In this document: positions 1-45,779 of the stretch, piece by piece | How positions within the stretch are numbered: the stretch's first letter is position 1 | Layout of the letters: the number at the start of each line of letters is the position of its first letter | Assembly (NCBI GenBank): GCA_021811585.1 | Contig: JAJZOG010000017.1 | Coordinates: 1 to 45,779, forward strand | DNA: 45,779 bases | Origin: a bacterium | GTDB taxonomy: Bacteria; Patescibacteriota; Doudnabacteria; UBA920; VMFF01 | Direction of reading: 5' to 3' | Program-made: the position numbers and the translations under genes | The notes under the pieces: generated by a model | Databases searched by the model: none | What the model was told of the DNA's origin: nothing | Seen by the model: the letters and a program-made list of their open reading frames with translations, nothing else

Positions 1-127
1 GATATGGAAGACGGCTTACGAATGGCTGGATTTTTACAACCACAAAAGAATCCATACAAAATTAAAAGGGCTGACTCCTTTTGAGAAGTTAGCCCAAAGT
101 GTCACCCTTGACTGTTAACTCTACAAT
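1..127. repeat. Terminal inverted copy (left) of a 127-bp sequence; its reverse complement is 45653..45779
   Basis: Base-by-base comparison: identical through position 127, first mismatch at 128 (t) versus 45652 (c, complement g). Confidence 0.97.
2..118 (+). mobile_element. 3' end of IS481/IS3-like transposase (integrase core C-terminus), truncated by contig end
   Basis: Translation IWKTAYEWLDFYNHKRIHTKLKGLTPFEKLAQSVTLDC*, typical rve-type transposase C-terminus. Confidence 0.85.
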
Positions 128-211
128 TGGTTCATCCCAACCCAAGGTCTGCATTGCCAAGTTATGGGCAATTTCCTGTACCTCGTTAAGTGTTAGGATT
201 TTTAACTTCAT
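128..211 (-). pseudogene. 5' fragment of a Doc/Fic-like death-on-curing toxin, interrupted by the IS
   Basis: Minus-strand ORF MKLKILTLNEVQEIAHNLAMQTLGWDEP(I) resembles the N-terminus of Doc family toxins. Its ATG (211) directly follows the TAA of the upstream HTH gene (TAAATG). Confidence 0.6.
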
Positions 212-475
212 TTACTCTTTTCCTAACCACTTTAAAACTTCGCCGTAATCCTTTATTGTTTTTTTTACGGCTTCCTTAATTCTAGTTTTATCGATCTCAG
301 ACATCTCTGACGACAAAAGATGTTCAAATTCTTCTCTACCAATCAAGAAAGAATTCCCTATTTTCTTAGCTTCAATTTGCCTATTTTTTATCTTTTTCAA
401 GACCGTGACCTTACTCACACCTAAAAGGCCTGCCAATTCAGCAACAGTAAAAAAAGATTGTTCCGTCGTTTTCAT
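212..475 (-). CDS. Helix-turn-helix (excisionase/MerR-like) protein, probable antitoxin partner of the Doc fragment
   Basis: FTVAELAGLLGVSKVTVLKKIKNRQIEAKKIGNSFLI is an excisionase-type HTH; the downstream ORF is directly coupled. Confidence 0.75.
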   Translation of the reverse strand: MKTTEQSFFTVAELAGLLGVSKVTVLKKIKNRQIEAKKIGNSFLIGREEFEHLLSSEMSEIDKTRIKEAVKKTIKDYGEVLKWLGKE

Positions 476-490
476 AGGTAAATAATAGCA

Positions 491-522
491 AATCGTTAAC
501 CCTGGGTCAATAGTTAACGATT
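491..522. promoter_or_regulatory. Operator-like inverted repeat AATCGTTAAC-N12-GTTAACGATT overlapping the HTH gene promoter (TTGACC-17-TATTAT on minus)
   Basis: Perfect 10-bp arms; the -35 lies between the arms; another GTTAAC-containing half-site at 541-550. Confidence 0.65.
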
Positions 523-565
523 GTAAACTATCAAATCGAGGTTAACGTTATTTAAAAATATAACA

Positions 566-597
566 TAAAAACCCCTTTCTGTTTCCAGTAAGAGGTT
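566..597 (-). terminator. Rho-independent terminator ending the 16S transcription unit
   Basis: Minus strand: cctctt-a-ctg-GAAA-cag-a-aagggg followed by TTTTTAT. Confidence 0.6.
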
Positions 598-770
598 CAA
601 ATTCCAAGACGCGCATTGTTGCAAAAATCCAGCCAAACAATGATAGAAATGCTACGTCAAACCCTTTGAGGTGATTGGTTATTCAAGGAATGAACCAATA
701 TCGACCACTCCGCTTTGTGAGATTTAATGCAAGAACAAAGTTCTGCAAAAATCAGCGGAAATCTCCTTAG

Positions 771-2257
<1,487 letters not shown>

Positions 2258-2770
2258 GAAGATTTTCAATTCGCGCGCCACAAGGCGCTTGAATTAAAAT
2301 CTGGCATAAATTGATTCACACCGTTTGTAAGCTCAATTTATAAAGCTTTGCAATATAAGCTCCTCGCCTCGAAAATATAAATATTTTACTCGGCTATGCA
2401 GCTTATAAAGCTGTGAAAATTGCTTGACGCAATTTCCGGAATTAAACTCATTGGATTTGTCAGACGCTTTCCCAATAAATTGGGATTCGTCTAATCCGCC
2501 CAATCCCAACCAAGCCCGTAAAGGCAAAATTGCGACCGGCGGAACGTAACATTTCTATCATTATTCAGTTGGTAATGTGCGCGCTACTTTTGCCGATTCC
2601 GATACAATCCAGCCATCAATTCGGCCATCAATTTTAAACCCCAAACCGTCCGAATTCAGCGTACAAAAAACACGCAAACTAACTTTGGTGTTTTAAGCTA
2701 ATTTAGGACTAATTTAATGAATTTAGAAAGATGCGGCTGTTTTTCTTAAAGATTATTAAGTAGCATTTGA

Positions 2771-2799
2771 ATTTTAATGCGCGGCAGGGATTTTGTCAA
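2771..2799 (-). promoter_or_regulatory. Predicted sigma-70-like promoter of the 16S unit
   Basis: TTGACA-17 nt-TAAAAT on minus, about 500 nt upstream of 16S. Confidence 0.6.
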
Positions 2800-2890
2800 G
2801 CAACCAGGCGAATAAATATCAGGCATAAGACAGCGATGCGCAGATAGCTGGAAGGGCGCCGGACAACATTGCGCGGCGCACTGGCTGGCG

Positions 2891-4096
2891 CTAGTTTCCT
2901 ACAATTATCTTGATATCTTCGGCCTGGCTTGGGTCTGCCTGCGAAAACGTTGCTTTTTGCAATTCCGCAAGCCGCTCCAAAATAGGCAAAAGCGCCTTAT
3001 TTTTATAAAAAACAGTTATGCCGGATTGATTCTGCGCGGCATTTAAAGCGCTGCATGAACTTATTTTGTAATTTTCCAGGTAGCCGCAATATTTTTTTGC
3101 GAGGCCGGCGGTGTTTGTGGCGTTATAAACCGAAGCTGTTTGCGAGCTTAAATTCGCGCTCGGCAATATCGAAACCAAATAAAGGTTCATATCATCTGTG
3201 ATGGAATCGCTGTTTTGTATCTGCGGTTTGATATTGTACTGCACAAGCCCGGCCAGTAATTTTTGCATCTGGTCCTGCGCCTGGGTTTTGAAAAATAAAG
3301 TATCCGTATTTTCAACCGGAAGCGAAATCAAATCAGATGGATGATCAATAACAACCTCGCCTGCCGACGCCTGCGCGGCAACCTGGGAAACAATCGCGCT
3401 GATATCCGAATTTGCGTTAACCACTACCAGTTTAAAAGATCCTTGGGCTTGCGTAGCGCTGGAAACCGTTGCGCCTTGTTGCGTTTTGGTCGCATGATGC
3501 TTGAACAGAATGAAACCGCCGTGGCCAAAAATTTGCTTGGAAGGATTCAAAACCAAAATAAACAATGCCGCTGCCGCTAAAATAATTATTATGGAGAGCG
3601 CATAAATAAAGCCGCGCCAAAAACGCGATTGCCTTGATTGCGATTTTGTGTGGATTTTCGGCTTAAGGCCAAAGGAAGAAGATGCCGGCGCCAAGAATGC
3701 CGCATCTTTTTCGGAAATCGGTTCTGGTTCAAAACCCCGGTCCGCGCTCGCTTGTCCGCTTGAATGCCCACGCGCATTCCCGTTTGAATGTCCGCGCTCG
3801 CTTGCATGCGCTTGATGCTCGCCTGGTTCGCGCCCGTGCTTTGCTTTGAGGACTTCGCTTGCGGCAATTGTTTGCTGTTCAGTTTTTGGTTCAGCTTTTT
3901 GCCCGACTTTTGGTTCGGCTTTTTGCCCGGTTGTTTGTTCGGCTTTTTGTTCGGCTTTTTCCTGCTGTTCATCCGCAGCGGCCGCAACAGGCGCCTTGCG
4001 CGCATTTTTTCTTTTTGGCTTGGCGGTTTGGCTTTTGCTTTCTTCCAATTGTTCCTGCTCTGCCGCATCGGGCGTAACGGCTTTTTTTCTTGGCAT
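2891..4096 (-). CDS. LytR C-terminal-domain-like membrane protein with K/E/Q/A-rich N-terminal repeat region
   Basis: One TM segment; ASVYNATNTAGLAKKYCGYL...DIKIIVGN resembles a LytR_C domain; tandem QKAEP/EQKAEQ repeats. Confidence 0.6.
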   Translation of the reverse strand: MPRKKAVTPDAAEQEQLEESKSQTAKPKRKNARKAPVAAAADEQQEKAEQKAEQTTGQKAEPKVGQKAEPKTEQQTIAASEVLKAKHGREPGEHQAHASERGHSNGNARGHSSGQASADRGFEPEPISEKDAAFLAPASSSFGLKPKIHTKSQSRQSRFWRGFIYALSIIIILAAAALFILVLNPSKQIFGHGGFILFKHHATKTQQGATVSSATQAQGSFKLVVVNANSDISAIVSQVAAQASAGEVVIDHPSDLISLPVENTDTLFFKTQAQDQMQKLLAGLVQYNIKPQIQNSDSITDDMNLYLVSILPSANLSSQTASVYNATNTAGLAKKYCGYLENYKISSCSALNAAQNQSGITVFYKNKALLPILERLAELQKATFSQADPSQAEDIKIIVGN

Positions 4097-4106
4097 TTTA
4101 TTTATC

Positions 4107-4700
4107 CTATTTAATTGGTTTCGAAATTATCTTATCGATCAAGCCGTATTTTTTGGCTTCTTCGGAAGTCATGAAATAATCGCGATCAGTATCCTGCTCA
4201 ATTTTCTTAATGGTTTGCCCTGTGTGTTTGCTTAGAATTTCATTGACCTGATTATTCATGCGCGCCATTTCGCGGGCATGTATTTCAACGTCTTTTTGCT
4301 GGCCTTCAACGCCGCCCATTATATGCACCTGGTGAATCAGGACTCTTGCATTCGGCAAAGCATAACGTTTGCCTTTTGTGCCCGAAGCAAGCAAAACCGC
4401 TGCTGCCGAAGCCGCCTGGCCGATGCAGATGGTGGTGACATCGCATTTTATATACTGGATTGTGTCATATAATGCCAGCGCCGCGGTCACCGAGCCGCCC
4501 GGAGAATTAATATAAATTTTTATGTCTTCCTTCGCATTTTCCGCTTCTAAAAACAGCATCTGCGCGATTACCGTATTGGCAACGTGGTCGTCAATAGGTT
4601 CTCCTAAAAAAATAATACGGTCTTTCAAAAGGCGGGAATAAATATCAAACGCTCTTTCGCCCATTGCGGAACGTTCTATGACCATTGGAATTAAAGGCAT
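4107..4700 (-). CDS. clpP: ATP-dependent Clp protease proteolytic subunit
   Basis: [48 protein letters not shown]. Confidence 0.95.
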
Positions 4701-4713
4701 GTGTTTATGAATT

Positions 4714-4783
4714 AATAGTTAGTTGTTGGTAGGTGGTAGTTGGTAGATGGTAGATAGTAGTTAGTAGATGGTAGGCGGTGGCT
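4714..4783 (-). repeat. Degenerate heptamer array (10 units, inverted orientation)
   Basis: Reverse complement parses as agccacc-gcctacc-atctact-aactact-atctacc-atctacc-aactacc-acctacc-aacaact-aactatt. Confidence 0.85.
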
Positions 4784-4807
4784 AAAATTGTGATACTTAA
4801 GAATTTT

Positions 4808-4856
4808 AGCTCCTAACTCCTAACTACCAACTACTAGCTCCTAACTACCAACTATT
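4808..4856 (+). repeat. Degenerate heptamer array (7 units)
   Basis: agctcct-aactcct-aactacc-aactact-agctcct-aactacc-aactatt. Confidence 0.85.
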
Positions 4857-4860
4857 ATTT

Positions 4861-6024
4861 TTAGCTTTTCACTTCTTCTGTTTCCTGGTTTGCGCCTTCT
4901 TCGGGCTGTTCGGCTTCACCTCTTTCTATGTGTTCTGCTTCGGAAAGGATATCGCTTTCGCCTTTTTCAACTTCGCCTTCGGGGCTGACTTTCTCGCCGT
5001 TAATATCTATTTTCCAGCCGGTAAGGCGCGCGGCGAGCCGGACATTTTGCCCGGATTTCCCGATTACCAATGAAAGCTGGTCTTCCAAAACTCCAACCTT
5101 TGCTGACCTTTCTTCCATATCCAACTGCACGTTTAAAATCTTTGCCGGCGAAAGGGCGTTGGCAATCAATTTAACAGGATCTTCGCTCCACTCTATAATA
5201 TCAATTTTTTCTCCGCCAAGCTCGTTCATAACCGTTTGCACTCTGGTGCCGCGCTGGCCAACGCATGCGCCAATCGGATCAATTCCATCCTGATTGGACA
5301 AAACCGCTATTTTCGTGCGCGAACCGGCTTCGCGGGCAATGCCCTTTATTTCCACTGCGCCGCTATAAATTTCAGGCACTTCCAGTTCAAAAAGCTTGCG
5401 GACCATATCAGGATGGCTTCTTGAAAGCGTAATTTTTGGCCCTTTGTTTGCCGGTTCGACATGCAAAACCAAAACCTTTATTCTTTGGCCGGGCTGGTAT
5501 TTTTCCCCGCGGATCTGCTCCGAAGGGAAAAGCACGCCCGTTGCCTTGCCCAGGTCAATCAAAACAGTATCGCCTTCCACGCGCTGGACAACACCGTTCT
5601 GCAGGGTGCGCTCTTTGGATTTGTATTCCGAAAAAACAATATTGCGCTCGGCTTCGCGCATGCGCTGAATTATAACCTGCTTGGCGGTTTGCGCGGCAAT
5701 CCTTCCGAAATTCGTGCCTTCGGAAGGCGTAATTTCTGTTTTAATCTCATCGCCGGCCTTATATTTCGAACTTATTTCCTTGGCATCTTCCAAAGAGATT
5801 TCTTTTTGCGGATCAACAACCTCGGCCACAACCGTTTTAACGTCATAAATTTTTGTAGAGAGGTTTTGCGGATCAAACTCCACGACAACGTTTTGGTCCT
5901 TTGCGCCATAATCTTTTCTGAAAGCGGAGGCCAGGGCCGCCTCGATCATGGAAATAATTTCTTCCCTCGGAATTCCTTTTTCTTCCTCTATTTGCTCCAG
6001 GGCCTGTTCAAATGCATCGTTCAT
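4861..6024 (-). CDS. nusA: Transcription termination/antitermination factor NusA
   Basis: NusA N-terminal domain, S1, and KH domains (DPIGACVGQRGTRVQTVMNELGGEKIDIIEWSEDP). Confidence 0.95.
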   Translation of the reverse strand: MNDAFEQALEQIEEEKGIPREEIISMIEAALASAFRKDYGAKDQNVVVEFDPQNLSTKIYDVKTVVAEVVDPQKEISLEDAKEISSKYKAGDEIKTEITPSEGTNFGRIAAQTAKQVIIQRMREAERNIVFSEYKSKERTLQNGVVQRVEGDTVLIDLGKATGVLFPSEQIRGEKYQPGQRIKVLVLHVEPANKGPKITLSRSHPDMVRKLFELEVPEIYSGAVEIKGIAREAGSRTKIAVLSNQDGIDPIGACVGQRGTRVQTVMNELGGEKIDIIEWSEDPVKLIANALSPAKILNVQLDMEERSAKVGVLEDQLSLVIGKSGQNVRLAARLTGWKIDINGEKVSPEGEVEKGESDILSEAEHIERGEAEQPEEGANQETEEVKS

Positions 6025-6071
6025 GTTATTCTTTCTATTTTTTAATTTAACTTGGATTGCGCCGATTTAAC

Positions 6072-6096
6072 AAAAAAACTGAAGTTTAAACTTCAG
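6072..6096 (-). terminator. Rho-independent terminator after the yraN-like gene
   Basis: ctgaagtttaaacttcag palindrome followed by TTTTTTT on minus; it overlaps the nominal 3' vicinity of the ORF. Confidence 0.5.
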
Positions 6097-6098
6097 CT

Positions 6099-6533
6099 TC
6101 ATAAGTCAATCATAACATCTGAGTATATTTTAACCCTGATAAGTTTTTTGTCAACTGGCGGCTGGCAGCCATCCGAACCCTGGGGCAGCGCCGCATGCGG
6201 CATTGCCACGAAAACAAAATCAAAATGCGGCCGAAAATAATTGCATGCAGCATGCATTTTCAAATAATATGCGGAGATCTTCCGAAACCGCGCGAGCTTG
6301 GCGCGAGTTAAAATTTCCAAATCCTCTCCGAAAGCATCGGACGTGCGACACTTCACTTCCACAAACCTTATTTCGCGGCCCCTTGCCGCCACAATATCTA
6401 TTTCACCCATGCGCTTGCCGGTTTTATTGCAAAAATTGCGCGCCAAAATCTTAAACCCGCGGCTTATGTAAATGCGCGCCGCCAGATCTTCCGCTTTTTT
6501 GCCGAACCGCAAATTTTGCCACTGGGAATGCAT
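6099..6533 (-). CDS. YraN/UPF0102-family endonuclease-like protein
   Basis: GKKAEDLAARIYISRGFKILARNF...GEIDIVAARGREIRFVEVKCRT. Confidence 0.85.
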   Translation of the reverse strand: MHSQWQNLRFGKKAEDLAARIYISRGFKILARNFCNKTGKRMGEIDIVAARGREIRFVEVKCRTSDAFGEDLEILTRAKLARFRKISAYYLKMHAACNYFRPHFDFVFVAMPHAALPQGSDGCQPPVDKKLIRVKIYSDVMIDL

Positions 6534-6631
6534 GCGAAAAGCCGCTGCGCAAACCGCGGTCCGCGTACGCGCGTTAATTTTCTGCCTGCCATTTATACTC
6601 GGCAGCCATTAAGAAAAAATTAAACAGAGAT

Positions 6632-6656
6632 TAAAAAAGCGCGCATTCCGCGCGCT
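6632..6656 (-). terminator. Rho-independent terminator
   Basis: AGCGCGC-GGAAT-GCGCGCT followed by TTTTTT on minus. Confidence 0.8.
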
Positions 6657-6668
6657 GGTTTTCAAACT

Positions 6669-7070
6669 TTATAAATACTTTTGCTTTATCTGCTGCTTTG
6701 CAAACTCTTCGCGTTTCCTTTTATATCCCGTGAAATAATACTTTACTAAAACGATTGCCCAAATTAATGCCGCTAAATAGACGACCGCAGCGACAATGTG
6801 CATTGAAAATAAGGCGATAAATTCATAGCGCGCCGCGAACCAAAGCATTCCCAAAATCCCAATTGTCCAAAACAAGGATGCCCATCTGTGCACAATATCC
6901 TTGTAAAGTTCATTTTTGGAAAAATGTTTTGATATTTCGCAGGCAATTGCAGCTGCCAATAATGCGACTGCCAAGACCGAAAAAATCCTGTCGGATTTTG
7001 AAAACTGCGCGGCCGGCGGGCCGAAAAGATAAGTAGCGGAAAATAAATGTGTGAACAAGGCGGATTTCAT
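6669..7070 (-). CDS. Small multi-TM membrane protein, function unknown
   Basis: Four hydrophobic segments; no family recognised. Confidence 0.6.
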   Translation of the reverse strand: MKSALFTHLFSATYLFGPPAAQFSKSDRIFSVLAVALLAAAIACEISKHFSKNELYKDIVHRWASLFWTIGILGMLWFAARYEFIALFSMHIVAAVVYLAALIWAIVLVKYYFTGYKRKREEFAKQQIKQKYL

Positions 7071-7076
7071 AATAAA

Positions 7077-7691
7077 TTATTTAATAAACAGCAAGGAATA
7101 ATGGAACGCGTCAGCAGGCATTTCGCTTTTAAATACAAAGCCCGATTCCGCAAAAAGCCGGGAAGCGTCTGCCGGGGCGATTCTGCTTTCCATGCTCGGC
7201 CCGAACGGCAACGGCTCTTTCTTCCATTCAATAACCACAACTTTGCCTCCGGTTTTTAAAACGCGGTAGGTTTCGCGCAAAATATTTTTTTGCAGTTTGG
7301 AAAGATGCAGTATGCCTGCCAGGATCACCGCGTCGCAGGAATTTTCTTTTATGGGCACTCCGGGATTTTCCAAATTATGCTTTAGGACGTAAATATTTTT
7401 TAAACCCTCGTGCTTTGCCGCGGAAATTGTGGCTTCAAGGGATTCGTTTTTTATGTCCACGGCATAGACCTGGCCGTTTTCTCCAGCCAGCTTTGCGGCG
7501 GCAACCGGATAAAAGCCGTTGCCACACCCGAAATCGGCTATAACCGCGCCCTTTTCCAATCCCGCATACGCCAAAATCTTGGAGGGATCCAAAAAACGAA
7601 CTTGTGTATTAATTTCCATATTTTTTTGCCAAAGGTAATTTTCTGAATACCGCATTTGCGGCGCACTTTTTTGCCTCATCATCCCGGGCAT
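7077..7691 (-). CDS. Class I SAM-dependent methyltransferase
   Basis: VIADFGCGNGFYPVAAAKLAG, VYAVDIKNESLE, AVILAGILHLS, LKTGGKVVVIEWK. Confidence 0.85.
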   Translation of the reverse strand: MPGMMRQKSAPQMRYSENYLWQKNMEINTQVRFLDPSKILAYAGLEKGAVIADFGCGNGFYPVAAAKLAGENGQVYAVDIKNESLEATISAAKHEGLKNIYVLKHNLENPGVPIKENSCDAVILAGILHLSKLQKNILRETYRVLKTGGKVVVIEWKKEPLPFGPSMESRIAPADASRLFAESGFVFKSEMPADAFHYSLLFIK

Positions 7692-7722
7692 TTCCGAAAG
7701 CTCCGGGTGCTCATGCTCTTTA

Positions 7723-8544
7723 CTACAGTATATACTCTTTATATATTTTTTCCACTTTCAGGGCGCGGCCGTCCGCGCCTATTTCCGCATACAAAGCATT
7801 TACCATGATGGGATTGCTTTCTTCAACTTCAAAAGAAAATTTGCCGCCTAAAAAGATTTCCAAAGAATTTTGAATGGGCACGCCAAGTACGGAATTCAAT
7901 GCGCCGCACATGCCAGCATCGGAAACAAATGCTTCGCCTTTCGGGAGGATTTGCCAATCAGCGGTGGCCACGTGCGTGTGCGTGCCGCAAACCATTGAGG
8001 CGCGGCCGTCGGCGTAAAACCCGAAAGCGCGCTTTTCCGAAGTGGCTTCGGAATGGAAATCAACAAAAACAATTTCACCGGCTTTTTTTTGCGCCGAAAA
8101 AATTTCATCAAACGCCTGGAACGGGCTGCTTATTTGCCCGGGAAATTGCTTTTCGAAAAAAACCGTGGCATTTAAATTCATCACCAAAAGGTTGTGGCCG
8201 TTTTTTTCTGCGCGCACAAAACCCTTGCCCGGAAAATCGCCAATATAATTTGCGGGCCGGATTAAATTCGGAGTAATTTCAAAAGCCCGTTTGGAAAACT
8301 CGGCTTTGTCAAAAGCGTGATTGCCGGAAGTATAAACGTCAATATCAAGCGAAGCGAGCTCGTTTAATGCATTTGCCGTCACGCCTTTGCCGTGCGCGAT
8401 ATTTTCGACATTGACAATGACAAAATCAGGATCATATTTTTCGCGCAGCTCAGGCACTGCTTTTAACAGAACCAGGCGCCCCGGCTTGCCAACGGTATCG
8501 CCAAAAAATAAAATTTTTGCCGGCATTGAATGATTATCGGGCAT
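7723..8544 (-). CDS. YmdB-family metallophosphoesterase
   Basis: KILFFGDTVGKPGRLVL, NVENIAHGKG, SGNHAFDK, DFHSEATSEKRAFGFYADGRASMVCGTHTHVATAD. Confidence 0.9.
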   Translation of the reverse strand: MPDNHSMPAKILFFGDTVGKPGRLVLLKAVPELREKYDPDFVIVNVENIAHGKGVTANALNELASLDIDVYTSGNHAFDKAEFSKRAFEITPNLIRPANYIGDFPGKGFVRAEKNGHNLLVMNLNATVFFEKQFPGQISSPFQAFDEIFSAQKKAGEIVFVDFHSEATSEKRAFGFYADGRASMVCGTHTHVATADWQILPKGEAFVSDAGMCGALNSVLGVPIQNSLEIFLGGKFSFEVEESNPIMVNALYAEIGADGRALKVEKIYKEYIL

Positions 8545-10072
8545 ACTCGATTACTCTTGTTTCCCTGATTACGTTCACTTTTATTTCACCCGGATATTTA
8601 AGCTCGTTTTCAAAGCGGTTGGCTATTTCGCGCGCCAATTTTTGCGCCGCCAAATCGTCAATCTTTTCCGGCTTCACGAAAACGCGAATTTCACGGCCCG
8701 CCTGAATAGCATAGGTCTTCTCCACGCCCTCAAAAGAATTGGCGATATTTTCCAGATCCTCAAGCCGTTTGACATAGTTTTCATACGTATCTTTGCGCGC
8801 GCCGGGCCTTGAACCGGAAATATTATCAGCAGCATCAATAATGGCAGCTTCCACGCTGATATACTCGGTGTCTCCGTGATGGGAAGTGATGGCGTTCACA
8901 ATCTTATCGCTAAGATTAAATTTTTCCGCGATGCGCTTGCCGATTTCCACATGCGTTCCCTCAATATCCTGGTCAAGCGCCTTGCCTATATCGTGCAAAA
9001 GCGCGCCCTGCTTTGCCAGCATCACATCCGCGCCAAGGTCTTGCGCCATTAAAGCCGAAAGTTTTGCCATTTCTATGGAGTGGCGCAAAATATTCTGCCC
9101 GTATGAAGTCCGAAATCGCAAGCGGCCGATAAGCTGGATTAATTTCGGAGGGAATGAAGTGATTCCAAGCTCATACACCGCCTCTTCGCCGGCTTGCTTT
9201 ATCATTTCGCCCACTTCTTGCTTGGCTTTTTCATGCGCCTCTTCGATGCGCGCGGGATGAATCCTGCCGTCTGAAAGCAATTTCTCCAAAGTGAGTTTTG
9301 CGATTTGCCTGCGAATAGAATTAAATCCGGAAATAACAACAGTATCCGGCGAATCGTCAATCAAAATTTCAACACCCATTAGCTGTTCAAATGAACGGAT
9401 GTTTCTGCCTTCTTTGCCGATAATCCTGCCTTTCATCTCCTCGCTTGGGATGTGCACGATTGTGGTTGTGGTCTCGGCCGTAACTTCTGATGCGCAGCGC
9501 TCTATGGCATGCGCGACAATTTCACGCGCCGCCTTATCCGCATCTTCGCGCGTGTTGCTTAAAATTTTCCTGTAAACCGACAGCATTTCTTCTTTTATAG
9601 TTTTCTCGGTATTGTCCAGCAAAACTTTTTGCGCCTCTTCGCGCGTCATTGCCGCAATTTTTTCCAGGTTTGCCAGTTGCTTTTGCTTCAGCTCCCGCAG
9701 CTCATCCTGGTATTTTCGCGTTTCCTCGTTCTTTTTTTCCAAATCCGCTTTCTGCGCATCCAAATTCCTTGTTTTATTGTCCAAATCCTGCTCGCGCCGC
9801 TCTATCCTTTGCTCAAATCTGATTATTTGCTGGCGAAAATCTTCTTCCTGCCTTTTCGCCGCCTCGGTAATTTCAAGCGCCTTTGATTTTGCTTCCAGGA
9901 CAATTTCTTTTTCTTTTGATTTTGCCGATTCTAAAAGTTTTTCCGCGCGATCCTGCGCCGAACCCAAGGTCTTGGCAACCTGGACTTTGCGCCAGTAATA
10001 ACCAATGCCAAGGCCTATTGCCACAGCCGCTAAAATTAATATATATGACATAAAATGCCTTACTTGCTGCAA
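8534..10072 (-). CDS. rny: Ribonuclease Y
   Basis: N-terminal TM and coiled coil, KH (GRIIGKEGRNIRSFEQLMGVEILIDD), HD (LRHSIEMAKLSALMAQDLG...GALLHDIGKA). Confidence 0.95.
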   Translation of the reverse strand: MQQVRHFMSYILILAAVAIGLGIGYYWRKVQVAKTLGSAQDRAEKLLESAKSKEKEIVLEAKSKALEITEAAKRQEEDFRQQIIRFEQRIERREQDLDNKTRNLDAQKADLEKKNEETRKYQDELRELKQKQLANLEKIAAMTREEAQKVLLDNTEKTIKEEMLSVYRKILSNTREDADKAAREIVAHAIERCASEVTAETTTTIVHIPSEEMKGRIIGKEGRNIRSFEQLMGVEILIDDSPDTVVISGFNSIRRQIAKLTLEKLLSDGRIHPARIEEAHEKAKQEVGEMIKQAGEEAVYELGITSFPPKLIQLIGRLRFRTSYGQNILRHSIEMAKLSALMAQDLGADVMLAKQGALLHDIGKALDQDIEGTHVEIGKRIAEKFNLSDKIVNAITSHHGDTEYISVEAAIIDAADNISGSRPGARKDTYENYVKRLEDLENIANSFEGVEKTYAIQAGREIRVFVKPEKIDDLAAQKLAREIANRFENELKYPGEIKVNVIRETRVIEYAR

Positions 10073-10409
10073 GTAAAGTTTTTGCCGATTTATTTAAGGT
10101 ATTTCAGAAATTAGGCAATTTTAAAGAGGAGATTTTTTCTCCCGCTTTCAAAACCTGTTGAAAAATTGGAAATTGAACAATAAAAGCCAAACATTTGAGC
10201 TAAAAATACCGGGCAAAAACTGCTGCAGCCGATTAAATTCTTAATGAATCTTTAATGCAATTGAAATTAAAAGATTATTAAATTTCAATTAAATACAATA
10301 TATCCCAAGTTGCCGAATTTGTCAAAAAAACAGTTGACCAAAACCATGGAATTGTTTTAGCATAAATCTAAAAGCGGCGCATTAACCCAGCCGCAAAAAA
10401 GGAAAAAAC

Positions 10410-11021
10410 ATGTACGAAGCAAAAAAATTCGATTCCATACGCGGCCTTGATGGAATTTCGGAAAAAACCATGTCCGAGCATTACAAGCTCTATGAAGGGT
10501 ATGTAAAAAAGGCGAACGAAATAATGGAAAAATTAAAAAGCGCCGATAAGGGCGCTGCCAACCAAACCTATTCGGAGCTGCGCGAATTAAAACTGGAATT
10601 TTCGTTTGCAATCGGCGGCGTGAAAAACCACGAAATTTATTTTGGCCACCTCGGCGGCGCGGGCGGCGAACCGAACGGCGCTCTGGCACAGCAGATAGAA
10701 AAGGACTTCGGGTCTTTTAAAGAATTCCAGCAAGACATGAAGCAAACCGGCATTGCCGCGCGCGGCTGGGTATGGCTTGCCTGGGATTGGGAAAAGCAAT
10801 ATCTTTTTAATTATCTCGGAGACGCACAAAACACTTTCCCTGTTTGGAACGCAACCCCGCTTGTTGCCTTGGATACTTATGAACACGCGTACTGGATGGA
10901 TTACGGCACTAATCGCGGCTCATATATAGACGCATTCTTTAAAAATTTGAATTGGGCAGGCCCGGAAAACCAATTCGAAAGCATCGCGGCAATGATGAAA
11001 AAAATGAGAGAAGAAATGTAA
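10410..11021 (+). CDS. Superoxide dismutase (Fe/Mn)
   Basis: SEHYKLYEGY, VKNHEIYFGHLGG, GWVWLAWD, LDTYEHAYWMDYG metal-ligand motifs. Confidence 0.93.
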   Translation: MYEAKKFDSIRGLDGISEKTMSEHYKLYEGYVKKANEIMEKLKSADKGAANQTYSELRELKLEFSFAIGGVKNHEIYFGHLGGAGGEPNGALAQQIEKDFGSFKEFQQDMKQTGIAARGWVWLAWDWEKQYLFNYLGDAQNTFPVWNATPLVALDTYEHAYWMDYGTNRGSYIDAFFKNLNWAGPENQFESIAAMMKKMREEM

Positions 11022-11048
11022 AAAACAAAGTTGTAAATAATTAAAAAT

Positions 11049-11072
11049 GCCCCGCGGAAGCGGGGTATTTTA
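11049..11072 (+). terminator. Rho-independent terminator of the SOD gene
   Basis: ccccgc-ggaa-gcgggg followed by tatttt. Confidence 0.75.
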
Positions 11073-11083
11073 TAAACAAAAAA

Positions 11084-11449
11084 AGACCCTTCTACTCCTT
11101 CACGCGAAAGCGAAGTTTCAAAGGGTCTGGGGATTAGAAATTTAAAAGATCGGCGAGGACCTCGGGCCTCAAATCAGTGGGACAACACCCGACTACCGCC
11201 GTCGAATACATTCAAGCAGTTGACAGAAATGAACCAGCCGTTGCGCCAGCCACGGCTGTCCAAATACGCATGGTTATGCCAGCGCGCACTCACGGTCAAG
11301 ATAACACCTATAGCATTGCGAACATAACAAATGTTCGTCCTGTTGTCGGTAAGCAGGGCGCCGCTGTCGAACTGTCCTTTACCTTGGCGTGAGAGAAGCT
11401 GCCAAAGTTCGGAAAGCGTAAACCGTCCAAATTTTTAAGTTCAATTAAC
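11084..11449 (-). ncRNA. Candidate independent noncoding RNA (~366 nt); alternatively a small plus-strand CDS 11177..11392
   Basis: Minus-strand promoter TTGCAA-17-TAATAT (11456-11484), internal hairpins (cgaacat-ttgtt-atgttcg; cagccgt...acggctg), and terminal hairpin agaccctt...aagggtct followed by TTTTTTT. Confidence 0.4.
11177..11392 (+). CDS. Small hypothetical ORF (GTG start), competing with the minus-strand ncRNA interpretation
   Basis: 71 codons with protein-like composition (VQIRMVMPARTHGQDNTYSIANITNVRPVVGKQGAAVELSFTLA); no clear Shine-Dalgarno at normal spacing. Confidence 0.3.
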   Translation: MGQHPTTAVEYIQAVDRNEPAVAPATAVQIRMVMPARTHGQDNTYSIANITNVRPVVGKQGAAVELSFTLA

Positions 11450-11487
11450 TCACAATATTACACTAGGCCGCAAATCTTTGCAATCAC

Positions 11488-11515
11488 AAAAAACCGCCAA
11501 TTTCTGGCAGTTTTT
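11488..11515. terminator. Bidirectional terminator; ends rplS on minus
   Basis: Minus: actgcca-gaaat-tggcggt followed by TTTTTT; plus: accgcca-atttc-tggcagt followed by tttt. Confidence 0.75.
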
Positions 11516-11569
11516 CAAAATTCTTTAAAAAGCTTTATCACTGAGAAACTTTCTATTCTCTCGACTCTA

Positions 11570-11914
11570 CTATTTTGCCTTCTTTGTCCTCGGCAAATTA
11601 TCACGGCGAAGGCGCACATAATACAATTTCGCGCGCTTCACAGGCAATTTTTTTACTAATTCAACCTTGGCAATATTCGGGGAATGCAGGGGGTAAATAC
11701 GCTCCACGCCGACTCCGCTTGAAATTTTCCGCACCGTAAATGTGGCGTTGACGCCTTTACCGCCTTTTTGCGCGATCACAAGGCCTTCAAAAATCTGGAT
11801 TCTTTCTTTATCGCCTTCTTTAATTTTTTGATGAACCTTAACAATATTTCCGGTTTGTATTTCCGGGGAATCGCTTTTGTGCTGCGCGGGTGTGATATGT
11901 TTTACAATTGGCAT
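11570..11914 (-). CDS. rplS: 50S ribosomal protein L19
   Basis: GNIVKVHQKIKEGDKERIQIFEGLVIAQKGG...TFTVRKISSGVGVERIYPLHSPNI. Confidence 0.95.
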   Translation of the reverse strand: MPIVKHITPAQHKSDSPEIQTGNIVKVHQKIKEGDKERIQIFEGLVIAQKGGKGVNATFTVRKISSGVGVERIYPLHSPNIAKVELVKKLPVKRAKLYYVRLRRDNLPRTKKAK

Positions 11915-11924
11915 TTCTAATTTC

Positions 11925-12893
11925 CTATGCGCCTTTGGCGCTTGAATTCCTTAAATTATTTAAGACCTTTTGCAAATCTTCAGGAAGGTCCGATTGCGCT
12001 TCTATCCATGTGCCGTCGGGAAGTTGCACTTCAATTTTGCTTGCATGCAAGAATTGCCTCTGAAGCAGAGGCGCGCGGCATTTGCCGTAAAGCGCGTCGC
12101 CTGCGAGCGGAAAACCCAAAGATGAAAAGTGTACCCTAATCTGATGGGTACGTCCTGTATGCAATTTTACACGAACAAGCGTATATTCGTCAATCGCTGC
12201 ATTTTGCGCTTGCTGCCTTTGGGGCGCTTCCAAATATTCCAAAACATTATATTCGGTAATTGCCTGTTTTGGATTTTTGGGCAGATGCGCGGACATTTTA
12301 CGAAAATCCTTTGGGTGCTTGCCAAGAGGTAAATTAATTATGTTATGTTTTGGGACAATGCGCCCGCATGCCAGGGCAAGATATTCTTTTTTTATTTTTC
12401 TTTCGGCAAAAGCGTCTTTTAAATGATTGAACATTTGTTGCGTTTTAGCAACAAGCATAACGCCGGAGGTGTCCTTGTCCAGGCGATGAACGATTCCGGG
12501 GCGGATTTCATCCTCGCCGACAGCGCTGAAATTTCCCGAAAAATCCGCGATGCCGTAACGCGCCAAAAGGCCTTCCGCAAGCGTAATTCCGCCATATCCA
12601 GGCGCCGGATGCACTACCATTCCGGCCGACTTGTCAATTATCAAAATATCGTCATTCTCAAAAAGAATTTTCAAATCCAGATGGCGGGCGGAAATCTTTG
12701 CAGCTTCTGTTTGCGGATCGTATTCGATTTCATCATCCAAGCGCACCACGAATTTGGATTCGTTTTGCACGGATCCGTTCACTTTTACGCGTCCGGCAAC
12801 AATATCTTTCTGGATGCGGGCGCGCGAAAAATCCGCGTTCTCGGAAAGAAAGCGGTCAAGGCGCATCTTGGGCTGATTAACTTTTAACTTCAT
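11925..12893 (-). CDS. RluA/RluD-family pseudouridine synthase
   Basis: S4 domain (MRLDRFLSENADFSRARIQKDI) and HRLDKDTSGVMLVAKT, RTHQIRVHFSSLGFPLAGDALYG. Confidence 0.93.
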   Translation of the reverse strand: MKLKVNQPKMRLDRFLSENADFSRARIQKDIVAGRVKVNGSVQNESKFVVRLDDEIEYDPQTEAAKISARHLDLKILFENDDILIIDKSAGMVVHPAPGYGGITLAEGLLARYGIADFSGNFSAVGEDEIRPGIVHRLDKDTSGVMLVAKTQQMFNHLKDAFAERKIKKEYLALACGRIVPKHNIINLPLGKHPKDFRKMSAHLPKNPKQAITEYNVLEYLEAPQRQQAQNAAIDEYTLVRVKLHTGRTHQIRVHFSSLGFPLAGDALYGKCRAPLLQRQFLHASKIEVQLPDGTWIEAQSDLPEDLQKVLNNLRNSSAKGA

Positions 12894-13653
12894 CTTGCAA
12901 ATTTAACAAATCAGGCCTCCTCTTCTTAGTGCGCTTAATCGCTTCGCGCAAGCGCCAATCATTTATTTTTTTATGATTGCCGGAAAGCAAAACCTTTGGA
13001 ACTTTCAGCTGCTTCCTACCTAATTTTAAAACCTCGGGCCGCGTGTATTGCGGATATTCCAATAAATATTTAAATTTAACTCCTGCTGCCGCGGGCGCGT
13101 CCGGAGGCGCACCGGCGTTTTCCGCAAAACTTTCATTTTGCGTGGATTCAAATTTCCCAACCACCCCTGGCACGAAGCGCGAAATTGCCTCAACCATTAC
13201 CAAGGCCGGCAACTCTCCGCCCATCAAGATATAATCACCGACTGAAAATTCCTCATCAGCGAATTTTCTGGCGCGCTCATCAAAACCTTCATATCTGCCG
13301 CAGACAAAAACAATCCGACTATACTTTGCTGCCAAGCGGCGCGCGTCTTTCTGCATAAATTTTTTGCCTTGGGGAGAAAGCAAAATAACCCTGGAATTCT
13401 TTCGTTTTGCGCTGTTTTTCGCGCCTGAGATCCCGGCTATTGCTTTATATAAAATGTCGGGGCGCAGAACCATCCCAACACCGCCGCCATAAGGCCTGTC
13501 GTCAACGGTTTTGTGGGCATCTGCCGCAAAATCGCGCAAATCCACCGGCTGGATTCCTATAAGTTTCTTTTTTATGGCACGGGCTATTATGCTGATTTTG
13601 GAATAATCGGAAATAATTTGCGGAAAAATTGTTATAATATTGAACTGATACAT
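12877..13653 (-). CDS. trmD: tRNA (guanine37-N1)-methyltransferase
   Basis: MYQFNIITIFPQI (start at 13653 preferred over 13686), RPYGGGVGMVLRP, FVCGRYEGFDER, GDYILMGGELPALVM. Confidence 0.95.
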   Translation of the reverse strand: MYQFNIITIFPQIISDYSKISIIARAIKKKLIGIQPVDLRDFAADAHKTVDDRPYGGGVGMVLRPDILYKAIAGISGAKNSAKRKNSRVILLSPQGKKFMQKDARRLAAKYSRIVFVCGRYEGFDERARKFADEEFSVGDYILMGGELPALVMVEAISRFVPGVVGKFESTQNESFAENAGAPPDAPAAAGVKFKYLLEYPQYTRPEVLKLGRKQLKVPKVLLSGNHKKINDWRLREAIKRTKKRRPDLLNLQDEVKS

Positions 13654-13714
13654 AGGCCCATCAAATATTATTTTATAGAATCGCATTCATGCAGATATCA
13701 CATTCACGGCTAAA

Positions 13715-13745
13715 TAAAACCCCGCTTACAAGCGAGGTTTTAATT
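13715..13745. terminator. Rho-independent terminator-like hairpin between khpA and trmD
   Basis: aaaacc(c)cgctt-acaa-gcgaggtttt flanked by A- and T-runs. Confidence 0.6.
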
Positions 13746-13761
13746 TTTTCTAAGCTTAGCG

Positions 13762-14085
13762 TTAGAGCTTAAATTCGTCGATTGCATCAGCACTTTCGTC
13801 GTGCGAAGAGTGCGCCATGGCTGGAGACCTAAACGAACCTTCCGGCTCATTTATCTTCAGATTAACGCGCGCCTTTCGTTTGGCTCCGACAACTCTCAGC
13901 AAAGTTCGAATTGCTTTCGCTGTCTGGCCCTGGCGACCGATGACCTGGCCCATATCCTGAGGATTCAAATGCAGAGTTATAAGCACTCCCATTTCGTCAA
14001 CCGATCTTTCGGTTTTGACATCCTCCGGATGATCAACAAGGGCTTTTACAATATATTCGACAAACTCTTGATCTTTTTCCGGCAT
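13762..14085 (-). CDS. khpA: KH-domain RNA-binding protein (KhpA-like)
   Basis: MGQVIGRQGQTAKAIRTLLRVVG; located between rpsP and trmD. Confidence 0.85.
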   Translation of the reverse strand: MPEKDQEFVEYIVKALVDHPEDVKTERSVDEMGVLITLHLNPQDMGQVIGRQGQTAKAIRTLLRVVGAKRKARVNLKINEPEGSFRSPAMAHSSHDESADAIDEFKL

Positions 14086-14199
14086 TTCTTTGATATCCGT
14101 GCTTTAATATGGCTTTCGACCATCTGTAAGAGATTAAGCCGCTATGCACTTTTGTGCACGAGGTGAGCATACTATTTATTAAATACTTAGTCAATACGC

Positions 14200-14242
14200 A
14201 CAAAAAACCATGAAATTTTGTAAATTCCATGGTTTCTTTTTT
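14200..14242. terminator. Rho-independent terminator downstream of rpsP
   Basis: aaaccatg...catggttt stem with T-runs on both sides. Confidence 0.7.
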
Positions 14243-14306
14243 GATTCTAACGCATTCAACCGAAACTTTTGGGTTCAACCGGGCCTTTGGATTCTGATGT
14301 AAAAAT

Positions 14307-14744
14307 TTATTCCGCTTTGTTTTCCGAGGCAGCTTCCTCTGAATTTTCAGAAGGTGTTTCTATTTTTGTTTCCTCTGCTTTAGGCTCTTCTTCTGCCTTT
14401 GCCGCTGCTTCTTCTTTTGGCGCGGCTTCCGCAGAAGCTGCTGCATCGGCCTTGTTCTCCGCGGCCTCTGTTTTCTTGGGAACATTAAATGCCTTAACCT
14501 TGCCTGCCTTTAACAAACCCTTTTCCACCAACAAATTATGGACAGTCGGCGAAAATTCAACTTTTTGGCTTATCCAATACTGCAAACGTTCTCCGTTTTT
14601 CAGGGAAAATTCTTTTTTATGGGGATTATAACTGCCCAGGACTTCCAAAAACTTTTTTGAGACAGCCGCTGTTTTCTCTGCAACCACGACGCGAAAGTTT
14701 GCCTGATTCTTGCGCCCCGTCCTTTGTAATCTGATTGTTAACAT
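14307..14744 (-). CDS. rpsP: 30S ribosomal protein S16 with an Ala/Glu/Lys-rich C-terminal extension
   Basis: MLTIRLQRTGRKNQANFRVVVAEK, LGSYNP; about 60-residue A/E/K tail. Confidence 0.93.
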   Translation of the reverse strand: MLTIRLQRTGRKNQANFRVVVAEKTAAVSKKFLEVLGSYNPHKKEFSLKNGERLQYWISQKVEFSPTVHNLLVEKGLLKAGKVKAFNVPKKTEAAENKADAAASAEAAPKEEAAAKAEEEPKAEETKIETPSENSEEAASENKAE

Positions 14745-14804
14745 TTTCTTTTTTAAAAATATAAATTAAGTGCCTGCTAATACTAACAAATGCGGGGGTT
14801 TTCG

Positions 14805-15380
14805 TCAACGATTTTTCAGATGCCTGTAAAGGAAATAAATAAAGCCCAGGATAATAAGGCCTGCCAAGACAATATTTATCTGGTGAAAATACGACTGGAT
14901 AATTCCCCAATTTTCACCCAATTGCATGCCTATCCAAGCCAAAAAAAATGACCAGACAAATGATCCGAGAAAAGTGTAAAAAATAAACCGCTTTATTTCC
15001 ACGCGGTAAATTCCCGCCGGCAGGGAAATGAAGCTGCGGACAATGGGCATAAGCCGGCCGATAAAATTCGAGAAATCTCCGTACTTTGCAAAAAACCTGT
15101 CGGATTTTTCAATATCGCTTCTGTTCATTAATAAATATTTCGCATTTTTTTCAATAAATGGCCGGCCGCCGTAATAGCCCGCGTAATACAATAGCAAAGA
15201 GCCAAAAACAGCTCCAATCGCGCTTGCCAAAGAAACGCCTAAAAGCGAAAATCTCCCGGTATGGATTAAGAATCCGGAAAACGGCAAAAACAATTCCGAA
15301 GGCAAGGGAATTGCCGCGCTGCTTATGGCCATCATGATGCCAACGCCCAGATAGCCCCAATTTGAAATTATGTGAAGCAT
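14805..15380 (-). CDS. DedA/VTT-domain membrane protein
   Basis: PLPSELFLPFSGFL, GRLMPIVRSFISLPAG. Confidence 0.88.
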   Translation of the reverse strand: MLHIISNWGYLGVGIMMAISSAAIPLPSELFLPFSGFLIHTGRFSLLGVSLASAIGAVFGSLLLYYAGYYGGRPFIEKNAKYLLMNRSDIEKSDRFFAKYGDFSNFIGRLMPIVRSFISLPAGIYRVEIKRFIFYTFLGSFVWSFFLAWIGMQLGENWGIIQSYFHQINIVLAGLIILGFIYFLYRHLKNR

Positions 15381-15386
15381 TTGATT

Positions 15387-18032
15387 TTATTTTGCATATG
15401 CCTGCGCCTGGTCAATGCGCAATGAGAGTAGCTTGGAAACGCTGTCGTCGCCCATGGTTACACCGTACAATATGTTTGCCTCGCGCATGGTTTCCCGGTT
15501 ATGGGTTACGGTGATGAATTGCGTGCCACTGGAAAGCGTGCCCAAAATTTGCGCGAAGCGGATGGTGTTGGCCTCGTCCAGGGCGGCATCAACTTCGTCG
15601 AGCATGACAAACGGCGAAGGGAAGCATGAGAGCAAAGCGCAAAGCAAAGCAATGGAGGTGAGCGACCTCTCTCCTCCGGAAAGCGCAGAGATGCTGGAAA
15701 GTTTCTTGCCCGGCGGCGTTGCCTTTATGTCTATGCCGATAATATCATCCGCGCCGTGTTCGTATTTTTTGATGATTTTTTCTTCGGGCCGCAATGCTTC
15801 GGCGCCGCCGCTTGCGCCGCCCGCGCTTTCGCCGTCCGCGGAATCCTCGTTTTCCTCCGCCGCAGTTTCCGAATTTTTTTCCGGCTGGGATTTTATAACA
15901 TTTAAATAAGCGCGGCCGCCGTTAAACAAAATCCTGAAATAATTCTGAAACTTTTCATTAATGCCGTCAAAAGAGCGGTTGAATATTTTCTTTATCTGCG
16001 CGTCCAGTTCCTCTATCACTTTGCGCAAATCATCCATGGCCTTCTGCAAATCCTCAACCTGGCCGCTCAAATAGGAATAGCGGGTTTCTGTTTCCTGATA
16101 TTCTTTGACCGTAAGCTCGTCTATGCCTCCGATTGTTTCCAATGTTTTTTGCAATTTTTGGATCCTGTCTTCCAAACCGCCTCGCGCGGAAAACGCGGGT
16201 GAGGATTTTAGCTGTGCCGCAACCTCGCGGCCCAAAAACCGCGCGGCTTCCGCGGATACTGTTTCCAATTGCGTCTCAATTTTTGCCTTTTCTACCTGAA
16301 TTGCGGCTTCCCGGTCTTTGACTTTTGAAAGCATATCCTGCTTTTGGCGCAAATCGCGCTCGGTTTGCAAAAACCCCGCCTTGCGGCCCTGCTCTGCCGA
16401 ATGATATTCGGAAATTTTATTTTCCAAGGTTGAGATTTCCGCTTGCAGATCAAGGATTTCCTTGTTCAAATTTTGCTCCCTGCCAAGCAAATCCCTGTGA
16501 TATTCATCCACTGTCTTTGAAGACGTCCTGCGTAATTCCAAATTCACCTGCAAAAGCCGCGCCTCTGCTTTGGAAAATTCTTTTTCCAGATAATCCAGGT
16601 GCATGGATATTTTCGATTTCTGCAAATCCAAACGGTTGAGTTCTTGGGCAATTTCATCTTTCTTTATTAAGATTTCCTGCAGGGCTTTCCTTTGCTTGCC
16701 AAAATTCAACAAAGGGTTTTGCGCAAATTTAATTGTCTTTTGGCGGAAATTTCCAAGCTCATGCTTGAATTTTTCCGCGCGCACCGTTATTTGGAGCACA
16801 TTTGCGGATTCTTTTATGCTTTCATAAAATTCGCCGAATTTGCGGTCCAATTCATTTACATCTTCCGCCAATTCGCCGAAATTAACGGCCTCCGGATTGT
16901 CCAAAAGAATTTGGATTTCCGAAAGCTTTGCCGATGCCTGCGAAAATAATTCCTTGTGCCGAGCGTGCCTGGCTTGCAAATCCTGCGCTTCATTTTTTGC
17001 CTTTGAAATTTCCGAGGACAGCCGCTCTTTGCCGGCTTCCAAATTATTTTTCTCCAATTCAAAATTCCCGCTGTCACCGCCCACAGGTGCCCCGGCCGCA
17101 AGCTTGCCGCGGATCAAGGAAATATCCTCGATTAATTTATTTTTCTTTTCATTCAATTTTTTTATTTCTTCCTGGATCTGCCGGTAGGCGCGGATTTCTT
17201 CCTGATTATCATTCTCGGTTTTATCTATTAAAGCGCGGCTCTTTTCTATTTCTTCCTGCAGGCCCTCGCGCTCGCTTGCAAATGCGCCAAGCTTGGCGTC
17301 TGCGTCGGAAAGCAAAAGCCCGAGCTGAAAATATTTTCCGGAATAAAATTCCTTTTGGCAATCCCCGAGCTCCTTCTCTATATTTTCACGCTCTTCCATT
17401 TTCTTTGCCTGCCTGCGCAAGCTTTTTAACCGCGGCTCTATTTCGGAAAGAAGGTCTTTTACGCGCATCAAATTTTGGGCGCTCTGTTCCAGGCGGCGCA
17501 ATGTCCTTTCGCGGCGAATATAATATGTTTTCACGCCCGACGCCTCGTCAAGAAGATTTTTTATTTCCGCTGGGCCTGCCAAAATCATCTGATCTATGGT
17601 GCCTTGGCTAATCACCGTATAGCGCGAGGTGCCAATGTTTGATTTTAAAACCAAATCAACAATATCCAGCAGGCGCACTTTGTTGCCGTTGATCAAATAT
17701 TCCGATTCGCCGCTGCGATCAATGCGGCGGGTTATGGAAACCTCCGAATAATCCAGGGGGATGCGCCTGTCTTCGTTGTCAAAAGTAACGGAAACCTCGG
17801 CAAACGACATTCTGGATTTTTTTTCGCTGCCGGCAAAAATAACATCTTCGCTTTTTTTCCCGCGAAGCTGTTTTAAACTTTGCTCTCCCAGAACCCACCT
17901 TATGGAATCGGCGATGTTGGATTTGCCCGAACCGTTGGGCCCCACAACCGCAGTAATCCCCTTGCCGAATTCCAATACTGTCCGCGAAGCAAAGGATTTA
18001 AACCCTTGAATTTCCAGTCGTTTTAAATACAT
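15387..18032 (-). CDS. smc: Short SMC-family chromosome segregation ATPase without a recognisable hinge
   Basis: N-head MYLKRLEIQGFKSF...GPNGSGKSNIADSIRWVLGEQ; C-head LSGGERSLTSIALLCALL...PFVMLDEVDAALDEANT; 881 aa. Confidence 0.93.
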   Translation of the reverse strand: MYLKRLEIQGFKSFASRTVLEFGKGITAVVGPNGSGKSNIADSIRWVLGEQSLKQLRGKKSEDVIFAGSEKKSRMSFAEVSVTFDNEDRRIPLDYSEVSITRRIDRSGESEYLINGNKVRLLDIVDLVLKSNIGTSRYTVISQGTIDQMILAGPAEIKNLLDEASGVKTYYIRRERTLRRLEQSAQNLMRVKDLLSEIEPRLKSLRRQAKKMEERENIEKELGDCQKEFYSGKYFQLGLLLSDADAKLGAFASEREGLQEEIEKSRALIDKTENDNQEEIRAYRQIQEEIKKLNEKKNKLIEDISLIRGKLAAGAPVGGDSGNFELEKNNLEAGKERLSSEISKAKNEAQDLQARHARHKELFSQASAKLSEIQILLDNPEAVNFGELAEDVNELDRKFGEFYESIKESANVLQITVRAEKFKHELGNFRQKTIKFAQNPLLNFGKQRKALQEILIKKDEIAQELNRLDLQKSKISMHLDYLEKEFSKAEARLLQVNLELRRTSSKTVDEYHRDLLGREQNLNKEILDLQAEISTLENKISEYHSAEQGRKAGFLQTERDLRQKQDMLSKVKDREAAIQVEKAKIETQLETVSAEAARFLGREVAAQLKSSPAFSARGGLEDRIQKLQKTLETIGGIDELTVKEYQETETRYSYLSGQVEDLQKAMDDLRKVIEELDAQIKKIFNRSFDGINEKFQNYFRILFNGGRAYLNVIKSQPEKNSETAAEENEDSADGESAGGASGGAEALRPEEKIIKKYEHGADDIIGIDIKATPPGKKLSSISALSGGERSLTSIALLCALLSCFPSPFVMLDEVDAALDEANTIRFAQILGTLSSGTQFITVTHNRETMREANILYGVTMGDDSVSKLLSLRIDQAQAYAK

Positions 18033-18039
18033 TTAAAAT

Positions 18040-18723
18040 CTAAAATTCGTTTTCCGCCAAAGCGTTTTCAGCCGCGGAAACCTCGGCTTCCTGCTTGGAA
18101 GGCCCGGAACCCTGGCCGACTTTTTTTGAACCCAAAAATACTCCGACCACGAAAACTTTATCATGGTCCGGGCCTGATTCCGAAAGCACGTCGTAAACAG
18201 GGGTTACGCCCCTCTTTTCCTGGACTATTTCCTGCAATTTGCTTTTCGGATCAAGATACGCGCCTTTATTAATTATGGACGGCAGCTCTATTATTATTTC
18301 TCTTAAAATAAATTCCTTGGCCGCTTCATATCCCTGATCAAGATAAATCGCGCCAATCACCGCCTCAATTGCATTGGCAAGAATTACCTGGCGCGCGCGG
18401 CCCGTGTCTTTTGCCTCGCCGCGGCTCATTTGCAGGAATTCTTCCAAGCCAAGGCGGCGCGCAATATCCGCTAAAATTTTATAATTTACCAAAGCAGAAC
18501 GGAAATTCGTAAGCTCGCCTTCGGGGTGCGGATAATTTTCGTAAAGATACTCGGTGGAAACAAGCTCCAAAACAGCATCGCCCAAAAATTCAAGCCGCTC
18601 GTTATGCGACAGGCGAAAAGACCTGTTTTCGTTTAGATAAGAGCGGTGCGTAAGCGCAGACGCAAGCAAATCGGAATTTTTAAATTGGATTTTTAGTTTT
18701 TTTTCTGCTTCGCGAATTTCCAT
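18040..18723 (-). CDS. rnc: Ribonuclease III
   Basis: NERLEFLGDAVLELV; ANAIEAVIGAIYLDQG; dsRBD PKSKLQEIVQEK...G..VG.GSGPSKQEAEVSAAENAL. Confidence 0.95.
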   Translation of the reverse strand: MEIREAEKKLKIQFKNSDLLASALTHRSYLNENRSFRLSHNERLEFLGDAVLELVSTEYLYENYPHPEGELTNFRSALVNYKILADIARRLGLEEFLQMSRGEAKDTGRARQVILANAIEAVIGAIYLDQGYEAAKEFILREIIIELPSIINKGAYLDPKSKLQEIVQEKRGVTPVYDVLSESGPDHDKVFVVGVFLGSKKVGQGSGPSKQEAEVSAAENALAENEF

Positions 18724-18743
18724 GAGAGTGGTAGTAAATTTCC

Positions 18744-18820
18744 TGGTGGGCGTGCCCCGAATCGAACGGGGGACCTCAAATACGTCAAATTTGCGCTCTA
18801 ACCGACTGAGCTACACGCCC
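18744..18820 (-). tRNA. tRNA-Val(GAC), CCA encoded
   Basis: Cloverleaf GGGCGTG..., anticodon loop TTGACGT, T-loop TTCGATT. Confidence 0.93.
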
Positions 18821-18828
18821 ATAAATCA

Positions 18829-19746
18829 TCATGCCGCCGGCTTTGTGCCTACCACCGGCGCGGCGCTTTCTTCTTCCGCGCGCTTGTCTTTAACAATCCT
18901 GAGAAACAGCAAAGCGAGCACTGAATTTGCATAAGCATTTAAAATCGCGGCTGCAAAAATGCTCACCGCCAAAAGAATAACCGACAACGCGGAAGAAACA
19001 AAATGGGAAACTCCCGCCGATATTGATTGTACCAAAATTATGCCCAGATAAGCAAGATTATTCAATACTCCGAAGATGCCCGCGGACGCTATAAAAAACA
19101 AAACATAGGCCGCTGCCAAAAAAGCCAGGACAACAAGGCATAAATCCCAAAACCTGCCCGCAAGATCAAAAGAATTTTTAAAAGCATCCAAATATTTTAA
19201 GTCGTAAACGACTATGAATCCGGCGGCAAAAAAGTTTACCAGAGAAAGCGTCGCAAAAATAGGCACAAAAATAATGGCCGCGAACATGGAAAGCATGGCA
19301 CCTCGAAAAGCCAGGCCAGTAATAAAAAGGTAAATTACAGGCGTGAAAAGCCAAACCGCCACAACCAATAAAACCAGGTCCGCACTCAAGCTTATGCCAA
19401 AAGCCCTCCAAATGCAGGAACGCACTCTTTTAAAAATGCCGCTCAAAGGCATTTCCTGCTTTCTTTCTAAAAACAATATCTTTTGAATGATGGCGATTCT
19501 GCCGGCAACCGAAAGCAGCAGCGAGATTGCCAAAATAATTGCCACCCAGATTATGGTTTCAAAAATTCTCCCCGAATTCAGCAGGTGCGAAAAATTTTCT
19601 TTGCCGCGGCCGCGCAAGTGATATTCAAAAGCATAAAAATAATTAAATATCCCGGCTCCGAACATAAGCCCACCAAAAAACCATAATAACTTATGGTTTT
19701 TCGCATAGGCATATGCCTTAACAAGTATTTCGTGGATATTTGGCAT
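18829..19746 (-). CDS. Polytopic membrane protein, function unknown
   Basis: Multiple TM segments; no recognised catalytic motif. Confidence 0.6.
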   Translation of the reverse strand: MPNIHEILVKAYAYAKNHKLLWFFGGLMFGAGIFNYFYAFEYHLRGRGKENFSHLLNSGRIFETIIWVAIILAISLLLSVAGRIAIIQKILFLERKQEMPLSGIFKRVRSCIWRAFGISLSADLVLLVVAVWLFTPVIYLFITGLAFRGAMLSMFAAIIFVPIFATLSLVNFFAAGFIVVYDLKYLDAFKNSFDLAGRFWDLCLVVLAFLAAAYVLFFIASAGIFGVLNNLAYLGIILVQSISAGVSHFVSSALSVILLAVSIFAAAILNAYANSVLALLFLRIVKDKRAEEESAAPVVGTKPAA

Positions 19747-19755
19747 CCAAATTCT

Positions 19756-21669
19756 TTAAGCCGCGGATTCTGCCGGCGATTTTAATTTTGGCCCTTTTTT
19801 GGAAATATTCTCAAGGCCCGGATCAGTGGGATGTTTTTTCTTGTTTTCGGGTATTAACTCCGCGACCAGGGATTCGTATTCTTCCTGTTCAAGCGTCTCT
19901 TTTTCTATGAGCTGTTTTGCTATAAGATCCAGCTTGTCGCGGTGCTTGCTTAAAATTTGATACGCCTGGTCATACCCTGCTTTCATAATCGCGGAGACCT
20001 CGGCATCAATTTTTGCCGCAACTTCTTCGGAATAATTCCTGTGCTCGGAAATTTCCCTGCCCAAAAAAACCATTTCATGCTGATCGCCAAACGTAATCGG
20101 CCCCAAATTCTCGCTCATCCCGTAAGCCGTGACCAAGCGCCTGGCCAAGTTGGTCGAGACCTTTAAATCATTGGAAGCGCCTGTTGTCAGCTCTCCAAAG
20201 ACGAGTTTTTCCGCCGCATATCCGCCAAGGGAAACGGCAATATCATCCAAAAATTCCGCGCGGGTATGCAGGTGTTTGTCTTCTGACGGCACTTTCATGG
20301 TATAGCCGGCGGCGCGGCCGCGACTAATTACCGAAACCTTGTGCACAGGATCTGAATTTGGAAGAATTGTGGCAACCAAGGCATGCCCGCCTTCGTGATA
20401 AGCCGTAATTTCTTTTTCCTTTTTGGAAAGTATATGACTTTTGCGTTCCGGACCAAGCATTACCTTTTCAATGGCCTCGCGCAAATTAGAATCCGTAACC
20501 TGCTTCTGATTCAGTCGCGCCGCCAAAATTGCGGCTTCATTTATCAAATTAGCGAGATCCGCACCCGAAAAGCCCGCTGTCCGTTCGGCGATTTTGCGCA
20601 AATTAATATCCTCTGCCAAAGGTTTGCCTTTGGCATGAACCTTTAAAATTTGTTCTCTATCATTAATATCAGGAGGGTCAATGACAATTTGCCTGTCAAA
20701 CCGGCCAGGCCTGAGCAAAGCCGGATCCAAGACATCCGGCCTGTTGGTTGCTGCGATAACAATAACATTTGTATCAGTATCAAACCCGTCCATCTCCACC
20801 AAAATTTGGTTTAAAGTTTGCTCGCGCTCGTCGTGCGAGCCTCCAAGGCCGGCGCCGCGCTGGCGCCCCACAGCATCAATTTCATCTATGAAGATAATGC
20901 AAGGAGCGTGGCGCTTTGCTTTTTTAAACAAATCGCGCACGCGGGATGCGCCCACGCCCACAAACATTTCCACGAATTCCGAACCTGACATGTGGAAGAA
21001 CGGGACATTTGCTTCGCCCGCAACAGCGCGCGCAAGCAATGTTTTGCCCACGCCAGGCGACCCCAAAAGAAGCACGCCTTTCGGGATTCTTGCGCCAAGC
21101 TGCAAAAATTTCTGCGGGAATTTCAAAAACTCCACAACTTCCTTAAGCTCTTCTTTGGCCTCGCGGACTCCGGCAACATCATTAAAAGTGATTTTCTTCT
21201 TGCGCTCGTCCTGCATGCGCGCCTGGGATTGCCCGAAAGACATTGCCCTGTTGTTTGCGCCTTGGACATTCCTCATTAAAATCCAGATAAAGACGCTCAC
21301 CAAAATAAACGGAATCAAGAACGGAAGCGCCTGGGAAACAATGGAACCCCAAACGCTTTGGCTCTGCGGCTTTATGGGCACCGCGTTTATTTTATCCTGC
21401 GGCACGCCGTAATTTTTTAAAGTATCGTTTACCGAAATGTCGCCCTCTTTGGAAGTGGTTTCCGTTGAGCCGTCCTTAAGGGAAACCGTCAAGTTCGTGT
21501 TCGTGGAATCCACCTGGATTTCTGAAACCTGCCCGCCTTCAACCTGGCTTGCCACAGTAGACAAATCCACCTGCTTTGGCTTGGAACCGCCGCCGAAACT
21601 CACCACTAAAGCCGCCAAAGCGACAAAAATTAAAATTATTACGACAGTGTTTTTAAAAAATTTGTTCAT
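19756..21669 (-). CDS. ftsH: ATP-dependent zinc metalloprotease FtsH
   Basis: [36 protein letters not shown] zinc motif. Confidence 0.96.
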
Positions 21670-21696
21670 TATTGCATCTCCTTTTAAACATTTTCA

Positions 21697-22308
21697 TTAA
21701 ACCTCTCCAAAATTCATCAAAAAACGGAATATTAAGATTATAATCGCTGCTCCCGCCAAAATCAATAGCGCAATTTCCGCACGGCGGAATATTTTCAGCA
21801 AAAACTCGAACGAATGCCCAAACAAATACCCGATCGCCAAAGTCACTATTGTCCATACAACGGCGCCCACTAAATTTGATTTTGCAAAATTCTTCCAGTC
21901 CATGCCCAGGGCGCCAGCCAGGACCGCGCTGCTTATCCTGGTTCCAAAAATAAACCTGGAAATAAAAATGGTTTTGGAACCGTGGTTTTCAAAATATATC
22001 CTGGCTTTTTTTAATCTCCTGGCGGTTAAGAAAAAATATCTTCCGAATTTCTCGATAAACTGTTGGCCTGATTTCCTGCCCATCCAGAACCACAAATTGT
22101 CTCCGGCAATGGCTCCGCAAAAGCCGACAATCAAAGCCAGCCAAAAATTCATCAATCCCAAATACGCCAGGAAACCAGCTGCCAAAAGCACAAGTTCGCC
22201 TTCCAACAGAGTGCCTAAAAATAAAAAGCCATATCCGTATGCCTGCAAATAGCTTACAAACCTGGAATTATAATGTAAATGGAAAAGTTGAAAATAGGGA
22301 TGGAGCAC
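21697..22308 (-). CDS. DedA-family membrane protein (GTG start)
   Basis: LEGELVLLAAGFLAYLG, GDNLWFWMGRKSG, SRFIFGTRISSAVLAGALGM. Confidence 0.85.
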   Translation of the reverse strand: MLHPYFQLFHLHYNSRFVSYLQAYGYGFLFLGTLLEGELVLLAAGFLAYLGLMNFWLALIVGFCGAIAGDNLWFWMGRKSGQQFIEKFGRYFFLTARRLKKARIYFENHGSKTIFISRFIFGTRISSAVLAGALGMDWKNFAKSNLVGAVVWTIVTLAIGYLFGHSFEFLLKIFRRAEIALLILAGAAIIILIFRFLMNFGEV

Positions 22309-22328
22309 AATTGCCTTTTATGTTTCGG

Positions 22329-22415
22329 TGGTGCCGACGGAGAGATTTGAACTCTCAATCCCTTGCGGGAACATGGTCCTAAGCCATGCGCGTATGCCAA
22401 TTCCGCCACGTCGGC
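22329..22415 (-). tRNA. tRNA-Leu(UAG), CCA encoded
   Basis: Class II cloverleaf GCCGACG...; anticodon loop CTTAGGA; long variable arm. Confidence 0.93.
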
Positions 22416-22509
22416 TTGCTACAAAATTTTAACATTAAAAACCCTTTTAAACAAACAAAAAATGCGCTAATCGCGCACTAAATTTGCCAAAAAATGCCCC
22501 ATTGGCACC

Positions 22510-22572
22510 ACCTCCCAACTACCAACTATTAACTATTAACTACCGTCTACCAACTACCACCTACCACCTCCC
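22510..22572 (+). repeat. Degenerate heptamer array (9 units)
   Basis: acctccc-aactacc-aactatt-aactatt-aactacc-gtctacc-aactacc-acctacc-acctccc. Confidence 0.85.
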
Positions 22573-22580
22573 AACAAATT

Positions 22581-23030
22581 CTATCCGCATCCAGCGGCAA
22601 CCGTGCCGGTAAAAACGCACCCGAGCGTATGGTTCACCACCGAAACAATGGTATAAGAAAGAATAATTATAACCAGCCCGATAACCGCATTCATAATGAC
22701 TTTTTTTGCCTGCTCATTCCGCTTGCTATCTCCGGCGGTAAGATAAAGGATGCCTCCAACTATAATCATTGTTACGGCAATCAGGAAAGCGATGCTAAGC
22801 AGCCAGGATAGAACCGCAATTATCAGATCGGAAATATTTGTGGGGCCGTGCGGAATTGGAGTTGAAGAAGCCGAGGGAAGGCAAATTCCGCCGACATTTT
22901 CCAAACCCGAAGCGCAAGTAGCGCCATACGAGCCGCTTGCGGCTGATACTCGCAGAGCGGAAAAAAGAGGTGAAAAGCCAATCAGAAGCAAGGCCACCGC
23001 AAAAATAATGTCAGTTGTTTTAATTTTCAC
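22581..23030 (-). CDS. VirB2/TrbC-like small membrane protein (pilin-like)
   Basis: Signal peptide plus two TM helices: IAFLIAVTMIIVGGILYLTAGDSKRNEQAKKVIMNAVIGLVIIILSYTIVSVVN. Confidence 0.75.
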   Translation of the reverse strand: MKIKTTDIIFAVALLLIGFSPLFSALRVSAASGSYGATCASGLENVGGICLPSASSTPIPHGPTNISDLIIAVLSWLLSIAFLIAVTMIIVGGILYLTAGDSKRNEQAKKVIMNAVIGLVIIILSYTIVSVVNHTLGCVFTGTVAAGCG

Positions 23031-23050
23031 TTTTCACCTCAATTATTTTA

Positions 23051-23506
23051 TTAACCGCCGTTAACGCCGTTGCCAATGTTGCCAATCGTATTATTTACAA
23101 CGCTTACTATTAAGTAAGACAAAATAATCACAACCAAGCCGATTAAGGAATCTATAATAAACTTTCTTCCTTTTTCAGTTCTTTTTTCGTTGCCGCCTGC
23201 TGTCATGTAGAAGAAGCCGCCAACAATGAGCATTACCACTGCAACCAAAAACGCAATTCCCAATGCCCAAGTAATAACATCCAAGATAACCCCGGTTATA
23301 TTAGAAGGCCCGCCGACAGAGACACCCGAACCACCCAAAGCTCCTGCTGCGCCCGGATTCAACTCCGCAAAAGAAACCAATGGGAATAATGCCAGCACTA
23401 TTGCCAATAGGGTCTCTCCCATTTTCCAAAAATTTGCTTTTTTTATTTGTTTCAACAATATTCTCACCCCCTTCCTTTCATTATTAATTATACACAAAAT
23501 CCGCAA
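23051..23506 (-). CDS. VirB2/TrbC-like small membrane protein (pilin-like)
   Basis: IAFLVAVVMLIVGGFFYMTAGGNEKRTEKGRKFIIDSLIGLVVIILSYLIVSVVN, paralogous to the neighbour. Confidence 0.75.
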   Translation of the reverse strand: MRILCIINNERKGVRILLKQIKKANFWKMGETLLAIVLALFPLVSFAELNPGAAGALGGSGVSVGGPSNITGVILDVITWALGIAFLVAVVMLIVGGFFYMTAGGNEKRTEKGRKFIIDSLIGLVVIILSYLIVSVVNNTIGNIGNGVNGG

Positions 23507-23509
23507 AAA

Positions 23510-25090
23510 TTAAAATGCGCCGCCAGCAGAACCTTTTTGCCCGCCCCCGCTTGCGCTGGCTGGCTGGGTAATACTCATTTCATCATTCCCAGAACTGTTG
23601 CCAATCAAGTTTCCACCGGCATCATAATACGTAACAATAAAGTTGAATATCACCGGGTATGTGCCGCTTTGAGACGTAAAGAAATCCCCATATTTGCTTG
23701 GATCCACACTGCATGCCTGGCTATCCGTAAGAGAGCCGGAGCTGCAAGAAACGGTTTCCTGGTTGCCTGTACTGGTAGATATGGCCTCGGCTTGGATGGT
23801 ATAACCCTGGCATTGGCTGAGATCACCCTCTATGGTTGGCGTAAAACTGAATGTTTGCCCTTGCGGCACAGATGAAGGCGAAAAGTTTATTGATACATTT
23901 GCGCCGCTTATTTGGCATGATGCTGAGGCAGAGGCGCCCGAAGAAACCGTAACAGTATCAGAACCGGAACTTTGGCCCATGACATTGCCACTATCAGGAT
24001 CAGTATAAGTTGCTTGAATAGTATAGGTGCCGGCTGTGGAAAAATCAGAACCCCCGGTAGTAATTGTGCACGGCTGGCCATTTTGCCAACCTGAACCGCA
24101 TGCCAAAGGTTGGGAAGAAAAATTGGATGATGAATATGTCACATTAATATTTGGGGCGCACGAACCCAAATCCGTTGATGTACTTGGAGTAATGCTAAAT
24201 GTATCGCCAACAGATACTGTTGAAGGAGAAATAGCTACACTCACATCTATGCCGATTGGGCAAGTAGAACTAGACCCGCCTCCACCACCACCTCCACCAC
24301 CACCACCTCCACCACCTCCACCACCTGCGTCGTTAACTGTAATTCCATACTCCCCATCAGGCGAAGAACTTATAAGATTGTTTTGGCTATCAAAATACTC
24401 TGCTGAAAGCGTATAATTCCCTGATGCGAAAAAAGTATTTTGGCTCGTATCAATAGTACAAGTTTGGTTATCTTGTAAAGTTTTGGGACATAGTGATTGG
24501 GAACTTGAGCCATCGGAAGAATTCTGCGCTGTTATTTGTATGGAATACCCCTGGCAGTTGCTTAAATCCGAACCTATTGATGGGGTTACGGAAAATGTTC
24601 CTCCTGTGGAAATGGTGGTTGGCGACACATTCAAGGACACATCCGAGGAGGGACAATTTGCGGAAGTACCTCCGCCACCGCCTCCACCACCACCACCGCT
24701 GCTGGCCGGAGTTTCCACCAAATTTATTACTATGGTGACAATGCTATATGCAAAAATCGCAATCGCCAAGCCCAAAACCGCATATTTTAGGGTTTCCCTT
24801 GCCCTTTTTGCCAAATCCTCATTGACGCCCGCGGCAACATATTGAAAACCGGCAATTATAATCATTAATAATGAAACAATTCCGATTAAGCCGAAAATTA
24901 AACTCACTATATATAAAATAAGGCCCGAGGCAGTGCAGTAATGCGGGAAAAAACTGGCGCTCCCGAAAGTGTTATTCAATTGTTTTATTGTGCTGTTTGA
25001 GCCAGAGCACCCACCCGAAGAACCCGCAGCCTGTGTAAGCAAAGGAATAACGCCTAGGAACAATGCTGCTGCCAAAATCTTAATTCTCAT
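23510..25090 (-). CDS. VirB2-like membrane protein fused to three 4-Cys Ig-like modules via poly-Gly linkers
   Basis: N-terminal two-TM pilin-like domain followed by three homologous ~115-aa modules, two preceded by G10-G17 runs. Confidence 0.75.
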   Translation of the reverse strand: MRIKILAAALFLGVIPLLTQAAGSSGGCSGSNSTIKQLNNTFGSASFFPHYCTASGLILYIVSLIFGLIGIVSLLMIIIAGFQYVAAGVNEDLAKRARETLKYAVLGLAIAIFAYSIVTIVINLVETPASSGGGGGGGGGGTSANCPSSDVSLNVSPTTISTGGTFSVTPSIGSDLSNCQGYSIQITAQNSSDGSSSQSLCPKTLQDNQTCTIDTSQNTFFASGNYTLSAEYFDSQNNLISSSPDGEYGITVNDAGGGGGGGGGGGGGGGGGSSSTCPIGIDVSVAISPSTVSVGDTFSITPSTSTDLGSCAPNINVTYSSSNFSSQPLACGSGWQNGQPCTITTGGSDFSTAGTYTIQATYTDPDSGNVMGQSSGSDTVTVSSGASASASCQISGANVSINFSPSSVPQGQTFSFTPTIEGDLSQCQGYTIQAEAISTSTGNQETVSCSSGSLTDSQACSVDPSKYGDFFTSQSGTYPVIFNFIVTYYDAGGNLIGNSSGNDEMSITQPASASGGGQKGSAGGAF

Positions 25091-25097
25091 TGTTTTA

Positions 25098-25448
25098 TTA
25101 TTTTGTAATTAAATTTTCCAGGATGGTAATTATGCTGTATGAAAGTACGGCAATAACAAGCCCTATTACGGCCCACTTTATGGTTTCCTGCGCATTTTTA
25201 ACAGCACTCTCGTTCCCGCGCGAAAGTACCATTCTAAACCCCGCGATAACTATCATAAGCACGGCCACAACGCCGATTAGGCCCATGGCAATTTGGACAA
25301 GGTGCGCTATTAATCCGGTAATATTATTCTGCTTAAGCGGGTTGCAAAGCTGTTCAGACGCGGAACTGTAATTGTTGTAAGTGCAATTGCTGGCAGCAAG
25401 CGCAACTTTGGTTTTTAAAGCAGTTAATAACTCAAAAATGTTAAACAT
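25098..25448 (-). CDS. VirB2/TrbC-like small membrane protein
   Basis: MGLIGVVAVLMIVIAGFRMVLSRGNESAVKNAQETIKWAVIGLVIAVLSYSIITILENL. Confidence 0.75.
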   Translation of the reverse strand: MFNIFELLTALKTKVALAASNCTYNNYSSASEQLCNPLKQNNITGLIAHLVQIAMGLIGVVAVLMIVIAGFRMVLSRGNESAVKNAQETIKWAVIGLVIAVLSYSIITILENLITK

Positions 25449-25459
25449 ATGTTAAAAAA

Positions 25460-25885
25460 TTATTTAAACGGATTGGTGATCAGCGGAAACACAAAACTTG
25501 CTCCCAAAAGTTGGAAAAAAATGAAATTTACCACAACAAAAGAAATCATAACTATTAAAAAGCCCCATACAGCATTCCATAAACCCTGCTTTTCTTTGGC
25601 CGCTGATTCTGGAGTTGGGGAAAGCACAACGATCTTTGCGCCGCGATAAACAAACATTATAACCGCATAAACCCCTGCCAAATCTATTAATACATTTGTT
25701 ACGCGGGCTATTAATTTGAATATGTCGCTGAGATGGCAAGTGCTTGAGTAGGTATCAAGGTTTACGGTTGGCGAAGCAATTTCATTGCCCCCGCAAACCG
25801 AAAGCGTGGCGCGGCTGACCGCTGGAATTGAAATAAAAAGAGCGGCAAAGAGTACGAAGGATAAAATCAGGATTTTTTGTTTCAT
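25460..25885 (-). CDS. VirB2-like small membrane protein
   Basis: Signal peptide MKQKILILSFVLFAALFISIPAVSRA plus two TM segments. Confidence 0.65.
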   Translation of the reverse strand: MKQKILILSFVLFAALFISIPAVSRATLSVCGGNEIASPTVNLDTYSSTCHLSDIFKLIARVTNVLIDLAGVYAVIMFVYRGAKIVVLSPTPESAAKEKQGLWNAVWGFLIVMISFVVVNFIFFQLLGASFVFPLITNPFK

Positions 25886-25947
25886 TGGGGCAGTAAACTT
25901 AACAAAATTATACCACAAAAACCAAAAAATATAAAATCTCCACAGGA

Positions 25948-27246
25948 CTACCGCAACAGGGCGTTAATCTGCTCAACAGCGTTGGTAAGCGCATCGTTAA
26001 TACTTTTTCCGCGCGAGGTGACATCGTCAATCATATTTTTAATAATTCCGTCCACCTGGCTTTGGTCTTTTTTATAAAAACTTTTGGCAGTGAGATTTGA
26101 TTCGGCGAAAACCCCAATTTCAGGATCTTCCAATTGGTCGGAGACCATGTCCCTGCGCGAAGCAGGCAATTTATCCAACGTATAATATTGCTGCAAAACC
26201 GTTTTGCTTGTTAAATATTTTACGAGCTTCCATGCAGTGGCACTATTTTGGCTTTGTTTAGAAACTCCATATCCCCAATAATTCGCGAAATTCACCAAAT
26301 TCTGGTTTGCGTTCGGCTGAGGAACAGGCGCAACATCAAAATTCAGGTTTGGCGCCTTTTGCATAATTTGCGCGCGAGTTGAAGAATATCCGTACAAAAA
26401 CGCGAGTTGGCCGTTTGCAAAAGCCTCTATGGAATTTTGTGAACGCTGGTTCCAAGTGTAATTGCTGCTCGATGGATTTGAAAATGAAGTATAAAAACTC
26501 AAGGCCTCTGCCGCGGGGAAATAGGTGCTGCCTGAAGCGGAAATCACGGATTGATCCAAAGTTGACGAGCTTAAGTCGCTTGAATATGGCACAGTGCCGT
26601 CTTGAAGCATCAAAAGATAGAGAATATCATCGGCATATGCGACATTTGAAGTCGTTCCCATGGCAATTCCAGATTTTGCAAAATTTCCGAAACCGTTCAT
26701 TTTTGTAATCGCTCGCGTATCCACGCTCAGTTCCTGCCAAGTTGCCGGAGGTGTGGCAATGCCAGCACTGCCTAAAATATCTTTGTTGTAATACAATGCC
26801 AAACTATCCACGCTCATGGGTGCGGCATAAATTTTTCCGTCTGCAATAAAATCCGCGTTGGCAACATCCAAAAAATCATCATTATAGGTTTTGACGTCAA
26901 AAATGCTTGCCGGTGCCGGCAATAACTTATCTTCATATTTTGGAAGCCAATCATTATGAATCGCAAAAACATCAGGCCCTGTCCCAGAAGCCAGTGCGTT
27001 TAGAAGATCACTTTCATAAGTGGCAGGATCTTTTTTCGTATAAACTATTTGAACGCCAGGAGCGGATTTTCCGAATCCCGTGAAAAGCTGCCGCATTACA
27101 TCAGAGGAATCGGATGTGCCCCAAACATTCAGCACAACCGCCTTTTTCGACCCCCCGCCGGTTGCGCCGCATCCTGTCACAACCGTAAAAATACCCAAAC
27201 ATAACAATAGAACTTTGATATTGAACGGTTTAAATGGAATTTTCAT
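25948..27246 (-). CDS. Extracellular solute-binding lipoprotein (ABC sugar-binding type)
   Basis: Lipobox VVTGCGATGGG; family-1 SBP pattern (GTGPDVFAIHNDWLPKYEDKLLP...ALYYNKDILGSAGI..PPATWQEL). Confidence 0.85.
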   Translation of the reverse strand: MKIPFKPFNIKVLLLCLGIFTVVTGCGATGGGSKKAVVLNVWGTSDSSDVMRQLFTGFGKSAPGVQIVYTKKDPATYESDLLNALASGTGPDVFAIHNDWLPKYEDKLLPAPASIFDVKTYNDDFLDVANADFIADGKIYAAPMSVDSLALYYNKDILGSAGIATPPATWQELSVDTRAITKMNGFGNFAKSGIAMGTTSNVAYADDILYLLMLQDGTVPYSSDLSSSTLDQSVISASGSTYFPAAEALSFYTSFSNPSSSNYTWNQRSQNSIEAFANGQLAFLYGYSSTRAQIMQKAPNLNFDVAPVPQPNANQNLVNFANYWGYGVSKQSQNSATAWKLVKYLTSKTVLQQYYTLDKLPASRRDMVSDQLEDPEIGVFAESNLTAKSFYKKDQSQVDGIIKNMIDDVTSRGKSINDALTNAVEQINALLR

Positions 27247-27314
27247 TTTGTTTCTTAATTTAAACGCCTGGAATTAAAACGTTTAGACACAAATATTTTA
27301 GCATTTTAAAGGAA

Positions 27315-28853
27315 TTATTCAAAATTTGGGAAACGGTATTGCAATGCCTCGGCGCAATGTTCGGGCAGAACGTCCTCGGAAGGAGAAAGGTCTGCGATTG
27401 TCCTTGCTAATTTTAGAATTTTGAAATAACTCCGCGGCGAAAAACGCGCCTTTGCATCTGCTTCCAAAAGCAGTTTCTCTGATTGGCGGCTGACACGAAA
27501 AAGCCGTTTTATTTCCGCGGGCGAAGCGCTGCTGTTCATTCTTCCGGCAGTAATTCCCCGCGCAGAAAACCTTTCTTGCTGCACGGCCCTGGCGCTAATA
27601 ACTCCCTTAAAAACCTCGGCAGAGGGCTCTGGGGTTGTGTTTTTAAACTGCAAAAAATTTATTCTTGGCACATTTATGTTTATGTCCAGACGGTCAATAA
27701 TCGGGCCTGAAAGTTTACGCCTGTAGGCATTGATTTTCCCTGCGCCGCAAACGCATTCTTTGGAAAAATCGCCATAATATCCGCATGGGCACGGGTTGCG
27801 CGCTGTCACCAAAATGAAACGCGCCGGCAGGATATAATTATAATTTGCCCTGGAGACGGTTATAAAACCGGCTTCAAGCGGGCCGCGCAAACTTTCTATA
27901 ATCTCCCTGGGAAATTCCGGAAACTCATCCAGAAATAAAACGCCGTTATGCGCCAAAGAAATCTCGCCCGGCCTAAGAACCGCTCCGCCGCCGGTAAAGG
28001 CGCGCGGAGAAACACTATGATGCGGATTGCGAAAAGGGATTCGCGGAAAATTTCCTTCCAGCAAACCGGCGATGCTGTAAATTTTTAGGATCTCCAGCCG
28101 CTCTTCCGGGCTCGGATCAGGCAAAATTGAAAGCATTGCTTTGGCAAGCATTGTTTTACCAACCCCGGGAGACCCTATAAAACTGATGTTATGCCCCCCT
28201 GCAGCCGCAATTTCCAAGCCCCGCTTTGCAAAAGCGTGCCCGTAAATTTCCGAGAAATCAAAAGGAGAATTTTGCGGATCCAAAACCACATTCGCCGCCG
28301 CGTGCTTAATGGTTGTTGGCGGTGGAATTCGCAAAGGCGCGCGGCCGCATAAAAATTCAATAAGTTTAAAAATATTTTCAACCGGCAAAATTCTGATGCC
28401 CGGAACCAGCGATGCTTCTGCCGCGTTTTCCGCCGGCACAAAAACATCCTTAAATCCTTGGCTTGCCGCGGCAACAAGCATTGGGAAAATGCCTTTGCAG
28501 CCGCGAACCCTGCCGTCCAAAGCCAATTCGCCGAAAAAAAGGCGCTTTTCGCGGCTTTCTCCCAACTTCAATTGCCCGGATGCTTTCAAAATCCCCAGGG
28601 CAATGCCCAAATCAAAATGAGTGCCATACTTATAAATATGAGCAGGCGCCAAATTAATTGAAATCCTGTTGCGCGGATAAGAAAAATGCGAATTTTTGAT
28701 GCAAGACCGCACGCGCTCCTTTGATTCCCTAATTGAAGCATCCGCAAGGCCGACAATGGTGGTTGCCGGCATTCCGTTTGAAATATCCACCTCTATCTCA
28801 ATAATTTTTGCATCCAAGCCCCAATGGGTTGCGGAAAATATTTTTGCCAACAC
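27315..28853 (-). CDS. YifB/ComM-family Mg-chelatase-like AAA ATPase
   Basis: [78 protein letters not shown]. Confidence 0.93.
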   Translation of the reverse strand: MLAKIFSATHWGLDAKIIEIEVDISNGMPATTIVGLADASIRESKERVRSCIKNSHFSYPRNRISINLAPAHIYKYGTHFDLGIALGILKASGQLKLGESREKRLFFGELALDGRVRGCKGIFPMLVAAASQGFKDVFVPAENAAEASLVPGIRILPVENIFKLIEFLCGRAPLRIPPPTTIKHAAANVVLDPQNSPFDFSEIYGHAFAKRGLEIAAAGGHNISFIGSPGVGKTMLAKAMLSILPDPSPEERLEILKIYSIAGLLEGNFPRIPFRNPHHSVSPRAFTGGGAVLRPGEISLAHNGVLFLDEFPEFPREIIESLRGPLEAGFITVSRANYNYILPARFILVTARNPCPCGYYGDFSKECVCGAGKINAYRRKLSGPIIDRLDININVPRINFLQFKNTTPEPSAEVFKGVISARAVQQERFSARGITAGRMNSSASPAEIKRLFRVSRQSEKLLLEADAKARFSPRSYFKILKLARTIADLSPSEDVLPEHCAEALQYRFPNFE

Positions 28854-28872
28854 AAACAGATGTTTAAAAAAT

Positions 28873-28908
28873 AAAAAAGCGCTTGTATTTTTTATACCCC
28901 AAGCGCAT
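28873..28908 (-). terminator. Rho-independent terminator of lspA
   Basis: gcgcttg...caagcgc stem followed by TTTTTT on minus. Confidence 0.65.
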
Positions 28909-28931
28909 TAAATAAAAATTAAACTTAATTT

Positions 28932-29354
28932 TTAAGCGAAAAACAAAATTAAAATAATCCCAGCCGTAATATAAATATCGGCGAAATTTAAAATATTGCC
29001 CCAAAAAATATAAATGAAATCGCGGACATATCCCAAAAGAAACCGATCCAGGAGGTTTGAAATCGCTCCTGCGGCAACCAAAACAAAAGCAACTTCCAAA
29101 ACACGGCTTCTTTTTTTGAGTTTTATGAACCACCAGATTGCCGCAACGGCGATTAGCGCATAAACCGAGTATGCCCATGCCGCGGGCACGGCAATTCCAA
29201 AAGCAAAATGATAATTCGGGCTGATTCCTTTCCCTAAAAACGGTTTTGCGTAATTTAAAAAACCCCCAAAATTGCCGTGATAGGCGAAATATTTGGAGGC
29301 CTGGTCAGCGGCTATTAGCGCCGCACCCAATCCGAGATAAATTATTTTGCGCAA
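28932..29354 (-). CDS. lspA: Lipoprotein signal peptidase (signal peptidase II)
   Basis: ADQASKYF, NYHFAFGI, GAISNLLDRFLLGYVRDFI, NFADIYI. Confidence 0.88.
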   Translation of the reverse strand: MRKIIYLGLGAALIAADQASKYFAYHGNFGGFLNYAKPFLGKGISPNYHFAFGIAVPAAWAYSVYALIAVAAIWWFIKLKKRSRVLEVAFVLVAAGAISNLLDRFLLGYVRDFIYIFWGNILNFADIYITAGIILILFFA

Positions 29355-29355
29355 A

Positions 29356-29679
29356 TTATTTTCCTTCGTGCTCGGCGCATGCCTCTGCCCAAGGAATTGC
29401 CTCCAGCCGCGCCTCGCTTATTTCTTCTCCGCCAACAGCGCATTTGCCGTAGGTGCCTGCTTCTATCCGCGCCAAAGCGTCATCTATTTTTTTTATATCT
29501 GCTTTTAGTTGCAAAATAATATCGCGGTTGACTTCGTCTGCGTCAAATTCCTGCGCCATATCCTCGCGATCAACATCAAGATTGGCGTGCTCCGCGGTTT
29601 CGGAAAGCTCCTCAGTAAGCTTTTCCTTTTCATCCAACAGCTGGTCTTTCATCCTTTCCATAAATTCTTTAGACAACAT
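29356..29679 (-). CDS. TraR/DksA-family protein with degenerate zinc finger
   Basis: DxxDxA-type coiled coil; C-terminus YGKCAVGGEEISEARLEAIPWAEACAEHEGK. Confidence 0.85.
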   Translation of the reverse strand: MLSKEFMERMKDQLLDEKEKLTEELSETAEHANLDVDREDMAQEFDADEVNRDIILQLKADIKKIDDALARIEAGTYGKCAVGGEEISEARLEAIPWAEACAEHEGK

Positions 29680-29773
29680 GGTAGTATTTAAAATTATTAA
29701 TAACCATACTTATGCTTTAACTATTATATCAAGAGCTGGCAATCTTGCAATATAAAATTAAATCTCCTGAAAT

Positions 29774-29796
29774 GAAAAAACGCCCGTTTACGGGCC
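29774..29796 (-). terminator. Rho-independent terminator of the ncRNA candidate
   Basis: Minus: gcccgtaaacgggcgTTTTTTC. Confidence 0.8.
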
Positions 29797-30222
29797 GATA
29801 TTAAATATTTGCCCTTACGGGCGTTTAAAGCCGGTTTCGGCGGCTTTTCACCGCCCTTGATGCAGGGCTTAAACTTTTTAAGCCCTAAACCAAAGGCGGT
29901 GGAAAACACTTGCATAGAAACCAACTTAACAACGCTTGCAATTAAGTCGGATTTACAAGCTACAAACCTTGCACTTCCCTTATGGTCAAAGACCTACAAA
30001 CCTTTTTTGTTTTGTTTTTGTTTAAAACTATTTTTGCCTGATTGGCTCAGGAAAGCCTAGTTTTTGTTTTTGTTTTCAAACAGCCCGCGACTTAATCGGG
30101 CTATAACGAGAAGTAACAAGAGAACTGCCCCCAAACCTTTTGGGAGCAAATCCCTGTTTATAGCTTGAAATTTATTGAGGTTTTAAAGAACTAAGTTTGC
30201 TTGCGCTGTGGAAATCTCTTAC
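29775..30222 (-). ncRNA. Candidate ~450-nt structured noncoding RNA of unknown class
   Basis: Promoter, many perfect hairpins, A-rich single-stranded linkers, terminator; no convincing ORF on either strand. Confidence 0.6.
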
Positions 30223-30228
30223 ATAAAC

Positions 30229-30258
30229 ATATTAACACGCAATACGCATAAATGTCAA
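30229..30258 (-). promoter_or_regulatory. Predicted promoter of the ncRNA candidate
   Basis: TTGACA-18-TAATAT on minus. Confidence 0.65.
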
Positions 30259-30368
30259 TAATTGCTTGTATTTTTGGCTTAAGAAAGAGTAAAATCCATG
30301 CTTTGTTGTACAATTTTGGTCTGGAAAACTCTGTTGATAAGCTATGCATATCCACAGGATAAATGGCT

Positions 30369-32681
30369 TTAGCTTTTAATTTCAACAAAAGATAAAGATG
30401 CAAGGTAATCCAAAAAATATTGGCCATAATCCTTGCGTATTTTTGGGTCTGTTATATAAATCTTCTCTAAATCGTGTCCGTAGAAAAAACGGATCAGGGT
30501 ATGAAAATTATATAAAGCCCGGGGTATGTTAAATTCTATAAATTGGTTCTTATATTTTTGCGCCTGTGCCGCGAAAAGCGGGTGGGTGAATTGGTCAAAG
30601 GGCAAGCGCGTAATAACCAAGCTTTTTACTTTTAAATTTTTATGGATTTGCCTGGCAATAAACCTGTCGGTTGCGAGCAACAAGCTGTTCTCATGTATGG
30701 AAAAATTATCAAGCATTTTCGTGGGCCCTCCTGAAAACCCCTGGGCAAAAACTTTGAATTTTTTTTGCAAAGTTTTAAAATTCGCTTCGTAAAATTCCCT
30801 GATGAAATTCGAGCTCGGCATAATCACAGCCGCAGGGCAACCGATCTCCTCGGCCAAATCCAAAATCTTGGCCGGTTCCTGGCCGATATCGGTTCTGATA
30901 TGGACTTCCAGTTTTTTTCTCAATTCTTGCTGGCCGATATTTTTAACTGAGAAATTTTTTAAAGCCAGCCGCGCGATAAAATATTGCACCAGCGCGTTGG
31001 AACCGAGCGAAGCCGTAAACAAAATATTTTCCCGGCTGCCCAGCGTTTGGTCCGCAAGCTTTGCCAGATCCAGCGGGCTGCTGTGAAAAACCAAGCGGGC
31101 TTCGTAAATTTCCACCCACTTGATTTGGTTTTCCCGGGGAACAAAAAAATTTAGGAGCTCGCTGTTAAGCCGGTTAATCCCTTCGGATCCAAGCCGCGCA
31201 TTGAACTTCGCCATTTTTTCAATGAAATTGCCTGAGAGCCGTTCAATATTTTTATAAGCATCCGAATTGGCCGCAGAAGCATCCAGTAGAATATGCGCGG
31301 CCTCGGGATTCATTTTTTTAAAGTTCATGCTCGCCAAGCCGAAGAACAAATCAATCTCCGCAAGCGCCTGCGAGGATGTTTCGCGCAGCGCCACAGAACC
31401 CGTACCCAAAACAGGATCGCAAATCTGCTTGACCGCGTAAATATAATCGTTCCAGGAAATCTTTTTGCTGGCAATGTATGTGAGGGCGTTTTCAAAATTA
31501 TTTATATCCAAAATAATTATCTTTCTTGAACCGTATTCTTCGCGCCACTGCGGGGAAATGAAAAGCGAATACTCCATGGCCACGATTTTTTCTTTCTTGG
31601 GAAAAGGCCAGGCGCCATTGTCTCCCTCGCAGCTTACAAGCGCTCTGTATTGATTGCCGAAAAAAGAAAAATTCAAATCCAAAAGCGTCTGCGTTTGCCA
31701 GTTTAAATGCCTCCAAACCATTATTTTAGCCAAAAAAATTGAAATTTCCGGGGGAAATTGCGCCCTTTTTTTCAAAAGTTTTTCAAAACGTTCGGGGCTA
31801 AAAACATCAACATCCTCGAAAACCGGGCTTACAAGCTTGTACTGCCATAGCCGGCATAAGATTTTTTTGTTTGGAACCACAAGCAATGTTTTTTCTTTCA
31901 ATTTCGAAAGCCCGCCGTAAACATAATTTTGATAATCAAAGCCCAGCGGAAAAGTTATGATTTGCCCGGATTCTTGCAAGGCCTGCGTTATTTCCGCGCT
32001 TTGCGATATTTCCAAAGGCGCGGCCCGATCTTCCGCAACATGCGGCGGCATTTCTTCCTTGAGCAATTCCAAAAAAACAGGATCAGTGGATTCGAAAAGC
32101 GCGCGGATTTCTTTTCGCAATTCCTCCGGCAAAGAACAATTGATGCCCAAGAGCTTTTCCAAAATCTGCAGGGAGGCCTTGCTGTCCGCCAGCGCCCTGT
32201 GCGCCGACCTATGTTCAACCCGAAAAAAATTCACTACCGCTTCCAAATTATAAGAAGCAAATGTCGGCAAAAATATTTGGGCCAAATCCAGGGTATCGAT
32301 TTTTTTCCCGGAAAATTTTATTCCATATGCCTCTAAAAATCTGATATCAAAAGAAATATTATGCCCGACAATAATGCAATCCCGCACCAAATTTTGGATA
32401 TCATCGGATTTATCTCGAAACGCAGGGGCGTTTTCCATCTCTTCAGCCGTGATTCCCGTAAGCGCCAATATCCTTGCTGGCACTTCTTTTGCGGGCTTAA
32501 AAACAGAATCCCATTCCTGAATAATGCGGGTTTTGCCGCCGCTGATTTCAAAAATTACAATGCCAACCTCGAGAATATCTCCTTCAGCAGCATCAAAATT
32601 CGATGTTTCTATATCCAAACTGCAATATTTGGTTTGATTCTTTTCCGCTCTCAAATAAATCAATATAAATAATAAATACAA
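30369..32681 (-). CDS. DnaQ-like 3'-5' exonuclease fused to a degenerate DinG-like helicase region
   Basis: DEDDh motifs SLDIETSNF, GHNISFDIRFL, HRALADSKAS; C-terminal DinG-like layout ending TDPKIRKDYGQYFLDYL but no Walker A. Confidence 0.8.
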   Translation of the reverse strand: MYLLFILIYLRAEKNQTKYCSLDIETSNFDAAEGDILEVGIVIFEISGGKTRIIQEWDSVFKPAKEVPARILALTGITAEEMENAPAFRDKSDDIQNLVRDCIIVGHNISFDIRFLEAYGIKFSGKKIDTLDLAQIFLPTFASYNLEAVVNFFRVEHRSAHRALADSKASLQILEKLLGINCSLPEELRKEIRALFESTDPVFLELLKEEMPPHVAEDRAAPLEISQSAEITQALQESGQIITFPLGFDYQNYVYGGLSKLKEKTLLVVPNKKILCRLWQYKLVSPVFEDVDVFSPERFEKLLKKRAQFPPEISIFLAKIMVWRHLNWQTQTLLDLNFSFFGNQYRALVSCEGDNGAWPFPKKEKIVAMEYSLFISPQWREEYGSRKIIILDINNFENALTYIASKKISWNDYIYAVKQICDPVLGTGSVALRETSSQALAEIDLFFGLASMNFKKMNPEAAHILLDASAANSDAYKNIERLSGNFIEKMAKFNARLGSEGINRLNSELLNFFVPRENQIKWVEIYEARLVFHSSPLDLAKLADQTLGSRENILFTASLGSNALVQYFIARLALKNFSVKNIGQQELRKKLEVHIRTDIGQEPAKILDLAEEIGCPAAVIMPSSNFIREFYEANFKTLQKKFKVFAQGFSGGPTKMLDNFSIHENSLLLATDRFIARQIHKNLKVKSLVITRLPFDQFTHPLFAAQAQKYKNQFIEFNIPRALYNFHTLIRFFYGHDLEKIYITDPKIRKDYGQYFLDYLASLSFVEIKS

Positions 32682-32734
32682 AAGGGCAAATTAATTGCCC
32701 TTATAGAAATTATAACACATGTCTACCTGAAATA

Positions 32735-33772
32735 TTAGTCCTCGCCTGAAATTTCCGCAGGCACTTCTCCGTTCCTGAACCTTTCCCTTATATTTTTATC
32801 AATTTCCGCAAGCACCGGCTCGTTTTGTTTGAGAAAGGCCTTGGCGTTTTCCCTGCCAATACCGAGCTTTGTATCGCCGAAAGAAAACGTGTTGCCGGTT
32901 TTGGAAACCACCCCATAAGCCGTGCCGGCATCCAACACATCCCCTGACCTGGAAATGCCTTCGTTATACATGATATCAAATTCTGCTGTCCGGAATGGGG
33001 CAGCCACCTTGTTTTTTACAACTTTTACTTTTACGCGCGAGCCCATAATTTTATCGCCCTGCTTTATTTGTGCGGTTTTCCGCACTTCCAGGCGCACGGA
33101 GGCATAAAACTTCAGGGCATTCCCGCCTGTTGTTGTTTCTGGATTCCCAAACATTACCCCGATTTTCATGCGAATCTGGTTAATAAATATGACTGTTGAT
33201 TTGGATTTGGAAATTATCCCGGTAAGCTTGCGCAATGCCTGTGACATAAGCCGCGCCTGCAAGCCCATGTGGCTATCTCCCATTTCACCTTCAATTTCAG
33301 CGCGCGGTGTCAAAGCTGCCACAGAATCAATAACAATAATATCAACAGCATTGCTGCGCACCAAGGTTTCCGTAATATCCAGGGCTTGTTCGCCGGTATC
33401 TGGCTGCGAAATTAAAAGATCATTAAGTTTAACACCAATTTTCCCGGCATATTCCGGGTCCATGGCATGTTCCGCATCAATAAATGCCGCCACCCCGCCT
33501 CTTTTTTGAATTTCCGCAATCATATGCAGTGCCAATGTGGTTTTGCCCGAGGATTCTGGCCCGTAAATCTCAATAATTCTGCCTCTCGGAATACCTCCGA
33601 CGCCAAGCGCCAAATCCAAAGATATTGAACCTGTTGGTATTGATTCAACATTTAATGTCTTATTGTCTTCCAGGGTCATTATTGCGCCTTCGCCGAATTT
33701 GTCTTTAATTTGCGCCAGCGCGGCTGCCACTGCTTTTAATCTGCCGTCATTTGCTTCTTTATGTTTTGCCAT
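32735..33772 (-). CDS. recA: Recombinase RecA
   Basis: [68 protein letters not shown]. Confidence 0.97.
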
Positions 33773-33803
33773 AAAATTGGTAATTAGTAATTAAACGTTT
33801 CCA

Positions 33804-33908
33804 AACTATTAACTATCACCTATCATCTACCATCTACCAACTATCAACTATCACCTACCATCTATCAACTACAAACTATCAACTATCATCTACCGCCTAC
33901 TAACTACT
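33804..33908 (+). repeat. Degenerate heptamer array (15 units)
   Basis: aactatt-aactatc-acctatc-atctacc-atctacc-aactatc-aactatc-acctacc-atctatc-aactaca-aactatc-aactatc-atctacc-gcctact-aactact. Confidence 0.9.
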
Positions 33909-33955
33909 ATACATTACCGTAAAATAATATTCAAAAAATTAAGTTATTTTTAATC

Positions 33956-34966
33956 TTAATGCGCCTGGTTCAAACTATCCAACGTAAACGGCACATTTTG
34001 GAGCACTTCGCCATCGCGCCCAAGCTTGCCCAAATCCTTTCCATTCATTTGCACATAAGTGCTTCCCGCATCCCCCGTACTAATAAGAACCTGTTTTTGG
34101 GCCGTGTATGTCTTGCTTTCTCCGGCAGCAATATTTACGTTATCAGACGGCTGGTTATCAACCTGGACAATAAGCCAAGTTGGCCTGGGGTGCACGGAAA
34201 TTGTCAAACTTATTGAAGCCGCGCTGCTTGCCGCGTTCGCCGAAGAGAGCGTGGCATTTTGCTGCGGAACTTCGGCAATCACAAACATTTGTTTCTTGTT
34301 GGTTTTGCCGAAATTGCTTTGCGCGGAAAAATCCAATTCCTGCCTGCCTGGGCTCAAACTTATCAGCTGCTTAAAATTGCCCGCAGTATCCACTGCCACG
34401 GATTGGCCGTTAATGCTTAAATTCACTCCTGGATCTGTTTTCCCCTGCACCACAACCGAAGAGGACTGTATTATTTGGCCGTCTTTTGGCTGAGCAACAT
34501 CTATAAGCGGTGGCCTGTTTATGGAATGAATCTGATAAAACAGATAGCCGAGTATAAAAATGATGAAAAAGGCCATTAACGCAAAAGCAATTGTTTTCGG
34601 GGTGATAATAAATTTATGCGGGGCATATTCCTTATAAACATTGCGCCGCTTATTAATATTATCGTGTATTTCACGCTCTTTTTTATACTGCCGGATCAAG
34701 GCCTCGTAATCAACCATGTAAAGCTCGGCAAGCTTCTTTAGAAATCCGCGCACATAAACATCCGCGGGCAGCTTGTGATAATGACCCTGCTCAAGCGCTT
34801 CGATAAACTTCTCCGATATGTTCGTTATTTTTGCAACCTGTTTTATATCGTATGAAAAGCTGCCCCTTGCATGGCTCAAATATTCGGGCAAGGTTTCCAT
34901 ATTTATTTTTTTGGTTTCGAAAATCCCGTCCATGCGCACCGCCTTTTCGTAAAAATTATTCCTCAA
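33956..34966 (-). CDS. RodZ-like membrane protein (cytoplasmic HTH, TM, extracytoplasmic Ig-like region)
   Basis: IKQVAKITNISEKFIEALEQGHYHKLPADVYVRGFLKKLAELYMVD; TM; VDVAQPKDG-type Ig-like segment. Confidence 0.8.
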   Translation of the reverse strand: MRNNFYEKAVRMDGIFETKKINMETLPEYLSHARGSFSYDIKQVAKITNISEKFIEALEQGHYHKLPADVYVRGFLKKLAELYMVDYEALIRQYKKEREIHDNINKRRNVYKEYAPHKFIITPKTIAFALMAFFIIFILGYLFYQIHSINRPPLIDVAQPKDGQIIQSSSVVVQGKTDPGVNLSINGQSVAVDTAGNFKQLISLSPGRQELDFSAQSNFGKTNKKQMFVIAEVPQQNATLSSANAASSAASISLTISVHPRPTWLIVQVDNQPSDNVNIAAGESKTYTAQKQVLISTGDAGSTYVQMNGKDLGKLGRDGEVLQNVPFTLDSLNQAH

Positions 34967-37199
34967 AATCGCTGTTATCGGTTTCTTCTATTGTCTGATA
35001 ATCTTCATCTGCAATCGAAACCATTTCGCCGCCGCTGGCATACACTTCTCTTGGCTTGGCTCCGTCTCCAGGGCCGATAATGCCGCGCTCCTCAAGGAGA
35101 TCCAGCAACCGCGCCGCGCGCGCATAACCGACGCGCAACCGCCTTTGCAGTAAAGAAGCGGATGCCTTGCCTGCCTGGCGGACAACATTTTCCGCTTCCT
35201 GCAGCAGTTCATCCCCGCCGTCATCAGAAGCGCCAAAACCCGGGAGAGATGCGCCTGTTTTCGGCTTTTCCAAAATCTCTTCATTATATATGACGGCGCC
35301 TGTCTGGATTTTGAAAAAGTCCACGACGCGTTTCACCTCTTTTTCGCCGACATAATTTCCTTGAATGCGCTTCGGCTTTTGAATTTCAGCGGTAACAAAA
35401 AGCATATCTCCGTTTCCCAAAAGTTTTTCAGCTCCGGAAGAATCCAAAATCGTGCGGCTATCAACTTGCGATGCCACGGCAAAAGCAATCCTGGAAGTAA
35501 TGTTTGCCTTAATAAGGCCTGTTATGATCTCAACAGAAGGCCTTTGGGTTGCCAACACAAGATGAATGCCAACAGCGCGCGCCATTTGCGAGAGCCGCAC
35601 AATGGCAGCTTCCACATCATTCTGTGCGACTGCCATAAGATCCGCCAGCTCATCAACAATAATTATAATGTAATGCATTTGGGCAGGCGCGGATTCGTTG
35701 TATTCCCCTATGTTTCGCTTGTTCGCCTCTGACAAAAGCTTGTATCTCCTGTCCATTTCCGCGACAGCCCATTTCAAGGCATTTACGGCTTTGTCGTGGT
35801 CAATAACAACAGGCGTGAGCAAATGCGGTATGCCGTTATACAAATTCAATTCCACGCGCTTGGGATCTATAACTATAAATTTAACATCCTGCGGCGTATT
35901 CCTGTATAAAAGGGATATGAAAAGGGAATTGATGCAAACGCTTTTTCCGGTGCCGGTCGCCCCGGCAATAAGCAAATGCGGCATACGCGCCAAATCAGAA
36001 ACCATGGGATGCCCGGCAACGTCGCGGCCCAAAGCAAAAGCCAGCTTTGATGCGTGCTTAACAAAATTTTCCGTCTGTAAAACTTCGCGCAGGCGCACGA
36101 TAGTACTGGATTTGTTCGGGATTTCAATGCCAACCAGCGCCTTGCCGGGAATAGGCAGTTCCATGCGCAGCGAATGCGCTGAAAGCGCCAAGGCCAAATC
36201 ATTCTGCAAGGCCGCAATTTGCGAAAGCTTCACGCCGACTGCCGGACGCAAAGTGTATTGCGTGACCGTGGGGCCCACATTTACTTCTCCCATCTCAACT
36301 TCAATCCCAAAATCAGCCAGCGCTTTCTGAATAATAGAAACATTCATCTCTATATTCCCGCTGTCAACGGGATTTTTTGCGTCTTCAAGCAAATCAAACG
36401 AGGGCAATTTCCAATCTTTGCGGTCGTCCAAAACCATTGCCGGCAAAGAAATTTGCGCTGATTCCGGCTCGATTATTTTAAGCGGTGCCAGCTTCTGCGG
36501 TTCTCTTTTTTCGGCCTTGCCGGCGTCAACGGCCTTGTTATTTTCCGAAACCTTTTCGGAAATAAATCCCGCCTTGCCCATTTCATTTATTTTAATAGGC
36601 CCGACTTCATAATTTACTTTTATATTTTCCCTTGCCGGCTTTTCGTTTTCCGCTGGGAACTTAGGCATTAAATCTCTTATGGAAATATCAAAGGTAATTA
36701 AAAGCGCTATGAATGCCAGCGCCAAGAGGATTATCGCGCCGGCCCAGAATCCTACAAGCGAAAAAAACGGGTATGCAAACAAGGCGCCAAGATAACCGCC
36801 GCCTTTGTGCGCTGAAACCAAATCCAAGGCAGAAGCGCCTCCTTTCATATAAACAAGGTGGATTAAGCCGGCTACAGCGCCTGCCAGCAGAAACGCTCCT
36901 ATATATGTGCGGACATAAAACGATTGGTGCTTTTTTTCGGCATCAATTTTCTGCCTGTACAAAGCCAAGCCAATTATTAAAAATACAAACGGGATAAAAT
37001 AGGCAATAAATCCAAACCCGAATCTTAAAGCAGAATCTATATACGCACCGGTTACTCCTGCAAGGTTAAAGAGCGAGAACAGGGCAATAAAAAAAAGGGC
37101 AATAAAAATGATAACAGCAATGCCCTTTTTGGTTTCAGCGCTTAAATGCAAGGACGGCTTTGGAATAAGATGTTCGGATTTTTTTAGTTTCTTTGGCAT
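34956..37199 (-). CDS. ftsK: DNA translocase FtsK/SpoIIIE
   Basis: TM N-terminus, MPHLLIAGATGTGKSVCINSLFISLL, ILATQRPS-like motif (VLATQRPSVEIITGLIKANITSRIAF), winged-helix gamma domain. Confidence 0.95.
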   Translation of the reverse strand: MPKKLKKSEHLIPKPSLHLSAETKKGIAVIIFIALFFIALFSLFNLAGVTGAYIDSALRFGFGFIAYFIPFVFLIIGLALYRQKIDAEKKHQSFYVRTYIGAFLLAGAVAGLIHLVYMKGGASALDLVSAHKGGGYLGALFAYPFFSLVGFWAGAIILLALAFIALLITFDISIRDLMPKFPAENEKPARENIKVNYEVGPIKINEMGKAGFISEKVSENNKAVDAGKAEKREPQKLAPLKIIEPESAQISLPAMVLDDRKDWKLPSFDLLEDAKNPVDSGNIEMNVSIIQKALADFGIEVEMGEVNVGPTVTQYTLRPAVGVKLSQIAALQNDLALALSAHSLRMELPIPGKALVGIEIPNKSSTIVRLREVLQTENFVKHASKLAFALGRDVAGHPMVSDLARMPHLLIAGATGTGKSVCINSLFISLLYRNTPQDVKFIVIDPKRVELNLYNGIPHLLTPVVIDHDKAVNALKWAVAEMDRRYKLLSEANKRNIGEYNESAPAQMHYIIIIVDELADLMAVAQNDVEAAIVRLSQMARAVGIHLVLATQRPSVEIITGLIKANITSRIAFAVASQVDSRTILDSSGAEKLLGNGDMLFVTAEIQKPKRIQGNYVGEKEVKRVVDFFKIQTGAVIYNEEILEKPKTGASLPGFGASDDGGDELLQEAENVVRQAGKASASLLQRRLRVGYARAARLLDLLEERGIIGPGDGAKPREVYASGGEMVSIADEDYQTIEETDNSDFEE

Positions 37200-37229
37200 G
37201 TAGGCATTTTAATATAAAAGCGGGAAAAT

Positions 37230-37265
37230 TAAAACCGCCGTATTCCCATGCGGCGGCTTTTTGAA
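37230..37265 (-). terminator. Rho-independent terminator of the ftsK gene
   Basis: ccgccg-catgggaata-cggcgg followed by TTTTAATTTT on minus. Confidence 0.65.
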
Positions 37266-37280
37266 CGATTCGGAAGGCCT

Positions 37281-37814
37281 TTAGCCCTTAACCCTTATTT
37301 TCTTTGTCTTTGCTTTTGCTGCTTTGGGCAAAATAATGGTAAGGATGCCGTCTTTCAAATCCGCATCCACGCCTTCGCTGTCTATATCAACCGGCAAAAT
37401 AACGCTCCTGGAAAATCCGCCCCAATAGCATTCCTGATAAAAATAATCTTCCTGGGCAATTTTTTCTTCGCGCTTGCGTTCGCCTTTTATGGTGACCATA
37501 TCATTGGCAATGGTAATGTCCAAATCCTCCGGCGTCACGCCGGCAATGGTGGATTTAATGATAACATTATCCTTGGTCTGGTAAACGTCTATGTTCAACT
37601 GGCCTTCATAATCAGAAAGCCATTCTTCGTTTTCATTGCTCTCGCTTGTTTCATTGGCAACAGATGTTTCATCTGGAGCGCTCACTTCTTCGGCATATTC
37701 CTCGGCTTGGGGCGCTTGCGCATATTGCGGCTGCTCCATGGAAACATTTACCGGCTGGGGCGCTTCTTCGCCGCCCATAAGTTTTCCAAAAAAAGATTTC
37801 TTTTCTTTAGGCAT
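37281..37814 (-). CDS. Hsp20/alpha-crystallin small heat shock protein
   Basis: LNIDVYQTKDNVIIKSTIAGVTPEDLDITIANDMVTIKGER...GGFSRSVILPVDID. Confidence 0.9.
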   Translation of the reverse strand: MPKEKKSFFGKLMGGEEAPQPVNVSMEQPQYAQAPQAEEYAEEVSAPDETSVANETSESNENEEWLSDYEGQLNIDVYQTKDNVIIKSTIAGVTPEDLDITIANDMVTIKGERKREEKIAQEDYFYQECYWGGFSRSVILPVDIDSEGVDADLKDGILTIILPKAAKAKTKKIRVKG

Positions 37815-37878
37815 TTATTTCAATACGTTATTATTTGTCTTCATACTACTTATTATCAAAGATATTGTCAAACAAGTT

Positions 37879-38958
37879 TCACAATTTTGCAAAGGCGTCC
37901 TTTATTACGGATTCATCCTTAAAAATTTCCGCCAGAGCGGGATTGTTTCCCAGCTGATTTCTGAATTTTTTGGACTCCAGTTCGCCTTTAATTTCCACGG
38001 AAATATCAGGCACAAGCGGCATGACCAAGTTTTTGCTTAACAAATACTTGTAATTTAGCTTTTCCTGCCCAGGCATGCAGGCATTAATTTGCATGGGCAG
38101 GCGAAACCTCAAACATTCTGCCACAGTAAGCCCGCCGGGCTTGCCAACCAAAATATCGGCGACAGCATAAAGCTCTTCCATATTATTATAATAGCCGAAC
38201 ACAGCGACATCCGCGCTGCCGGAATAATATTCCCGCATATTTTCAAAAAGCTTTTTGTTTTTCCCGCAGACAATTATGATTTTAATATTTTTGCCGCGAA
38301 GTTTCTCTATTTCGGCTTTTTTGAGATAAACGCCCAAGCTCCCGCCGGAAAAAAGCACAACCATATCCTCCTCCCCTATTTTTAATTTTTCTTTAATCTG
38401 CGGCAGCGAAAACTTTTGTTTTGGCTTTAGGGTAATTCCGCAAACCGCGATTTTTGATTCCGGTATTCCCATGCCCTGCATCTCTTCTTTTTGCTCTTTT
38501 ATGTTTGCCAAAAAAAGATCTGCATTTTTGAAAACCCAATAAGGGTGCAAATGATAATCAGAAAAGGCAATCACGAATTTCCCCATGAAAAGTTTTTTCT
38601 TTTTAAGATAAGAGACAATTGCGGAAGGATTTACCTGGGTAGTCAAGACAATATCATATTTTTTTTGGCGGATTAAATTCAAGGCCTTTTTGGATCTTAG
38701 GCCCGCAACCGACACGCGCAACGGCAATGTTAATTTCAAAAATAATTTGTTGTTATAAAAAAAATCCCACAGCCACGGTGCGCGATTTAAAATCCACAAA
38801 TAAAGGCCTGCCCCTTTATCCACAAGTTTTCCTTTTTCCAGATGCAAGGTATCAACCAAATCCACTTCATAATCTGCAGATAAAACAGCCCCGATATTCT
38901 CAGCAATCTTCTTGTGCCCTTCGCCTACCGAAGTATATAAAATTAAAATTTTCTTCAT
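37879..38958 (-). CDS. MGDG-synthase/MurG-like glycosyltransferase
   Basis: ILYTSVGEGHKKIAENI, FSGGSLGVY, VGKPGGLTVAECLRFRLPM. Confidence 0.85.
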   Translation of the reverse strand: MKKILILYTSVGEGHKKIAENIGAVLSADYEVDLVDTLHLEKGKLVDKGAGLYLWILNRAPWLWDFFYNNKLFLKLTLPLRVSVAGLRSKKALNLIRQKKYDIVLTTQVNPSAIVSYLKKKKLFMGKFVIAFSDYHLHPYWVFKNADLFLANIKEQKEEMQGMGIPESKIAVCGITLKPKQKFSLPQIKEKLKIGEEDMVVLFSGGSLGVYLKKAEIEKLRGKNIKIIIVCGKNKKLFENMREYYSGSADVAVFGYYNNMEELYAVADILVGKPGGLTVAECLRFRLPMQINACMPGQEKLNYKYLLSKNLVMPLVPDISVEIKGELESKKFRNQLGNNPALAEIFKDESVIKDAFAKL

Positions 38959-39230
38959 GCCGATTTAATTTGTGCGAAAAAGAAGAGCATTGTGAGGGAG
39001 AAATTATTGGCTGCCCTCGCTTTCGTCGCCGCTGAATTTCGCATTTTGCGTTGCAAATGCACTGAAAACTTTATATCAGCTCTGCCCTATATGGGTGCGT
39101 TAAGGATTCTGATCTTAGGTGATTTATTTCAAAATGATTTTTCATAATAAATCTGTTTATAAATTTATAAATCTATTTTATTGCGCTTTGCGCCGAGGCA
39201 ACCACTTTCAATTTCGCTGAATGTAAAATA

Positions 39231-39320
39231 TGGCGGAAGAGGTGGGATTCGAACCCACGGTACCCTTGCGGATACACCGCATTTCGAGTGCGGCCCATTC
39301 GACCACTCTGGCACTCTTCC
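39231..39320 (-). tRNA. tRNA-Ser(CGA), CCA encoded
   Basis: Class II cloverleaf GGAAGAG...; anticodon loop CTCGAAA; long variable arm. Confidence 0.93.
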
Positions 39321-39342
39321 GTGCTTAACATATTTAATTTGG

Positions 39343-40077
39343 TTAATTTAATTTGAATTGCAGGTCGAAATTCTTCAAAAAACTTTTGCGATGATGGCTT
39401 GTGATGCCGTGCGTTAAAATCGCGTCGCGATGTTCTCTGGTGGCATATCCTTTGTGCCTGGCAAACCCGTATCCGGGAAGTTCGCGATCCATTTGCCGCA
39501 AAATCGCATCGCGGTGTTCTTTGGCAATTATTGATGCCGCTGAAACCGAAAGGATTTTTGCATCAGCATCTATAATTGCCTTTTGAAACAAGTCAAAATT
39601 CTCACTCTGCAAATCTTTCAAAGTAAATCTTCCGTCCAAGATTAAAAAAATCTTATTTTTAATCTCCTGCGCTTTATTCTTAATCCCCTGCGTTTCGCAT
39701 GCTAAAGGCAATAATTCCTCAAGTTTCCGCACAAGATCTTCAAACGCAGCCCTCATGGCAAGCAAGGCCGCATTATGGATATTAAGCACATCAATCTGCT
39801 GCGGAGATGCCGAACCAATCCCAAAAGCAAGGCAATGGCTCATTATTTCGGGCAATAATTTGATCCGTTCTTTACTATCCGTTGTTTTAGAATCGCGCAC
39901 CCTATAATACCATTTACTCTTACCTCTTTTAACCCCTATTGAGGAGCTATCCAAAATGCAGGCCGCCGCAACAACCGGCCCTGCAAGCGGCGCCATGCCG
40001 ACTTCGTCGCAACCAGCCACAAAATGATACCCTTTCGCGTACAATTCCCGCTCTGTTTTAAAATTCGGAAAAATCAT
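39343..40077 (-). CDS. rnhB: Ribonuclease HII (start at ATG 40077)
   Basis: FVAGCDEVGMAPLAGPVVAAACIL, LILDGR, AASIIAKEHRDAI; the longer upstream ORF runs through tRNA-Pro. Confidence 0.88.
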   Translation of the reverse strand: MIFPNFKTERELYAKGYHFVAGCDEVGMAPLAGPVVAAACILDSSSIGVKRGKSKWYYRVRDSKTTDSKERIKLLPEIMSHCLAFGIGSASPQQIDVLNIHNAALLAMRAAFEDLVRKLEELLPLACETQGIKNKAQEIKNKIFLILDGRFTLKDLQSENFDLFQKAIIDADAKILSVSAASIIAKEHRDAILRQMDRELPGYGFARHKGYATREHRDAILTHGITSHHRKSFLKNFDLQFKLN

Positions 40078-40082
40078 GGAAT

Positions 40083-40159
40083 TGGTCGGGATACCCGGAC
40101 TCGAACCGGGAACCTCTCGCACCCGAAGCGAGCGCTCTAGCCAATTGAGCCATATCCCG
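40083..40159 (-). tRNA. tRNA-Pro(CGG), CCA encoded
   Basis: CGGGATA...TATCCCG-A-CCA; anticodon loop TTCGGGT; C1-G72. Confidence 0.94.
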
Positions 40160-40511
40160 TTAATTAATTCCTCATGTAAGCGCCTACTCTCTAGAAAATG
40201 GTGGACTACCTCCGTTGTGAACTGCACAACTACGAGTATTCTAAGGGGTTTTGATGGTTTTGAAAAGATGCGATTTTTGACCCTTCTCAGTCATCTCAAA
40301 AAGTGACAAAAGTGACATGGTTTGAGGGTTTTTGCACTGTCACTTTTTAGCCACTACTTTACATAACTTTACAGTGCTTTGGGATTTGCTGGTCTGTAAA
40401 GTAATTGGTATTTTTAGACATTATTAGACAATACATTGAGGGTATTTTTAGGTGTCTAAAAATGGCACAAATGGAACACTACTTAAAGTCATAAATAGGA
40501 GAAGTGGGACA

Positions 40512-40554
40512 AAATGAGACACTAAAACGAGTGTTTCAAAAAAGTGTCTCATTT
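40512..40554. repeat. 12-bp perfect inverted repeat (aaatgagacact / agtgtctcattt)
   Basis: Arms 40512-40523 and 40543-40554, 19-nt spacer. Confidence 0.85.
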
Positions 40555-40697
40555 ATAGCTTTAAGCAATAGAATCAAGGGATTTTGAGTGGGACAGTGAG
40601 AAATTCAGGTGTCTTTTTTGCTTTTTGTGTCTCATTATGCCCTGATATGGTTTTTTGCTCTGGACTAGTTAGTTGGTCTGCGTCATCAATTGGTTTA

Positions 40698-40840
40698 GTA
40701 GCATCCTTGCGGTAAGGCTACTGACAATAAAGCAAAACAGTAGATAGACGGCTGTAAGAACAACCTTTCCTAAACCTAATACGGTAGGACTACCTGAGGG
40801 CATGGAAGCAAAAACCACAAAGTAATCCGCAAGGTGCTAC
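40698..40840. repeat. Inverted repeat pair upstream of the recombinase (gtagcatccttgcgg / ccgcaaggtgctac)
   Basis: Arms 40698-40712 and 40827-40840, one indel, enclosing ~114 bp. Confidence 0.7.
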
Positions 40841-40870
40841 GAACCATAGATAATTAACAACTCTCAAATA

Positions 40871-42205
40871 ATGGAAACAGACAATCTCAAGCAAGTTTTA
40901 ATGCCACAATCAGCAGCAGTGTCAACATCTACTATTAGATATTGCCTTTATGCTAGGAAGTCGACTGAGCAGGAAGAAAAGCAAATCCTAAGTATAGATT
41001 CGCAAATCAAGGAGATGCTGCAAATAGCGCAAAGGGAAAATTTGCAGGTAGTGGAAATCCGTAGAGAAAGCCATAGCGCTAAAGCATCAGGCCAAAGGCC
41101 AGTTTACAATCAGCTAATTGCTGATATTAAAGCAGGGATTTTTAATGGGATAATAACCTGGGCGCCAGATCGTTTGAGCCGCAACGCTGGAGACTTGGGA
41201 GCCGTAATAGATTTAATGGATCAAAAGCTACTCCTTGAAATTAGGACTTACAGCCAAAAGTTTGCTGACTCCCCTAATGAGAAATTCCTACTAATGATTT
41301 TAGGAAGCCAAGCTAAGCTTGAAAATGACAACAGGAGTATAAATATTAAGCGTGGAATGCGAACCAGGGTTGAAATGGGATATTGGCCCTGCGTTGCTCC
41401 AACTGGATATATTAATGAGAATTTAAGAGATAAACCAGGAAGCGTTATCCTTGATCCAATTAGGGCGCCAATAATTAAACAAATGTTTGAGAAAATAGCA
41501 GATAGCGGCTGGAGCGGCAGAAAAGTATATGTTTGGCTAAAACATGATTTAAAGTTTGTAACCAGGCATGGCAAATTCATATCCCTTGGTAATATCTATA
41601 TTATCCTCAGAAACAGCTTTTACTATGGTATAGTTGAATATCCTCAAGGAAGCAAGAATTGGTATCACGGCAAACACCAGCCAATTATCACTAAAGAGCT
41701 ATTTGATCAGGTTCAAAAAAGGTTAAAGCAGAAGTCGGATATTAAACAAAGCTATGGCAAGGAGTTTGCTTTTACTAAACTTATTAAGTGCGGATTATGT
41801 GGTTCAAGTATTACTGCTGATGAAAAATTCAAGGAGCTTAAAAATGGCACCATTGGCAGATACGTTTATTACGGCTGCAACAGGAGCAAGGATCAGGCTT
41901 GCAAATCAGGATATATTAAAGAAGATCATCTCCTTGATCAGTTGCTAAAAATTATTGACCAGGTTGATCTTGACCAATTAGGCATAAAAGAAAAGATCCA
42001 GCGGGAACTGGAGCGATTTAATAAGTTTAGATATGGGGTGCTTGGATTGTTCAAGGAAGAGCAGCTTAAGCAAACTGAAATTGATTGCAGAAATTATGCC
42101 AGATATATTCTGAATGAAGGATCTATACCTGAGAAACGAGAATTGTTAGGGTGCATTAGGAGCGGATTGGTGTTTAGAGGGAAAGAGATTTGTTTGGTAA
42201 GTTAG
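40871..42205 (+). CDS. Large serine recombinase (resolvase + recombinase + zinc ribbon)
   Basis: IRYCLYARKSTEQEEKQILSIDSQ, ITWAPDRLSRN, zinc ribbon CGLCGSSI...YGCNRSKDQAC. Confidence 0.93.
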   Translation: METDNLKQVLMPQSAAVSTSTIRYCLYARKSTEQEEKQILSIDSQIKEMLQIAQRENLQVVEIRRESHSAKASGQRPVYNQLIADIKAGIFNGIITWAPDRLSRNAGDLGAVIDLMDQKLLLEIRTYSQKFADSPNEKFLLMILGSQAKLENDNRSINIKRGMRTRVEMGYWPCVAPTGYINENLRDKPGSVILDPIRAPIIKQMFEKIADSGWSGRKVYVWLKHDLKFVTRHGKFISLGNIYIILRNSFYYGIVEYPQGSKNWYHGKHQPIITKELFDQVQKRLKQKSDIKQSYGKEFAFTKLIKCGLCGSSITADEKFKELKNGTIGRYVYYGCNRSKDQACKSGYIKEDHLLDQLLKIIDQVDLDQLGIKEKIQRELERFNKFRYGVLGLFKEEQLKQTEIDCRNYARYILNEGSIPEKRELLGCIRSGLVFRGKEICLVS

Positions 42206-42273
42206 ATGTACTATGGCTTTTTATCGAGTGATTATTATTTTTTCTTTTTCTGAATTCGTTTATTTTTTGTGGC

Positions 42274-42534
42274 TTAAACCAATCCAATAGAAACACCGCC
42301 AATTAAAATCACCCACCAAAACCAATTACCCTCAGTCTTATGTAAGAACCAAAACCAAATAAAACTAAGTCCGCAACCAATAATACTAATTATTAAGGCC
42401 TGCGAAAAATTACCTTTAGAGACAAAAGTAAAAATTAAAACTGCTACACCATATATAACTGCGCAAAGTGCCGCGCTGTTTGAAATCTTGAGCAATTTAA
42501 CCAGCCCCAATAGAATAAGAATTTTTATCAACAT
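42274..42534 (-). CDS. Small membrane protein, function unknown
   Basis: Three hydrophobic segments in 86 aa. Confidence 0.5.
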   Translation of the reverse strand: MLIKILILLGLVKLLKISNSAALCAVIYGVAVLIFTFVSKGNFSQALIISIIGCGLSFIWFWFLHKTEGNWFWWVILIGGVSIGLV

Positions 42535-42550
42535 TCAGTGTGATCTTCAA

Positions 42551-43321
42551 TTATTGGTTACTTTTTATATTGCTTAGAATAAAATCAACTTCGCTTTTAT
42601 TTAAGTTGGTTAGCCCTATAGTATATTTACTATCGGTATTCGTATAAATTTCCATCGTTCTTATTTTATTGGTAGGGCCGCCAAATATAAACCCATGTAT
42701 GGACGGAGTAACAAAATTATATATTGGTAAGGCTGTTATAATTGTTTGTTTCCAAGACAATAAAGCAGAGATCAATGATTTATTATTATTTGAGGTCTGT
42801 GACAAATATGTAGGTGTCAGGTTATATACGAAATTGGCAAAGTTATAATTATTATCAGCATATTTGCCAAATATCTGTTGCATTTGTGGTAATGTAAACT
42901 TAAGTTGAGTCATGGCAGAATTTAATATTTCTTCGTCCTGCGGATCTTTTATTATTAAAAATTTTTCTCCAGCTTGATTCTGAATGCTCATAGCAAGATC
43001 AGACTGTTTATTTATGGTTGCATCACTCCATGGTAAAGAAAACTGTAAGCTATCAAACTGAAAAGATTTTGTATTGTTATAGACCCCTGGGTTTAAATCA
43101 ATTTGAACGGTGGTAGCATTCGCAATATCCGAATCTGATGGTGCAGAACTCGTAGAATTTGTGTTTGTTGTATTATTAAACTGAGGTTGCGAATTTTGTT
43201 GAGTTTGGAAATCCTGCGTATTAGTATTTTGCGCAGGGGTTTGATGTACAGTTTTATTGACTGAGTTGCATCCAGCCGCTAGCAAAAGAATCACTGGCAA
43301 AGCAAAAAGTAATTTTTTCAT
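42551..43321 (-). CDS. Lipoprotein, function unknown
   Basis: Lipobox LLLAAGC; N/T/Q-rich linker then globular domain. Confidence 0.65.
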   Translation of the reverse strand: MKKLLFALPVILLLAAGCNSVNKTVHQTPAQNTNTQDFQTQQNSQPQFNNTTNTNSTSSAPSDSDIANATTVQIDLNPGVYNNTKSFQFDSLQFSLPWSDATINKQSDLAMSIQNQAGEKFLIIKDPQDEEILNSAMTQLKFTLPQMQQIFGKYADNNYNFANFVYNLTPTYLSQTSNNNKSLISALLSWKQTIITALPIYNFVTPSIHGFIFGGPTNKIRTMEIYTNTDSKYTIGLTNLNKSEVDFILSNIKSNQ

Positions 43322-43449
43322 TTTGATTTTATAGTTACCAAATTTAGCTTAAATATAACATTAATTCCAGGACTTTACCAAAAATTTAGAACGTGTCTGT
43401 CGTCTCTGTAGGATATCCTTCTAGGTAGACCTCAGAAACACTGACTGGT

Positions 43450-43523
43450 TGGTGGACCTAGGCGGAATCGAACCGCCGTCTGAGCAATGCGAATGCCCTG
43501 TTCTGCCACTGAACCATAGGCCC
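43450..43523 (-). tRNA. tRNA-Ala(CGC), CCA encoded
   Basis: GGGCCTA...TAGGTCC; G3-U70; anticodon loop TTCGCAT. Confidence 0.92.
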
Positions 43524-43872
43524 GAAATAAAAATAAGTGCGTTAAATTTGCCCTGTAATTATACTAGTTTTTAGCAATAGAAACAACTTGTTTCGGGTGG
43601 AACATGGTTAACTAGGGGTTTTTGAATTGTTTTGAAATATGTTTCACGTGGTAGAATTAAAAAGAATCAAATGGATTGGTTTCATATGCAACAAACAAAA
43701 TTACTTGTAAAATAGCCAGTAATATATTGTAATATAAAAAATACTGGAATAATTGACTACCAAATAGATTTATGTTTTAAAACATGCAGCAAGCAAGGTT
43801 TAAGGCCAAATTTCGGCTGTCTTTACTCCTTGATCTTGAACATGTAAAATAGGTGAGTATGGGGCGGCATTT

Positions 43873-43949
43873 GCCCCCGTAGCTCAGTGGATTAGAGCGA
43901 TTCCGTCCTAAGGAAGCGGCCGTAGGTTCGATTCCTACCGGGGGCACCA
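43873..43949 (+). tRNA. tRNA-Arg(CCU), CCA encoded
   Basis: GCCCCCG...CGGGGGC-A-CCA; anticodon loop GTCCTAA. Confidence 0.92.
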
Positions 43950-43954
43950 AAAAA

Positions 43955-44200
43955 ATGACAGAAATAGACCAGCAAAAATTGGAAAAAATCGCAAAGGACT
44001 TGGATATTATTGCGTATTCTTCGACCGTGCATTCCCGAACCTTGGCAAAATATTTTGTGTTCGGAATTTTTTACGGCCTTGGAGCCACTGTTGGATTGGC
44101 AATTGTCCTTGCTGTTTTGGGGCTGATTTTAAAGATGTTTGGGGCATTGCCGCTAATTGTAAATTTTGTTTCCGGCTTTGCGACGTATTTGCATCATTAA
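43955..44200 (+). CDS. DUF5665-like small membrane protein
   Basis: MTEIDQQKLEKIAKDLD...TLAKYFVFGIFYGLGATVGLAIVLAVLGLILKM. Confidence 0.7.
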   Translation: MTEIDQQKLEKIAKDLDIIAYSSTVHSRTLAKYFVFGIFYGLGATVGLAIVLAVLGLILKMFGALPLIVNFVSGFATYLHH

Positions 44201-44222
44201 TACAGTTTATGTTTGGATGCAT

Positions 44223-44298
44223 GGGCCATTAGCTCATTTGGTAGAGCGCTTCCATGGCATGGAAGAGGCGACCGGTTCGAATCCGGTATGGTCCACCA
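44223..44298 (+). tRNA. tRNA-Ala(GGC), CCA encoded
   Basis: GGGCCAT...ATGGTCC-A-CCA; G3-U70; anticodon loop ATGGCAT. Confidence 0.94.
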
Positions 44299-44404
44299 CT
44301 TAGTGCACCTCGTCAACCCGACCGAGGTGCTTTATGTTTGTCCAAGAAAAAACATCCCGAACAAAATCGAAGGATGTTTTAATTTTACGCTACTTTTTAC
44401 CTGA

Positions 44405-45652
44405 TTACAAACTTACAGTTATTTGCTTGTCTTTTAGCACCAATTTGCTTTTCAGGCAGGCCATGAGTTCTCGCTTTTCAAGCAGACTGCCATTGGTTAA
44501 GATATATTTTGTGTAATTTTTTAAGTCCAAATTTTTCTGTTTTAGCTGATCCTGCTCGCTCTGACCCAAGACCAAATTCCTGAATTTATTATAGCTTTCC
44601 AGCTTTTGCTCTATCTGCTGCTTGATGCCAAGCTTGTCCAAATCCACTTCTTCTATAACTTTGAGCAATTCCTTTACCAATAAATCTTCTTTAATATAGT
44701 TGCCCGGGCAAGCCCGATCTTTGCTTTTGTTACAGCAGTAGTAAATGTATTTTGTTATTGAGCCGTCTTTAAGGTTTTTAAATTTTTCATTGGCGCTGAT
44801 GCTGGATCCGCAGATGCCGCAGGTTATTAATCTGGTGAAGGCGAATTCCTTACCTAATATTCGAGGTTTTAATTCAGCATCTAAAGTTGATTGAGCTTTG
44901 TCGAAAAGTTCCTTGCTGATAATGGGCTCGTGCTTCCCTTGATAATATTTTTTGCTTCGTCTTGGATATTCAATAATTCCGCAGTAAAAGGAGTTCCGCA
45001 GCAGCAAGTACAGGTTGCTTAAATGGAATGGCTTGCCATTTTTGGTTACAAACCTTACCTCGTCCCGCAACCATAAGTATACGCGTCTGCCACTCATACC
45101 ATCACTTACTTTTTCAAAGATCTGTTTGACTACCGGCGCTCGAATGGAATCGGGTATCACCGAACAGGGCCGATCTTTATGATATTCGTTAAGATAACCA
45201 GTTGGTGCCATTCCCGGCCATAGCCCCATTTCTATTCTAGTCCTTAAGCCCCTTTTCACATTTAGACTTCGCTGGTCGTTTTCAAGCTTGGCCTGGCTCC
45301 CTAAGATCATCAGCATAAACTTTTCATTGGGAGAATTTGTAAATTTTTGATTAAAAGTTCTTACCTCGTGTAAAAGTTTTTGGTCCATTAAATCCACCAA
45401 GCTTCCTAAGTCCCCGGCATTTCTGCTCAGGCGATCAGGAGCCCAAGTTAGGATGCCGGTAAACTTTCCAGTCTTAATATCAGCGATTAGTTGGTTATAT
45501 ACCGCCCGCTGGCCGGAAGCCTTAGCCGAGTGTGATTCTCGTCGAATTTCCGCTACTGTTAAATTTTCTTGTTGAGCCACCAACAGCATTTCTTTAATTT
45601 GACTGTCTATGCTTAACGCTTGCCGCTCGTCCTCTTCCGTGGATTTACGGGC
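44405..45652 (-). pseudogene. Large serine recombinase truncated at its N-terminus by the IS at 45653
   Basis: Reading frame stays open upstream of the called ATG (ARKSTEEDERQALSIDSQIKE) up to the IS junction; homologous to the 40871 recombinase. Confidence 0.85.
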
Positions 45653-45779
45653 ATTGTAGAGTTAACAGTCAAGGGTGACACTTTGGGCTAACTTCTCAAA
45701 AGGAGTCAGCCCTTTTAATTTTGTATGGATTCTTTTGTGGTTGTAAAAATCCAGCCATTCGTAAGCCGTCTTCCATATC
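45653..45779. repeat. Terminal inverted copy (right) of the 127-bp sequence; contains transposase 3' end at 45662..45778 (minus)
   Basis: Reverse complement identical to 1..127. Confidence 0.97.

Follow-up and report, generated by a model that had tools for sequence, protein, structure and literature searches.

What is encoded at 30258..29775, on the minus strand of the 45,779-nt stretch of Candidatus Doudnabacteria DNA analyzed here (the window), and does it belong to any known class of RNA? An earlier note on this locus had proposed a large, structured noncoding RNA of unknown class. The gene consists of a consensus promoter, ~0.4 kb of strongly folding DNA, and a terminator. The promoter (30229..30258) comprises TTGACA (30258..30253), an 18-nt spacer, and TAATAT (30234..30229); the intrinsic terminator (29775..29824) is a nested G+C hairpin followed by T6 (29780..29775), and equivalent structures end the homologues. 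Both elements are as the earlier note had described them. In 40 of 42 homologues, the RNA is preceded by TTGACA, usually with a spacer of 17 to 18 nt and often with an extended −10 element. From sequence alone, we infer that transcription starts near 30222 and that it is strong and constitutive, giving an abundant RNA; no transcript has been seen. The folding energy of the 448-nt transcript is −170 kcal/mol, compared with −112 ± 6.6 kcal/mol for dinucleotide shuffles (z = −8.7), and none of 100 shuffles reached the observed value.

One alternative is that the transcript codes for a protein or has a dual function. In its favor, an ATG often follows an A-rich linker in the homologues (ATGAAGG). 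Against it, an immediate stop (ATGTAGG) is found in several of them, the changes between homologues are compensatory rather than codon-like, and no open reading frame is conserved: in the homologues, the longest possible one runs to a median of 54 codons, and its position, strand, and sequence vary. The claim that there is no convincing open reading frame thus held, and a coding transcript is all but excluded.

We then compared the region with known RNA families. No Rfam (Rfam 15) family matches it at the gathering score, and at E values up to 10 it gives only unrelated, low-scoring matches, with OLE, ROOL, and GOLLD absent. When diverged homologues were searched permissively against Rfam, the matches were again all unrelated and low scoring. 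The literature that we searched, which did not cover most subscription papers and preprints, yielded no paper describing this RNA. Two candidates of similar size, single copy number, and housekeeping-like distribution, RNase P RNA and tmRNA, were rejected. Both are encoded elsewhere in the genome, and none of their features is present here: the true RNase P RNA (RF00010) is at G000:C6:72104-72560, and the region has no match to the model, whereas the true tmRNA (RF00023) is at G000:C7:44022-44412, and ARAGORN finds none in the region. Searches at E values up to 10 also found no SRP RNA (RF00169 or RF01854) in the region, nor was any found in the homologues or genome-wide. The idea that the RNA supplies a missing segment of 16S rRNA was discarded because the 16S gene is complete in the window (771-2255), which rules out 16S only and not 23S. 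As a separate observation, several Doudnabacteria have 16S genes that are 1.6 to 2.0 kb long or matched in pieces (G008:C18:5697-7633, G024:C9:22268-24233, G018:C1, and others), and these lengths and split matches suggest large insertions or introns in 16S. At another locus (L161; G022:C1:747200-752600), no 23S gene was found within 5 kb downstream of 16S, and the rRNA genes there are apparently unlinked.

Evidence for a conserved structure comes from the homologues, which blastn showed to be clear within the family and weak within the order. We aligned 11 of them, with the variable P5 spacer removed, and built a covariance model (R1); a second model (R2) was built from 23 members representing all five families (f1 to f5). 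In the 11-sequence alignment, 91.2% of cells were paired, and pairing dropped to 33 to 53% when partners were slid by 1 to 3 columns. Forty pairs had changed on both sides (22.8 ± 2.5 in shuffled alignments), with 107 double-changed cells (35.7 ± 4.5 shuffled) and a covariation score of 0.407 (0.206 ± 0.011 shuffled). With 23 members from five families, there were 159 double-changed cells against 54.4 ± 6.7 in shuffled alignments, and the covariation score was 0.553 against 0.245 ± 0.014. Compensatory changes beyond chance in homologues, the criterion for a structured noncoding RNA, were therefore present. Of the results that would have refuted the proposal of a large structured RNA of unknown class, the two that sequence data can address, an Rfam match and an absence of covariation, did not appear, and the proposal is supported.

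The consensus begins with P2, followed by P4, which encloses P3, an A-rich linker, P5, a second A-rich linker, and P6; then come P7, the arm P8a-P8b-P8c with or without P9, and the terminator. All features are on the minus strand. The P2 hairpin (UUGCUCCCAAA/UUUGGGGGCAG; 30120..30154) is supported by covariation in two helices of the 11-sequence alignment. P4 is a long-range helix of 12 to 13 bp in f1 and f2, with 8 bp common to all families; its 5′ strand (CUUGUUACUUCUC; 30108..30120) pairs with 29979..29968, and in the 11-sequence alignment it is 97% paired with 6 pairs changed on both sides, with further support in the 23-member alignment. Within P4, the P3 hairpin (30082..30102) is 100% paired, and its loop, AUUAAGUCG (30096..30088), pairs with the loop of P7. 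The first A-rich linker (AAAACAAAAACAAAAAC; 30060..30076) is near-invariant in both the 11-homologue and the 23-member alignments. The P5 hairpin (30027..30059) is variable in sequence and rests on a predicted fold; the P5 region is 62 to 65 nt long in 9 of 12 homologues. The second A-rich linker (30003..30023) is seen in the sequence and in the homologues, and the P6 hairpin (GGUC/GACC; 29984..29994) is supported by covariation in the 11-sequence alignment. Both alignments show the segment at 29968..29986, in which ACCAUAAGG, containing the near-invariant ACCANAAGR, is followed by the P4 3′ strand, GGGAAGUGCAAG.

In the 3′ half, the P7 hairpin (GCUUG/CAAGC; 29934..29960), supported by the 23-member alignment, presents the loop CGACUUAAU (29949..29941), which kisses the P3 loop. 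The P8a 5′ strand (AAGUUGGUUUC; 29917..29927) pairs with GAAACCGGCUU (29838..29828); in P8a, matched pairing was 10.0, compared with 5.8 between families, and none of 5,000 permutations reached the observed value. The 5′ strands of P8b and P8c (29893..29908) covary in both alignments, with 13 of 16 pairs changed on both sides and 98.8% paired in the 11-sequence alignment. The P9 hairpin (AGGGCUUAAA/UUUAAGCCCU; 29864..29886) is an optional tip of this arm, seen in the 11-sequence alignment and missing from two homologues (L011 and L014). The 3′ strands of P8c, P8b, and P8a occupy 29828..29858 and are supported by covariation and by the permutation test.

The kissing contact joins the 5′ and 3′ halves of the RNA. 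Its two strands compensate between families: the pair is AUUAAGUCG/CGACUUAAU in this genome, UCCAAUC/GAUUGGA in f2, UCUAACC/GGUUAGA in f3, UCCAACC/GGUUGGA in f4, and CCAGC/GCUGG in f5, and none of 2,000 permutations reached the observed pairing. In a few members, the kissing helix is just 4 to 6 bp. A descriptor consisting of P3, the A-rich linker, and the kissing P7 found the combination in 39 of 42 homologues. The permutation tests keep composition, and relatedness by phylogeny is uncorrected; even so, a single inherited change would not readily explain compensations that arise between families.

An initial fold with P1 and a different P7 and P10 was replaced by the kissing P7 and P8a after comparison with f3 to f5. 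P1 itself would pair CAAGCUAUAAAC (30167..30156) with GUUUGUAGCUUG (29967..29956), both on the minus strand, and its 3′ strand overlaps P7. It pairs well in f1 and f2 and is not conserved in f3; an alternative state confined to f1 and f2 is possible. The fold proposed in the earlier note was also only partly right. All of its named hairpins can be drawn and both of its A-rich linkers are present, so it holds as a description of the sequence, but two of the hairpins compete with conserved helices. The 9-bp pairing ccgacttaa...ttaagttgg is special to this genome, and across families its strands form the P3-P7 kissing helix and P8a; aaagccg...cggcttt is likewise replaced by P8a. The suggestion of mutually exclusive 5′ hairpins was not supported by the homologues, in which P2, and not gggatttgctccc, is the conserved form.

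How widely is the RNA distributed? R1 matches 44 of 49 Doudnabacteria genomes, in all five families, and 34 of the 35 genomes of good quality. One full-length copy per genome is the rule. Where a genome gives a second, short match, this comes from the palindromic P8/P9 hairpin on the opposite strand; one genome (G001) matched through this hairpin alone, since a contig end truncates its copy. When R2 was run over 380 genomes sampled across the phylum, it found only the same order plus three weak matches outside it, which lie in or beside coding genes and were rejected as false positives. When 84,980 named species were scanned with a pattern, 27 contigs were recovered, labeled Candidatus Doudnabacteria or, for some metagenome-assembled genomes, only Patescibacteria or bacterium, and a scan of 2.9 million viral contigs with the pattern gave no match.

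These data bear on the possibility that we are dealing with an ornate RNA like ROOL or GOLLD, mobile or derived from a phage. The similarities are real: OLE, ROOL, and GOLLD are also large bacterial noncoding RNAs with extensive structure, including kissing loops and covarying helices, and what they do biochemically is unclear (PMC12286853); the RNA described here falls in a similar range of size and folding density. However, there is no sequence or covariance-model similarity to any of the three, and the secondary structure is different. Genes for GOLLD lie in prophages and phages (PMC12286853), whereas this RNA is a fixed chromosomal gene, with one copy at the same chromosomal site in nearly all genomes. 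ROOL is likewise phage-linked. Together with the lack of any viral-contig match and of any Rfam match to ROOL, GOLLD, or OLE, this all but excludes such an origin.

The surroundings of the gene raise another alternative, an unusually long cis-acting leader or attenuator of a traR/dksA-lspA operon. In the window, a traR/dksA-type zinc-finger gene (PF01258; 29356..29679, minus strand) lies downstream of the RNA and outside it, followed by lspA, encoding lipoprotein signal peptidase (PF01252; 28932..29354, minus strand); the upstream neighbor is an exonuclease-helicase fusion gene (PF00929 plus PF13307; 30369..32681, minus strand). An exonuclease-helicase gene is also the upstream neighbor in f1, part of f2, and some of f4, and recA takes this place in f3. 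Downstream, traR/dksA-lspA is often followed by yifB/comM, and by a crude motif test traR is present in at least 25 of 40 loci and lspA in at least 29 of 40. The presence of traR and lspA after the RNA in most loci is what favors a leader. Against it, the RNA is ended by a conserved terminator, and traR has a separate −10 element (TATAAT, ~50 nt upstream in the window), which favors independent transcription of the RNA. Moreover, other Patescibacteria have traR without the RNA, a look-alike in another genome (G068) precedes lgt instead of traR, and the covariation extends across the whole 0.4 kb rather than being confined to a small switch. We consider a cis-acting leader unlikely.

The leader contains a further element. 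At 30181..30192 on the minus strand, AGTTCTTTAAAA is an exact match to GYTCTTTAANA, the gamma-proteobacterial boxA consensus (PMC5725501); this is the sole match in the window, and since 0.46 would be expected, it is not significant on its own. An exact match is present in 12 of 42 homologous leaders, compared with 0.37% of random 176-nt background windows, and a looser form is present in 31 of 42, compared with 2.0 ± 1.3 for shuffled sequences. The element is weak or variant in f3 to f5. By the sequence criterion for a boxA-dependent, rrn-type unit, a promoter followed by GYTCTTTAANA, this RNA qualifies. The boxA of rRNA operons recruits NusB/S10 and renders transcription processive (PMC10250234). 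By analogy, the boxA-like site here would recruit NusB/S10 and so maintain processive elongation by RNA polymerase through a heavily folded RNA that is not translated, and this may also assist folding of that RNA, as in rRNA leaders; there are no data on binding or antitermination. As in rRNA leaders, the site comes soon after a strong promoter and ahead of a long, untranslated, structured RNA, but this RNA is not rRNA, and the rRNA leaders in these genomes carry a different, loosely boxA-like site. A boxA common to the RNA and the rRNA leaders of the same genomes was not upheld, as the similarity is only loose. In the 16S leaders themselves (L131-L146), the DNA after the rRNA promoters carries a conserved element, GGAGACATTAAAAACC or GGAGATTAAAAAAGGCATAAA, that could be a local boxA variant.

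A referee might ask whether the RNA is a derived universal RNA, such as SRP or 6S RNA, that Rfam fails to recognize in Patescibacteria. Both are housekeeping RNAs that went undetected by Rfam models in the 10 to 15 Doudnabacteria genomes tested for each; SRP RNA was not found in the other Patescibacteria tested either, and the present RNA is near-universal and single copy. For SRP RNA, RF00169 was found in 0 of 15 Doudnabacteria and in 0 of 20 genomes of a second set (18 other Patescibacteria and two Doudnabacteria), and RF01854 was found in 0 of 19 genomes, with control genomes positive. SRP RNA in the Patescibacteria tested is thus either strongly diverged or missing. However, it is equally undetected where this RNA was not found, including two genomes (G053 and G071) in which our scans gave no candidate, so the SRP gap alone does not identify the RNA. 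For 6S RNA (RF00013), there was no match in the region at E values up to 10 and none in the Doudnabacteria genomes tested. The structures also disagree: 6S RNA is a long hairpin with a central bubble, whereas the covarying structure here is multibranched, with neither SRP domain IV nor a 6S-like long hairpin. With no model match, even in the permissive search, and no hallmark structures, this explanation is very unlikely.

Beyond Doudnabacteria, the same layout recurs in a few other patescibacterial genomes, in long noncoding DNA that precedes traR or lgt. The look-alike in G068 combines a P4 (UCCCCUACUAUUC/GAACGGUAGGGGA) with a P3 hairpin, an A-rich linker, and a P7 hairpin; the P7 loop, UAUCGG, is complementary to CCGAUA in the P3 loop. 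It is detected by a strict descriptor for which 4 Mb of random sequence yielded 4 false positives, and we regard its architecture as convincing. In G079 (L162) and G058 (L176), a common noncoding stretch of ~0.6 kb upstream of traR is 68% identical and has no Rfam match. Of its 110 predicted pairs, 14 are doubly and 14 singly compensated, and none is broken. The order of P3, A-rich segment, P7, and long arm resembles that of the Doudnabacteria RNA; the kissing helix is only ~5 bp, and there is no descriptor match. We regard these two stretches as likely look-alikes. Upstream of traR in G069 (L171) and G063 (L168), a long hairpin (CCAATCACAAG.TTCCCCCT.TTTGTGATTGG) follows a strong promoter in long noncoding DNA without an Rfam match. 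The shared hairpin is P2-like, and membership of these two genomes can only be called possible. With its filters switched off, R2 gave only noise at the traR loci of other Patescibacteria; since these include a locus that shows the architecture (L178), R2 does not reach that far. Nothing credible emerged from descriptor scans of two complete genomes, G071 and G053; the descriptor used has a sensitivity of 31 of 42 within Doudnabacteria and an unknown one elsewhere. The class is thus established for Doudnabacteria and merely suggested for the wider phylum.

We conclude that this is very likely a real, so far undescribed structured RNA. The promoter and terminator, the covarying helices, the kissing P3-P7 contact, the conserved A-rich strands, ACCANAAGR beside P4, and the fixed chromosomal place are shown by the sequences. 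It is likely, as an inference, that it is a large (~0.4-kb) RNA of a new class, housekeeping-like and acting in trans, and probably the core of a ribonucleoprotein. The gene is single copy and nearly universal in Candidatus Doudnabacteria and would be independently transcribed, and the RNA would act in trans as the core of a housekeeping ribonucleoprotein, either as its scaffold or as a ribozyme. Action in trans is inferred from the separate promoter and terminator, the near-universality, and the different downstream gene in G068, and not from experiment. The A-rich strands and ACCANAAGR would be the likely protein-binding or active sites; no partner or reaction has been identified. This main reading therefore stands on sequence alone, without any observed transcript, partner, or phenotype. 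A bolder reading, which we would not yet favor but cannot set aside, is that this is an ancient housekeeping ribonucleoprotein RNA of Patescibacteria, possibly catalytic and transcribed like rRNA, that is essential in Doudnabacteria and has diverged survivors in other orders.

Large conserved RNAs are rare, and those that have been solved have tended to bring to light basic machinery or unexpected RNA architecture. The models and fold described here make this RNA directly testable in existing metatranscriptomes and through structural work on synthetic RNA. Its lack of any Rfam match shows how incompletely the RNAs of candidate phyla have been charted so far. For Doudnabacteria themselves, a single-copy RNA of 0.4 kb retained in nearly all members, in genomes of just ~0.5 to 1.5 Mb, is unlikely to be dispensable; judging from its conservation, the RNA very likely performs an important, still unknown job.
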